Assembly: GCF_025602895.1 (NCBI RefSeq)
Contig: NW_026516207.1
Span: 558,001-622,000, forward strand
DNA from: Polychytrium aggregatum
Lineage: Eukaryota; Chytridiomycota; Chytridiomycetes; Polychytriales
Direction: 5' to 3'
DNA length: 64,000 nucleotides
Positions 1 to 64,000 of this stretch are shown piece by piece. The position numbers and the translations under genes were made by a program. Below the pieces are notes generated by a model. That model saw only the letters and a program-made list of their open reading frames with translations, made no database searches and had not been told where the DNA came from. Each line of letters starts with the position of its first letter. Position 1 is the stretch's first letter.

Positions 1-1528
1 GCGGCCTCGTTGCCAACCACCATGGCGACCTGGTAAACCTTATCGTGATAGACCTGCAGAGATGCGCGCATAGTTTGGAGACAGTGCAGCGTCGCATTGT
101 GCAAGCGTGATCATGTTTGGGAACAACGATAGGTGGCGAGGGGTTGCGATTCAGTTCGATTCAGTTCGATTCGATTCAATTCGAGTTTGCATAGCCGGCA
201 AAGAAAGTAGAGCCGGGCACGTTGGATCGGATTCAGGCCATTGGGGAGGGAGTCGCGTTCGACGAGGTGGGAATAGGGGAGCCATTTCGATGGACCCATG
301 GGTCGGCCAGGTTGTACAGAGCGAGAGCGGGATTAGTGTGGACGAAGCCAACACTGCCTGACCACATCACCGTACCTCGAAGCCAACACTGCACGGCGCA
401 GCACTTGTGCATGTGCGATTGCCATGCGGTGGGTGGCGAAAGGGTAGCGGTGGTCGCAAGAGGGACTCGGTGGTAAACACATAGGGGCACATCCCACCGC
501 AAACCAGGACGTGCACCGCCCACGCTGATGCCATTACCTCCTCGGTCTGGCCGTATTTGGTCTCGGCAGCCAGGTTGAAGACGTAATCGAATTCGGAGCC
601 GTCATCCAGGGCAAAGGCTCGCTCAGCAGAAGCTGGGGTGATTGCAGGATATATCGTCAGCGCAACAACAAGACAGAGTCGAGCAACGGAGGGAGGGTCG
701 CGAAATAAGGGGGTATGGGTGCAGGTCGGTGGCGACAAAGTGGGTGGGGTCTGCGTAAACGGAACCAAGGGCCGACGTCGGGCGCGGCCTCTTGTCCAGC
801 GAATGATGTGCTTGGTGGCTTCCGAACGCCGGATGCTGACGAGTGGAGGCCGACCACGACCGATGCTGGCTCTGGAGCAGTGGTTCTCGGGGCATTTTTG
901 GGAGCGACAGGGTCGCGGCATCGAAGGCAGCGAGCGGCGGATATGGCATGGCCCGGCCGCCCTGGACTCGATGCCAACCAAAAGAGGCAGCCACCGGCAT
1001 CAGGCCGTGAGTGCCCAAGAGGCTCAGAGCACAGCAAGCGCCGTTGGCATGAACTCACAGTCCGGCCCGGACGATGAGCATTCTGCCGGATTGAGCCATA
1101 GCCCTCGACCGCATGCCAGAGTCTCAGCGAGTAGGCCGAAAGTCGTTGAGATGCGTCTGTACCGAGACATCTGAGGATGCCGTCCGGGGATCGACGGACC
1201 CCCAGCCATCCTCGTCGCCAGAGGCCGATAACTGGCTGGTCGGCTGGCTGACTGGCTGGCGGCACTGGTGGAGGAGGAAGCAGGGCAGCGGATGGACAAA
1301 AAAAAAGAGCAATGACGAAGACCCACCGGCGTTGCCAAGGTTGGACTGCTTGAACTCGACCCTGGGATCGGCAAAGACGACCCTATGCTTCTCGGAGAGG
1401 TAGGCCGTCGCCGGGAGAACTTTGTCGGCGACGCGTACTCTGGAGGCCAGGTTGTTTTCGATGAGATAGGCGACAAAGTGGCGGCCGATGAAGCCGACAC
1501 CGCCCAGAACCAAGACGGAGGGAGCCAT
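1..1528 (-). CDS. NAD-dependent epimerase/dehydratase (extended SDR), 3' truncated
   Basis: Extended short-chain dehydrogenase/reductase that probably acts on a nucleotide sugar or similar substrate with NAD(P). The protein opens MAPSVLVLGGVGFIGRHF, a classic GxxGFIG dinucleotide-binding beta-alpha-beta start a few residues from the N terminus. Exons on the minus strand: 1528-1327, 632-538 and 53-1. The splice phases agree (1, then 0). The second exon carries FDYVFNLAAETKYGQTEE, the conserved stretch after the Rossmann core, and the third begins VYHDKVYQVA. The gene runs off the left end of the window, so the catalytic YxxxK region is not visible. The first intron (about 690 nt) is long for this window and could hide a small extra exon. 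The substrate cannot be named from this fragment. Confidence 0.8.
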
Positions 1529-2227
1529 GAGGGGCGGGGGAGAGCAGCGACGACGAGGGCGAGACGGGGAGGGTGTGCGAGCAGGCTGCCTGGGGGGGAG
1601 GTGACGAAGTGGCGAAAGAGAAAACGCAGGACGATGGCGGGCCGAGGACGCTATGGAAACGGCGTCGAAAACCCTGGCGAAGAGCATCCGAGGCGACAAG
1701 GCACAAAGGGCGAGGGCCGGCGAGAAGCAGCGAGAGGCAGCGAGAGATTCGGGGCCGAGAAGCAACGTGCTGCTGCGCACAGTGCGGACTGCGGCGGCGC
1801 ATCTGGCGAGAGCGGCAGCGAGGCGGTCGTCCCGCGCACACACGCACGCCGCGTCTGTTGCTCGTTTGGGCCTCGGTGTCGGCGCACAAGCTCTGGGCGG
1901 GGCCAGTGCGCTCTGGCGACCGGGCACTTGATGTGTGACGGCCACGGCCTGGGACTCGGCTTGGGAGAGGGAGGGGTCGCTGGATGCCACGCCCCAGACG
2001 ATCGACAAAGCCAGCCAGCCAGCCAGCCAGCCGATGCGCTGATGCGCTGATGCAAGGGGCGCGCCTGCTTTCGATCGATCGGGGGGCGTGCGCTCTGTCG
2101 ACGGCCCTGGCTCGGTCGGCTGGCATCGCATTGCGCGGTATCGCACCGCATCGCTTTGCGGTTGCGTCCACTCTAACGATGGATTGCAGCTCCTTGCTCA
2201 TGTATACATGTATGCGGGTGTGTGGGT
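1529..2227. other. Intergenic: upstream of the epimerase, downstream of bL19m
   Basis: No supportable gene. Several long frames cross this stretch on both strands, but they are Arg/Ser/Pro-rich readings of GC-rich DNA without family motifs. A short run of CCAG repeats lies near 2012-2035. The upstream half should hold the epimerase promoter and the last part the bL19m 3' UTR. Confidence 0.5.
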
Positions 2228-3435
2228 TTATTTGTCGCTCAGCTTGCGCTCGTATTCGCGGTGGCGGATCAGCATCTCGTCGATCATCGAGAACGAGAAC
2301 GGCGCCTTGGCAGGCTCGTCGCGAATGTACAGCATGTCGTCGCCGTCGACAGCACCCCGGACGCCCTTCAGGACCTTGATGCGCTTGACCATGGGCGAGT
2401 ACAGCGGAAAGGTCATCTCGACGCCCGTGCCCAAGACATAGTTTCGGAGCACAAAAGTGGTGCGGATCCCCTTTCGGCGGATGGCAATCAGGATGCCGGC
2501 AAAGACCTGGGTCTTGGGTCGCGATCGCGAGGTCACTTGCTCGACCAGCAGGACGGAGCCGGGCTCGACCGAGTGCGGCGAGTTGCGGTCGAAAAGCTCG
2601 CCGCGTCCGTCAAGGTCGTATCGGTCTCGGTTTTCGTGCTCGATCGACCGCATCAACCAGACCCGGTCCGTCTCGCCTCGTGGGTTCTTGTGCAGCCCAA
2701 GCTCGGCCAAGGTCTTGCCGCTGTCGCGAAGGTTTGCCAGAGGGGCAGCGGCGGGTTTTGATACAAACGGGCCGAGTGAGGTTCCGACGTCGGGATCGTC
2801 TAAAACCGCCGCAGCATTTTGCATATATGGCAGAGTCGATTTGTTCGGGTCGCCACGAAATCATCCGCCGACCACAAGGTGCACGATCCATCCGTCACGT
2901 TCGACAGTGCCCCGTGGTGATTGCGTGGACGGTGTAAGATAGTGACGTTGTGACAGCGCAGTGTTTATCCGATGGCCGCATCACAGTTGTGTGATGAACA
3001 GAGAGCGTCCGCATCGTGAGATCGTGATGAACAGAGAGCGTCCGTATTCGACAGCGTCAGTTGTTCGAAGGCAGTCGTTCCAGATCGGATGTCCGTTGTC
3101 CGTGTCGCAGGTATTGGGAATGAGTATTAGCGAGTGAGCGCGGATACCGGAGGTCTGCCTCGGCCACACCAGCCGATGCGACAGCGAAGGGCGGCAGGGA
3201 CAGTCGGACAGGGCCGTGCCGATCAGTGCGAGTCTCGGATCCAGCTTCCATGGCTCGATATCGGCAACGTCTATCGACCATGATCCATACCTTCAGCTTG
3301 CTTCTTTTTCTGGCCCGTTTTGGCCTCGGCGTAATGGCGGATCTGGACTCGAGCGACGCATGCTGATGGCAGCAGTGACGAGCAGCTGCCCATGGCCCGG
3401 GAGGGAATGAAGCGCTTGATCATTGAGGCGTTCAT
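2228..3435 (-). CDS. MRPL19: Mitochondrial large-subunit ribosomal protein bL19m
   Basis: Structural protein of the mitochondrial large ribosomal subunit. Exon 1 (3435-3291) encodes an Arg/Ser-rich mitochondrial presequence beginning MNASMIKRFIPSRAM and ending near RHYAEAKTGQKKK. Exon 2 (2799-2228) encodes the L19 core. Both exons join in phase 1 across a 491-nt GT-AG intron (donor GTATGG, acceptor TTTTAG). The core shows SVLLVEQ, FAGILIAIRRKGIRTTF, VLRNYVLGTGVEMTFPLY and SPMVKRIKVLK, the typical bL19 beta-barrel sequence. Predicted length is 238 residues, normal for a fungal bL19m. An in-frame ATG at 2824 could suggest a one-exon gene, but it would lack the targeting peptide and it lies inside the intron of this model. 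The intron contains an 18-nt direct duplication near 2993-3050. Confidence 0.88.
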
Positions 3436-4646
3436 GGCTGTGTCGCTTGTATCGATTGTGAAGGGCGTGTGTGTTGGCGAGGAGGGTGAGGAGTCAAGTG
3501 AAGCGGGGATTCCGACGGTCTCGAAGGATACGCTTTGGGGAGCTTGAGTGGAGGGGACAGATGCTGTTCTGAGTGCCGGAAAGGCTGGTGTGGTTGGGAT
3601 GCTGGTAAGCCTCGACAAGTCCAGATCGAGCGAGAGACAGGCGCACAGACACGGCAAACGTCGATTGTCAATCGATGGAACGGTAGGCAGAGCAGGGCTG
3701 CTTGAGCGAAGCAAAGGCCAGGAGGAAGAGGAGGAGAAGGCCAACGGGCGGCTGCCTTGATTGCTTTCGCAGGACCAGCCGGATCGGATCGGATCGGTTT
3801 CGTGACAGTGCGAAAATGAAAAACGCAAGGCCGACTTTTTCTTCAGGACCACGCCGACCAACCACACGCGCGCAGGCCGTTAGGTAAGCGAGGCACGTGA
3901 TACACCAAAGACGCACGGAAATGCACGGAAATGCACAGAAATGCGCTGTGTATCAGGGCCCCCCATGACACCGGCCCCTCCCCAGGATGCAGCGCAGGTT
4001 CAGTTCATTTTGCGGTCCCTTTGATGTTATTTTTTCCTCCTTCGGATGAGCAGAACACGAGCGAGGATTCGACAGGTTCGAGCCGGATACGAGAGAACAC
4101 AACTGCGGGATGGAAATGACGCAAAGTGACATGAAGTCTAGACCATGGAAGGGGCGTGGGATGAAGATAGAAATGCTATGGATACACATGCTCTATATGA
4201 ATTGGGGAGGGGAGAGAGGAGGGGGGTGTGGCGATGATGCCTCGGCGATCGGAATCCTACGAACACAAGAGGAAAGAAACATCGGAGGGGCGGGCGCATG
4301 GCCATGAGAGCGGTGAAACCAACATAGAACAGGGTGCAAGCGCGAACTTGTTCAGGGTAAAGCTTGCAAGAAATGGGTGCGGTGAGAATAGTGACGATAG
4401 CTAGCTGTAGCGCGAGATTAAGGGAGGGAGGAAGTAAAAAGGGAAATGGAAATGAAAGTGGAAACGGGCAGTGACGAGGATGGTCGCAATTAAAGTAAGA
4501 CCATCCCTCGGGCAGCACAACGACGGCAAAGTGTCTGCACGAATTGAAGCCCATGTGCCTTGTGGCCGGACCAGGAGGCGCTCTCCGGGGCCCGACCAGG
4601 CATTACGGCCCAGATATGCAATGACAGAGCCGTCCGGTGTCGCGGC
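3436..4646. other. Intergenic region between bL19m and the HMG-box gene
   Basis: No gene recognised. About 1.2 kb lying upstream of bL19m and downstream of the HMG-box gene. It is less GC-rich than coding parts around 4000-4460, with A/G-rich stretches, consistent with UTR and promoter sequence. Confidence 0.5.
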
Positions 4647-5226
4647 TTACTGCTGCGAGTTGAAACTCCAGCACTGCAAGAGGGCGCGATAGAGGAAAAG
4701 TTAGCGACATACTGCGTGAGCAACAAGGTGAGAGCAAAGGCAGGATGCAGCCGGTGCAGACAGACACCCGTGAGGTCGGCGGCCCATGGAGGGAAACGCG
4801 GTACCAATCACAACCGCGCAGGAGCAGACGGGATGGCACACGAGAGAACGCTAATGTGGGGCGCACTGTCTGGGGAGTGCGGAAGACATGCTTACCGGGT
4901 TTGTCGAGTTGGGGACAGAGAATCCGTCCGCGACGGCAGGGACGAGCGACGATGGCACCGAAGTACTGGACACCATCGAGATGCCGGGCTGGCCATACAG
5001 GGCGCTGCCAGAGGAAGACTGGGCGTTGTACACCTGGCTGGTGTAGCCCGACGTCTTGGCGGAGTAGCCGTTGGAGACCTCGGCGCGGTAGGAGCCCTGG
5101 GTCGAGGCTTGGGTAGCGCTGCCCTTGTAGGTGCCGTAGGCGTCGTCGTATTGGCTTGCGGGATATGGATACAGAGTTTGGGAGAGAGATGAGGCATGTT
5201 GCTGCTGCTGTGATTGCTGCTGCGAT

Positions 5227-5258
<32 letters not shown>

Positions 5259-6401
5259 CTGATCGGACGAGTAGATGCTCGAGGGCTGGACCAGGCCGCT
5301 CTGGGGCTGGGCGACCGAGGGACGGTAGCCCGGGTACGAGGAGTAGGTGCCGAGTGCGGAGGCATACGAATCCTGCTGGCCAGGATAGGGAGCCATGTAC
5401 TGAGGCGGATACTGCGAGGCGATCTGGCCGGAAAGATTGCCGGTCTCAGCGGCCTGGGGCGGATAGGCCATGGCGCCGTCGTAGGGGCCGCTGGGGGTGG
5501 CATAGGGTACAGAATAGGGGCTGGACCGGGTGCGCTGCTGCTGGAAGCGCTGGGCGGCAGGGTGGTGATCGGATCGGTAGTAGCCGGCACCAGAGGCCTG
5601 AGCCTGGCCGACAAAGCCTGGATCGGCAGGCTTGCGATGGGCGGTGCTGATGGGCGAGCCGCGCTGGATGTCGCCCTGGGCAGCAGAGGGGTAGACGTGC
5701 TGGGGCTGAGGGGAGAAGTGCGGCTCAATGTTGCTCATGAGCGGCGAGGGATAGTGGGCATACGGGTGCATCATGGGCATGCCGGCCATCTGCGACTGAT
5801 TCGAATCCAGGGGCCGTGATGGGCCGCCGTTGATGGGGTGCTTGCCGGGGGTGGAAGGCGTGCGCACGGCCGTGTTGGGGGCAGGCTCGGGAGCCTTCTT
5901 CTTGGTGGGGGTGTATCGATAGCCAGGGTACTTTTTCTGGTGCTCGAGCCGACCCTGGTTGGCCTTGTTCTTGTAGAATTCCTTGATCTCGGGGGGCTCG
6001 GAATGCCACTGCTTGGCAATGATCTTGCAGGCATCCTTGCTGCTGGCGCCGGGGTTGTCGGCGAGGGTGCTCTGCAGCTTGTCGGCACGGTAGGTCATGA
6101 AGCTGTTGGCCGGGCGAGGAATGCGCTTGGGCTTCTGGGCGGCAGCAGCGGCAGACTTGTCGGCAGGCTTTGCCGGGGGCTTGCCAGCCGAGGATGCGCC
6201 GGCCGAGGAGACGGAATGAGGTCCTTTGGAGCCATCGAGAGCCGGGGCGGCCGTTGTGGTGGGAGCGGAACTGCCGGCGGGTGACTGGGCAAAGTAGTGC
6301 GAGGGAGTGGACGAGGAGGGCGACGAGGCGAGCATATGGGGATTGACAGCGCCAAGATCAGACGATCGCCAGTCCTGCGAGGAGGCTGTGGCCGAGTACA
6401 T
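4647..6401 (-). CDS. HMG-box (MATA/Ste11-like) transcription factor with polyglutamine tract
   Basis: Probable sequence-specific nuclear transcription regulator. Exon 1 (6401-4896) starts at MYSATASSQD and exon 2 (4673-4647) encodes only the last eight residues, CWSFNSQQ, before the stop. The junction is in phase with donor GTAAGC and acceptor TTGCAG. Predicted length is 510 residues. A single HMG box lies at about residues 92-165 (IPRPANSFMTYRADK near its start, KKYPGYRYTPTKKK at its end), of the type found in fungal mating-type and Ste11-like factors. The rest is low complexity, rich in Ser, Pro, Gln and Tyr, with a CAG-encoded polyQ run at about 5197-5262. The reading frame stays open upstream to 7094, but that part is Pro/Ser-rich and motif-free, so I treat it as 5' flank. 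Whether it is a sex determinant cannot be told. Confidence 0.85.
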
Positions 6402-7456
6402 GACAGATGATGAACGGAAAAGTTGAAGGGATAGAGACGGGGGTGGATGCGATCGGAATGAAGGAGGAGGACACAGAGACTGGATGGATACAGCGCCTGG
6501 GGCTCGAATGAAGGCAGAGGAAGAGACGAGGGAGACAGCGACAAAGCACAGGCGGGTGGTGATCGGGAGGAGACTGTGGGCACGCTCAGGACCAGGGCAC
6601 AACGGCAGAACTTGAGGCAACCAGAGAGTAGGCAGAGACGAAGGCTCCTTGTAAGGCGAAAAGAAGGCGATGAGATTCCGAGGGAAGGCGGCCGAGGGCA
6701 CCGGCTGGAGGGGACGGATAGGAGGACAGGGATGCTCTGGAGATGGGGGTTGGTGACGACCTTGAGGGCGACGAGGAACTGCAGCGATTAGTGATGGGAT
6801 GAGGATGGGTGGCAAAGGGAGGAGGTCCTTTAGTTCTTGTCGAGAGAAATGAAAGAAAAGGGGGATGGGAGGGAGCAATGGGCAGCGAAACGACGAGCTG
6901 AGCAAGGATGAAAGAGAGAAAGGCCGGCGACGGTACGGGAGGGCCGAGAAAAGGGCGGGGAGGGGGCCAGGAACAGAGGCGGGTGAGCAGCAGAGAGCAG
7001 GACGAGAAGAGGACAGCGCTTGCTGGGCGGGGAAGGCAACAAAGAAGGGGGGGGGCCTTGAGACGAACCTGGGAGGAGGACGGTGACAATGCATTCAAGG
7101 GCAAGAAGGAGCAATCCGGCCAAGGCCGGCCCAGGTGGCTTATAAACGGGCGAGGCCACAGCGAAAAAAAGCGCAGGAGGAGGCGGGCGAGAGGCGAGAC
7201 GAGGTGGGTGGTCCAGCCACAGCGGAACTGAGCCGTGTTTGGAGCGGGGCGGGTGCGCGGACCGCGGGCGTGTGCGACGGTGCGGGGGAGTGGGGCTTGG
7301 CGTTGGCTGTGTGGGCTGTGAGTGTGAGTGTGAGCTGTGAGCTGTGAGCTGTGCGAGTGCGAGTGCGAGTGCGAGTGTGAGTGTGAGCTCTACAAATGTG
7401 AGCTGTGCGAGCCCTCAGCGCTGCTTCCAAAGCAACAACCACTGCCGCTGCCACTG

Positions 7457-7487
<31 letters not shown>

Positions 7488-8435
7488 CGCCGTGTTTGAC
7501 CCCAACAGAGGCCACCAGGCGCCATGGGGCTGCGGTCACGCTCCCACACAAACAGCGCGATGCCCCAAATGGACCCAGCCCGATGCGTGTGTGCTGCCTG
7601 CGTGGCTTCGCGCTCGGTGCGACACTGTCCTCTGTGTTGCCCTGCTGAGCCGTGTGTGCGACGCTGTCCTGACACCGGCACATGTTCACACAAATAGTCG
7701 GACAGCCACAAGCACAAACACCGACACAGACACACAGGCACTGCGGATGCTGCTGCCACAGTCCCACTGCTGCCACGGCACGACATTCGTGTGACCGAGA
7801 CGCTGCGCCGCATCATGTGCGCGTTGTTGCTGCCCCACGTGTCATCGCTTGACCCGTCATCTGCCGAGCATCCGTACCGGGGCTTGCTGCGACAAGGGCC
7901 CCGTGCAACCGACCGGACAACATTGGCCTTACATTGCCGGCCCACACACCCCAGCCACGCCTGCACACAGTCGCTGGTGTGTTGCAGGCAAGGGGCGCTG
8001 GTGCGCGGGCGCCACGCCTCGCACAAGGCTGTACCCGCGGAGCAAGGGCGTCCTGCCTGTGCGACGCCGCTGCTCTCGGCGCTTCTCGCCCGCGCTCTCG
8101 CTCCTCGCCCCACTCGCGGGTGCGTGTCGGTCACGCGCACCTGTGGCCACCACGTGCGCGCAGCATTCCGGCTTCCCTCCGGCTGCCCGGAAAATCTGGG
8201 GCTGCTCTGTGTCATCCCAGATCGCCGAGCGGTGGCGCGGTGCCGCTTCCGAGCCCCGTTGCGCATCCCAGCCGCCAGCCCCAGCGCATCCCAAAACCCA
8301 TCGCCTCGATATTCTCCCTCGGCCCGCATCTGCTCATCGCCCATCCGCCGCAGCACACATCAACACACATCAACACACATCAACACACATCAACACACAT
8401 CAACACACATCAACACACATCAGCATTCATCGACC
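6402..8435. other. Long divergent intergenic region between the HMG-box gene and TTC36
   Basis: About 2 kb shared as upstream sequence by two divergent genes. It is GC-rich and full of low-complexity DNA: GTGAGT/GAGCTGT runs near 7319-7392, a GGCAAC hexamer run near 7455-7487 and a decamer array at 8355-8422. Frames crossing it are repetitive and show no family motifs. No RNA gene recognised. Confidence 0.5.
8355..8422. repeat. Tandem decamer array (ACACATCAAC)n upstream of TTC36
   Basis: About seven near-perfect head-to-tail copies of a 10-nt unit, ending roughly 15 nt before the TTC36 start codon, so it probably lies in the 5' UTR or core promoter. Likely to vary in copy number. Confidence 0.9.
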
Positions 8436-9697
8436 ATGGATCCGACCACGTCCCAGCGAGACCAGGTAGCATCCTGTCGCCATGGCCACCATTTGTCTCC
8501 GCTGTGGCCGCTCTTGTCCAAGACACTCACGCCCTTCCTGTCGCAGAACATCCTCGATGTCATCTTCAGCAAGAACATGGAGTTTGCGCCCTTGGACGGC
8601 ATCAACCTCGACCCCTCCACAATTACCGGTCCGTATCTGCTCTGCTCGTGTCGATGGCCCCAGCCACAAACCCGCCAGCAAACCCGCCAGCCGGCCAACT
8701 AACTAGCTAGTCGACGCTGGTGATCCGAGTCAGCGGTCCATGGATCGTGGCATCGCATCCAAACTCACTGCAGCCAATCTCTCAACGCGCAGCCCCAGTC
8801 ATTCAACCTGATCTGATGGTTCGTCTCAAGGAGCTCGAGAGAGCCGCCGTCGGGCTCGCCGAGAAGAACAATATCGACGGTGCAATCGGAAAGTTCTCTG
8901 AGGCCATCGAGCTGTGTCCGCACTACGCCTCAGCCTACAACAACCGGTGCGTAGCTTTTGGTTTCTCGTTCGCAGATGGTGATCCCTCAGCTCAAGGCTC
9001 CTGACCCAGCTCGCTGACCCCGCTCGACCCAACATGGCAATCCAAACAGTGCTCAGGCCCTGCGGATCAAGGGCGACAGCGAGCGAGCCCTCGAAGATCT
9101 GGACAAGGCCATCGAGCATGGTCAGGGTCAGGTTGCCATCCTGAAACAGGCAAGTGCGCCGACACTGTTGGATGTCGCAGCGTCGGCAAATGTCGTCGCA
9201 GTGCTAGACAACCAAGGCCATCGGCCGCCCTGGATGCCTCGTCTGTCGTAGCGTCTTCCTCTCTCGCAAACATCTTCTGATCCTGGCCCTTGGATCAATT
9301 GCCTCCCCGCCGACAGGCCTACACTCAGCGAGCCATCATCAAGAAGCAGCGCGGCGACGAGGCCGGCGCGGAGGCCGACTTTGCCGAGGTTAGTTAGCCT
9401 GGTCCGCCGACGGATCCAAGGACAGTCCCAGCCTGTCGATGGTCAATCTTAACATTCACTGTCCGCAGGGCGCCCGGCATGGCAACGAGGTCGCCAAGCA
9501 AGCGGTCCAATCCAACCCCTATGCCAAGATGTAAGTGCGGCCTTGTTCGAACAGAGGCTCATCCAGCGTGGTGTACCAGTCGCCTAGCCTGGGCTGGGAC
9601 TAACGGCGCCTGCCGATACATGCACCGTCTTTACTCCACAATCGCTGCCAGGTGCAACGCCATCGTGTCGGAAGCCATGGCCAAACTTCGCCAGTGA
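8436..9697 (+). CDS. TTC36: TTC36-like tetratricopeptide repeat protein
   Basis: Small TPR protein, homologue of animal TTC36, a presumed chaperone- or partner-binding adaptor of limited known function. Seven exons join in phase: 8436-8465, 8547-8628, 8793-8946, 9050-9149, 9317-9388, 9469-9530 and 9652-9697, giving 181 residues against about 189 in human. Family marks include an N-terminal NILDVIFSKN segment (like LQAIFNP in human), the TPR core ELCPHYASAYNNRAQALRIK and the C-terminal signature NPYAKMCNAIVSEAMAKLR. Intron 4 starts GC (CAG|GCAAGT), a GC-AG intron; all others are GT-AG. The stop codon lies inside a 20-nt tandem repeat that continues downstream. Confidence 0.88.
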
Positions 9698-9755
9698 ATC
9701 CCACATCTCGCCAGTGAATCCCACATCTCGCCAGCGGATCCCACATCTCGCCGGT
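9686..9755. repeat. 20-nt tandem repeat overlapping the TTC36 stop codon
   Basis: Three to four copies of a unit close to CTCGCCAGTGAATCCCACAT, the first overlapping the last codons and stop of TTC36. Later copies diverge (CGG for TGA). It looks like local expansion of the gene's own 3' end. Confidence 0.85.
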
Positions 9756-10164
9756 GATACCATCCATGTGCCTGAGCCCCAACGCAGTTTCCGCCGCGCC
9801 GCTCTCGAGCATCGCCATCGCTGCCGGCCATTGTCGGCCATGGCCGCGCCCCGCTCAGTGAGACAGGCAACTTGAGTCTATGCTGGATGAGCCTCTGTCT
9901 GGATCGATCGTGAATACATTCAGTTTCTGCCATCGTTCGCAGCGGCCAGTCCCCAGAGTCGCAGTGCTCGTCCACAAAGCCCGCCATTTCCATCAGTGCA
10001 CATCGCACCCAAGGCTACACGGCCCCGATCTCATCCCTCAAACGCCCTATCTACACCCCCGTGGCAAATGTGCTGCCGATCATGGGTTCTGTAAAACCGC
10101 GTCCCGACAATCATATTCAAATTCCAGTCAGAGCCGCCATAGTCTACACTCAAGTGCAGCATCA
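9756..10164. other. Intergenic, convergent 3' ends of TTC36 and GlnRS
   Basis: About 400 nt between two convergent genes. No gene or structured RNA recognised; presumably the two 3' UTRs and terminators. Confidence 0.5.
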
Positions 10165-13100
10165 CTAGTTCTTCTTGGCATCTTCCTTCAGGCCAACCGT
10201 TCGGTTGACAACATATCGCCCCTTCTTCACGTCCGAATCGGGGTCGACGCTAAAGTAGCCCACACGCACAAACTGGAACGAGTCCTCAATGCGGGCGCCG
10301 CGGATGCCGATCTCGGCGTATGCCTCGGGGATGACGCTGAGCGAGTCTGGGTTGATGTCGGCCAGCCAGCCGTCGGGGTTGTCGGCGGGGTTCGAGTGCT
10401 TGAACAGGTTGCTGTACAGGTTCACCTGGACCTTGACGGGACTGTTGTGCTTCTTGGACTCGCCCACCCAGTGGATGTAGGTCTTGGGCTTCTTGAAGTC
10501 GGCCTTGCTGTTCTCGTATGTTGCGAGAATCTCCACGATCCGGCCACTCGAGTCCTTGACCACCTTGTTGGCCGTGATCGGGAAGGGCACGTTCAGCAGG
10601 CCCACGGACTTGCCCGGCGCCAGGCGGTAAAAGTTGGGATCGTCTTGCTCGCGGAAATCCGAGGCGTCAATGTAAACTGTCTTGGAGAATGGGACGGTGT
10701 GCGAGCCCATGGACTCGTCGCGGGGCTTGTTGGCCACGGTCACTTCCTCAAGGTAGTCGTCGCTCAGGTTGGTCAGCGTGATCTTGAGGGGCTCCAGCAA
10801 CACCATGAGACGCGGGGCCACATCGTTGAGGTGATCGCGCACATAGTTCTCGAGGCGCTCGACAGGGATGACTGTGTTTGAAGTCGTCACGCCCAGCTCG
10901 CGCACAAAGGCGTTGATGGCTGTGGCCGGGAAGCCTCGGCGGCGCAGACCAGGGAGTGTGTACAGGCGCGGGTCGTCCCAGCCGCCGACGATGCCTTCGT
11001 CCACAAGCTTGGTGATCTTGCGCTTGGACAGCACCGTGTTGGTGATGTTGAGTCGACCGTACTCCCACTGCACGGGCTTGTACAGCTCCAGGGCGTCAAC
11101 GAGCCAGTAGTATGACTCGCGCGACAGCTGGAACTCGACCGTGCAGAGCGAATGGGTGATATCCTCAAACGAGTCGCACAGACAGTGTGTGTAGTCGTAG
11201 GTCGGATAGACGCACCACGCGTTGCCGGTGCGGTGGTGCGGGGTGAACATCACACGGTAAGCGACCAGGTCCCAGAACTGGGGGTTAGGGTTCTGCATGT
11301 CCATCTTCATGCGCAAGATCGCCTCGCCCTCGCCATAGCGGCCCTCCTTCATCTTGACAAACTCGCGGACCGACTCGTCAACGGGGCGGCTGCGATGCGC
11401 GCATTCGATGCGGGGATTGGCCTCGCGCATCGCGTGGATCTCTTCGCCAGTGCAGTGGCAGACGTAAGCCTTGTCGCGCTTAATCAGCTCGACAGCCAGA
11501 TCGTACAGCCGCTGGAAGTGGTCGGACGAATATGTGATCGCACTGGGCTCAAAGCCAAGCCACTTGATGGTCTCCAGGATCGACACAAAGTATTTCTCCT
11601 CCTCGGCCTCGGGATTGGTGTCGTCGTAGCGAAGGTTGGTGATGCCTTCGTGGGCAAGGGCATACCCAAAGTTGATGTTGATGGCCTTGGCGTGACCAAT
11701 GTGCAGGAATCCGTTGGGCTCGGGAGGGAATCGGGTCACAACCTTGCCGCCCGTGCGCTTGAGATGCTCCTCCATCAGCTTGGGATGGATCTGGGGATTG
11801 CCTCCGGGCTTGTGCAGGCGCGCAAGCTCGCCCTCGAAGACGTACTTGAGGCTCTTGGCCGCCTCGGCAACCCGGCCTTCCTTGGACGCGGCGGCGGCGG
11901 TCTCGGTCTTGGCCTGCTTCTCTTTGGTTGCCGCAGCAGGGGCTTTGACGTCTTTCTTCTCGGCCTTTTTCTGTTGTCCGGACAACCCCCACATGCAGAA
12001 TCGTTTGCCGTTATTGTTCGGTTCCGGAGGAGGACGCAGCCGCGTGTTGGAAAGATATGGTGGATGGCCATGGGTTGGAAAGGATGTCAATGGATTATTG
12101 ATCTACGCAGAACACATCAACACAAACATGCGTCCGGAGCCTCCCCATCAAGCCAGCGGAAGGTCGCTGATCGTGCCAGGGGCGAGCGTGTCTGCTCGCC
12201 ATACCCCATTCGCTGATCATCGTCCTGACTCGCATAAAGTGCTCTGTGCTGCCCCTCTCGGCACTCGAGAGTACACTAACCTTGGCCTTGGGGTCGTCGC
12301 GCTCGTCCTTCGGACCCAGAATCTGGAGCACTTGCTTGTCAATCTCCTCCTTCACGGCAACCGAGCTGGCCCATCGGAGTTCGGGCGTCTGACGCAGACC
12401 GCTGATCAGAGAGCCGAGCATCTGGTACCGCTTCTGCTCGAGCTCTTCTCGTCGCTCTTCAATAAACTTGGTGACGGTCTCAACAATCTCCTGCTGGGTA
12501 ACGACGATACCTGGCCGACAAGGAGCACATGAAGGCGTCAGCATGCCGAGTCCGAACAACCTATGCACTGGTCGCGACGCCCCAGGAGTGGCTCGGAACG
12601 CAGGCACATACCCACGCCACAGGCGGCATCGAACTCGCCGTCGTCGATATCTCCCTTGGCGGCTTCGGCAAACTTGATGGCCGCTGGAGGGACAAGATCA
12701 GCAGAGGTTAGAACGAGAGAACATAGATTGAATACGTTCTTGAGGACCCTCCATTGGACAGGACCGATCAGGATGGGATCTAACTGGACCCATCGTCGAA
12801 CATCAATCCCATCGACACCAGCACAGTTGACCATGGCTTCCATCGATGGAGGACACGCGGATCGGTGGTGGCGAGTGGCAAGAGCCGAGATCGACATGCA
12901 CCGCGGAGATCTGCCTGTACAGATCTGGGCCAGGAGCAGCAACTTGCCTGAGACCTGATCGTTGGTGGTCAGACGAGCGTCCCGCACGGCTCGGGCAAGG
13001 TACGGGAGATGGGCAACGGCATTTTTGGTGACCGTCGATGCGAGGTTGTAGTAGAGAGCTCCAACCGACTTTTCGACTCCAGTCTCTGCGCCGCCCTGGA

Positions 13101-13340
13101 GTTGGGGCAACAGGACATGCGTCAGCAGACCGAGACGGAAGGTGCCTCGAAGTGGAAATTGACAAAGGGCACCCTTGCAGTCCGCCGGCGTGTCCACCCG
13201 CCTCGATCGCTCTTGCGACGGCTCACCTCCTTGATGACCAGAACCAGGTTCGGAGAGAGCTTCTTGTTGGCAGCCGTCTCCTTTGCCTTCTGCTCAGAGA
13301 GACCGATGGCCTGAAAAAGCGCAACAGCGTCGTCGGACAT
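10165..13340 (-). CDS. GLN4: Glutaminyl-tRNA synthetase (cytoplasmic)
   Basis: Charges tRNA-Gln with glutamine. Five exons on the minus strand: 13340-13227, 13095-12948, 12683-12612, 12510-12281 and 11970-10165, all in phase, giving 789 residues (human enzyme about 775). The N terminus MSDDAVALFQAIGLSEQKAK and the segments QVSAAIKFAEAAK and CGVGIVVTQQEI are the eukaryote-specific N-terminal tRNA-affinity domain. The class I catalytic core has HIGH in PNGFLHIGHAK at about residues 278-281 and the KMSKS-equivalent VLSKRK at about 502-507. The C-terminal half carries the anticodon-binding beta barrels. Intron 2 has a GC donor (TCAG|GCAAGT); using the nearby GT instead would break the frame. A Lys/Ala-rich linker joins the N-terminal domain to the core. 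A Fanzor gene ends about 460 nt upstream of the start codon. Confidence 0.95.
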
Positions 13341-13798
13341 GGCTTCAGATGAATTGCAGGATATTGTGCAGGGGCTCGGGGGCGAGGCGGGACGGTGCGA
13401 TACGGTGCGATGCGATGCGATGCGGTGCGATGCAATGCGATCGGATGGGTATGTTCGATCTGCTGGGGGGCTGCCGCTCTTTTTGAGGGTCGGCTGTCTC
13501 GTCACAAGCCCGGTTCGAGTGACACTATGAAAAAATTTCTTGTTAAAAAAATGAGCGAGAACGAAAAAACGCGCTCTCGGAGCCACCTCGGTCGGCGAGA
13601 AGAGCAGTCTCTGGCGAGAAGCCTCTCGCCGTCACACGCACACACACTTTGCACAAGGGAGTCAAACACCTCCCATCGACCATCCCGAGGGATGGCAACC
13701 CCGAAGTGGACTGCCCAGAATATGGGCGACCCGGCATCCACTGTCGAAATGCACAAGGAACAAGATGCTTACAGTCTATCCAGAAAGAAACGGGACAG
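13341..13798 (-). other. Fanzor 3' flank / GlnRS promoter; candidate omega-RNA region
   Basis: In studied Fanzor and TnpB loci the guide (omega) RNA comes from the 3' end of the nuclease gene and the adjoining flank. Here that flank holds perfect inverted repeats. One has an 8-bp stem CCAGAAAG/CTTTCTGG at 13780-13787 and 13802-13809, spanning the stop codon. A second is a 7-bp palindrome CCATCCC/GGGATGG at 13680-13695. A third is a 7-bp stem GGCGAGA/TCTCGCC with a 4-nt loop at 13613-13630, with a second GGCGAGA copy at 13594. The same region must contain the GlnRS promoter and 5' UTR, with GCGAT microsatellite sequence near 13393-13440. The element end and guide boundary cannot be fixed from one copy, so omega-RNA identity is inference. 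Confidence 0.35.
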
Positions 13799-16375
13799 TC
13801 ACTTTCTGGCTTCTGAAGCCCGCTGACTGACTTGTAGGCCCAGCGGGCAGGCCGTGAGATTGTTTCCCGTCCTGGTTGGCAATCTCTTTGTTTTGGTTGG
13901 TTTCGGGAGCACAGTCTTGAATAGACCCGGTCGATCTCCTGTGGCGATGATCGACTGGCATACCGAGATCATGTTCCTGGCTGCATTGATGTCTCGATCC
14001 CACAGCGTATGGCAGCTTGCACAGCTCCGGACAAAGTGTGGTTTCTCGATATCAAGATGCTCGGGTGACTCGAGTCGCTTGGCTTCCCGGCAATGTGAGC
14101 ACACCTGGGATGTGTTGAACTCGTTCACCGAGCACACATGGATCTTGGAGACGGATGGGTCTGGTGGGCGTCTCTGGTGGTGGGTGAACTGCTCGAAGTA
14201 CTTGGCAAACCTGAGTCTCCGTGGGCTGGAAGCATATCCCTTCCCCTGTTTCCAGGATGCATTCCCAAAGGCAATCACCACTTCGGTCTCCCTTGGTGCC
14301 TGGTCAATGACCTGCTTGCACATTTCATGGACGGTGCGCTGTCTCTTGCTGTGGAGATCGAGTCGCTTGAATCGCCGTCGCCGGGTCAGGCTGAAGTACA
14401 GCTGCTTGTCCAGCATGTCTCCATCGAACACATGGCGAATGTATCGCAAGAAGGGAGCCAACCCAGGGATCTTGGGACTTGGTGTGGTGCTCATCCATTT
14501 CTGCAGACCAAGGATCTTGTGGGTGCTCTGTATCCACTTGGTCGCCTGGGTGGTGCCACATCGATGCTGGTACTCCTTGTTGGAGAACGACACGATCTTC
14601 TCGTTGGCGCGCTGTGCCTTGGTCACCTTGACACCGTCTTGCTCCTGGATGGATGGTTGACTGGGTGCTCGAATGACAGCGGTGAAGATCGATCCCACAC
14701 CAGGGTCGATCCCAATCCATGTGGTCCGAGAGTCGTCAATGGGACCGACCCTGGTCTGGATCTTCTTCTCGGGAGTGAGCTTGAGTGTCTTGTCGTCCTT
14801 GTCCACGGTTTCTGGCTTGGCATCAGGGTCCTTCTTCTCCAGGATCTTGTATCTGAGCGTGGTGATTGAACACCCGACCCCATCGGTGGTGATCTCGCAA
14901 CCAAAGAGCTGCTTCCCCTCCTCCCTGGCACCAAAGAGTCTCGGATCCAGCTTGAAGTTGGTCTGCCAGAAGATCTCTTGCTTTGTGGTGCCATTGACCT
15001 TGGTCTTCAGGTCGTCCCACTTGAGACCAGTGCCAGTCTGGTATCCAAGGATTTCCCACAGTGCTTTGGTGTCGAGCTTGACATACTTAGCTCTGGCATC
15101 GCAGAGCGGGACCAAGGTGCACTGTGCTCGAGGGGTGTTGAGGCGCTTCTTGGTCTGGGCAAGCCGGTCGGTCAGTCGCTTGATCCGCTTCGTGTTGACA
15201 GCGATCTGCTTGCACACCTCCTCGTGCTGGGTCTGGAGTGCGTTGTATTGATCCGACTGCCTACGTTCGATGGGTTGACACATCTCCTCGTTCAGTCGTC
15301 CACGCTCTCCTTTCAGAACATCGGTATCCCTCACGAGCCTGGGAATGATCATCTTCTGAAAGACCACCATGAAGAGGGCCTCCTTCAGGTGGGTCAGGCG
15401 AGAGACCTCACTGGCCAGAATTGATACGACTTTGTACAGGTCCTGGTGGCTTTCGTACCGAAACTCATACAACTGGTCGGCATGGTGGGCGAAGGATTTC
15501 CTCAGATCACCGAGGAGTGTCTTGGAGAGGGGATTCTCCATCAGCTTCATACACTCATCGACGTGTGTATGACGTTTCACATCCTTGGGAGCAACCAGGA
15601 CCAAATTGCAGTATCGGCGTAGAAGGGACCAATACCGATCGAGAATATGGGTCTCGCAGTTGACAGCATAGGTCTTGACAGCCAAACCAAGGACCTGTGA
15701 ACCAGTACCCTTTGGAAGGGACACTGGAGGCAGGATACACGTCTCACTCCATGCACGTCGATACAGCTCATATGTGTCGAGGAGGTGCCTGTCATCTTCT
15801 GGGGTGTTCGTCTTGGCACCCACTGTTCCTGTTTGCACCATATTGAAGCATTTTCGAACGAACGCGGGTTCACTCGACGACACAGTGGGGAGGGTGATGC
15901 CCTCGTCCAAGCACCGCCTGAGATGCAGCTCCAGGAGACGAGATGCTTCGTACTGCACGTGTGTCATGGCTCGGACAGTATCCTCGATCTTGTCGTGCAA
16001 GGTGTCGTTCTTGATGATGGCATCGAGAGTGCACTTGACGGTGGAGTAGTCGGCCTTGACTTGCTCGTTTGGGCCACAGTCAGGCAAGGTAGAGCTCCAG
16101 AGTGGGTTATAGAAACGGCACTTTGGGGTGTTGCTTCTGGCATGACCCACTTGCTTGCACGTGGCACATACAGGGACCTTGGGTGCTTGGCTGACCATTT
16201 CAGCGACCGAGGCAGGGCTGCTGTCGATTCTGGCTGTGCACTTCTTGGTGAAGGGTTTGACATGGTTGGTCAGGCCACAGGCACGAAACGATTTGATGAC
16301 GGGTTTCTTGGCCACAGGAGAATCATTGGGTGATCCCGGGTCGGGATCGGGGGGTGTCTTTCTCTTGGGAGCCAT
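13799..16375 (-). CDS. Fanzor RNA-guided DNA endonuclease (eukaryotic TnpB homologue)
   Basis: Intact single-exon gene of 858 residues from the ATG at 16375 (878 from an upstream in-frame ATG at 16435). The C-terminal half has the RuvC-like nuclease order: RuvC-I WIGIDPGVGSIFTAV with D557; a beta strand EVVIAFGNASW (about 697-708) where the TnpB RuvC-II acid is absent; NEFNTSQVCSHC with E752, which fits the relocated glutamate described for Fanzors; a zinc finger with C759, C762, C785 and C788; and RuvC-III LWDRDINAARNM with D793/D795. N-terminal Cys/His motifs ACGLTNH and CATCKQVGHARSNTPKC resemble zinc knuckles. The N terminus MAPKRK and the C-terminal PKPTKTKR are basic, consistent with nuclear import. 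A long alpha-helical middle (about 300-430) fits the guide-binding lobe. No transposase lies nearby. Family call is strong; activity is untested. Confidence 0.93.
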   Translation of the reverse strand: MAPKRKTPPDPDPGSPNDSPVAKKPVIKSFRACGLTNHVKPFTKKCTARIDSSPASVAEMVSQAPKVPVCATCKQVGHARSNTPKCRFYNPLWSSTLPDCGPNEQVKADYSTVKCTLDAIIKNDTLHDKIEDTVRAMTHVQYEASRLLELHLRRCLDEGITLPTVSSSEPAFVRKCFNMVQTGTVGAKTNTPEDDRHLLDTYELYRRAWSETCILPPVSLPKGTGSQVLGLAVKTYAVNCETHILDRYWSLLRRYCNLVLVAPKDVKRHTHVDECMKLMENPLSKTLLGDLRKSFAHHADQLYEFRYESHQDLYKVVSILASEVSRLTHLKEALFMVVFQKMIIPRLVRDTDVLKGERGRLNEEMCQPIERRQSDQYNALQTQHEEVCKQIAVNTKRIKRLTDRLAQTKKRLNTPRAQCTLVPLCDARAKYVKLDTKALWEILGYQTGTGLKWDDLKTKVNGTTKQEIFWQTNFKLDPRLFGAREEGKQLFGCEITTDGVGCSITTLRYKILEKKDPDAKPETVDKDDKTLKLTPEKKIQTRVGPIDDSRTTWIGIDPGVGSIFTAVIRAPSQPSIQEQDGVKVTKAQRANEKIVSFSNKEYQHRCGTTQATKWIQSTHKILGLQKWMSTTPSPKIPGLAPFLRYIRHVFDGDMLDKQLYFSLTRRRRFKRLDLHSKRQRTVHEMCKQVIDQAPRETEVVIAFGNASWKQGKGYASSPRRLRFAKYFEQFTHHQRRPPDPSVSKIHVCSVNEFNTSQVCSHCREAKRLESPEHLDIEKPHFVRSCASCHTLWDRDINAARNMISVCQSIIATGDRPGLFKTVLPKPTKTKRLPTRTGNNLTACPLGLQVSQRASEARK

Positions 16376-17476
16376 CTGGCGAGAAAATAGCAGCGATGGC
16401 TGGTTCTTGTCAGGAACGGAGCTGGACTTTGGCACCAGACAGCTGATGGTAGTCGAACGGACGGTCGTAGGACGAAGGGGAGTGTATTCAATAGGCTAAG
16501 GGCAGGATACAAGAGGCAAGGTGAGGTGCTGGTTCTGAGGCCACAGCACCTCGTTTATATCTCTAAACGCCGTCCTTGTTCGCCGCAGATTTTTCTTCCA
16601 CTACAAAGGAGATTGGTTATCTGCGACGGGGGGAGATTAGATCCGAACGTTTCCCTCGCCCGCCGGGAAGTTTCATGTCAGTGCCTTACCCAACATTGCA
16701 CATCAAGGAAACAGGACACGGGTTGGGGCGCCCATGAAACCATCCACCGGGCGTGGGAACGCGGTTCATGACAGTTCTGCCCTTGGGGAAGAAAAATTCT
16801 CCTCAAAACCAGCGCATTTTGGGCTGGCAGAGATACTGCGCAGTGGCGTCCTTGATTCAGATCCAGAAACGCATCGCTCGCTCAATCAGTCGTGGGAAGA
16901 CATCTTGTCAAGGTGAGTCTTGCCTGATAGCCAAACGATCATGTCATCTCGCTGACACACAGCCACGCTTGACTAGGTTTCCAACCAGAGAGATTCAGAT
17001 GGTGGTGGTTCTTGTCCGCAATCGGAGTGGAGCTTCCAACAATGATACAATTGGTCATTCCTCCACACCAATTGCCCACCACCACCGTCAATCGGCTCAA
17101 GGTGATACCAAATGCCGTCAACCGACCATGGCCGGATTCCAACTTTTGCTGCGCCACATACAACGTGACTTTCAGGTGACCGAGATGAGCAGCCACGAGG
17201 GGGCCGGAAAAATTGATAGTGTGAGTCAGGCGGATGTGCGCAGCAGGCTGGCCGGCGTGACTGAGACAGCAACGAACCGACAACCACAACGCAGCGGAGC
17301 AGCCGTATCGCAGTGTATTTGCAGATCAACGCAATGCATGTGTGTGCTGGCATGATCCTGTCTGCTTGTGCAGCGACATTTGGCAAGCAATCAATCACAT
17401 GTCCCTGTCGGCTATCGAGGGAGCGACAGCCCGGAGGCCGCCGACGGCATGGCAAAAGCGCGGAGATTGCCCGACA
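16376..17476. other. Region upstream of Fanzor, downstream of shugoshin
   Basis: About 1.1 kb without a supportable gene. It should contain the Fanzor promoter, the Fanzor element's left boundary if it is mobile, and the shugoshin 3' UTR. Local base composition is more even than in the flanking genes. No clear terminal inverted repeat matching the other side of the Fanzor gene was found by eye. Confidence 0.5.
16523..16560 (-). promoter_or_regulatory. Perfect 9-bp hairpin beside a TATA-like box upstream of Fanzor
   Basis: GAGGTGCTG at 16523-16531 pairs exactly with CAGCACCTC at 16544-16552 around a 12-nt loop. On the Fanzor strand an ATATAAA box lies immediately upstream (16560-16554), about 180 nt before the chosen ATG. 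It could be a promoter plus 5' UTR stem-loop, or part of a transposon left end. Confidence 0.4.
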
Positions 17477-18567
17477 TCATCTCCGAAGCTTGCTGGCGAG
17501 GCGCCAAAGTGGATGAGCGAGCTGCTTGAATCGGATAGCCCGTGGCCGTGCAGTCACCACCCGACGCTGCGCGATCATGAAAGCAGTAGCCATCAAACAC
17601 ATCCAGAAGGACAGTACCTTTTGAGAGACGGCACGGCGTAGTTGACTCTTGCAGCAGAGGAGCGTCGAGAGCGTTGGTGGCGAGACGACCACGGAGTGAC
17701 CGGGCCAGAGGGCATGCGTCGCTGGGGACTGGAGGTTCTGATATCCGGGCTGGGCGGGGGCGAGAGGGAAGGCTCGCATGCTGGCTTGGCCGGATCTAGC
17801 GCAGCCACAGAGAAGTGCCGGAGTAAATGGTCCGCCACAGATATGCCGCTGGCGAGGATCAGCTACTGTTTAGTGTCCACTGCTGCGTCTCACCTGAAGC
17901 AACACCCTCCTCCTCCATGCTTGGAAATGAAAGCCCCAATCCGAGAGAGAACTGATCGAGCTGGTCTGTGACCGACGCAGCGAACGCCCGGCTCATCTCG
18001 ACGACGCGTGCTCTTGATGACTGGGCCAGCTCGCATGCGTGAGTTTGCTGTGGTGGGGGATTCTCAAAGGCGAGTCAACGATATCGTACCGCATAGGTCT
18101 TTCTCAGATGAGTCATAGATGCCTTGAGCTCCATGATCTCGAGCTGCAGCTCGCTGTTCTCTGACTCGGTGGCGATCAGTCGGCCCTGGCAGCCCAGCAG
18201 CTGGGTCTGAGGAGCAGCGATGAGTCTAGCCGGTCCAGGAGTATACAAAGCCCAGAGGGCCGACAGAGCCCAAAGGGACTCCAACCTGAATTTCCAGTCG
18301 ATCATCCTGTGTCTTTCGGAGTTGCATAGCGATCGAGGCATTCATGCTGCTGGACCGACGGCTGCTGTCAGGAGGAGACACAGCAGAGATGGCCGAGATG
18401 GGCCACGGCCGAGCCAACCATGCCAGAGATCATACCGGGCAATGTCCATATTCTGTTTCTGCAGTCTCTTCCACGTTGCTCGCGGCTGTTGCAGAGGCTG
18501 TCAGCCCAAGTCCAGGCTGCATATGCAGATCAAGCGGAATGGAGCATCTTGCCTTCTCTGGGGACAT
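17477..18567 (-). CDS. SGO1: Shugoshin
   Basis: Protector of centromeric cohesin and PP2A partner at kinetochores. Seven small exons join in phase: 18567-18553, 18497-18436, 18364-18286, 18206-18090, 18047-17894, 17795-17618 and 17492-17477, giving 206 residues. The N-terminal half is a coiled coil (WKRLQKQNMDIA, then SELQLEIMELKASMTHLRK), as in the homodimeric PP2A-binding region. The last exons give the diagnostic C-terminal motif RVNYAVPSLKSKLRR, which matches the family's PSLKxKLRR box that binds phosphorylated H2A; it appears only after the final splice. The first exon (MSPEK, with a GC donor) is the weakest part of the model. The intron after exon 4 is only 42 nt. The protein is short for the family. 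Confidence 0.8.
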
Positions 18568-18882
18568 GGCAGTGATCGAGGTCGCTCAGGTACGGGAAGA
18601 GCACAGGCACAGGGGTCGACGGGATAGTCCGGCCCAAGACAAGCTGGACGGGTAGAGGCCGGGCTCCTGCCGAAGATCGAGTGCGCGAGCTGAGGATCTG
18701 TGCGATCCCTGGCCTTGCGGAATCAACCGAGAACCGGTAAGCACCAGCCAAGCCGTGGGAAAGGGGCGGGAGGTGCTGCACTGCCACCGGAACGCAGAAC
18801 GGCGCTTGCTGGTCCTGGTCCGCGCCTGTCGTCCTGCATCTGCATCTGCATCTGCATCCGCATACCGCCGAGCTCGACGTCC
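18568..18882. promoter_or_regulatory. Bidirectional promoter region, shugoshin / TTC1-like gene
   Basis: 315 nt between divergent start codons, including CATCTG hexamer repeats near 18836-18863. No other gene seen. Confidence 0.5.
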
Positions 18883-20135
18883 ATGGCCGCCCCATCACCC
18901 CGCAAAGACCAGACCCAAGACGAGGCCGACTCGCCCTTCCATCCGCATCTCACTCCCGGCCGTCCCAGAGAGGTGCCGCTGCCGTCCGTGCGAGCTGCAT
19001 CCGGCCACCATCCTGCTACTTGCATCCCATTGCTTGCATTTCTGCTCACCAGCACCGTCTTGCATTGGCCAGGATCTTGTTCTGGAAGCACGGCAACTCA
19101 AGGAAGAGGGAAACGTCTTATTTCGTGCATCTGAATTCGATGAAGCTGTCTTGAGGTGACCAGCGCCGTCTCGGCTGACTCCTGTCTCTGTCGTCGGTTA
19201 TGCTCACCCGAACGATCTACCCGGTAGATACGAAGCCGCCCTCCAGGCTCTTCCGGATGACTGCTCCAACGATCGCTCTGTACTCTATGGCAACATCGCT
19301 GCCTGTCGTGTTCGACAGGTGGGTATCTCCGATGAGCTTTTGGAGCATGCCGTTGCTGGTTGTCCATACCTGGGCCTGTGCCGACGACCGTGACGCCGCT
19401 TCCATGCATCCGATTGCGACTCATGCTTCGCTCCGACCCACCCGCCAAACCAGGACGACCATAAGGCTGCGGTTGAGTGTTGCAATCAAGGTTTGAAGAA
19501 ATGTCTCTGGGTGACAGGGCGACTCCACGACATCCGTCATGCACGCCGATCTGATCGAAACTCCCATTCGGTCCTCCTGTGTATCATCAGCACTCCGGCT
19601 CAACCCCGAGTATCTCAAAGCCTTGAGCCGCAGAGCCTCTTCGAACGTCGCCATTGGCAAATGGTCATCACTGGAGTCTGCCTTGGAAGGTCAGTTCGGA
19701 TGCCGCTCAACTGCGGCTTGATTGCAGCCCGAGTGAGCCGCCCCGTTCGCCGTCTGATCAGAATGGCTCTCCACTCCCGGCCCTCAGATTACCAAAAAGT
19801 ACTTGAAATGGATCCTGGACACAAAGAGGCAGCAGCAGCACTGAAATCTTTGCCAGAGAAGATCAAGCAGCAGGCTCAGGTTGAGCGAGACGAAATGCTA
19901 GGTGCCTGTCTCGGTCGATGATGCCACCCGCCTCAAGCCCATACTGCTGTCCCCTGCCTCCGATGCGCCTGCACACCAGCTAACGTCGACCCATGGGTGT
20001 CCCGCCGGATTCAAAACAGGGAAGCTCAAGGATATCGGCAATCAGTTCCTGGGCCGGTTCGGCCTGTCGACGGACAGCTTCAAAGTCACGCAAGCAGATC
20101 AGACCGGGGGCTACTCGCTCAACCTCAACAAGTAG
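18883..20135 (+). CDS. TTC1: TTC1-like tetratricopeptide repeat protein
   Basis: Homologue of animal TTC1, a TPR adaptor reported to bind Hsp70/Hsp90 family chaperones and G proteins. Seven exons in phase: 18883-18972, 19073-19155, 19228-19318, 19454-19490, 19591-19689, 19788-19901 and 20020-20135, giving 209 residues. TPR motifs read ARQLKEEGNVLFRASEFDEA, then LYGNIAACRVRQ, then ALRLNPEYLKALSRRAS. The C terminus GKLKDIGNQFLGRFGLSTDS followed by TGGYSLNLNK is the family-specific tail (GKLKDLGNLVLRPFGLSTENF in human). It is shorter than human TTC1 because the acidic N-terminal extension is largely missing. Confidence 0.9.
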
Positions 20136-20492
20136 TGCGCACTCGCTGTCATAGCTTGCTGGTGTATTCGCAGAGGATAGATGATTGGTATTCAAGGGTG
20201 TGAGTATACAGCCCGACGCTGCAGGTGCAGAGGATATCGTCACGCAGCAGTGACCGCTGGGCAGAGATTTCGTTCAGCCGGCCAATTGCTGCAAAACCTG
20301 TGTGTGATGAGAAACGGGCATCTCGGTGTTGGTAAACGGGAGAGCGTCTGGCTTGCACTGTGATGAATCAGACCATCTCTCCCCTCCATTTGGTCCTCGG
20401 TCGTATACATGGGAGAGATATCACATCCGCTGGCGCTCACCTGTATCCGTATCTGCATCCGCGTCTGTAACTGCATCTGGGTTGAACATACG
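20136..20492. other. Intergenic, convergent 3' ends of TTC1 and CFAP77
   Basis: 357 nt without a recognisable gene; presumed 3' UTRs and terminators of two convergent genes. CTGTATCCGTATCTGCATCC-like short repeats occur near 20440-20480. Confidence 0.5.
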
Positions 20493-22232
20493 CTAGTATT
20501 CGGGCGAAACCGACTGCATGCGGGTCACCTCGGGTTCTGAGAACTTGACTCCTCGCCTGGAGGCCTCGTCGGATGCACTCGACGCCGGCTCGGCAGCCAA
20601 GGCGACGCCTTTCGGGCTAGCTCCTCGTTGCTGTATGAAGGCGTTCTTGGGAGTGACCGATTTCTTCACCTCTGCCCCGGTGGTGGAGGAGGTGACGATT
20701 TTGGAGCTACCCTGGTTCTCGCCCAGCCCAAGGGTGACCAGCTTTCCTGCCAGAACATCGGCATCGCTTGTTGGGCCAGAACCAGCCCCGGCTTTGCGTC
20801 CGTCTTGGGCCGGCCCAGGCTTGAGCACTGCAGGTCGATTGCGCTCCTCGGAAGCACCACTACCGGCCTCGGTCTGGACCGGGGATTTGGAGACGCCCTT
20901 TGGCTGTGGATAGTAGTCCATGTGTGGATCATCGGTCTCTCGCCAGCAAGTGATCTTAGCCCCAGCCTTCTGGAACTTTGACATCTTGAACAAGGTAGAC
21001 ACATCGCGCTCGAACGGGGACAGCTTCTTCTTGGGTACCACTTTGCGCGGCTCAATATTCTTGGTGTGCTTTCGCTTGGACTTTTCCTGGAAGTGTCAAT
21101 ATCGCACACGGCCGTCAGCACGGACCACCCCTGATATCTACCGATCTCTGAATCTAGCATGGTCAGAACCACGAGCCTCCAGCTGCAGTCACGGAATATA
21201 GCATAATTGTGATGCAGGCGATGCAGGCGATGCGGTGATGCAGGTGATGCAGGTGATGCAGGTGATGCAGGTGATGCAGGTGATGTAGGAAACATGGTGC
21301 TCTATTTGGCGGGGTATTTCGCTGCTCAGGCCTCACTTTGTCCGCCTTGGTCTTCTCGCCCTGTCGCTTTTCTTGCTCCATGACCCACTCCCGTTGGTAA
21401 ATGTCCGTCATGAGACAGGCCACAGGCGTTGACGGTCTGAAGGGAAGGACAATCGAGGGTGAGCTTTAGGAGCATACATCCGGAGGTGAGCGTTCGCCGC
21501 TACGTTGACAATCGAAACGCCTTCACAGGTATCCAGGACTGGCAAGTGGTGGGAGGATAACGAAAGCCAGACTGATTCTGTCTCAAGCCAGGCAAGTTTC
21601 GTTCGTCAACGAGTACCCGCAGCCAGCATACCTTGTGGGCTTGCCGTATATAAAGTTGGGATTGGCATCGCTGGGAAGCGGCCCGCTTCCACGCTTCTTT
21701 CTCAGTGCTGCCGCGTAGCCGTAATTGTTCGCTACACCCACACCCAGCAGGGTGTTGCCGCTCTTGCCGTCGGCCACCAGCGAGTGGTCACCAATCTTGA
21801 CACGAACGGGATGGAGTTTTCTGTATTCACGGATGGCTGAGGGAGAAATGATGCCACGTTTGGCGGTGTTGCGGTTCATGGTGATGTAGTCCAATGACGG
21901 AATCTGGTGCTTGGATGTGGCTTTGACATGCCAGTGCTGTAGAACTATTGGGACGGGGCATCGACGTGAGACAGTGGGTCAGAGGCCCGAACCAGCCAGA
22001 GTCAGCTCACTGAACAGAGAGCCAGTATGTAAACTCGAGCTACCCGGATCGATTGAACGGCAGTACCCAGCGGGCTATGGGAAACATGCAACGAGACCGC
22101 ACCTGTGGCCGCTGTTTCATCAGGGTTCCTGTCTATGAGCTTGCCGTATACATGATCACTACCAGGAAGGTCATAGACGGTTGGCCTGGTTTTGCCAACG
22201 ACACCTTTGACGAGGAGTGGGTTGTTCGACAT
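20493..22232 (-). CDS. CFAP77: Cilia- and flagella-associated protein 77
   Basis: Axonemal doublet-microtubule protein. Four exons: 22232-22103, 21944-21632, 21436-21337 and 21086-20493, in phase, giving about 378 residues. Segment-by-segment agreement with animal CFAP77: NPLLVKGVVGKTR with LPGSDHVYG, then DYITMNRNTAKRGIISPSA, then YGKPTRPSTPV with IYQREWVMEQE, then LFKMSKFQKAGAKITCW. The RPSTP block is created by the splice at 21632/21436, which supports the model. The Ser/Ala-rich C-terminal tail after about residue 240 is not conserved. Intron 3 contains a GATGCAGGT minisatellite. Its presence implies a flagellated stage. Confidence 0.88.
21211..21293. repeat. 9-nt minisatellite (GATGCAGGT)n in a CFAP77 intron
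   Basis: About eight imperfect 9-nt units in tandem inside the intron between exons 3 and 4 of CFAP77. Confidence 0.85.
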
Positions 22233-22758
22233 CCTCAGCAGTACTTGGCAGAGGGAGGCGCCTGATTTCCGGGGGGGGGTACAGCTGTTGCGAGAGTTGT
22301 TGGGCGTTCTGTCCCAGCCGCTTTGCAAGACAGTTTGTGGAGAGGTGTTCTATTCGTTGATGAAGCAAGAAGGCAGTCTTCGAGGGCAACTGGATGGAAG
22401 GGCCCTGAACAAGTCTCGGTATTGGACCTCGAGAGCTCAGCAAGCGATGGAGGTAGCGGTCGTTTATAGGACTCGGAGAAAAAAAAAAGTCAAGAGAGAG
22501 GGCAGCGCTGTGGCTGCCGCAGGGACAGGCCGGGCAGCGGCTGACGTCGTTGAGCCCAATCACGGCCGGGCTGTTTGAGCACTTGGACGACATTGTTCGG
22601 CATGAAACGCTGGCTGGGCGATTTCCCAGCCCCAGCGAGCAGGCCGGAGTGTGGGCGCAAGCGCGACGACAGGCCAAGACCCGCCCCCTGGCCATCCAGC
22701 CCATCTTGGTTCTCCCCAGCATCGCTCCGCCCCTGCATCTGCACCCAGCCTGCCCACA
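22233..22758. promoter_or_regulatory. Divergent promoter region, CFAP77 / DGAT2-family gene
   Basis: 526 nt between divergent start codons. No further gene seen. A short A-run and a G-run (about 22270 and 22480) are the only obvious features. Confidence 0.45.
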
Positions 22759-24643
22759 ATGTCCGATGCCGCCGATAAAGTCCCAGGCTCGGCCAACCAT
22801 GAGAAGGCCCAGCCCGTCTCCGGATGGGACAATCTGTACCAGCATCTCGCTGTGCTGCTGTGGTGCACCACCATGGAAATCGACCTCATCATCCACATTG
22901 TGTTCTTCTACTTTATCCGCTGGTGAGGACCAAGACAGCCCCGATGCAGTTGCCGACTTCCACGGAAGGCTTGTATAATGCTTACAGAGCGTCCTGCTCG
23001 CAACTCTTGACGCACGCCTGCAGGCTGTGGCCCTTTGCCGTCATCTACTGGACATGGGCATTCCTGATCGACAGCGAGACACCCTACCGAGGCGGTACTG
23101 ATGCCCTGCGGTTCATCCGCGACTGGTCTTTCTGGCGACATTTCAAGGCGTACTTTGACGCCGAGCTGATCAAGACCTGCGACCTCGACCCCTCCCAGAA
23201 CTATATTTTTGGGTAGGCGCGGACGAGCTGTGTGCGGGCCAGTGTTGCATATTGGGATGGCGCTGCCGGACGACCTGCAAATGCCAGCCAGCAGGAAGCG
23301 GGGCAATGAGGGCAGCAGTTGCAGCGGACAGCTGCGGCCCCCGGGCATGCCGTGCTGCCGCCAGTCCAACGCTCTAATTTCCTTGCCGTGGTCGCTGCGA
23401 ATAGGTACCATCCTCATGGTGAGCCGGCCCTCGTTTTGCAGCGCTGAGAGCATGAGGGTTGTTGTGGCCGTGGCAAGTTGCTGACCCGATATCTGTTCGA
23501 CAGGAATTTACTGCTTCGGCATCTGGTATGTCAGGAGCATGTCAGCACCAGCGCTGGTGTCTGAATTGTCTGGCTGTTCAGGATATGTGCGATCTGAACA
23601 AGCAGGGCCTGACAAGATCATCGGGAACTGGCCGCTCGATCGCAGAGCCATCTCGGACGATACTCTGAGTGCCCCGCTGACTTGTTGCTTCCCGACCGCC
23701 GTCCTTGAACTCACAGGCCAAGCTTCTTGACCGACCTCAACAACTTCTCGGGCCTGTTTCCCGGCATCCGCCTGCGCGGAACCACTCTGGACATGAACTG
23801 GAGGATCCCGCTCTGGCGCGAGTTGCATATGTCTTATGGGCTAATCTCGGTTTCCGCCCGATCCATCAAATACGCCTTGACCCGCATGGGCCCAGGATCG
23901 AGCGTCATGATTGTCATTGGCGGAGCCGACGAAGCGTAAGTTGGTCCCAGAGACATGCTGCGGGGTTGGGAGTGACGCAGCGGCGCCTGTTCTGGTTGGA
24001 TCGCCGTGATCTCTGAGCAACCAGTCGCAGACAGCCGATCTACAAGAGTAACAGCTTGCTTTTGCCTCCTGGCTAGCTTGCAAGCCTATCCCGGCACAAA
24101 CGACCTCGTACTCGACAAGCGCAAGGGCTTTGCCAAAATCGCCATCCAAACCGGTGCCCACCTGGTGCCGACCTTCACTTTTGGCGAGAACGATCTGTTC
24201 TACCAGGTCACGGCCGAGAGCAATCCCAAGCTACGAGGGTACCAGAACCAGTTCATGAAAGCCCTGGGATTCTCGCTGCCGATCGTGACCAACCGACCGT
24301 TCTTTTTCTTTCCGAATCGCCGCAAGCTGGTATCTGTTGGTACGAGCTTCAGTGCGCGAGAGGGAGGCATCAAGGGCTCAGGGCAGCGAATGCCGGTGGC
24401 AATGGAGATGGCAATGGCAATGGCAATGGCAATGGCAATGGCAATGGCAGTGGCATACCTTGCTGACCTTTCTGTCTTCATCCAGTGGGTGCCCCGATCG
24501 AGGTCGAGAAGCAGGAGAATCCCTCCCGCGAGTACATTGCCCAAGTGCATGGAAAGTACCTTGAGGGCCTCCAGCGCCTCTACGACGAGTTCAAGGATCA
24601 GTTCGCTGCAGACCGCACTCGCGATCTGCGCATCGTGGCCTGA
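22759..24643 (+). CDS. DGA1: Diacylglycerol O-acyltransferase, DGAT2/MGAT family
   Basis: ER membrane acyltransferase that makes triacylglycerol from diacylglycerol and acyl-CoA. Seven exons in phase: 22759-22922, 23024-23212, 23405-23418, 23504-23525, 23717-23935, 24077-24339 and 24486-24643, giving 342 residues. Hydrophobic segments near residues 30-75 (IDLIIHIVFFYFI, then WPFAVIYWTWAFLI) anchor it. The catalytic HPHG is at about 120-123 in NYIFGYHPHGIYCFGIW and is assembled from two micro-exons of 14 and 22 nt. Further family blocks are MIVIGGADEAL, RKGFAKIAIQTGAHLVP and GAPIEVEK near the C terminus. The DGAT2 proper and mono- or wax-ester acyltransferase subclasses cannot be separated by motif alone. 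Confidence 0.9.
24403..24453. repeat. Hexamer microsatellite (ATGGCA)n in the last DGAT2 intron
   Basis: About eight tandem copies of a 6-nt unit, wholly within the final intron. Confidence 0.9.
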
Positions 24644-25159
24644 GTCCGAGCCCGGATGGATGCGGTCTCCCTCCCAGAGACCCGACGAGTCCCTGTGCAT
24701 TCTCAACACGAACGTCTCTGTGCATCCTATGTGCATACCCGGTGCATTTTTCTGTCCGCTGCCCATCGCCAGGCACCGTCTGTGCATCCCTCCCCCTCCA
24801 TCATGAACCCATCCATGCATCCGGCCCCACAGCGGCTGCGCCAAGGCACATTCCATCTCCCCCGCCTGCGAGCCGCCCCAAACGTCTGCGCGCGTGTGTG
24901 TGTGTGCCGCCAGCGAGGCGCGTCGCTCTCGCCGAGCCCTCGCGGCGCTCTCGCAGCGTTCTCGGCGGCTCGCTGGCGTTTGGGGCACGCTTACGTCAGC
25001 GGCTCCTTCCAAAAAAAATTTGCGCCGAGGGTGCTCTGCGTCGCCATCAAAACCTGCGCGGCGGCCTGTGCAGACGACCTTGGCCGTGTTCAGCTCGCCG
25101 CCTCCTCATCGGGCCTCTCTGCTCTCGTTTTTGATTCATTTGTCGACCCATATTCGCAC
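24644..25159. other. Intergenic region and promoter of PDHB
   Basis: About 515 nt between tandem genes. It contains GTGTGTG and an AAAAAAAATTT run near 25013-25022, but no gene was recognised. Confidence 0.5.
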
Positions 25160-27567
25160 ATGTCTGCATTCGCCAAGACTTCACTAGCAAGAGCCGTGCC
25201 CATGGCTTCCCGCCTGGCCTCGCGCCGTCTGCTGTCGTCGGCCACCACCCCTGCCACGGTGAGTTGCACTGGTCTCCTGTTGTCCCCGATGCCGGATGGG
25301 CAGGCATGATGAGTGAATGAATGGACCACAGGACAACCAGCGCCGGATGCGTCCTACGTGGGGCTGCTGCTATCCAGAAACAACCATGTTGGATCCATCA
25401 GCTCGGCAGCACATATCTGCCTGACGCCGGCCCGGGTCCTGAGAGGCGGCGCTGCCGTCTATTGTTCGGCACACTCAACAGCCAGCCCGCTGCGTCCGAC
25501 TGGATGGAGCTACGAACCTGGACGAAACGCTGCCAAAGTTGCAGAGGAGATTTGATGGGATATCCAAGTGGCGGAACTGCTGTTGGATGGACGCCTGGAA
25601 CAGATGAGACTTGGATCGGTCCGCCACACCCATCTGGTGGACAAACGGCCCACAGGATCTGTCAACCACGCGCAGCCGAGGAGACGCTTGGCGGCACCTG
25701 CTGGTGCGGCGGCTGGCCTCAATCCATGACAGTTGCAGCGACTCGGAACTGACCACCACCCTCTGTCCAACGCAGCTGACCGTCCGTGAGGCCTTGAACC
25801 AGGCCATGGAGGAGGAGATGATCCGCGACCCCGCCGTCTTCCTGCTTGGTGAAGAAGTCGCCCAGTACAACGGCGCTTACAAGGTCGGTGTGGGCGCCTC
25901 GCATCACTGGATCCACAACTAAGGCACAACGGAGACACTTGGCCGTCGCAGCGATATCCAAGATGCCAACAGACCCGCTTCTCTCACCGCAGGTTTCGAA
26001 AGGCCTCTTGGAGAAGTTTGGCGAGAAGCGAGTCATCGACACCCCCATCACCGAGATGGGCTTTGCCGGCATTGCCGTCGGCGCTGCCCTGGCCGGTCTC
26101 AAGCCTGTTTGCGAGTTCATGACCTGGAACTTTTCCATGCAGGTACCATGTTCGATCGACCCTGCAGCACACCCCGCAGGATCCGTCTGGTGCCGTGTAA
26201 AAGTCGGTCAAAGCATTCCTGCTCCGGTTTGCTGACATTTTGGAGGTCGCTCGCTGCCCCTCCCCCTAGGCCATCGACCAAATCGTCAACTCGGCCGCCA
26301 AGACTCGTTACATGTCCGGTGGCGATGTTACCTGCCCGATCGTCTTCCGTGGTCCCAACGGTGCCGCCGCTGGTGTCGCCGCCCAGCACTCCCAGTGCTT
26401 TGCTGCCTGGTACGGCTCCGTCCCCGGTCTCAAGGTCGTTTCTCCCTGGAGCGCCGAGGACGCCAAGGGTCTTCTCAAGGCCGCCATCCGCGACCCCAAC
26501 CCCGTCTGCGTGCTCGAGAACGAAATCATGTACGGCCAAAGCTTCGAGGTGACCCCCGAGGTCCTGAGCAACGAGTTCGTCCTCCCCATTGGCAAGGCCA
26601 AGATCGAGCTTGAAGGTAAGGGTGTTTGGCTGCTCGACCCGGCTTCTCCGCCGGCACAAGTGAATGGAAAGCCAATGTGCGCCGGCGAATCCATCCGGTG
26701 GATCCGCATCGCGACCCGCTGGCGAATCCGTCTGGCGAATCCGTCTAGCGAATCCGTCTGGCGAATCCGTCTAGCGAATCCGTCTAGCGAATCCGTCTGG
26801 CGCCCAGCTTCAGCTCCGCGATTTTTTGGACACTGCAGCTGGTTTATGGGGCGAACGTGGAGATTGCGGCGTTCTCTATCCCAGCGATCCCGCATCGGTC
26901 TCTCGAGGGGTGTGAATGACGCATACACGCACATCACTATCTGCGCATCTTGTCTGGATCCCGCGCACCTGACACTGTGCCCACCAAACTCGCTGTCTGT
27001 AAGGCTCCGATGTCACCATTGTCGCCCACTCCCGAGCCGTTGGCCAGAGTCTGGAGGCCGCTGCCGAGCTCGCCAAGGAGGGTATCAAGGCCGAGGTCAT
27101 CAACCTCCGCTCGATCCGACCTCTTGATATCGATACCATCGTCAAGTCTGTCAAGAAGACCAACCGCATCGTCACGGTCGAGGGCGGATGGCCCATGTTC
27201 GGCGTGGGATCGGAGATTGCCGCCCAGATCATGGAGAGTAAGTGAATCTCGCAAGCAGAGGACCGTGGATGGCGAAGGAGAGGCTGTGTTCTGGCGACTG
27301 GGCTCTGGCGACTGGGCACACCCGCGGGGATACGAGACAGCTTGTACTGCACTGTCGCCTGCGCCGCTTCCATCCAGGCACGTAATTCACACTCGTTCCC
27401 CGGCCGCTCTTCCTCTAGGCGAAGCCTTCGATCACCTTGACGCCCCTCTCCTCCGTGTCACTGGTGCCGACATTCCTATGCCCTACGCCAAGAACCTCGA
27501 GGAGCTCTCGCTGCCCCGTGTTGGCGGCATTGCCGACACCGTCCGCCGCTCGCTCTACCGCAAGTAA
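25160..27567 (+). CDS. PDB1: Pyruvate dehydrogenase E1 component subunit beta, mitochondrial
   Basis: Beta subunit of the E1 thiamine-diphosphate enzyme that feeds pyruvate into acetyl-CoA. Six exons in phase: 25160-25258, 25776-25883, 25993-26142, 26270-26615, 27004-27237 and 27419-27567, giving 361 residues, normal for the family. Exon 1 is a mitochondrial presequence rich in Arg, Ser and Ala ([17 protein letters not shown]). The core reads [71 protein letters not shown] and [16 protein letters not shown]; the C-terminal domain ends [14 protein letters not shown]. Introns 1 and 4 are long (about 520 and 390 nt), and intron 4 holds a tandem repeat. Confidence 0.96.
26705..26805. repeat. 13-nt tandem repeat (GCGAATCCGTCTA/G)n in PDHB intron 4
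   Basis: Six or seven copies of a 13-nt unit in tandem, varying at one position (A or G), inside a PDHB intron. Confidence 0.85.
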
Positions 27568-27999
27568 ATCCTCAGCCCTCATTAGAATCGAGCGGGGAGG
27601 GTCTTTTTGGCCCGCCTGGGACACTGGCCGAGATATCATGAATACAGCATCTGCTCACTTGACATGGTCCCATGTGCGCTTTTTGGCCCTGGTCGTGCCT
27701 GGCGGTGTACTCTCGCCGCTCGAGGTCTTTCCCGCCAAGGGAGTCGACCCCGCCTCTCCATGGCGGGGCGCCCAAGGTTTCTCACGGCTGGCCGAGGCAG
27801 TTTGATTGCTGCTCGATCCAGCCAGGGGCGCTCTCCGGTGCATCGTGGTAGCTGAAGGATATCCAGTCCGCCTCGAGCACGCATTCGGCTGCCATCCTCT
27901 CCCGCCGAGTCCCTTGCCGAAAGCCGCATCTATCCGACCTATCGCCCGTTGTCGACCCAGTGCCCCCTGTCTTTTGCTCGCTGTCCAGCCGCCCCCACC
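27568..27999. other. Intergenic region between PDHB and the tetraspan gene
   Basis: 432 nt between tandem genes with no recognisable gene; 3' UTR of PDHB plus promoter of the next gene. Confidence 0.5.
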
Positions 28000-28971
28000 A
28001 TGTCCAAGTACTCGACGCGCCATCCATGCTGTTGGGGATTCTCAATCATCTTGGTGGTCTTTGCCTTTATCCTTCAGGTCCTGTGCATGTTTGGCGGAGG
28101 ACTCTACATCCCCCCATTCCAGGCCATCGCCTGGGTCACGACATCGTCTTCCAGCATCGGCGTCTATGGCGGATGCCCCAGCAGCGGCGCAACCCCGTCC
28201 CAGGCCGGCCCAGCCAACGGGCCATACGAATGGCAGTTCGTCCCCGTGAACTTTCCGCAGCAACCTCTTCCCGAGCCCCTGGGCGGTGGATTCTTCACAC
28301 TGAACCCGCAATGGACCGTTCTGCAAACCCGATGCATCGATGTGGCCCAGATCCTCTACATCACCCGCGGGAACATTGATGACAGCCAGGCCTTCTTTGC
28401 CCGTGCCGGCATTTCTGGAACGCGTGGGTATTCGACGACTTGCATGCTCTCTTCTCAGCTGTGGGCTGGGTCCACGAGTGAAATCGCCAACTGGTTGCTG
28501 GTTGCTGGTTGCTGGTTGCTGGCCTATTTGTGCGCCTGCTCGTTCTGACCCAATATCCTCTGGCCCATCCGTCTGCGTGTTCGCCCGACTGTGCTCGCAA
28601 CTCGCCAACCACGATTCAACACCCCTTGGCATCCGCAAGTCACTGCCCGTGATCATATCATTCTCTCGTCGCTCAATATCGCGGTCTTCTTCATGTTTGT
28701 CATCACTTTTTTCCAGGGCGGGCCGTCTCGCAATATGTGGATATGGATCACGCTCCTCGCGACTATTGCGACTTTTATCGTGTCGTATCTCGCCTTTGGT
28801 GCCGATGTCTCCGACTTGGCTCTTGCAGGCGATAGCAGCGCTACCTTTGGCTACGCCTTCTGGTTGACGCTGCTGGAGCTGCTGCTGCTGCTCATTGCGG
28901 CACTCTCGGCCTGCTGGGGCGGCAGGAAGCGGTTGGGTGCCTCGCTTGGTCTCCCGGGCCCATATATATGA
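28000..28971 (+). CDS. Four-pass membrane protein, SUR7/PalI-like topology
   Basis: Two exons, 28000-28423 and 28640-28971, joined in phase 1 (251 residues). Hydrophobic segments: TM1 near residues 14-37 (FSIILVVFAFILQVLCMFGG); an extracytoplasmic loop of about 110 residues with Cys at about 58 and 112; then TM2 (NIAVFFMFVITFF), TM3 (WIWITLLATIATFIVSYLAF) and TM4 (FWLTLLELLLLLIAALSACW). This layout (one TM, a large loop, three TMs) is typical of fungal SUR7/PalI and claudin-like proteins of the plasma membrane. I do not recognise a diagnostic motif, so the family is inferred from topology only. The acceptor of the single intron is the least certain point. Confidence 0.6.
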
Positions 28972-30709
28972 GGGGCGCTGTCAGGCCTGCCCGGAAGTGC
29001 AATTCTGATTCTTCTGGCACGACGATCAAGGCAAACGGCGCTGCGTAAAGTGAAACCAGCACCTTGGTTCTGAGGATGATGCTGGTTATCCTGAATACAG
29101 ACATTGATATCAATGCAGCAGGCAATGCAGCTACATTGCGCAAGTCACCGTTGCTCACGAATCAGAGACTGTGCGCTGGTCGGGGTTTCGGAGGCTAGAA
29201 ATATCTCTTTTCTCTGGTCGCTGAATGCATATCGAGCTCATTGAACAAACATTTCCAGCAGCATCGATTCTCGGGTCGCTGCAGAGGCCAAATTCGTCCC
29301 TCCATCTGTTCTTGGCGTCTTGATCTGTGCGGGACGACAATCGAGTGAGTACGACGCACATGGCAGCAGATCCATCCGACATCCCGCCTCATAACAAGAT
29401 GCAGCCGCGGTTCCGGTCAGTCTAAAGAGTGCTATCTTTGCGCAGCCCAGAGAGAGTGATGCGAACGAATGCATGTTGCAGACGAGCTTGTCGAGTCCAG
29501 CCCGGGCCGGTGATCTGGAGGCCATTTCTCTCATGCTGTCCGCCCGACTCCTCGCCGCCCAGACACATTATCGGTTCTGGGTGGCAGTAATATTGAGCAT
29601 GTCCAGCTTCGCTGGGCTGATCTTGCTCCTGTAATCCGCCCTCCGGTGCAGCAGAGGCTGTCTGTTGCACCGATGCATCGACGAACACTCCGAGTCGACG
29701 GGGCTCAGCGAAGAGCACGCCTGGTCTGCCTGAGCAGCTGGGGCCGCATCAGGAAGAACCAAAGTAGAATCAAGCATCGCAGAGCCCGCGGTGCCCAGAA
29801 GAGTCTGAGTGACGGCAGTCCCAGCAGATCTTCATTCTATGTAAATGTGGTGTCTGCCTTTTCTCGGACCCGGCACTCAGTCGTCCCGAGACTGATTGAA
29901 TCTGTCGACACTGGATTGATCTTCGTTTGGCCTTACAGAGACATGCTATGACTGAGCGCATGTCTCTAAAAATTCAAACGGTGTATCGAGGGTATGGCCT
30001 CCAGCAATCTCGGCACCGAGATCAGCCCGTGCGGGCTGTCTGGGCTCGCAGACTCGTTGCACTGCGAGCGTATCGCCGCTCTCTCTCAGGCTGCGATCAA
30101 ACCTTTTACTAACAAGTCATCCTCCAGGAGCTCACGGCCGTCAGCCAGAGCGCAGAGGGGAACATACCTGCAAGTGCACTGGGGGTTATGGACAGGCAAC
30201 AAGAAGCAGCAGGGCGATCTGGTGCTCGGCGGCCATTCTTTTCGGGGGTGGCAAGGATCGCTGGGGCTGGGGCTGGGGCTGGGGCTGGGGCTGGGGCTGG
30301 GGCTGGGGCTGTCACGGAAGCCTGATGGAGGCGGAACGATGGCGGAGTGGTTGCGTATCTGGGAGAGCGAGGGTTCCCAGGGAAGCTGGGATGATCGTCG
30401 GACCAGAGATAAGGATCGCAGGATGAGGCCTGATGATCTGTTGGCCGCCTTGGCGGGCAGTCCATGCACTCCAGTGGGTTTGGAGACCAAACCCTGAATA
30501 CATCCGTGCATGAACAACAATGGCACAAGAAGCATATACAGCAGCGTTCGCAAGCACATTGTATTTGTATCGTGGGGTGACCGGTTCTGGAGTCTCTGGC
30601 TATGTTTTAATGGGTATTTGCTCGGGGCGTGGTGTGTATCAGGGATTTGTTGCTGTGCCGAGTGGAAGGTGACTAAATCGCAACCGCTTTGCCCCCTCCT
30701 CCTCAGCGC
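28972..30709. other. 1.7-kb gene-poor region
   Basis: Convergent 3' ends flank about 1.7 kb with no supportable gene. Frames present are short and motif-free. It includes a GGGGCT array at 30258-30311. A stretch at 30340-30365 looks a little like a tRNA 5' half but does not fold into one. Confidence 0.5.
30258..30311. repeat. Hexamer array (GGGGCT)n, G-quadruplex prone
   Basis: Nine tandem GGGGCT units on the plus strand. Runs of four G spaced by two bases can form G-quadruplexes. Confidence 0.92.
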
Positions 30710-31969
30710 TCAGAACTTGCACTCGCTCTTCAGGAACTGAGCAATGTCTTGGATCTCTTCATCGCATGTCGAGTGACCCATGCCTAGATAGAGTTTGAAG
30801 TCAATCTTGAGGCCCAGGCTTCTGAGGGCCGCAGCCGATATCTTGGCCTGGTTGAGGGAAATGATGTCGTCGGCGTCACCATGGCCCAGCAGGAAGGGCG
30901 TTTCCTTGTTGGTGTCCTTATGAGACTGGAGAAATTGACGTCGACGAAACAGCCGATCGGGTTGGGTGAGCCACAGAGGTCGAGGCTGGATGCTTTGCAG
31001 CTGATCGAGCGAGCGGCTACACCAGTGGCGATAGCAACGACAGTGACCGAGACACATCCCATTGCCCCTCACCTCCAGGATCTGCTTCGAGAGCGGCAGG
31101 TATCCGCTGAGGGCAATCACACCCGCAAACTTCTTGTCGGTGGTGAGGGCCGTGTACAGACTCATGGCCGATCCCTGGGAGAACCCGCCGAGGACGATGC
31201 GCGAGGCTGGGATGCCGCTGTCGATTTCGTCCTGGATCAGCTGGCGAACTGGGTCGGTTGAGTCACAAAGAGCAGAGGTGTAAGAGTGTGAGAGAGGCAT
31301 ATAATGCGAGAGAGAGCAGCAATCGGGTCGGGATGCTCTACATACTTGCAGCAGCGCTCTGCTTGATGCCCGGGCCATCTTCTTTGTTGGGAACACGAAA
31401 TTTATCGTACCTGGACAGCAGCAAGAGCAAGAGCAAGAGCAGGATGAGAGACGGGCTCATTCACAGGCGAGGATCGAAGACTGCTCGGAGACTCACCATC
31501 CGCGCGTGATCATGCCCATGTTGTATGTGATCGGCCGTTTGGGGCTGCACAAGGAGAGTTCATCAAGCAGACGAAACAGGATCAGCACGGTGATGGGCAC
31601 TCCTCCCTCCTAAACACTGGCGCTATGGGGCCATGTTGCCGAGCGACTTGCAGTAGCCTTTCTTACGCATTCGGCAGGACCCATTTGACATGGGGGAATT
31701 GACGAGCCAGATCCTGGATAATAGGCTCCCTGTTGAAGCCAGAGCCAAGAGGAGAGTAAGAATCGTGACCGAAAACACCGCAGTGGAGAGTTAGGCGTTG
31801 ATCCGTTGCAGCGTCCTCGGCCCCCCGCTCGAGCATGGATCCGGCGGCAGATCTGCCCAGGTGCTTACCAGCCGCATCCGCTGTCGCCGAGGCCGTGCAG
31901 GAAGACGACCGTGGCCGAGTGGTTGGCGACGGCTGGGACGATGACACTCGTGAGAGGGGCGACGGGCAT
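30710..31969 (-). CDS. APT1: Acyl-protein thioesterase 1 (alpha/beta hydrolase)
   Basis: Removes palmitate from S-acylated proteins and also has lysophospholipase activity in the family. Six exons in phase: 31969-31869, 31729-31667, 31544-31497, 31410-31346, 31248-31073 and 30925-30710, giving 222 residues, the usual length. Motifs: ATVVFLHGLGDSGCGW near the N terminus (oxyanion region), HVKWVLPNAPKRPITYNMG, RGWYDKF, the nucleophile elbow ILGGFSQGSAMS written here as RIVLGGFSQGSAMSLY (catalytic Ser), PFLLGHGDADDI (catalytic Asp region) and YLGMGHSTCDEE (catalytic His). The protein starts without a signal peptide, as expected for a cytosolic enzyme. Confidence 0.95.
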
Positions 31970-32939
31970 TGCAGGCGATGGAGTGAAGGACTTGCGGAAG
32001 GCCAAGCTACGAGGTGGATGTGGTGGTGGGAGGGAGGCCAAAGGCGACGAAAAAAAACAACAGAATGACGATTCCAAGGAAGTCGAGTCTGAGGGCGAGG
32101 CCGAGGCTTATCGAAAGGACACTACAGGTGGAGACCAACTTGCTTGCGCTTGGCCTCGGGCCTTTTATGCCACAGCACCCAACGACGACCGACGGTCGAT
32201 CGGTATATTTCTTTGTTTCATTTTTGTGTGGCGGTGCACTTGCCATCCGCGGCATGTGGCCGCCTCCGTTGCTTTGAGTTTCATGGGGTGCCTTGAGTTT
32301 CAAAAGTCCCGCTCGGGATGTCGCCGAGCTTGGGTATCCAGCAAGGCTCCACATCACAGCTTGGATGATCTGCTCCGTATCAGCCCACAGGCCGATGGGA
32401 GTCTGTCCCACCATGATATCTTCGTTTCCGGTATAGCCACCCCCCCCATCTTGTCATCGTGTGTGGCGATACCCTCACATCTTGCGCGGCATCGGATGCC
32501 AATGATCTTGGCTCTTGTCGCCATCGTGGCAGTCCGCGGTTGAGAGTTTGTGTCGATTTCTCTGGCTGTGAGCAGAGTGCCTCTCCTATCTCAGAGACGT
32601 CCGGATATATCGCCAATGAAGGCGCTGAATATGAGTGGATATACTGCGATGACCGAAATTGAATACCGCCGTCGCGATATCACAAGAGCTGCAACGATGG
32701 CTCATTGGGTTGTGATTGGCATCTGTCCGCAATGGCGCCGACGCAGCCGGAACACATCCGTGCACGGCCCGTTCGACCACTTCCCTGGGCGCGGGCGGGA
32801 TGTTCCCACCAGCCACATCGGCGACAAGCATCGTCTTGGGCGGTTTCGCTCTTTGTAAAAGCGTACGCTCGGCGTTCACCCCTCTTGCTTCCACCTCCTT
32901 CGGCCACCTAGCACTTTGGCCCCTTACCGCCCAGCCACC
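31970..32939. promoter_or_regulatory. Divergent intergenic region, APT1 / anillin-like gene
   Basis: About 970 nt upstream of both divergent genes. No convincing coding exon. An A9 run lies near 32051, and CT-rich tracts precede the anillin-like start. Confidence 0.45.
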
Positions 32940-35469
32940 ATGCTTACTTCGTCCTTGTCGCGCAACGGAAAGACCAGGACAAAGTCCGTCCGCTCGCTGA
33001 TGGGGCCGCTATTCGAGCATCCCGAACGCACCTCCGAGGACCGCGGCGAGTCCGAGGGACTGTCTCGCGAGGCAAACTTGACCGCCAAGCCCAACCACCT
33101 CCCTCTGGCCATCGTTCACCTCCCCGAGTCCATTCCGGCCGCCTCGAACGTGTCTCCGGGTCTGTGGACCTGGGCCCACATCACAGACATGGGCCCGCAC
33201 GACGGCCTTGATCGTCATCTGCGTGAAGTCGAGAATGCAGAGTGTCTGCGTCGTGCTGCCTGCGAGACGCGCATCATCACCCATGACGGCACCTATGTCC
33301 CAACGCCCCAGGCACTCAAGGACCTCGGCCACGTCGAAGTCAAGCCCCGCCGTCCCGTTGGCGGCTACAAGGGTACATCTGTGGCTCCCGGAGCCATCGA
33401 GGCTGTTGCCAACGAGCTCAAGGCCCGACTTGAGAGGTAGGTGGTTTGTCCCAGGATGCATGAGAATGCTGCAACAGCCACGCGACCCACACCGGATCAC
33501 TTACCCCCGTCTTGTTCCAGAGACCCGAATCGTCCGGTCGCCCAGCCAGCAGAGATGTCTCGCGACAAGCTGGTCCCCCGTCTGTTCGTGCACGGTGGGT
33601 GTTGTTCCAAGGCGTGAGTGCGGGGGCTGCAACTCCGGCCTGGTCCTGGCAATCGTTGTGCGCATCGTTCTCACGACAGCTTGCGCGATAATTGCACCTG
33701 CCAGTCTCGGAGCTCCAGATCAAAAGCGGCGGCTTCCAGAGTAAGTTGCTCTCTAAACCTCCGTATAAATCCTGTCGACTGCGAGCCGCATTTAATTGAG
33801 TTGGTTCATCACTGCAGACAAGAAGGTCTTTGCGCAGATCAAATACGGCGACAGGATTGCCAAGACCGAGCAGATCCTTCTGCATCGCGACCAAATCACC
33901 AAGACCTTTGTGTCTCAGCCACGCGAAGCATTCATCATGTAGGCTTTGCAAGTTCTGCTTCACCGGGACTGAATGTGAGCGGGCATTTACTCTGGATGAT
34001 GCCCTTCGGGATTGAATCTAGGGACTACGACGAGGCCGTCCATGCCGTACGATTGGAAGTGTTCACTGGATCTGCCGACCGAGTTGCCGCGTTCTCGCCA
34101 GACCTGGGTCTCTCGGCCTCCCCGTCGATGGACTCTTTTGCAAGCTCTGCCACGGTTACCGGACGCCAGCCTGGGGGCAAGGGCAAAAGAGCGTCCGACG
34201 CACTCTCCTTGATGCTTGGCCAGCGGTTTGGCGGGGCCCATGCCGCCCATGCTGGATCGCCCTTCAGCCTGTTCAACAATATGCGCAAGAGTCCAACCAC
34301 GGCCTCGCTGCATGGACATACGCTTGAAGACGGCATGGACGACGAGCCCATGTACCTTGGCGAGATCATCGTGCCAATCGTCTACGATCGAAGCGATGCC
34401 CTCCCACGCAAGACCACCGGATTGTATGTTCCCACTGCTGCTGGGAACAGGCGCGATTATGTCCAAGTGCTTGTTCAAGTCGGCATTTTTATGGACGAAC
34501 AGTTCCACGAACCTCCAGGCGAGCAGGTAGGCGAGTCAGGGATGAATGACCATTCCTACCTTTCTGTGGCATCACTGTGCATTCATCGCAGCTCGTCAAT
34601 GCGCACGTTGCCGGAAGCAATGTTGTCACTCGTACTCGAGTCATACCCGCCAAATTTCTTACAATGAGTCCGCTGCGATCGTGTTGATCGTCGCTGTGCA
34701 TCATACTTCCGAAACCACAACCAACAGACTCCTGTGGAGGACTTTGCTGACTACATCAACATACTGATTCGCCACCGCGGAGCTGGGGTGAGTGCCAGAG
34801 ATTGTGCTGTGCAGCGATACGAGTCGATACTCATGCATGTATTGCTTGCTAGACCTGGAGAAAGTATTGGGGCATTGTCAGACAGCGAGAAATCCAGCTC
34901 TTTGACTTTGAATATGGCGAGGTGAGCTTGAAACACACTGTCCTCGGCATTGTGCAGCAACGCGATAGTCACTCGCAGTTGAAATGGTACAGACCTGTAT
35001 CTCAAAGCTCCAGAGTTCTGGACTTGAGCCTCCAGCAGACTTGGTAACATGCTGCCTTTCCCTGCCACAGAACAAGCCTGTGTGTGCAACTGTTCCCTTG
35101 AGCAATGTCTGCAACGTCAAGCTCGCAGATCCAGAGCTGATGTATGCCCCATACAGCTTCCAGCTTGAAGTTGATGCCGAGTTCCAGCGCTCCGGGGCAA
35201 ATGCCGAGGAGACGACGGCGTGCTGGCGCAGCTCTGTGGTGGACCAGATCCCGCCGACCGACCGTCGCCAGCACAGGGGAACCGACGTCGTCTATGCTTC
35301 TGCCGACTCCAAGGAGCGCATGGAGGCGTGGATGGCAGCGATACAGCACCACCTCTCAGAGATTGTAGCAGAGGAGCACCCACACGGTTATGCTCCACCT
35401 CCCCCCAAGCGCTTCGCTGGTGGTCTTGGTCGTCGGGTTGTTCCGCCTCCGGCCGAGCGCGGAATGTAG
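32940..35469 (+). CDS. Anillin-like protein with C-terminal PH domain
   Basis: Candidate cytokinesis scaffold of the anillin/Mid1/Bud4 kind. Readable exons: 32940-33436, 33521-33594, 33705-33740, 33818-33938, 34022-34526, about 34592-34668, 34728-34787, 34853-34921 and 35071-35469. The middle part (ELQIKSGGFQNKKVFAQIKY, then AVHAVRLEVFTGS) looks like the C2-like anillin homology region. VIPAKFLTM leads into a C-terminal PH domain: DFADYINILIRHRGAG, WRKYWGIVRQREIQLFDFEY, KPVCATVPLSNVCNV and YASADSKERMEAWMAAIQHH. This resembles anillin's GFLTMFEDVxxFxxWxRRW start of the PH domain. The exon ending near 34668 has no GT donor in the required phase, so that junction is unresolved. PH fold is likely; the anillin assignment is inference. 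Confidence 0.62.
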
Positions 35470-35951
35470 TGAATACCACTCTGTCGTCCACAGCGGCACT
35501 ACACGCTTCGTATATCGAGATGCCCTTGCACTGATAATAAAGTGGTCTCTGCAGACTGACGCTGCTCCTCAAGCAGCAGCACTCAGTTTCCAAGTGTGCT
35601 GGAGAACGAGACATGTCGTGCCTCATCATATTCAGCCAGCCACCATCGCATGGCGCACATTAGTCCTCGCCGGCCATTCCCAGCGGCCGTCCTCGGTCCA
35701 CATCCATGCCATGAATTTGCCCTTGCCCCGAGCCTCCAGTTCCAGGCGAGTTCCCACCGCCGCTGTGCTTTCAGGCCACACCACTGCCTGCCCACGTGAC
35801 GAGACGTGGAACTCGGCATCTCTTTTTTCGTGCTGGCGCCTGTCTGGGATTCAGGCCATCTTGAGATTGCACCAAGCCCCGGCTCCCGAGCATATCCGAC
35901 CCCTGGCCTGGCTGATCTCACCTTCCACAGCGACCGACCGAACCGCCGAAA
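35470..35951. other. Intergenic region between the anillin-like gene and coatomer beta-prime
   Basis: About 480 nt with no gene: 3' UTR of the anillin-like gene and promoter/5' UTR of the coatomer gene. Confidence 0.5.
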
Positions 35952-38900
35952 ATGGTGAGGCGTTTGAGGCTGGCGATTGTCTTGTGCCTCTGCCGGAGAT
36001 CCGGCTGCTGGCTGACACACTCAAACGCTGACATCAAGCCCGTCTTCTTTCCCTGACCTCGTTCTCTGGCGACCAACCTCGTGCGCTCTGCCGCTCGACG
36101 CACTAGCCCCTGCGTCTGGAGATCAAGGTACGTGCTGATGCTCTGCATCCATGCGCTGTCTTGGCCGCGGCTGGCCGTGCTGACATGCCTCGTTCCGGGA
36201 TACGCAGAGAAAGCTCTCAAACCGATCTGAGAGAGTCAAGGCACTCGACTACCACCCGACCGAGCCTTGGCTGCTGACGGCTCTATACAACGGAAACGTC
36301 TATATCTGGAACCATGAGACTCAAACCATCGTCAAGACCTTTGAGACCACGGACCTGCCAGGTTTGCCGTCTATACACGCAGCTCGCTCGCTCGGGGCGT
36401 GTGACACTGACCAGCCAGGTCTTCCACCGATCTGGTCGGCCTTCTCGATCATACACGATCTTGTCGCTGACCCTGCCTGGCCTCCAATGGCACGCCGTAC
36501 CGGGCCTCTTCTTTGCTGTGCCCGTGATCTGCGACAGTTCGTGCGGCAAAGTTTATTCCCCGCAAGTCCTGGCTGGTGACTGGATCCGACGACATGCAGA
36601 TCCGTGTGTTCAACTACAACACGCACGAAAAAGTGACCACCTTCGAGGCCCACTCGGACTATATTCGCAGCATCGCCGTCCACCCGACTCAGCCCTATAT
36701 CTTGACGAGCTCCGATGATATGTCGATCAAGCTGTGGGACTGGGATAAGGGATGGAAGAACCTCATGGTGGGTCTGCTGACGAGCATGCGTTCTTGCGCT
36801 CTCGCTGGGTTGAGCGGGGCCGTTTCTGGCCGAGGCCGCGGGACTCTGTGCTATCGATTGTGCTTTGAGGCTGTCTCTGGTGCCGACTCCACACGGGGCG
36901 AGCAACATAGCCCTCGACGGTACACTTCAGCCGGTATGGTGTCTCATGTGCGCAAGCTCGCTGTCTAGGTTTTCGAGGGACATACCCATTTTGTCATGCA
37001 CGTTGTCTTCAACCCGAAAGATGGCAACACCTTCGCCAGCGCCTGTCTGGATTCGACCATCAAAGTGTGGTCGCTCGGATCCAACGTTGCCAACTACACA
37101 CTCAAGGGCCACTCCCAGGGTGTCAACTGCGTCGACTACTACCACGGTGGCGACAAGCCGTATCTTGTCTCTGGTGCCGACGACAAGTGAGTTTGCAACC
37201 AGCACGGCTGACCAGCGGGCAATCATAGATCCGCGGCGAACAGTGCATGGTCGCCAGGACACAGTCAGATGCCTCTGTCGCAGTCCCTGAGAGCGACGTA
37301 CAGGCACCAACAAAACGTCGAGCAGACAGGCTTGTGCCAGCATCCATAGCTGACGGCTCTGCGTGAATATCACCCAGGCTCGTCAAGATCTGGGACTACC
37401 AGAACAAGACCTGTGTTCAGACACTGGAGGGCCACACCCAGAACGTCATTGCCGTCGGTTTCCACCCCAACCTGCCCATCATCCTCAGTGGCAGCGAAGA
37501 CGGTGAGTGACTCTGGCCCCACTATACCTCTGGCCCCACTATACCTCTGGCCCAATTATATCTCTGGCCGCCCTCCAACGTGGCTCATTCGACTCTCTAT
37601 CCCCTTTCCAGGGACCGTGCGTATTTGGCACGCCAACACATACCGCCTCGAGAACACTCTAAACTACACAATGGAGCGTGTCTGGGCGATTGCGTACACC
37701 AAGCAGAGCAACGATGTCGCCTTTGGCTACGATGAGGGAACGATCGCAATCAAGGTGAAGACGGATTCACTTGCGAGACTTTGTTACGAGCCGGCCTAGT
37801 TCGATTAAATAGCTGGCCTCGATACGGACGGCGAACTCTGCGGCACTTTGCGAGACCGGCGGACCTGCCAGGGATAGAGAAACGGGATAGTGACTAACAA
37901 CGTGCGACTCACAACTCTACCCCACGGCAGCTTGGTCGCGAGGAGCCCGTCATCAGCATGGATTCCAGCGGCAAAATCATCTGGGCCAAGCACAGCGAGA
38001 TTCAGACCGCTAATGTCAAGAGCGTCGCCGAGGAAGGCACCAAGGACGGCGATCGCATTGTTCTCAGCAGCAAGGACCTCGGCAGCTGTGAAGTCTACCC
38101 TCAGACCCTCCAGCACAGCCCGAATGGCCGGTAAGCGGCTGCATCGGAAAGCGAATCGCTCGCAATTCAGTGAGCCATAACAAGCTCCGCTAGCAAGGAA
38201 GCCGAAATCTGACTGTGGACATTACTTCTCGCCAAAGATTCGTCGTCGTGTGTGGCGATGGCGAGTACATCATCTACACTGCCCTGGCCTGGCGCAACAA
38301 GAGCTTTGGAAGTGCCCTCGAGTTTGTGTGGGCCCTCGACTCCAACGAGTACGCAGTCCGCGAGACCTCGTCCAAGGTCAAGCTGTTCAAGAACTTCAAG
38401 GAGAAGAACGTGCAAATCAAGCTGTCGTACAGCGCCGAGGGCATCTTTGGTGGCGTTCTGCTCGGAATCCGCAGCAGCACCTTCCTGAGCTTCTATGACT
38501 GGGAGACCGGCGTCTGTGTCCGACGGGTCGACATTGTGGCCAAGAGCGTGTTCTGGTCCGAGTCTGATCTGGTTGCGATCGCCTGCGAGGACACCACCTA
38601 CATTCTCAAGTTCAACCGTGTTGCCTACCAGCAGCGTCTGGACCAAATGTCGGCCGCCGATCTGACGGAAGAGGGTATCGAGGACGCTCTCGAACTCATC
38701 ACCGAGATTTCAGAATGGTACGGCGGCGCTGTCTTTGGCTGCTCTGTATGGCTACCTTGCGGCTGGCATGGCTGTTTTGACGACATCCTTGCTCGCGCAC
38801 TTTGGCCATGGCCATGCATCGGCCCCCTCCCCTCCTATTTTTCTAACGGTACACTGCTGCTGGGCCGTCTCCGTGACTGGGCTGCCGCTTCCTTTACCGC

Positions 38901-41002
38901 AGCATCAAGACTGGCTGCTGGGTTGGCGACTGCTTCATCTACACCAACAGCGTCAATCGCCTCAACTACCTCGTTGGCGGCCAGACCTCGACTCTCAGCC
39001 ACTTCGACAGGTACGTGGCTTGACTTTGATCCTGTGCGCATCAACCCATGCTACCAGCTTGGGGGATGCTGTCGCTGACATCTCTCGATGACCACAGCAC
39101 CATGTACATTCTCGGATACATCCCTCGCGACAACCGTGTCTACTTGACCGACAAGGACCAGACTGTCATCAGCTACGCCCTTCCGTTGAGTCTGATCGAG
39201 TATCAGACTGCCATTCTGCGCGGCGACTACGAGCACGCCGAGAGCGTTTTGCCCAACGTGCCGGCCGACCAACGCAACAGAATCGCCCGTTTCTTGGAAG
39301 GCCAGAGTGCGTATCGGCTGTCTGATCGAGCAGATGGCATAGCAGCTTCATGCAGCCATGTGAAGCAACGAAGCCCGTGACTTTGCACTGATCTGGCGTC
39401 GTCGTCATCCTTGCCGCTGCCGTTGTTACAGATTTGAAGGAGCAGGCCCTCGTGGTGTCTATCGATCCGGAACACAAGTTCGATCTTGCCATCCAGCTGA
39501 ACCATCTGAACGTTGCCTACGAGATCGCCCTCGAGGTCGACCAAGAGGACAAATGGAAGACGGTCGGCGACTGCGCCTTGGCTGCCTGGCAGGTGGGTTG
39601 TGTGCCGCGTGTATGTCAAAGGTGTTTTTGACGATAGGGGTTGCGAAGAGCTGGGTTGGCTGCCTCGACATTGCGAGTTTGTTTGCTGACACTGTGCTGC
39701 GTCTGGCCCTCAGTTCAAGCTGGCTGAAGAATGCCTGCGCAGAGCCAAGGACATCGATGGCCTGTTGATGTTCTATCAAGCCAGCGGTAACGCCAGTGGC
39801 CTCAAGTACCTGGCTGAGCTTGCTGGTGAGTGACCACGGACGCTCTTACTGCGACCAAGCGAGCCCGCAATCTCGCCGCTCGCCTCTGTGAGATCGAAAG
39901 CGTTCTGACCAGCTCCGATCTGGTTTCTTGTCTGGTGCTGGCTCTCTGGTTCGCGCTACAGCCTCCAAGGGCCGAAACAACATCTCGTTCCTCTGCCATC
40001 TCCTGCTTTCCGAGGTCGAGGAGTGTGCCCAGATCCTCAAGGCCACCCACCGCATTCCCGAGGCTGCCCTCATGGCTCGCACCTTCACTCCGTCATTGAT
40101 CTCGCCCATGCTCAGTGCCTGGAAGGCCTCCCTTGTTCAGGAGGGCAAGACCAAGACTGCCGAGTCCCTCGCCGATCCCAAGGACTACCCGAATCTCTTC
40201 CCCGATATCCAATACGCTCTTGTTGCCGAGGACGCCTTTATGCGTCGGCGAGAGCGCGGCCGCCCCAGCGCTACCGAGTACAACGATTGGAAGGACAGCT
40301 TGGACTGGGATGTTGTCGGAGGTATGATGGGCAAGTGATGACAGCCGCTCGACGATCATGTTGCGAATGCCTGGATGCCTCTGTGCTAACTCACCACGGA
40401 TCTTATCGGTGGGCTGCCTCGTCAGAACTGAAGACACGATTCCCGGACGGCATCCCTGGCTCGTCTCCGGCCTCTAACGGCGGACCTAGAGTCACCTTTG
40501 ACGATGTAAGCAACACTGGGCGGCCACACGCCGGGAACGCTGGCTGCAAAGAGCCGCGGGGCATGTCTTGTACCGAGGCCGCTGCTCGCTGCACATTTAC
40601 TACTTGGCGTACTAATGGCGACTATTCCTCGTACCTTCCAGACTCCCGACATCGACGGCGAGCCTGAGTCGGCTGAGCCAGAGGGGCGAGCGGCCACCGA
40701 TATTGGTGACCAGTTCAGCCATCTGAGCTTGGAAGTCAACACAACCGGAACCGGATCAGTCCGAGTGAGTTCCTTGCCGATATAGCCGCCTGGCGCTTGT
40801 CGCAAACCAGTCGTTGCAAACCAGTCGTTGCAAGCCGGTCGTTGCAATTGGAGGCATTCTTGGTCCAGGCTGACCATACATGTGTTTCTCACAGGGCGAC
40901 ATCGATTTCGATGATTTCTCCTCGTTCACAACGGAGAGCGTCGGTGCTGGCCAGCCCGAATTGCAGCAAGTCGCGGAGGAGGAGGCGGACAAGACGGCCT
41001 GA
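35952..41002 (+). CDS. SEC27: Coatomer subunit beta-prime (COPI coat)
   Basis: WD40 subunit of the COPI vesicle coat. Seventeen exons in phase: 35952-35954 (ATG only), 36107-36127, 36208-36361, 36538-36767, 36969-37186, 37378-37502, 37612-37754, 37931-38130, 38238-38717, 38903-39010, 39098-39306, 39432-39592, 39714-39825, 39962-40321, 40426-40505, 40642-40764 and 40895-41002, giving 944 residues. The N terminus [19 protein letters not shown] matches human MPLRLDIKRKL. N-terminal WD40 propeller: [45 protein letters not shown] and [19 protein letters not shown]. Second propeller and coatomer WD-associated region: [34 protein letters not shown] and [20 protein letters not shown]. Alpha-solenoid: [16 protein letters not shown]. 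The acidic tail is poorly conserved. Confidence 0.97.
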
Positions 41003-41710
41003 GCCAGCCATCAGCCCCTGCGTGCTTGGGTTGGGTACTTTGGTGGCACTACCGACTCTGTTTTTGCGTCTGTGGCGCATCGAGCTCTGTATTCAATGCG
41101 AGGTGCTGAATAAACAGTGGGACACATTGTCTCGTTTGGACAAAAGCACACCGTAGCCAGATCATACCACACTCAGCCAACAACGACCAAGTAGGCCAAG
41201 CCATCGCTCTGGATGCAAGTCAGGCAAGAGTGCATATCTAGGGCTCTATCGAGGCGAGAGTGCAGATCGATGCCATTGCGCCAGATCGATCGACACCATT
41301 CAATCCACAGAATGGGTGCACTGGATCGGCAGCGACCAGGCCCGCACCGACTTGGGTTTTGCAATCGCCAACGCGCCTTCACAAGCCCCAACACAGAGCT
41401 CGGGCACAGAACAGCAATCCTTTTGCGGCTGTTGTCTGTCGCATCTGCCGCCATCCGTCATTTCGGGCGATCGCGCTGCACTTCGACGCTGCCGCCGTCT
41501 GCCTCGCTCTCGGCATTCCTCCCTTGATCACCTGTTGCTGCAGTGCAGCCTGTTCCGTCGAGTTTGCACCAGACTGTCCTCGCGCTGAGCGACTGGCCCG
41601 CGACATCACCCAACAAGCCCCATACCACCGGCTCTGTCGCTTTCTTGGCCCTCGTTCTCCAACTTGACCCGTTTCCACTGCAGTTCGCACCAGCCACGAA
41701 GCAAAAGAAA
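41003..41710. other. Intergenic region downstream of coatomer beta-prime
   Basis: About 700 nt without a recognisable gene. AATAAA at about 41110 fits a polyadenylation signal for the coatomer gene. Confidence 0.5.
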
Positions 41711-42239
41711 ATGTCCAGCAAAGTAGGTCGTCGCGGGAACAACCTAATGCTTATCATAGGCACTCTGCGCCATCCCAGGGATCGCTACAGTCGTCATGGC
41801 GTCCACCTGCCTTTGGTTAATCTTGCCGCCGTGAGACGATAACGGCACCGGCGGGCCTCGGTGTACCGCCTCGGCCTCGGCCGATGCAAAGTGCCGATTA
41901 TCTGCAGGGACAGTTCTGACACACCTGATTCCCTATCTCTCCAGTCGCCCAAATGGAGCTCCCGCCTGTTCGAGAGGGACGAGTCTTGCAGCTGCCATCG
42001 TCAGCGACAACCGGCAGAGGCTCAAGGCGACGATGATCAGATCCCCGACGACAATAATCAATGCAGCCTCCCTGACGACAAGCGCTACACTGCAGGAATC
42101 CACTACAAAGCCGGGCTCAAAATCTCGCGGTCGTCCAGCTCGGTCCTGATCGACACCACCCTGACATGGCAAGAGAGGCTCTTCATCCCGGCCACAGTAA
42201 CCTCCATGGAGTCGAAATACAGTGTCGTCTCACACATCG
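41711..42239 (+). CDS. Putative coding exons, function unknown
   Basis: An ATG at 41711 followed by MSSK and a GT donor (41711-41722) joins in phase to a long exon (41945-42239) through a good acceptor. The second exon has fungal-like codon use and encodes a hydrophilic stretch followed by HYKAGLKISRSSSSVLIDTT and LTWQERLFIPATVTS, ending at a phase-1 GT donor. I do not recognise a family. It may be the 5' part of the CREST-type membrane protein just downstream or a separate small gene. The link to the next exons could not be phased. Confidence 0.35.
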
Positions 42240-42526
42240 GTACGGACTTGCAATGCGGCGGCTGGCCCGAACTGGCAGCGGACGGCCTGTGGAGCTTGTT
42301 TCTGGAATTCTGTTGCGCTCGGCTGGCTGGCTAGCTAGCTGGCTGGCTGGCTGGATATGAATGCGCGATCCTAAAGCCATCTCCCACCCGACGCTCTCCG
42401 CTGCCTCGTCTTTGTCGACAATCCACACTTGCCCGTGGCCGATATCACGGCGCTGCAACGACTCTTTGGTCCCACGACATCCGACACACTCGAAAATTAT
42501 ATCGGCGTCTGGCCGGTGCTTCATCC

Positions 42527-43438
42527 GTGTTTCGTGCGCACTGGCCCAATCCGATCTCAACAGCCGAGTTCTGGTGCACACTCACATCGCCGTTCTTTGC
42601 TCTGCCGCTGCTGATTTACTTGCACGTTCCCTTCAACGACATCCCGAATCTGCAACATGCCTGCATAGCTGGTGCCTGTCTCTCGGCCTTGGTTTCGCTG
42701 CTCTACCATTGGACACTCTACCGGTTATGGTCAACAGCCGATGCCGCCATTGCTACAATCACCTTCTATCTGGTGAGAGAACTCATCTCCAGGCACTCGG
42801 GAGCAGTTTTTCGTGTCCAGATAGGGTAGCGGCACATAGGGCACCCCTGTTCAATTGGCTATCTTGCCACCGATCATTCTCGCTATACCATACTCATGTC
42901 ACCCGCTCTGTGCTCCACACCCAATTCATATTTGCTGCCGTGGCTGGCCCCATCAACCGCTCTTTCTCTGGTCCACTCATGCCAATCACGCCGAACGGTA
43001 TGCCTGTGTCTGTCCATGGCTTTGCCCCGCTCCCGTTCCCTCTGTGGATCGTCAACGCCTCAACCATCGATTGTGTCAACGCCAACCTTCCAGAATGTGA
43101 TCAGCTTGAACCGACATTCGCCCAATCCTCACCCGCTCTGGTTAAGCGAGCTGACATGGGTAGCGACCTTTGTATCCATCGCCGTGCTGTTTGTGCTCAA
43201 CTGGGAAAAGACACATCGGATCAGCGTACATCTGATCCTGGTATGTCTCCCACTAGCACTCTTTGGGTTCTGGTCGATCGAAAGCTACATCGGAATGGTC
43301 AGCGGCATCACTGGCCTACTATGCTTTATTCTGGATCGGAAAGGAATCGTTGGGACACACGCCATCTGGCATATCCTTGGTGGGATCAGCTTACTCTGGG
43401 GGATCTGGGATGCGACTCTGGTGGCGATTGAGAAGTAG
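42527..43438 (+). CDS. CREST-superfamily membrane protein (ceramidase/PGAP6-like), 5' end unresolved
   Basis: Multi-pass membrane protein. The readable exon ending at 42772 encodes ISTAEFWCTLTSPFFALPLL with a TM, then SLLYHWTLYRLWSTADAAIA. The last exon (about 43103-43438) encodes LWLSELTWVATFVSIAVLFV, FGFWSIESYIGMVSG and GIVGTHAIWHILGGISLLWG. The order AEFxxTxSxxxFxxxP, SxxxHxTLxxxxxxxD and HAxWHxxxG matches the conserved Ser, Asp and three His of CREST hydrolases (alkaline ceramidase, Per1, PGAP6/TMEM8), which cut amide or ester bonds in lipids. Middle exons (about 42840-43000) and the start codon are not settled, so the subclass and substrate are unknown. Confidence 0.55.
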
Positions 43439-44299
43439 CTGTCGATGGCGGCGGGTTTCTCGACAGAACCCAAGTCGTAGGACGGCGCGCATCTCAATAC
43501 ACGCAATTTTCTCCACACATCTGGTTGACGGATCCAGCCGATGGATGTATTTGCTGGATCCTGCTGATGACCCTGCTCGATCACCGTGCGTATATTGCGG
43601 GCGAGCAGAGCGAGAGGGTGCGCAGACTTTCGGCCCAGAAGTCCCACCTTGGCTTTCACAGCGCGGCGCCAACTTTGCGGCTGCCGCTCTGACAGAATCG
43701 GTACCGTCCACCGGAATACCTAGCCCAGGCTCGTCGAGAGACAGCTGCATGAGCACCCGTTGCGCCGATGCCGACAAGCGATGCAGGGCCGCAGCGACAC
43801 CGACTTGGTTCGGAGGCGGTCGCGGCCCAGGTCCATGACACGTGACGAAGTAAGGCGCAGCATCGCTCGAACCGCACGCCGCCGTCCTGATTTCTCGCAA
43901 CGGGCCGATGCACACGAACGGCTCCTCGCATTCGATCACGGCGACATGGATAACTTCTTGCCTGGCTCGGCCAGCTTGGTAGACTGCGTCGACAGTATGT
44001 ATCGTGCAGACCGCTTGGCATGCGAGTGGAGGGGGCAGGCCGGAATCAAGGCTTGGCTCGGTGGATGGGCTGGCATCAAAGGAAGGAATGCCGTCTTGGT
44101 TTGGATCAAGGAGCGGGCGGTCCGGGCCGGACGATGCAGATGCTCCTGGGCACCGATGCCCACTTTGAGCCGGCCGAGTGGACTGCCACAACGGGTCGCG
44201 AACCGCAGTGCCATCAAGTGCGATCTGGACCCTTCGGGCTCAACAATGCCGCATACGACGATGTCTCTGCATCAACCCCTCCGAGCCAACGGTGCAGCG
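43439..44299. other. Intergenic region between the CREST-type gene and LSM1
   Basis: About 860 nt. Long frames exist on both strands but lack motifs and look like readings of GC-rich DNA. The LSM1 promoter and perhaps its first exon must be here. Confidence 0.45.
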
Positions 44300-45256
44300 C
44301 AAGTCAGCAGATCCGAGTTGTCCCCCGAGCCTCTCGCTTGCCGAGCAGGATGACATTTTGGAGGTCACTGGCCATCTGTTTTCTATCGAGGATATCGGCC
44401 ATTGACTGATGTCTCATGGATCTTCATTCTCCTCGCCAGAGCGGCTGCTTGTGATACTGCGAGATGGACGAAAGCTCATTGGATATCTCCGATCGTACGA
44501 TCAGTTCGGTAAGACCACCTGGGCGGCTCTGGCAAGAGGATTTAGTCGTGTGGTCGAGTCTCTGGAGCTGGATCAATTCGGCTGCAGAGGACGGCGGTCA
44601 TCGATGGATTCCGATTGTGGCGACGACCGATCGACGGAGCCCCGCCCATCTGCGGCGGATGCGACGGATACGACAAACTGATGCCAAACAACATGGACCT
44701 GCGTTTACTCTGCAAATGCTGACCAACAGCGAACCTGGTGCTGCAAGACACTGTCGAGCGGACCTACAACGGCGACTCGTTTGGAGACACCCCGCATGGC
44801 ATCTTTGTGATCCGAGGCGAAAACGTTGTGCTGCTTGGAGAAATCGTAAGTGGCCCCGAAGCCGAGCTTTGTCCTTCAGGGCCGGCATAGCGATTGTATA
44901 ATGATGGCTGCACTCCTGGGATCGCATTCGCCGCCGAGACGTGCGAGAGGTCGACGATATTCAATTAAGCAAATGGAGCATGGGCGACAAACGACAAACG
45001 ATGGGCATTTTGTGGTGGACGATAAACTCAGGGCTGCCTTGCTAACCGATGCCTTGATGCCGCAATGGTCCTTGATCAGGATCCGGAAAAGGAGGCCCTG
45101 TCACACTCCAGTTTGCGCCAAGTATCGGGTCCCGAAGCCATCTACTATCAGAAGCAGGAGCTGGATAGAAAGAAGAAGCTGGATCACTCCAAGAACAAAG
45201 TGCTGCATGAAGAGAAGGGATTTAGTGTCGATACGGTTGAGCACGATCACTACTGA
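44300..45256 (+). CDS. LSM1: U6 snRNA-associated Sm-like protein LSm1
   Basis: Subunit of the cytoplasmic Lsm1-7 ring that binds the 3' end of oligoadenylated mRNA and promotes decapping. Exons: about 44300-44363 (SLSLAEQDDILE), 44442-44508, 44730-44845 and 45080-45256. The Sm fold reads RLLVILRDGRKLIGYLRSYD, then QFANLVLQDTVERTYNG, then HGIFVIRGENVVLLGEIDPE, almost residue-for-residue LSm1. The C-terminal helix region SLRQVSGPEAIYYQKQELDR is also of LSm1 type. The ATG is not settled: no in-frame ATG lies in the first readable exon, so another short exon upstream is needed. Splice phases for the remaining exons agree. Confidence 0.88.
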
Positions 45257-45860
45257 ATAGCTCGCCGCACCAACGGACTGGCAATTCTTCGTTGTGTCCT
45301 GAGGGAGTCCGATCAAGACAATCCCAAGCATCAGCCGCGCCGAGCCAGCGAGAAAGCACGTCGCGGACACACCCATTTCCGATGTTCAATATACACCTTG
45401 TTTCGTTCTAAACGAAGCCTATGGCTGGGAATCGTCGTGAGACCAAAATTGATCGATCCAACGAACCACCGGTATCAAGCGAGTTACATATGGTGGCCTA
45501 CTTGACTCTACGCCAAGCGTGAGTACGTACACATGTATTGGTGAGCCTGGCTGCGACTCGAGCACACCATCAATGGCGGGATATCCGGGCACGCCAGTGT
45601 CAACATATATATGACACAGATGATCCACCCGTGGATTCCAACGGCAAGGTTGCTAGGCCAGTGAGCACGAGTATCAGAGGGATTTGCATGTCGACAAGGG
45701 CGGCCGAACAGGCGCTGTGATGGACGTATATCGAGGGAGTCTGATGGGCGTATCGAGGGAGCGTGATAGACGTATATCGAGAGCGCGGATCGTTGGTGGA
45801 GCTCGATGCACTTGCGATGGCACTGCCGATCTATATTCGCCATCGAGCGCGGGCCAGATT
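45257..45860. other. Intergenic region, convergent 3' ends of LSM1 and the Oca-like gene
   Basis: About 600 nt with no supportable gene; somewhat AT-richer than its surroundings, consistent with two 3' flanks. Confidence 0.5.
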
Positions 45861-46886
45861 CTACTTGCTCGCCGTCCGCGGGGTGTATGCCTCCAGGGCC
45901 AGAGCCTGCACCATCATCGAGACCTCGGCATCGTCGTCATCGTCGTCGTCGACTGCGAGTGGCTGGCGCGCCTCCTGCTCCGGACTGGGTAGCGCTGCCG
46001 TGGCCCTGGGGTCCCTCTGGAAGGGCGAGTCCACGACCGGGATCGAGTATTTGCCAAAGTAGTCGTTCGAGTGTGTCGGATTCATAGGCTGGGTAGAGCC
46101 TTGGGCAAGCGCCAGCGCAGAAACGGAGCCGTTGGTAGGGATTGTCCCGACGTCGAATGTCAACGCATGTGAAGACGTGCGGTTGAGGCTGGGTATCGAG
46201 CCCTGTGTGGCCGGCTGCTGGAGCTGCTGGTGAAAAGGTGGATTGGAAGGGGTGCTCTGAGAGAGCGGTGGCGAGGATTGTGCCGGTCCGCCGGCTGCTG
46301 GTGCCTGGGCAGGGACCTGGAGAGGCGACGAAAACTTGAGCTTGAGGGTGGGATGCTTGCGAATGGTGACGCCGTTCCAGAGCCACCTGGGCAGCCTTTC
46401 CTTCAGCTCGACCTCGCCGTTGAACTTTTCGACAAACTCGGACTCTTCGGAGCCGATGACACCGTCGCGCAGCGAGCGGGTATACTCGAGGATCGAGCTT
46501 GAAAGTGGCCAGCCCTGCAGCTTGCGCAGACACATGATGACTGTCCCGACCACGATGGTGCCGTCGAGGCAGTGGACGTACATGGGCAGATTGACCGGGT
46601 CGATGATGACGGAGAGAATGGTGGCGGCCTTCTGGAAGGAGAGGGGGACGTTGTCCTTGGGTTTGTCGACGCGGATATGGATGACATTGACGTGCGGGTT
46701 GTCGGTAATAAAGTCGCCCAGATCGGGCGGATCTGGCACCAGCGAGAGGATGGTTTTGAGACCGAGACGCTTGAGGAAGCGGTAGTTTCTGGGCTTGGGG
46801 TATGCGCCGCGATGAAGGTCCTCCTCGGCGGAGCTGAACCGGAACGGCGGATAGAGGGGCGGCAGCTTTTCCAAGACGGTTGCCAT
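45861..46886 (-). CDS. Oca4/Oca6/Siw14-type atypical dual-specificity phosphatase, probably inactive
   Basis: Single-exon gene of 341 residues from MATVLEKLPPLYPPFRF. Residues about 10-160 form the fungal/plant PFA-DSP domain: YPKPRNYRFLKRLGLKTILS, VIHIRVDKPKDN, YVHCLDGTIVVG and CLRKLQGWPLSS. In active members (Siw14, an inositol pyrophosphate phosphatase) the loop is HCxxGKxRTG. Here Cys106 is kept but the essential Arg six residues later is Val112, so phosphoryl transfer is unlikely. This matches the Oca4/Oca6-type pseudo-enzymes that work in a complex in yeast. The C-terminal half (about 190-341) is Pro/Ser/Gln-rich and disordered, ending near an Asp run DDDDDDDAEVSM. Confidence 0.85.
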   Translation of the reverse strand: MATVLEKLPPLYPPFRFSSAEEDLHRGAYPKPRNYRFLKRLGLKTILSLVPDPPDLGDFITDNPHVNVIHIRVDKPKDNVPLSFQKAATILSVIIDPVNLPMYVHCLDGTIVVGTVIMCLRKLQGWPLSSSILEYTRSLRDGVIGSEESEFVEKFNGEVELKERLPRWLWNGVTIRKHPTLKLKFSSPLQVPAQAPAAGGPAQSSPPLSQSTPSNPPFHQQLQQPATQGSIPSLNRTSSHALTFDVGTIPTNGSVSALALAQGSTQPMNPTHSNDYFGKYSIPVVDSPFQRDPRATAALPSPEQEARQPLAVDDDDDDDAEVSMMVQALALEAYTPRTASK

Positions 46887-47707
46887 GGCTCGACGGGAAG
46901 GGCACAGCTTGCGGGGATAAGATTTGCGCCAGAAGAGCGAGCGAGATGCGAGCCAGGATCGGCGGTGCAGGTCGGATCGCGGGGAAGCGAAACCATGGCT
47001 GAGAACCCGGGCGAGAGCGTCTCGGCGTCCCGCAGTGCAATGCACAATGGCAACCATCCAGCAATTGCATCATCCATTCAGCGACCACATCCAGCGACCA
47101 CATCCAACGACCACATCCAGCGATCACATCCAGCGACCACATCCAGCGACCACATCCAGCGACCACATCCAATGACCACATCCAGCGACCACATCCAGCG
47201 ACCACATCCAGCGACCACATCCAATGACCACATCCGCACGGCGACACCCTGGTTTGGCCACGTCCGCTGTCCCACAGATCCGATTTCAAACACCACGCTC
47301 TCGTCCGGCTGCTCTTCTCGTCCCGATGGTCGTCGGTGCATGGCCTGCCTTCTGCTTGTCGCTGTCGGATACCCCTCGCCCATGGTCATCGAGCATTGTT
47401 AACTCGATACCAGCAGAGCACCGTTGACCACCACCAGCCCACACCCAACTTTCTGCTGCTGGCAAGTGCATACCGACGCCGAGGACCACCCGTCCGTCCT
47501 TCTCGTGCTGGCTCTCGCCTCGCCTCGCCTCGCCTCTCGCCATCCTCGCCACCGCCCGCCACATCGCCACCCATATATTGCGTGGTCTCTCGTTGCTGCT
47601 GGCCTCCCGACCTCGTCCCCTGCACCGTCATCTCATCGCCCGTCTCCATCGCTCGCCCAGCAACTCCTCATCCGCCGCCGGAACTCCCGCCGGAACCCAC
47701 TGCACCG
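46887..47707. promoter_or_regulatory. Divergent intergenic region, Oca-like gene / RING-H2 gene
   Basis: About 820 nt between divergent starts, dominated by a 12-nt minisatellite (47078-47228) and CT/CG-rich DNA such as CTCGC repeats near 47515-47540. No gene seen. Confidence 0.5.
47078..47228. repeat. 12-nt minisatellite (AGCGACCACATCC-like)
   Basis: About twelve tandem copies of a 12-nt unit GCGACCACATCC with occasional substitutions (AACGACC, AGCGATC, AATGACC). It lies about 200 nt upstream of the Oca-like start codon. On the opposite strand it reads as WMWSLDVVAGCGR repeats, which is not taken as coding. Confidence 0.92.
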
Positions 47708-49447
47708 ATGGCAAAGCCCTCGCTCTTGACCTTTATCGGCTTCCACGCGCTCTATGTCGTCAACATCATCGTCACGATTTTCCTGTTGACTACGAGAGAC
47801 ACCACTTCGTGCACAACCTTCATTCCGACCTTCCTGAAGGTCAAGGCCTCGCTCGATATCGTCGTTTTTCTGTACCGCCTCACCACCTTCATCAACGAGT
47901 CGTTCTACCAGAATCCCCTCATCGCCAACTGGGTATCGGTCATTAGCTTTTTCCATGCCACTGCCGAGCTCTCCAACTTCATCTCTGGCCAGATAGCCAC
48001 CTTCTCCGGCAGCTTCTGCGACGACATCCTGTGGAAGTGGGCTCTGTACCTGATCGTCATCAAGTACATATTCTGGTGAGTACTGTCTGCGGTTCGCTTC
48101 CGGATCGGGCTGGTGGTGTCAGTGGCCGTGGCAGCGCTGCCTCTGTTTCGCTGATGAACTCGGCTCAGCCATCGTTTGTCAAAAGCCGGCTGGCCATTGC
48201 GTCTGCCCACTCTGCGTTGCTGCGTCTGTCCGTAGAGGTCGTCCGGAAGGAGGTGGATGGGCAGCTTTGGGGACTTTCAGTCTTGGATCACCAGCTCACT
48301 GGCATTTCCCATTTTTTTTCTCCGGCCCGCTCTCTGCTCGGTTGGCTCGCAAATACTCAACTCCCCCCGTCCGGCTTGGCTGTGCTCGGCTGCGTCTCGC
48401 CCCTCCTACTCCAATCACCATGCTTCCACCATGCACCCAATGCATCTGTCCATTATCTCGCCGCTCCTGTCGCTGCGTCCCGGTCCCAGGGTTTACTGCG
48501 TTATCTACCTCATTCGTCGCGTCCATGGGTATCTCTGGCTCTCCCGAGAAGAGCGCAAATGGTCCGAGGCCTTCAAGGGGCTGACCACACTGGAACTTTC
48601 TCGGCTGCCGACTTTCACCTTCGGTGGCGAGCCTTCCGAGAACGAGTTACTCTCGGATTCTCAGGGCACCAAGGATGTCAAGGATGCCAAGGATGCCAAG
48701 GACGCCAAGGAATCTGGAAGCGGTGCCTCCACGTCCGAGCCGGTACCTAGCGGCTCAGTCGCCATCACCATATCGCCCTCCCAGTTTTCAAGCGATGAGT
48801 GCTGCAGCATCTGCCTGGATGACTATGACCAGGGCGAAAAACTGCGAGTACTGGCCTGCGGCCACCGCTTCCACCGCCAATGCATCGACGAGTGGCTCGT
48901 CGGCCCTGACGATGCCAAATCAGCCACCGGAGATGCCTCAAATGCTTCGGGCCCATCGTTAGCTTCGCCCTCGCAAGCCTCCAACGGCCGTGAGCCCTCG
49001 ACATCCACCTCAAACACAAGCTCGTCCGAGGGCAAGGCCGGACATCGCACCTGTCCGATGTGCAAGCAGCAGGCACTCCGGCTCCAGGACCGCGACCCTC
49101 GTGTTCATGAAGCTGCCCGCAAGTTGGCCAAAATGGCTCTGAGCAAGGCCCGCCAGGGCGAGACCGACATTGCTCGCATCATGATCAAGAGACTGGACGA
49201 GCTCGTCCCGGAGCTGTTAGCGAGCAACGCCGCAAAGACCAAACCACCTCTGGCCGGGTCGAGCACGGCTCCTGCTCCCCCGAGCGGGAGCTCCTCTGCC
49301 TCCACCAACGAGGGTACTGGCGAAGCATCGGCTGCGCTACAGCAGACCGAGTCGCTTCTGAAGCAATACTACAAGATCTCGGGCACAGCGTCAGCGCCAG
49401 ACTCCAACTCGAGCTCGACGCAGCAGTCCTCGTCGTCGGCTCGGTAG
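47708..49447 (+). CDS. Membrane-anchored RING-H2 E3 ubiquitin ligase
   Basis: Two exons (47708-48075 and 48490-49447) join in phase 2 to give 441 residues. The N-terminal half has hydrophobic segments near residues 6-28 (FIGFHALYVVNIIVTIFLL) and about 110-135 (ALYLIVIKYIFWVYCVIYLI), so the protein is membrane-anchored. After a KDAKDAKDAKD repeat comes a RING-H2: CCSICLDDYDQGEKLRVLAC, GHRFHRQCIDEW and TCPMC. The loop between the sixth and seventh zinc ligands is 56 residues of Ser/Ala/Asn-rich sequence, far longer than usual. The helical part that follows (ARKLAKMALSKARQGETDIA) and a Ser-rich tail are not recognised. It probably works as an E3 ligase at an internal or plasma membrane. Confidence 0.85.
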
Positions 49448-50132
49448 TCCGGGGCCGGCACCAGCCCGGCAGGCCAGCTTTCGAAGCAAGAGCCGTTTTG
49501 TGCCGGGCGATATGTCGCACTCCCCCCTCCATCAAGTTCACGGGCAACACCGCCCTCTCCCTCCAAAACCGGTTGGTCGGCAACGCTCGCCCTTCTTTGC
49601 GTGCAGGCGAGTCGTGCTGCTTCCCTATACCGATTGTATAGCGTCACCATGTTACCTAAATGACGGCAATGTCATGAGCGGTTGTGAATATAGCGTCTGC
49701 GAAAAAATGAACCAGAGCATGCTGTCGACGCCATCGATAGTCAGTCTTCTGCCGCATCTGCGCTTTGGATGCGCTCCCACCACCAAAGTCGCCGTCGATG
49801 TGCTGCACACCATCGGCCCCATCGGCGCCCCAGAACCCCAGCATCACGCCCTCCACCCACTGGCCCCACGGCAGCACCGTCGCCCATGGCTCAACGCCTG
49901 CTTGTCTCGCTGGTCCGCTCACCAGCCCCATCAGCGCGTCCTCCCACCGCTCGAATGCCGTGGAGCCGCGCCGGCGCCCCTTCCATTGCCAACGAGCACC
50001 CCTGCCGCCGGGTCGGGTGCCGGTCCGCTCGGGTTGGCTGCACACATATATATTGACCGTCGCCGCCCGTCCTCCAGGACCGACCCCCAGGTTCGCCAGC
50101 CGCCCACCCGAACCACATCGTCCCTCTCCGCC
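49448..50132. other. Intergenic region between the RING-H2 gene and NPEPL1
   Basis: About 685 nt of 3' flank plus the NPEPL1 promoter. No gene seen. Confidence 0.5.
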
Positions 50133-53100
50133 ATGACCTCGACCCTCCTCTTTGGCAGCGTCGCGGCCCTCGACCAACTCCCAGCCACCGTCGTGATCGG
50201 CGAGAAGACCACCGTCGAGAGCCATGCCGAGGCCCTGCCCCACCTCAGCTCGCTCAAGCAGGATGTCGTCCACGAGCTGCTCTCGGCCATCTTTGACGGC
50301 ACCACCGAGTCGCTTGCCCACCACTACAAGCTTCCCAGTGGCTCCCGCACCTCGCTCTTTGTCTCGACGTTCGGCTCGGAGCTCTCTCGCAACAACGCCC
50401 CCATCCGAGGCGATCTGGTCACCTCGACCCTCCAGAAGACCGTGCCCAAGTCTGGCGATGTTCGCATCATCGTCTTGCTCAAGTCGGCCAACCAGGCCGT
50501 CACGGCGGTATGCATCTCTCGCCACCTGGCTGATTCACGGCGACAAAACCATGCGCTTTTAGGATGCGTGTACGCCGAGATCTGGGTTGCTCTGGGTTGC
50601 TCTGGGTTGCTCTGGGTTGCTCTGGGTTGCTCTGGATTGCTCTGGGTTGCTCGCCTTGATCTAGCGCCTCATTATCTGTCCTCATCCGGCCATTCTTTGC
50701 ACTTCTGCCACGATCTCATCTCGTCGCTGTGCATGGCTTGGCCTCTGCTTCTCTCTCTCTCTCGGGTCTGCCTCCTGCTATTCTCCGATCCTAGGCTGTC
50801 GGCGTCTCGAGAGCCTTCCCGCTCTATACCCGCAAGACCGCCAAGTCTTCGGACCGCAAGATCCACGTTGAACTGAGAACCGTCGACGGATCCTCGGTTG
50901 ACAACGCTCGCATCCAAATCATCTCCAACGGTGTTCGCTTCGCTTCCCGTTTGGTCGACACCACTCCCTTTGAGCTCAACACAGACACTTATCTGGAAGA
51001 GGTCAAGGCCGTCCATGCTCGCTTGGCCAGCCATGGTGTCGAGCTGACCATCATTCGCGACCGAGAGCTGGAACAGGGCGGGTGAGTCGATCGGATCTCA
51101 GAGCAGTGGAGTGTAGTGCAGCAGCAACAGTTTGGTAAAAGGCAAGGGGTTGCTGAGAAGCTGCGCTGCAATTGGTTCATCTTGCTGGAGACTTCCACGG
51201 CTTGGCGATGCATTTTGGCAATCCGTTTCCTGTTTTGCCACTGCCGCTCGACTGGACATTGTTCCCGGACCACAGTACTCGATCATGATTCTGTTTGCTA
51301 TAGCGCCAGGGATCTTACCATGACACTTTGATTGCCGTTGTTTGCAGATTTGGTGGCCTCTGGGGCGTCGGAAAGGGCGCCGATCATCCCCCTGCCCTTG
51401 CCATCCTCAGCTACAAGCCCGCCGATGCCAAGCTTACTATGGTGAGCGGCGTTGCTCGTGAAGTGCTGGTGTTGGCTTAATCAATCGTCCATCGGATCTC
51501 TGCTGTAAATCGCAGCACATGCCGTTCCAGCCGAGTTCGTGTCGAACTAATACTCATACTGCAACATTTGGCCTTCCTCGCGCTCTCATATCAGGCCTGG
51601 GTCGGAAAGGGCATCATTTACGATACCGGCGGCCTGACCATCAAGGGCAAGGACGGTATGCCTGGGGTAAGCCGATTACACATCTGTGCCGGTGGAGGGC
51701 CACTTTTGTGGAGCAAGTCGGTCCACTGCCTCTACTGCAGATGAAAGTACTGAATAGTGGCTCTCGCCATCTCGCATTCCAGATGAAAACCGATATGGGC
51801 GGCTCTGCTGCTGTCCTGGCTGGTTTTGAGGCTGCCATCCTCTCGGGCTGCAAGCACAACCTGTATGGACTCCTGTGTCTGGCCGAGAATGCCGTGGACT
51901 CGCGATCCTTCAAGAACGACGACATCCTGTTAGTATCCTGCGGCCTCGTCAAGTTGTCCTTGCATCTCTCTGCGGAACTCGGACAGTGCAGTTGTCTCTA
52001 TCGCCACCCACCCAGCCACGTCTTCGGTCTAACCCGATTGCATCTGGCTTCAGGACCATCTACTCTGGCAAGACCGTGGAGATCAACAACACTGATGCTG
52101 GTCAGTACGCGACTGATCCTGGCTGCTCCGCATCTCTGCTCGATCGTCCGTTGGCTTCTGGAGCAGGAGGAGCAGCTTGCTGACTCAAATTACGATTGTA
52201 CTTGTGTGAACAGAGGGTCGTCTCGTTCTCGGTGACGGCGTTGCCTATGCCACCAAGCATCTGAACCCCGACATTGTCATCGACATTGCCACTCTGACCG
52301 GTAAGTCCATGATTCCCTCGCGACTGGCGTGCCTCTGGCTGCTCGCGGCTCTCGCTTGCTCATGGGCTCCCACGATCTCTGTTTGCATTTGACTTGATAC
52401 CGCCGCTGATGGTCAACGATGCTGACATGGTTGCGATCCGAGTACAGGTGCTCAGTTCATTACCACGGGCAAGGCTCACTGCGGCGTTCTCTCCAACAAC
52501 GAGGAGCTCGAGCGTACTATTATCGCCGCTGGCAAGAGGTGCGTTTGCCGCCTCCATATGTCGCAGTACGGGCGATGCAGATAGATGGCCGGTGGTCCCT
52601 GCATGGTACCTCTGCCAGGGGCGTGTAGCGTCGAATTAGTGTCTGGGCTCGGATTTTCTGACCCGGTGAATCGGCGGCGTCTCTTCGATCAGATCTGGCG
52701 ATTTGGGCTTTCCTATCCTGTATGCCCCGGAGCTCTTGTCGGTCGCCAAGATGTACCCCAGTGAGGTTGCCGATATGAAGAACTCGGTCAAGGACCGCAT
52801 GAATGCCCAGTGCAGTGCCGCTGGTCACTTTGTCGAGCAGCACCTGGTGGGTGACCACTGGAAGGAAGGTGCTCGCGGACGGTGGGCTCACGTAAGTATT
52901 GCCTCGTCATTTGGCCCAAGCGTACCAAATGCTTTTGCGGAAACGAGGGTGGAAAGAAAGGGAGGGCTGTTGTATCGGTGTATATCAGCCAGCCGTCTCA
53001 TTCGAGGTTGAACAACACGACTCTGGCTGACGAGGCTCTCTATTTCGTGCTATTCCCGCATGTCTTTGCCGATCTGCTCACACTTTATTTGCTCCCTCTC

Positions 53101-53229
53101 GCTTCTACGCCTCTGCGCCTCGGTGCCTCGGCATCACCGCAGATCGACATTGCTGCTCCGTCTGTCAGCAACGAGCGCGGAACTGGCTTTGGTGTCTCGC
53201 TCTTTGTCGAGCTGGCTCACACCCTCTGA
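50133..53229 (+). CDS. NPEPL1: M17 leucyl aminopeptidase, NPEPL1-like
   Basis: Two-metal exopeptidase of the leucyl aminopeptidase family that trims N-terminal residues. Ten exons in phase: 50133-50507, 50795-51081, 51348-51441, 51595-51666, 51783-51928, 52054-52100, 52214-52300, 52448-52538, 52693-52891 and 53143-53229, giving 494 residues. Catalytic blocks: [49 protein letters not shown], and the M17 signature [18 protein letters not shown], assembled across the 52100/52214 splice. [11 protein letters not shown] and [15 protein letters not shown] follow. The N-terminal domain is divergent, as in NPEPL1. A second in-frame acceptor at 51740 would add 14 residues before MKTDMGG. Intron 1 has a 10-nt tandem repeat. 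Confidence 0.93.
50582..50655. repeat. 10-nt tandem repeat (TCTGGGTTGC)n in NPEPL1 intron 1
   Basis: About seven head-to-tail copies of a 10-nt unit, one with A for G, wholly within intron 1. Confidence 0.9.
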
Positions 53230-53486
53230 TTGCATTTGTCGGCACGCGCCGCCAATACAGACAACTGTGCAGTAGTAGCCCGCTGGGCTCGGAGGGTTGG
53301 GGGCGTACGAAGAGCGGGTGTATCCTCTTGCTCTTTGCCAAAGTGGCAATCGAGATGGCAAGAGGTCGTGTAGACATCAAGATATAAGGCCGGCTCGGAT
53401 CCACGAGCGAATGTATTGGCAAAGTCGAGTTGCATGCGAGACGTGGTGCGTATTCCCCCTACCGAGAGCACGGCCGAGAAGGGCTC

Positions 53487-54491
53487 TCACTCGCTGCGCT
53501 TGGCCTCGCTGGCAAGACGCTGCTGCTTCTTGAGATAGCGCTTTCGGATCGACAGATGGATCTTGGCACTCTGGGAGATGGCGGCCTGCTCCGAGAAAAA
53601 GGTGGTGAGGGCCCACGAGATCAAGGCGTGGGAGGGATATGGGGTGCGGTTGATAGACGTGCCGACGCCGGCCAGGACCGATCGCACCCAGTCCCGGGCC
53701 AGGGGCGTCGTCCAAGAGGGCTTGCGGATCTTGGACATGTTCGAGACGACGAAATAGGCGTTGAGGTGCTCGACGTGGATGCCAGTGTTCTTGAGCTCCA
53801 TAGCCAGAGCCTGCGACCACGAGCGCACAAAGGCCTTGGAGCCGCTGTAGTCGGCAATGTAGGCCGAGGGCACCTGTCCGCTGACCGAGCCCACGTTCAG
53901 GATGAGGCCCTTCTTGCGGGTCACCATCTGGGGGAGCACAATCTTGGTGATCTTGAGCTGGGCGAGGATGTTGACGTTGACAATGTTCTGGATAAGCTCG
54001 TCGCTCTCGTCCAGGAAGGGAGTGGGGCCCTCGTGGTTCATGGCGACATTGTTGATGAGGATGCCGACGGGCAGGCTCTCGAGACGGGTTGCCAGGCCGA
54101 CATAGTCTGGGCGGATGGCCGTCGAAAAGTCAAAGGGATAGGCGATCGCCTGGACACCGGACTTGCGGGCTTCCTCGGCGACGGCCTCGAGCTTGTCCTG
54201 GCTACGGGCCAGCAGGAAGACGTTGTACTTGGCCTTGGCGAGTTGGAGGGCGAATTCCTTGCCGATGCCGTCGGATGCACCGGTGACGACAACCCAGCCG
54301 CCCTTGCCGCCGCCCCAGGCATGGATGTTGGAGCCGATGGCCAGATACGAGTCGTAGATGACCTGGAGGAAGCTGAAGGCCAGACGGGCCAGATACAGCC
54401 CGCCGACAACAGCAGAGAGAGTGGCGATGTTCCAGTCACCCAGCCGAGTGCCGAGCACCACAGAGTTGACGAGCGACTGAGCTGCGGACAT
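53487..54491 (-). CDS. IFA38: Very-long-chain 3-oxoacyl-CoA reductase
   Basis: ER membrane short-chain dehydrogenase that performs the NADPH-dependent second step of fatty-acid elongation. Single exon, 334 residues. A hydrophobic N-terminal anchor (about residues 22-50, IATLSAVVGGLYLARLAFSF) precedes the Rossmann fold VVVTGASDGIGKEFALQLAK with TGASDGIG at 70-77. Further blocks: ILINNVAMNHEGPTPF, and the catalytic set S202, Y215 and K219 within LNVGSVSGQVPSAYIADYSG. The C terminus ends in basic residues KRYLKKQQRLASEAKRSE, consistent with ER retention. Length and motifs match fungal KAR/Ifa38 and animal HSD17B12. Confidence 0.95.
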   Translation of the reverse strand: MSAAQSLVNSVVLGTRLGDWNIATLSAVVGGLYLARLAFSFLQVIYDSYLAIGSNIHAWGGGKGGWVVVTGASDGIGKEFALQLAKAKYNVFLLARSQDKLEAVAEEARKSGVQAIAYPFDFSTAIRPDYVGLATRLESLPVGILINNVAMNHEGPTPFLDESDELIQNIVNVNILAQLKITKIVLPQMVTRKKGLILNVGSVSGQVPSAYIADYSGSKAFVRSWSQALAMELKNTGIHVEHLNAYFVVSNMSKIRKPSWTTPLARDWVRSVLAGVGTSINRTPYPSHALISWALTTFFSEQAAISQSAKIHLSIRKRYLKKQQRLASEAKRSE

Positions 54492-54992
54492 TTTGATGAG
54501 GGAAGGGCGAGGAAGGGAAGGCCGCTTCTGGTGATGAGGAGCGAGAGAGCAAACACCCGATCGGCAAGACGCGCTCTGGGATTGGGATGGCGAGAGCACG
54601 GAGCGGGCCGAGAGGGGCCGAGAGGGGGCCGAGAGCCTCCTCGCCCGCACCGCCACCAGCCATGCGGACATACAGCCAACTCAGATCGGAATGGAACACC
54701 TCCACACGGAGAGCCTGGGAATAGTTGGATACGCCGGATCAATCCCATGGCATTGGTGCTCAATCGTCTGACAGAGAGTCGCTGGCGATGGAGTTACTCG
54801 AGGCACTTGGCGAGCCTGGGTCAGCATGGACAATGCGGTGTGTATTCGAGATCCAGAGAATGGAGGATGGCATCGTGGCCGCCCAGCCAGGCCTTGGCCA
54901 TGACCGGCGCGCGATGCTCTGATGCAACAAAATATCTGGTCGTTTTCATCGCATTCGCTGAATTCGCCACCAACATACTCATGCCCAGAACA
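54492..54992. other. Intergenic region between the kinase and the ketoacyl-CoA reductase
   Basis: About 500 nt upstream of the reductase and downstream of the kinase gene. No separate gene seen. Confidence 0.5.
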
Positions 54993-57014
54993 TCAGTCAA
55001 AGTTCGTGATCGGCGACCAGCCCTGGTCTGCTGCCTTGCGGTACCAGCGGTCGGCCACATCGGCATCCTTGGCAACACCGTCTCCATGCGAGAAGCAGTC
55101 TCCGAGGCCGTACTGACCATAGCGATTGCCTTGGTCGGCTGACTTGCGGAAGTACTCGGCGGCCTTGGCACCGTCTTTGGCTGTTCCATGTCCGTACTCG
55201 TAGCACCAGCCGGCCATATACTCTCCGTACGGATTGCCCCGGTCGGCAGATTCGATGAACCATCGGAGCGCCGTCTTCCTGTCGCTTGCGACGCCCCAGC
55301 CCCAGAAATAGCAGCGCCCCAGCCAGAACTGGCTGTCGCTATGTCCTTGCTGGGCAAGCTGCTCAAATATGGCCACCGCTACTTGCTCTTCGCCAATCGA
55401 GTTTCCAAATTCGCAGATGATGCACACCGCCAAAAGGTGCTTGCAAACCCAGTCGCGCTCGGCCCCGAGCTGCAGCAGCTCAAAAAACCGGATGGCTGCG
55501 GGAGACTCGGAGGGCGCCAGGCCGAATGCTGCCAGGCACTCGTGCTCTCCCAAGGGGAACTCCTCCGTTTGACTGTCTCGAACGAGCTGGACTCCTGTTT
55601 GCTGATCCCGGTTTGTACCTCGGCCGAGGTAGTGCATCCAGCCGAGCAAATGAGTGGCAATCGACCGGAGGGCATGGTCACCAGGCTGGCTACAGACCTC
55701 TTGCAAGTAGGTGAGCGCATCAAGGTCGCTCTGCTCGACACCGACACCAAGAAGGTGCATCCAGCCGAGGTAAAAGTAGGCTTCGCTTTGCTGTTGTTCG
55801 GCGGCAACTTGGAAGAACGAGGCTGCTTGCGTCCAAACCGGATCGGTGACAAACTTGTGGTGCGAGAGCATTTTGGCTACTTGAACACAGGCATTGGCAT
55901 CGCCTCTTCGAGCCTTCTGCAGGATCAGACGAGGAACGCCGGGATAAGACCCAGATTCTGCCGACGGGGTGGGCGATGGGGTCACGGGCGGTGAGATTGG
56001 AGTCTGGATCGGCTCGGGCTCTTGCTTGGGCTCTGGCTCCCATCTTGGTGCTGGAACTGGTACTGGAACTGGTACTGGAACTGGTGCTGGACCTGGTGGG
56101 GGCGGCAGATCCACTGTGTCGTACCGGTTCAGGGTTTCGAGGATGGCAGGGAAGCTTGGCCGCTCGTTTGGAGCTTGGCTCCAGCAACTCTCGATGACTG
56201 TCCAGACGTCGTCTGGGATGCCATCGATTTGCTTAGGACGCTTTCCCTTGCGCACTTGCTTCTCGATGACTTGGCTCAGCATCGGCTGGCCATTGTCCGT
56301 CACCCAAATTGGCTGAGCGTCGTTCAAGGCTTCGTACATGGTGATGGCAAAGGCATAGACGTCGGTCTTCATCGTGGTGCCACTGGGGTTTTCGTCGTCG
56401 AGCAGCTCCGGGGCCATGTATCCCTCTGTTCCAACGATGGTGTTGTACGTCCTATTGCGGTCCATCGAGGCCGAGGTGTGCTTGGTGCGAGAGAGGCCAA
56501 AGTCCGAGACCACGGCGCTACGGGCCTCGTCGAGGAGGACATTGGCGGCTTTGAGGTCGCCGTGCACAACGTGTTTGCCATGGAGGTACGACATGCCAGA
56601 GGCGACCTGGAACAAGAGGTGGAGCTTCTCCTCCAAGGGCCGAGGGCTGTCTGGGTCCGAAACATAGTCGCGGAGAGTACCGTTAGGCATGAACGGCGAA
56701 ACCATGAAGGGAACAATCGGAGTACCATCGTCGCTTTTGTCGCAGGCGCCGAGAAGACGCAGGATGTGGGGGTGGCTGAGCTCCTTCCAGATATCAATTT
56801 CTCGGCGGTAATCGACGAGCTCCCGCTTGTTGCAGGTGCCGAGGAGCTGCTTGATGGCAACTTTGGAGCCGTAGTAGCGGCCGCTGTACACTTCGCCAAA
56901 GCCGCCACGGCCGATGGGAACGGCGGAGCGGTCGGTGATGTCGCTGGGGGAAATGTACCAGGACGGTTTGTTGGCGGGCGGGTCGGCACAGGCCGTGGCG
57001 GAGCTGCCGGACAT
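54993..57014 (-). CDS. TKL-like protein kinase fused to Sel1-like repeats
   Basis: Single-exon gene of 673 residues from MSGSSATACADPP. Kinase domain, residues about 30-310: glycine loop IGRGGFGEVYSG, VAIK lysine K55, VVHGDLKAANVLLDEARSAV with catalytic D153, DFGLSRTK at 171, GTEGYMAPELL, TDVYAFAITMYE and CWSQAPNERPSF. The HRD Arg is Gly (HGD), as in many TKL kinases, and the key Lys and Asp residues are kept. A Pro-Val/Pro-Glu linker (VPVPVPVPVP) follows. The C-terminal half has Sel1-like repeats, for example EAYFYLGWMHLLGVGVEQSD, SQFWLGRCYFWGWGVASDRK and GQYGLGDCFSHGDGVAKDAD. Kinase-Sel1 fusions are expanded in early-diverging fungi; the pathway is unknown. Confidence 0.9.
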   Translation of the reverse strand: MSGSSATACADPPANKPSWYISPSDITDRSAVPIGRGGFGEVYSGRYYGSKVAIKQLLGTCNKRELVDYRREIDIWKELSHPHILRLLGACDKSDDGTPIVPFMVSPFMPNGTLRDYVSDPDSPRPLEEKLHLLFQVASGMSYLHGKHVVHGDLKAANVLLDEARSAVVSDFGLSRTKHTSASMDRNRTYNTIVGTEGYMAPELLDDENPSGTTMKTDVYAFAITMYEALNDAQPIWVTDNGQPMLSQVIEKQVRKGKRPKQIDGIPDDVWTVIESCWSQAPNERPSFPAILETLNRYDTVDLPPPPGPAPVPVPVPVPVPAPRWEPEPKQEPEPIQTPISPPVTPSPTPSAESGSYPGVPRLILQKARRGDANACVQVAKMLSHHKFVTDPVWTQAASFFQVAAEQQQSEAYFYLGWMHLLGVGVEQSDLDALTYLQEVCSQPGDHALRSIATHLLGWMHYLGRGTNRDQQTGVQLVRDSQTEEFPLGEHECLAAFGLAPSESPAAIRFFELLQLGAERDWVCKHLLAVCIICEFGNSIGEEQVAVAIFEQLAQQGHSDSQFWLGRCYFWGWGVASDRKTALRWFIESADRGNPYGEYMAGWCYEYGHGTAKDGAKAAEYFRKSADQGNRYGQYGLGDCFSHGDGVAKDADVADRWYRKAADQGWSPITNFD

Positions 57015-57977
57015 TGTGGAGAGTGTGCTTGGAACAGTGATGGGCGAATCTGAAGCGAGGCAAGTGGCATGCAAGATGGCAGGCAAGATGGCAGGCAAGA
57101 TGGCAGCAAGATGGCAGGCAAGATGGCAGGCAAGATGGCAGCAAGATGGCAGCAATGGCGACCGACGCGCCAGCCAGAACAGGGTATCACCTGCGCCACA
57201 GGCACTGACACGTGTCTGTTCTGTGGCAGCAGTGGCGGAGTGGCGCCACAGAGCGCAGCACCGCGTCCTGGAGCGCAGCACCATGACCGAGCGACGACCA
57301 TGTCGATCCATGCGGGCCACGAGTTTCGACCGCGACGAAGCATCCGGCGGCGACCTGCTTCCTCAGCTCGGCCGCTCGGAGGTGGTTCACAGATATGCGT
57401 CCTGGGCTGCGATCGAGCTGCGCCCGTATATGTCGTGGCATGTCTGCGCTGCCACTTGTGGGCACGTCTCGCTAATCTCCTCCCAGGCCCCGCTCTCCAC
57501 CGCCCAACCCCATCGGCCGCATCGATCCCTTTTTTCCCCTTTGCACACCCCAAAGAAGCCATCGGAGAAGAGACCCGCCAAAGAGCGCTCGCAGCTGGCA
57601 GCTTGCACTGGCAGCTTGCACCGGAAGCCGCCTTGCTTGCCCGCCAAGTGGCTGGCTGTTGCTGTATCGGAGAGCGTCCCTGGCAGCCAGGGAAGAAAAA
57701 AGGGCGGCCCCGTCGCTTGCACCCTGTGGGCATCCTCCGGCTGGTCGCTTGGCTTCTGAGAAGCACTGGTACTGGGAGACATCAGCGTACGATCGGGTGT
57801 CGGCCGGGCGGTGAGTCGGCGCTGGCCTTCAGCATCCTTCTTTCGGCCATCGCCCTGCATTCCGGCTTTTGGATAGCATTCTGCCCGCCCTCAAGCACCG
57901 GCGCCGATCCCTTGCCACGACGACCTGCCACTGGCTGCATACGCACCACTCTCTCCAGGACTCTCCGGGCTCTCGAA
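57015..57977. promoter_or_regulatory. Divergent intergenic region, kinase / Ser-Thr-rich membrane protein
   Basis: About 960 nt between divergent start codons. It carries a GCAAGATGGCAG array (57060-57155). Frames run through it on both strands, but they are not conserved-looking. Confidence 0.45.
57060..57155. repeat. Tandem repeat (GCAAGATGGCAG)n upstream of the kinase gene
   Basis: Seven or eight copies of an 11-12-nt unit, some shortened to GCAAGATG, about 45-140 nt upstream of the kinase start codon. Confidence 0.9.
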
Positions 57978-59753
57978 ATGTCCTTTCTCTTGGCGCTGAA
58001 GCTCATTCTCGTTGTGTTGCTCCTTCTGGCCTCCACGACCGTCTTTGTGATCTCGGTCTTTGGCGGCACCGTTTCGGCATCGTCAGGAGCCACTCTATCG
58101 AATGCCGCGCCGTCCGTCTTTGCCCTCGAGCTGGCCAAAATCCCATGGATCGTGTCGTCGCTAGGAAGAGATTCGCTGTGGTGCTTTTGTCCATTCGATG
58201 CGGGATCAATTGCCGACTGCTGGACCATATTCCAGGGCAACTTCGGATCAAGCAGCCCAGCTTCAGGACCCAACAATACTGCTGGATCAAATGGAGTGTC
58301 AGCATCGCCGGGTCTCGTTCATTCGAGCGTGGGCTTGCCATCTGCTGCCCCGTCCGGTGCCGCTCTTTCGCAGCAACAGTCCTCAGCTTCGTGGACCAGC
58401 CCTCTGTTTCAACAATCCCAGACGTCCTCGCTATCGGCAACTCCGTGGCTAGGGCCGCCGATCACCTCGTCTACCTCGTCCAATGGCCAGTTTGCATCCA
58501 TCTCGGCGGGACCATCATCGCCGGCTGCCCCTTCAGCGGCCTCTGCAACAACTTCATCCTCCCCGGTACCACAGTTTATCCCGAGCCAGCTGCCCTGGCC
58601 GCCCACGATCGCCCAGCCTCAAACATCGACTTCCTCTGTTTCCACTGCACCGGTCTCAGCAGCAGTGCCATCCACAACTCTCTCGCGATCTAACCTGGCA
58701 TCCTCATCAACCGCACTGATCTCGAACCCGCCCCAAGCATCATCCCTATCTTCTCAGTCGGCAGAGAGCGTCTTGACTTTGTCGATCCCCAAGCCCACCT
58801 CACTGACACCCACAGCCAACTCTGTTCCCATACAGCCCACAAGTGCATCACCGACGTCGCAGCCTCTGCGAACCACTCAAGCATCAATGCCACCAAGTAC
58901 ACCGCCATCACAGCCACCATCGCAACCGCCACCCAAAACCCTCCCGTCTCCATCTGTCGCCTCCACTGCTCCGGCTAGCTCTACAACCTCGACACCACCA
59001 GGGATTCCTCCTCAGATCGCTGGCTTGCTGGGATGGGGTCTAAGCATATCGTCAGTGATTCGGATGCACATCGAATTCCAGCCCTCGCGTCTCGACAGCG
59101 CTCCGAGCCTTGCTCAATCGGGCTTTTCGCTAGTTCCGTTCTGGGCTCGGATCATCCTCGGAGTACTGGCTATCCTGGTTGTTCTGGCGACATTGGGCGC
59201 ATTGCTGGTGCTTGTCGCAGCAGCACTCCCACCTCAACGGTCGAGTGCTCGAACAGCGACACAAGCTCGTCCCCAACGGCCGTGGCGGCGGCGCTCTCTC
59301 AGCGACTTTGACGAAGCATTTGAACTCCACAACTCGCATCGAACACTCTCCGAGGAAAGTTATGGGCCAGGCACTGGACTGGGTCATGGCGGTATCGTGT
59401 CCGATGCCAAGCTTCGGCGAACTGCCGATCAGCGACGAGCATTGCAAGTCCGGAGGTCGTCGTACTGTGTGTTTGCGTCTGCCATCCTGTGCTTTGTGTA
59501 CTTTTGCTTTGGAAGCTACATCACCTTCATGGCGATCGAGACGCTGAAGGAGTCTGGCCTGGCTGGGGCGTCCGATGTTAGTGCAGGCACTAGCATCGAC
59601 TCCAGTGCCATCGGCATTGGCGGTGGGTTCTGGGGATGGAACATTGTCCTGGTCGGCAGCGTCGATCTGGGGTTCTGGGTCGGTGCTTGGGCGCTCTGGC
59701 TGCTAAGCGCCGACCTCGGTGATGCCGAAGCCGCGCATGAGCAGAATGTGTGA
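57978..59753 (+). CDS. Ser/Thr/Pro-rich membrane protein (mucin-like ectodomain)
   Basis: Single open frame of 591 residues from MSFLLALKLILVVLLL. Residues about 1-28 are a hydrophobic signal/anchor. A short Cys-containing stretch WCFCPFDAGSIADCW follows near residue 67. Residues about 90-360 are Ser/Thr/Pro/Ala-rich with many SS, TS and PS pairs, typical of O-glycosylated fungal surface stalks. The C-terminal part has three hydrophobic segments: WARIILGVLAILVVLATLGA, YCVFASAILCFVYFCFGSYI and WNIVLVGSVDLGFWVGAWAL, separated by a basic loop RPQRPWRRRSLS. I do not recognise a family; the layout suggests a cell-wall sensor or surface protein. An undetected intron in the low-complexity part cannot be excluded. 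Confidence 0.65.
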   Translation: MSFLLALKLILVVLLLLASTTVFVISVFGGTVSASSGATLSNAAPSVFALELAKIPWIVSSLGRDSLWCFCPFDAGSIADCWTIFQGNFGSSSPASGPNNTAGSNGVSASPGLVHSSVGLPSAAPSGAALSQQQSSASWTSPLFQQSQTSSLSATPWLGPPITSSTSSNGQFASISAGPSSPAAPSAASATTSSSPVPQFIPSQLPWPPTIAQPQTSTSSVSTAPVSAAVPSTTLSRSNLASSSTALISNPPQASSLSSQSAESVLTLSIPKPTSLTPTANSVPIQPTSASPTSQPLRTTQASMPPSTPPSQPPSQPPPKTLPSPSVASTAPASSTTSTPPGIPPQIAGLLGWGLSISSVIRMHIEFQPSRLDSAPSLAQSGFSLVPFWARIILGVLAILVVLATLGALLVLVAAALPPQRSSARTATQARPQRPWRRRSLSDFDEAFELHNSHRTLSEESYGPGTGLGHGGIVSDAKLRRTADQRRALQVRRSSYCVFASAILCFVYFCFGSYITFMAIETLKESGLAGASDVSAGTSIDSSAIGIGGGFWGWNIVLVGSVDLGFWVGAWALWLLSADLGDAEAAHEQNV

Positions 59754-59963
59754 GACATCATTGACTCGTACACGGACAGTCAAGAACCATGAACGGAAAG
59801 ACCGAAACATATCTGCTGTATTATTGTTCCATCTGACTCAATATAGTTTGCATTGCCTCAAAGCCACACCCCGGCTTCGCGTGAGGAGGATGTGCCCTCC
59901 AAGCACTGCCGCAAATCAACACAGACGATGCTTCCGAGGCGACACCTTGAGCCGCCGACCCCA

Positions 59964-62900
59964 CTACGAGATCACTTCGATCGACTGAACGAGTGTGTCG
60001 CCAAGACGATACATTTCCGAGATCATGGCATCGAGGTTGACCTTGACGGTGTCAGGCGCGACAGTCTTGGACTTTTTCTTGTCCTTTTGCGCAGGCTGTG
60101 GGGACTGTGGGTCGAAGGAATGATCGGATGGCAAGTGCAGCAGATCGATCAGCGACGGTACACGAGAGGATGGTATGGACAAGCCAACAACGGATCAGTC
60201 GCATCAAGTCACTACCATGACCACGCACTCAGGCCCCATTGGCCCATCGGTCCATCGGTCCCATGGCCCCCAACCCACCTGGCCGAGTGTCGCCGGCTCG
60301 ATATTCCAACCAAGATTGACCTTGAAGGCCAGCTCGGTCTTGGGCAGCCCCTTCCACGCAACCGCAATCTTATCGCCTCCGTATCGGTCGGCAAAGAACA
60401 TAGCGACGTCCCCAAAGGAGTCGCGCAACTCGGCAAGGTATTGTGGAATCGGATTGAGGGTGTCCAGAGCGAGATCGGTTTCGGAGCGGCTGATGGACAG
60501 ATTCTTGAACTTTGCGTTCTTGATCGATGGGTCGGCTTCGGGATCAAAGGTGACGTTGAGTGGGTAGGACGGCACATAGTGTGGGTCGAGGTGGATGATT
60601 GCGTTGTAGCCTGTCTTGGGTGTCAGGAACAGTTTCTGTGATAGCGCAGCCGTGATCGAGGTTGCCAAGGGCCAGCCGACATTGACGCCACCGATGCGAG
60701 CCAGTGTCCAAATAAGCGATGTGAATTAGCAATACGTCCAGCAGTCGGGAGCGACACTGAGCGGTCCGCCAACAACTCCAGCTGCTGCGAAGAGTGGAGA
60801 CATGGCCAGTCACAGTGGAGCCTCGATAAAAATGCCAAGGAGTGGCAAACCCACGGCTGAACTAAGCGTCCCAGTGCCCAGCGCCCAATGTCCAGCGCCC
60901 AATGTCCAATGTCCAATGTCCAGGACCACACCAGCTCGACAGTGCTGCTGGTGTTGACACCTGGATCCCAAGGCCGGGCACCGTCGCCAAACAGAAGGCT
61001 CGGCAGAAATCACCACCCAACAATCAACTGCCTTCGTGTCATACCTGCACACCAGCTTCGTCGCCGTTGGAAATCAGGAGCCGATACTGCTCCAGCGATG
61101 CGGTTGCCAATACACGCAGGCGGTGAAAGTACATTTGCGGGCAGACGCCCCACCAGATGCCTTCCGTGTCTCGCTCGGTGGCCACAAAGGCGCCTGCTGT
61201 TTGGCCAGCGTCGCCGTCCGAAAGTCGACTGTTGAACTTCTCGGCGATTTCCCGACGGATCTCTGGCGAGAGCATGCCCTTCTCCAACTCGACGACGAGG
61301 ATCTCTTTCTTCCAGTTGAAAGTTCGGAGCAGGTCGAGGACCCGGAAGAAGCCCGAGAACGGTCCGCCGGGCTCCGGCCATCGGCCCGAGTCCACAAACA
61401 CCGAGGCTGTAATCAGCTCCAAGACCTCCTCTGGGATCGAATACGAGAGGAGATGAGCCGAGACCCATCGCTTCACCAGCCTCATCGTCAGCGGTAGGAA
61501 GGGGTGTCTGAGCGACAGCTGCGCTATGCGGCTTGTGTGGTATTTCCGCTTGATATAGCACAGCTCGTGCTCGTTCTTGGCCTGTGTGTACGCGTCGATC
61601 TGCTCGGGACCGAGGCTGGTGTTCTTGAGGGCACGTTCGATGACCTCGACCTCGTTGTCGGCGTAGATGTGGCAGCGGAACGTCCATCCGGCGTCGGTTT
61701 TGATCTCGAGGTAGCCGGCGTCAAAGTGATTGCGGAAGCTGCCGCGGGTGACGCGGCAGTCCGAGGCAGGGTTGCGGGCCTTGAAGATCTCGGCAATCTT
61801 GATGGCAAAGGCCAACTTCATCTGCTGGATGGCATGCAGGTCCTCGGGCCATCGACCGGACGATTCAAACTCGATTGTGCACTCAAGGGGATCGTACATG
61901 GATGTTCGGAAGGACGATCCCTTCTTGAAGGGCTGGGGCACAAAGACTGAGGCGTAGCGGAGACCCGAGGAGATAGGGCTGATGTTGGCTATGTGCAGCG
62001 GAAGGCCCTCGAGCTCGCGCAGCTGCTTCGAGAACTTTTGGAAGCCCTCGATCACTCTCTGGAAAACCGAGACGGTGGCGCCCGAGTACTTGACGAACGG
62101 ATACAGTTGACCAGCGAAGGTTCGCAGCGCCTTGCCGGACTGCAGCCCAATGTGCCGCTCCACAAGATGGGCCACAATCTTGGACACGATGAGGGAACGA
62201 TCTTCAAGCGTTCCGCCAGATTCTTCCCAGACAACACTTTCAAGGATGCTGCCGTCTTTGAACCGACGCAGCTCTGACTTTGCGCCCCAAAGCTGCCGAA
62301 ACTCTTTCGAGGCCGCCTCGTCCTCGGCCGAGGGACCATGGTCGACGACCCGAATGGCTGCCTCCGAGTTCATCACCAGACCCATCACGATCGGGGTCTT
62401 GAGGGTCTCGTGGCTCGGCGGCGCCTCGGAGCATGGCCACAATGGCAGTGGGTCCGAGATCACGGCTATGGTTTGGACACGATCGGTGAGACCTCTTTTC
62501 AGAAGCTTGGGGAGCAGATACAGGATGAAATAGTGCAGGCTTGGGAAATCCAGGGCATTTGAGGCCTTGTAGGACGGAGGAGGAGTTGTCACATGCGGGA
62601 TCCTGTGGACGGCGGCGGGCGTCAGGGCAAAAGCTAGGCGGCATCTAAGGATCGGTCTGCATGAAGAGTGCTCCGATATTACCTGAGCACATTGTCAAAC
62701 TGCAGCCGAACTTCGGAAACCTTGCTCAGGAAGAGCGAATCGAATCGATCGACGGCGACATCGTTGAAGTGACCAAAGCTGATACGGGCCTGGACTTGGA
62801 GCTACATCCGGCGCGGACGGGGCAAGTGCAAGTTAGACGGACGATTCCGACCAGAGGGACAGGTGCGACAGCCTTTGATATGCTCATGGCCACAACATCG

Positions 62901-64000
62901 TGGGACTGCTTACATCCTCGAGCTGGCACTTGCTGATTGCACTGGCGAGGTTCAGCTTGCCGGAGGGGTCGACAATGACGACATCAAAGTGCCGCTTGAA
63001 AGCCTCGAGAGAGAACTGTTCAACGAAGAATCAATCGCAAGCACGGTTAGCAGAAGCGCATGCGATGGCACGCGATAGTAGCGCCGACCACACGACCAGT
63101 TTCGATGGTAAGGCGGGTGGGACATGCGAGGCGTGAGTGTGTGTGGAGTATCGTCAATCTCCGTAGTGTCCGGAACCTACCTCGGGATCTTCCAAGGGCT
63201 TGCCATTCGGGGTCATGAAGATGGGCTCGGCATCAAAGTCGTGGTTGGCTTTGGGACGGACAGACAGAAATATACGAGCAAGGCAAGCCGTTGAGTGGTC
63301 TGCAAATCCAGTCGATCATGCATAATGCGAGAAGCTCTCAAGCACAAGAAGAGCCCGATAGGCAGGCATCGTTTCAGGCGCTCTCGTTGCATTGAGACGA
63401 CGGATCGCTCCACGCCTGCTGAATCTCGTGCAGCACATCAAACAACCCGATCCGTACCCAAGAAGCCCATGGTAACCTTGAGCAGCTGGTATGAACTGAA
63501 GCTGTTTCCGAGCGTCCGGTTGCCGCGACGGTCATCGGTCCGCAGCAGGTATCCCATGAGCATCTCCCACAAGAACCCGTTGAAGGTACCGTGGTGTCCG
63601 TTGAAGCCTCGTTGCTGAAGCCAGACTTTGGCCAAGACGCTGGCATCACGGAACGCCGCGCAGGCAGAGGCGTGTGAGTGTAGCTGATTAAGGTTGTTGA
63701 CCATCACCGAGTCCATCAGCAATGATGCGTTGTATCGGGGCGTTGGGGGCAGACTAGTATCGCCCTGGTTGCCGGGTGGGCGCACGTTATTTCGGCCAGG
63801 GGCCAGACGGCTGGCGCCAAAGGTGTTCTCGGGGATGATGGGAAATATCCGGATTTGGAAGCCACTCTTCGAAAAGTCAGTGTCCGATACGACTATAGGC
63901 GGAACAGATGCGGCAGGTGGGTGAGCGAGCACTGGCAAACGGCGAACGAGATACCAGCGCGATCCAGCATCCACACGGCGACTCCGTGCGTATGCAGTAC
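59964..64000 (-). CDS. UTP22: Nucleolar protein 6 / Utp22 (Nrap), 5' truncated
   Basis: Component of the SSU processome (UTP-C) needed for 18S rRNA processing. It runs off the right edge, so the N terminus is missing. Exons: about 63892-63458, 63248-63181, 63015-62914, 62801-62683, 62602-61045, 60635-60279 and 60104-59964, all in phase. Nrap blocks: DASVLAKVWLQQRGFNGHHG, DFDAEPIFMTPNGKPLEDPE, HFDVVIVDPSGKLNLASAIS, RRFKDGSILESVVWEE, LRHPFLPLTMRLVKRWVSAH, TGYNAIIHLDPHYVPSYPL and FKVNLGWNIEPATLGQ. The last exon encodes a Lys-rich segment and the tail DAMISEMYRLGDTLVQSIEV. The final intron could also end at a second in-frame acceptor nine nt further on. The exon right of 63892 is not resolved. 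Confidence 0.93.
60860..60925. repeat. Short tandem repeat in a UTP22 intron
   Basis: CCAATGTCCA/GCGCCCA units repeated six or seven times in the intron between the two exons ending at 61045 and starting at 60635. Confidence 0.8.

What the first reader, a model, noticed from the sequence alone, without database searches (positions are those of the whole stretch)
13799..16375. Intact Fanzor nuclease gene in a fungal genome
The 858-residue frame carries the complete Fanzor/TnpB nuclease order: DPG (D557), NEFNTS (E752), a CxxC...CxxC zinc finger and DRD (D793/D795), plus N-terminal Cys/His motifs and a basic N terminus. There is no frameshift or stop. The TnpB RuvC-II acid position in EVVIAFGNASW lacks Asp/Glu, and a Glu sits beside the zinc finger instead, as reported for Fanzors. 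Chytrid Fanzors are among the few shown to cut DNA in an RNA-guided way, so this looks like a candidate active enzyme.
Basis: partly seen in the sequence, partly recalled or inferred. Interest (0 to 1): 0.95.

Follow-up and report, generated by a model that had tools for sequence, protein, structure and literature searches.

The report
Fanzor riding a carrier-switched transposon
This fungal gene is a genuine Fanzor, a relative of CRISPR cutting enzymes, but it is one of dozens of copies of a jumping DNA element that appears to have picked the Fanzor up from a different kind of transposon, and the many copies suggest where its guide RNA and its target signal lie.

The parts
13523..17221 (-). 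Whole element, 3,699 bp, Fanzor the only long frame; ends CACTATCAATTTTT...AATTTTTTCATAGTG
   Evidence: Loss of similarity at both ends against the copies among 30 loci; both ends read in 38 copies
17222..17224 (-). Left copy of the 3-bp target-site duplication (TCA)
   Evidence: 38 of 53 distinct insertions have an exact 3-bp duplication
13520..13522 (-). Right copy of the target-site duplication (TCA)
17225..17227 (-). GAC, the left-side RRM motif (positions -6 to -4); candidate part of the target-adjacent motif
   Evidence: RRM in 24 of 38 left flanks, 7 of 38 mirrored right flanks; this copy fits
16853..16905 (-). Fossil of the 3' end of a Tc1/mariner (IS630-type) transposase gene
   Evidence: 47/53 identical to the family-B transposase gene tail; the family-B protein is Pfam DDE_3, E 6.4e-24
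16408..16773 (-). 366-bp segment upstream of the ATG, present in about 41% of 27 copies
13799..16375 (-). Fanzor1 coding sequence, 858 aa
16238..16288 (-). First zinc-knuckle-like motif, residues 30-46; Cys30 is Phe in this copy only
16118..16168 (-). Second zinc-knuckle-like motif, residues 70-86, intact
   Evidence: invariant in alignment A1
14705..14707 (-). RuvC catalytic Asp, D557 (SpuFz1 D383)
14120..14122 (-). Displaced catalytic Glu, E752 (SpuFz1 E541)
13991..13993 (-). RuvC catalytic Asp, D795 (SpuFz1 D606)
13770..13813 (-). Fossil right terminal repeat of the family-B Tc1/mariner-type element, ending in TA
   Evidence: 40/44 identical to the family-B right end
13523..13741 (-). Conserved, structured 3' arm; candidate omega-RNA scaffold (this copy lacks 21 nt of it)
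   Evidence: diversity 0.026 overall, 0.008 in its first 80 nt, against 0.122 at third codon positions; fold z -2.57; 303-nt version z -3.69; alignment A2
13503..13522 (-). Predicted guide: flanking DNA read past the right end; lies upstream of the glutaminyl-tRNA synthetase ATG (13340), 182 nt between element and ATG
   Evidence: inference from SpuFz1 (PMC10432273, section 7 read); gene position

Best explanation
The frame encodes a Fanzor1, the cargo of a non-autonomous DNA transposon with CACTA-like ends. The element arose when a Tc1/mariner-type element carrying transposase plus Fanzor lost its left end and most of the transposase and came under new outer ends; it then multiplied by borrowing a transposase from elsewhere. 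Working model: the 3' arm is transcribed past the right end as an omega-RNA whose last bases, the flanking DNA, are the guide. Fanzor bound to it recognises the vacated insertion site next to a motif of the type R-R-M-Y on the left side and cuts it, so that repair from a filled copy restores the element. Shown here: Fanzor1 identity, element ends and duplications, fossils of the previous carrier, low dN/dS, arm conservation, left-only motif. Inferred: transcription, guide, cutting, restoration.
Against: No RNA or activity data. The element's own transposase was not found. The motif was chosen on the same data and could be a transposase preference. The optional 366-bp segment is as uniform (0.012) as the arm, and the last 59 nt of the arm are less uniform (0.043), so the arm may be young rather than constrained. 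No empty site was found at the 4 sites tested. The 1.6-kb derivatives multiplied without a whole Fanzor gene, so an intact Fanzor is not needed in cis. The predicted model is only moderate (pLDDT 65, pTM 0.59). Exchange or assembly mixing between copies blurs dN/dS.
Confidence: 0.66

Rival explanations
1. Pure passenger: the Fanzor is an old cargo gene carried by a transposon and no longer does anything for it; low dN/dS only reflects selection in the earlier Tc1/mariner-type carrier, and variants of that pool were spread by exchange.
For: Derivatives without the gene multiplied as well: 27 of the 65 end pairs recovered are 1,550-1,639 bp. The window copy and others have lesions.
Against: dN/dS stays 0.29 among nearest pairs; D557 is kept in all 53 copies and E752 and D795 in all 51 that reach that far; one-sided motif and conserved 3' arm.
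Confidence: 0.2
2. Relic guide: the functional RNA ends at the fossil family-B right terminal repeat, so that the guide is element-internal (AGCATCTTGTTCC... in this copy) and attacks elements or sites that lack the Fanzor insertion, a homing drive between elements.
For: The fossil end and its hairpin persist: 40/44 identity and an 8-bp stem in the predicted fold. The repeat core (element 3424-3452) is an island of low diversity, 0.030, between 0.150 before it and 0.092 after it.
Against: The would-be guide (3453-3480) varies between copies (0.092), so it is not one fixed guide; an internal guide would give no reason for a motif at the insertion sites; no element with these ends and without a Fanzor-derived interior was identified, though only two derivatives were read in full (L054, L055).
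Confidence: 0.08
3. The left-only motif is the target preference of the missing transposase, and the 3' arm is conserved because the transposase binds it.
For: The motif runs into the target duplication, which a transposase chooses; it is also present in derivatives without a whole Fanzor gene.
Against: A symmetrical pair of ends usually gives a mirror-symmetrical preference (general knowledge), which is absent (information at +4 to +10 is 0.01-0.08 bit, left side up to 0.71 outside the duplication); the 1.6-kb derivatives keep the 3' arm (L054) and could be served in trans; S. punctatus shows the same pattern and there it is part of the TAM.
Confidence: 0.25

Closest known systems
SpuFz1 and the Spu-1 elements of the chytrid Spizellomyces punctatus (PMC10432273; structures 8gkh, 9ceu-9cez)
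   Same: Fanzor1 fold and catalytic residues; one-gene element with terminal repeats; many copies and gene-less 'ghosts'; conserved bases upstream of the left end in both; no transposase found between the ends
   Different: SpuFz1 is shorter (SPu-1-1p, 633 aa, TA duplications in PMC3627910) with 30-nt repeats; here 858 aa with two N-terminal zinc-knuckle-like motifs, CACTA-like ends, 3-bp duplication, a longer conserved 3' arm and fossils of an earlier carrier
Fanzor1 in Mariner, Helitron, IS4, Sola and MuDr elements (PMC3627910, passages seen)
   Same: Fanzor1 captured by different transposon superfamilies, some without transposase
   Different: No CACTA/EnSpm carrier named in its main text (0 occurrences); here the step from one carrier to another is still readable in the sequence
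Family B of this genome: TA-flanked element with a DDE_3 transposase plus Fanzor
   Same: Homologous Fanzor: in the genome search the ten B copies match ours at 78-87% amino-acid identity over about residues 53-852; its transposase tail and right end survive in our element
   Different: Own transposase, TA flanks, 26-bp imperfect terminal repeats (compared by eye), stop at codon 831 in 5 of 10 copies
CACTA/EnSpm transposons
   Same: Ends begin CACTA; 3-bp target duplication (defining features recalled)
   Different: No CACTA-type transposase with these ends found; PF02992 has 29 matches in the genome, the nearest 12 kb from a listed end on the shared contigs compared

Membership tests
Fanzor1 | Sequence-profile relation to characterised Fanzor1 proteins | tested here: met
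   SpuFz1 E 1.2e-23, 86.7 bits; next best LaTranC 2.9e-5
Fanzor1 | RuvC/TNB plus enlarged REC fold nearest to Fanzor1 structures | tested here: met
Fanzor1 | Catalytic Asp / Glu in the loop before the TNB domain / Asp or Asn | tested here: met
   D557, E752, D795 align with SpuFz1 D383, E541, D606; layout as described in PMC11423790 (passages)
Fanzor1 | omega-RNA from the element's right end, guide from the flank | tested here: inconclusive
   Conserved, structured right arm; no RNA data
Fanzor1 | RNA-guided DNA cleavage next to a TAM | not testable with these tools
   Only a candidate motif
CACTA/EnSpm transposon | CACTA ends | tested here: met
   5' CACTAT in 33 of 38 and 3' ATAGTG in 36 of 38 copies
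CACTA/EnSpm transposon | 3-bp target-site duplication | tested here: met
   38 of 53
CACTA/EnSpm transposon | CACTA (PF02992) transposase acting on these ends | tested here: inconclusive
   None seen inside the element; 29 PF02992 matches elsewhere, no link shown
Tc1/mariner (IS630-type) element, for family B | TA duplication and DDE_3 transposase between terminal inverted repeats | tested here: met
   TA on both sides in 6 of 9 copies displayed, the other 3 cut or changed at one end; DDE_3 E 6.4e-24 in L039, the one copy tested

The most novel reading that the evidence does not exclude
The Fanzor not only restores its own element but drives constant DNA exchange among its dispersed copies. 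Dozens of copies then behave like one recombining population: variants are in near linkage equilibrium beyond 50 bp, and the two alleles of a site differ by up to 5% inside the element while their flanks are 99.5-100% identical.
Probability: 0.12. Interest if true: 0.88.

Novelty: new variant of a known kind. Interest (0 to 1): 0.56.

Why it matters
PMC10432273 states that the biological role of Fanzors is unknown (section 11, read). This genome offers a natural comparison in one organism: full elements, derivatives that keep the RNA arm but lack most of the gene, short derivatives with part of the arm, and the ancestral type of carrier with its own transposase. It yields concrete predictions: an RNA ending in the flank, and a TAM of the type R-R-M-Y. 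It also preserves a step that is normally only inferred, a Fanzor moving from one transposon type to another while the sequence at its right end changes.

Tried and rejected
Viral relatives: one scan of viral contigs with alignment A1 found none (13 pattern matches, none confirmed). Rfam: one sub-threshold match on the other strand (RF02216, 24.8 bits, cut-off 45), taken as chance. Covariation of the 3' arm: not counted, because the arms hardly vary outside a TG repeat. Autonomous partner: nearest pairing of the listed ends gave no pair between 3.9 and 25 kb; 64 of 100 listed 5' ends have the conserved RNA block downstream among the 100 listed blocks, so I found no separate vehicle, but the three lists are cut at 100 of 126, 123 and 150. 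Empty sites: 0 of 4 sites tested. Haplotype control for the mosaic pattern by DNA search: a 13-kb window query listed neither the window's own place nor contig C392, so this route was dropped. PDB match for the family-B transposase: none. Fixed-guide idea: see rivals. VIA-align lists no Fanzor2 among the rows shown, which says nothing (Foldseek lists one, 9b0l, E 1.6e-5). The binomial P of 1e-14 for RRM is not used as evidence because the motif was read off the same data.

Rows dropped before counts: of 43 family-A loci, 38 had both ends. They fall into 27 sites by left flank; L016/L019 (left end damaged) was left out, giving 26. L009, L011/L025 and L051/L053 lack a readable end. With the 1.6-kb example L054 and the 0.3-kb example L055 this gave 28; with 37 further end pairs, 65 entries, collapsed to 53 distinct left flanks. 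Six further unpaired 5' ends were fetched and shown but not counted. L032 was re-registered by one base by hand. The dN/dS set is one allele per site, without family B and without L051/L053 (29 loci); the diversity set is 27 loci. Three 3' arms with long repeats (L009, L015, L036) and the alleles were left out of A2.

Full report
WHAT IS THERE. The finding's coordinates are correct on the minus strand. The frame runs from ATG 16375 to a stop at 13799, 858 aa. Pfam's Cas12f1-like_TNB domain matches residues 745-802 at E 1.2e-9, and the TnpB and Cas12f models of NCBIfam match weakly in the same region, below their cut-offs. A single-sequence search of PDB sequences gave nothing below E 0.1.

COPY NUMBER. 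The genome search scored 53 of 1,630 candidates, and the 53 places are near-full-length or long copies, 78-100% identical; by my count of the table 34 of 53 show no stop in the match. Forty-three belong to family A (ours, counting alleles and two 3'-truncated copies; about 30 sites) and ten to family B.

FAMILY A. Copies lose similarity at window 17221 and 13523. The ends are CACTAT (33 of 38) and ATAGTG (36 of 38). Of 53 distinct insertion sites, 38 have an exact 3-bp duplication; in the first 28, 20 matched, against a mean of 3.4 in 20,000 shuffles, maximum 10. Genome-wide the 5' end has 126 matches and the 3' end 123, reversed controls 0. Pairing the 100 listed of each gave 65 pairs in discrete sizes: 4 of 278-295 bp, 27 of 1,550-1,639 bp, 19 of 3,331-3,449 bp, 12 of 3,700-3,876 bp and single ones of 665, 1,436 and 2,614 bp; 35 of 100 stayed unpaired. 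Only two derivatives were read in full: the 1.6-kb example L054 is an internal deletion that keeps about the last 250 codons and the 3' arm; the 0.3-kb example L055 keeps 89 bp of the left end and 156 bp of the right end.

FAMILY B AND THE CARRIER SWITCH. Family B copies have TA flanks and, by eye, imperfect 26-bp terminal repeats (CAGCCAATCCAATAAAAAACGGGACA at the left). L039 encodes, upstream of the Fanzor, a DDE_3 transposase. The left repeat has 413 matches in the genome with up to 3 mismatches, control 0. Our element contains the last 53 bp of that transposase region (47/53) and the family-B right repeat with its TA (40/44); the family-B left repeat did not appear in its first 850 bp. The simplest history is that a family-B-like element lost its left part and came to lie between new ends. 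No transposase for the new ends was found; of the 29 PF02992 matches the nearest to a listed end on the contigs compared is 12 kb away.

SELECTION. Among 29 family-A loci (one allele each) dN/dS is 0.30 over 406 pairs, 0.29 for nearest pairs; 23 of 29 have no stop in codons 1-780. D557 is present in all 53 copies; E752 and D795 are present in all 51 copies that reach that far. Exchange between copies, if real, blurs dN/dS.

THE 3' ARM. Diversity over 27 sites is 0.122 at third codon positions and 0.061 at first and second. In the arm (element 3481-3699) it is 0.026: 0.008 in 3481-3560, 0.073 in the TG repeat 3561-3582, 0.016 in 3583-3640 and 0.043 in the last 59 nt. The core of the fossil repeat just before (3424-3452) has 0.030, between 0.150 on its left and 0.092 on its right, a point in favour of the relic-guide rival. 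The first 75 bp of the element vary (0.111, two versions of the left arm). The arm folds better than shuffled sequence (z -2.57 for 219 nt, 4 of 200 shuffles as good; -3.69 for 303 nt, 0 of 100). A 33-nt block of it has 150 matches genome-wide with up to 3 mismatches, control 0, and the 100 listed are all exact. Against a pure-constraint reading: the optional 366-bp segment is also nearly uniform (0.012), so the arms may simply be young and the coding region unusually varied.

THE LEFT-ONLY MOTIF. In the 38 sites with exact duplications, positions -6 to -2 carry 0.50, 0.55, 0.71, 1.29 and 0.42 bit against flank composition (simulated 95% level 0.15), and positions +4 to +10 carry 0.01-0.08. 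RRM at -6 to -4 occurs in 24 of 38 left flanks, 7 of 38 mirrored right flanks; the asymmetry was reached by 2 of 5,000 random side swaps. It is present in full elements (13 of 20) and 1.6-kb derivatives (11 of 16), and weaker where the duplication is lost (5 of 15). The motif was read off these same sites. In S. punctatus two bases, CA, are conserved upstream of the left repeat in Fanzor loci and ghost loci, and the measured TAM is CATA (PMC10432273, section 7 read in full, passages). By analogy the motif here is a candidate TAM.

THIS COPY. It is the only one of 53 with Phe at residue 30, where the others have the first Cys of an N-terminal zinc-knuckle-like motif. Its 3' arm lacks 21 nt present in the other 26 arms of A2; 34 of 38 elements keep a marker in that stretch. 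The element ends 182 nt upstream of the glutaminyl-tRNA synthetase start codon, on the same strand.

AN UNRESOLVED PATTERN. Twelve pairs of loci share nearly identical flanks on two contigs. In the eleven with both ends read, flanks are 99.5-100% identical while the elements differ by 0-5.2% outside gaps. The differences are patchy; in 795 of 890 both states occur at other loci, in 95 one does, in none neither (summed over its rows). Linkage among 351 sites in 29 copies falls from r2 0.36 within 20 bp to 0.05 at 50-100 bp; 0 of 500 position shuffles give so strong a decline, and the nearest neighbour is the same in both halves of the gene for only 5 of 29 copies. One site, judged by 20 nt on each side, holds a Fanzor element on one contig and a 1.6-kb derivative on another (L015 and L066). 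Real exchange would be remarkable, but such short-range mixing is also what a long-read consensus can make of repeats (general knowledge; I do not know how this genome was sequenced). Two pairs are identical or almost so (L020/L021, L026/L027), which a general artefact does not predict well. I treat it as open; raw reads decide. It also means that the letters of any single copy, this one included, should be checked against reads.

LITERATURE. Full-text searches: 'Fanzor' 82 papers, 40 listed; 'Fanzor'+'CACTA' none; 'Fanzor'+'Polychytri' none; 'Fanzor'+'EnSpm' 2 records of one work, where the passages describe them as separate repeats of a green alga; 'Fanzor'+'gene conversion' 5 papers, 4 listed, seen as a listing only; 'Polychytrium aggregatum' 5 papers, seen as a listing. 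PMC3627910 (passages) lists Helitron, Mariner, IS4, Sola and MuDr carriers and has no CACTA/EnSpm in its main text. PMC10711439 was seen as passages. So carriers of different kinds are known; a CACTA-like one with fossils of the previous carrier I did not find in this library, which lacks most subscription papers.

VERDICT. Real, correctly named, ordinary as a protein; unusual as an element. The most useful outcome is a set of predictions about guide, TAM and role that can be tested directly.

Noticed in passing
P0004-P0007, P0009: P. aggregatum gene models fuse C-terminal pieces of this Fanzor to unrelated host proteins (F-box protein, AMP-binding/male sterility protein, kinase). They are probably annotation joins across derivatives, but capture as exons is not excluded.
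   Followed up: partly
window 16408-16773: 366-bp segment upstream of the ATG, present in about 41% of 27 copies and nearly uniform; by element size and match layout it agrees between alleles in the pairs inspected. Its breakpoints share about 5 bp, so it may be an insertion or an alternative promoter.
   Followed up: no
codons about 53-66, e.g. L023, L024, L025, L028, L047: Extra in-frame stretch of roughly 20 residues in part of the copies; its presence differs between alleles of the same site (L018/L028, L031/L047, L011/L025).
   Followed up: no
window 13372-13441: 10-bp tandem repeat (GCGATACGGT-like) between the element and the glutaminyl-tRNA synthetase start.
   Followed up: no
L058/L114 and L024 flanks: Elements that share a right flank but not a left flank, and 15 of 53 insertions without an exact duplication, suggest recombination between elements.
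   Followed up: no
G000, family-B left repeat: 413 matches genome-wide, many of those listed in a variant form (CAGGCAATCC...), so a large Tc1/mariner-type family exists, most of it probably without Fanzor.
   Followed up: no
element positions 1-75 (window 17221-17147): Two versions of the left arm exist among family-A copies (after position about 40: GTCACCTGAAAG... or AATATGAATACACGC...).
   Followed up: no
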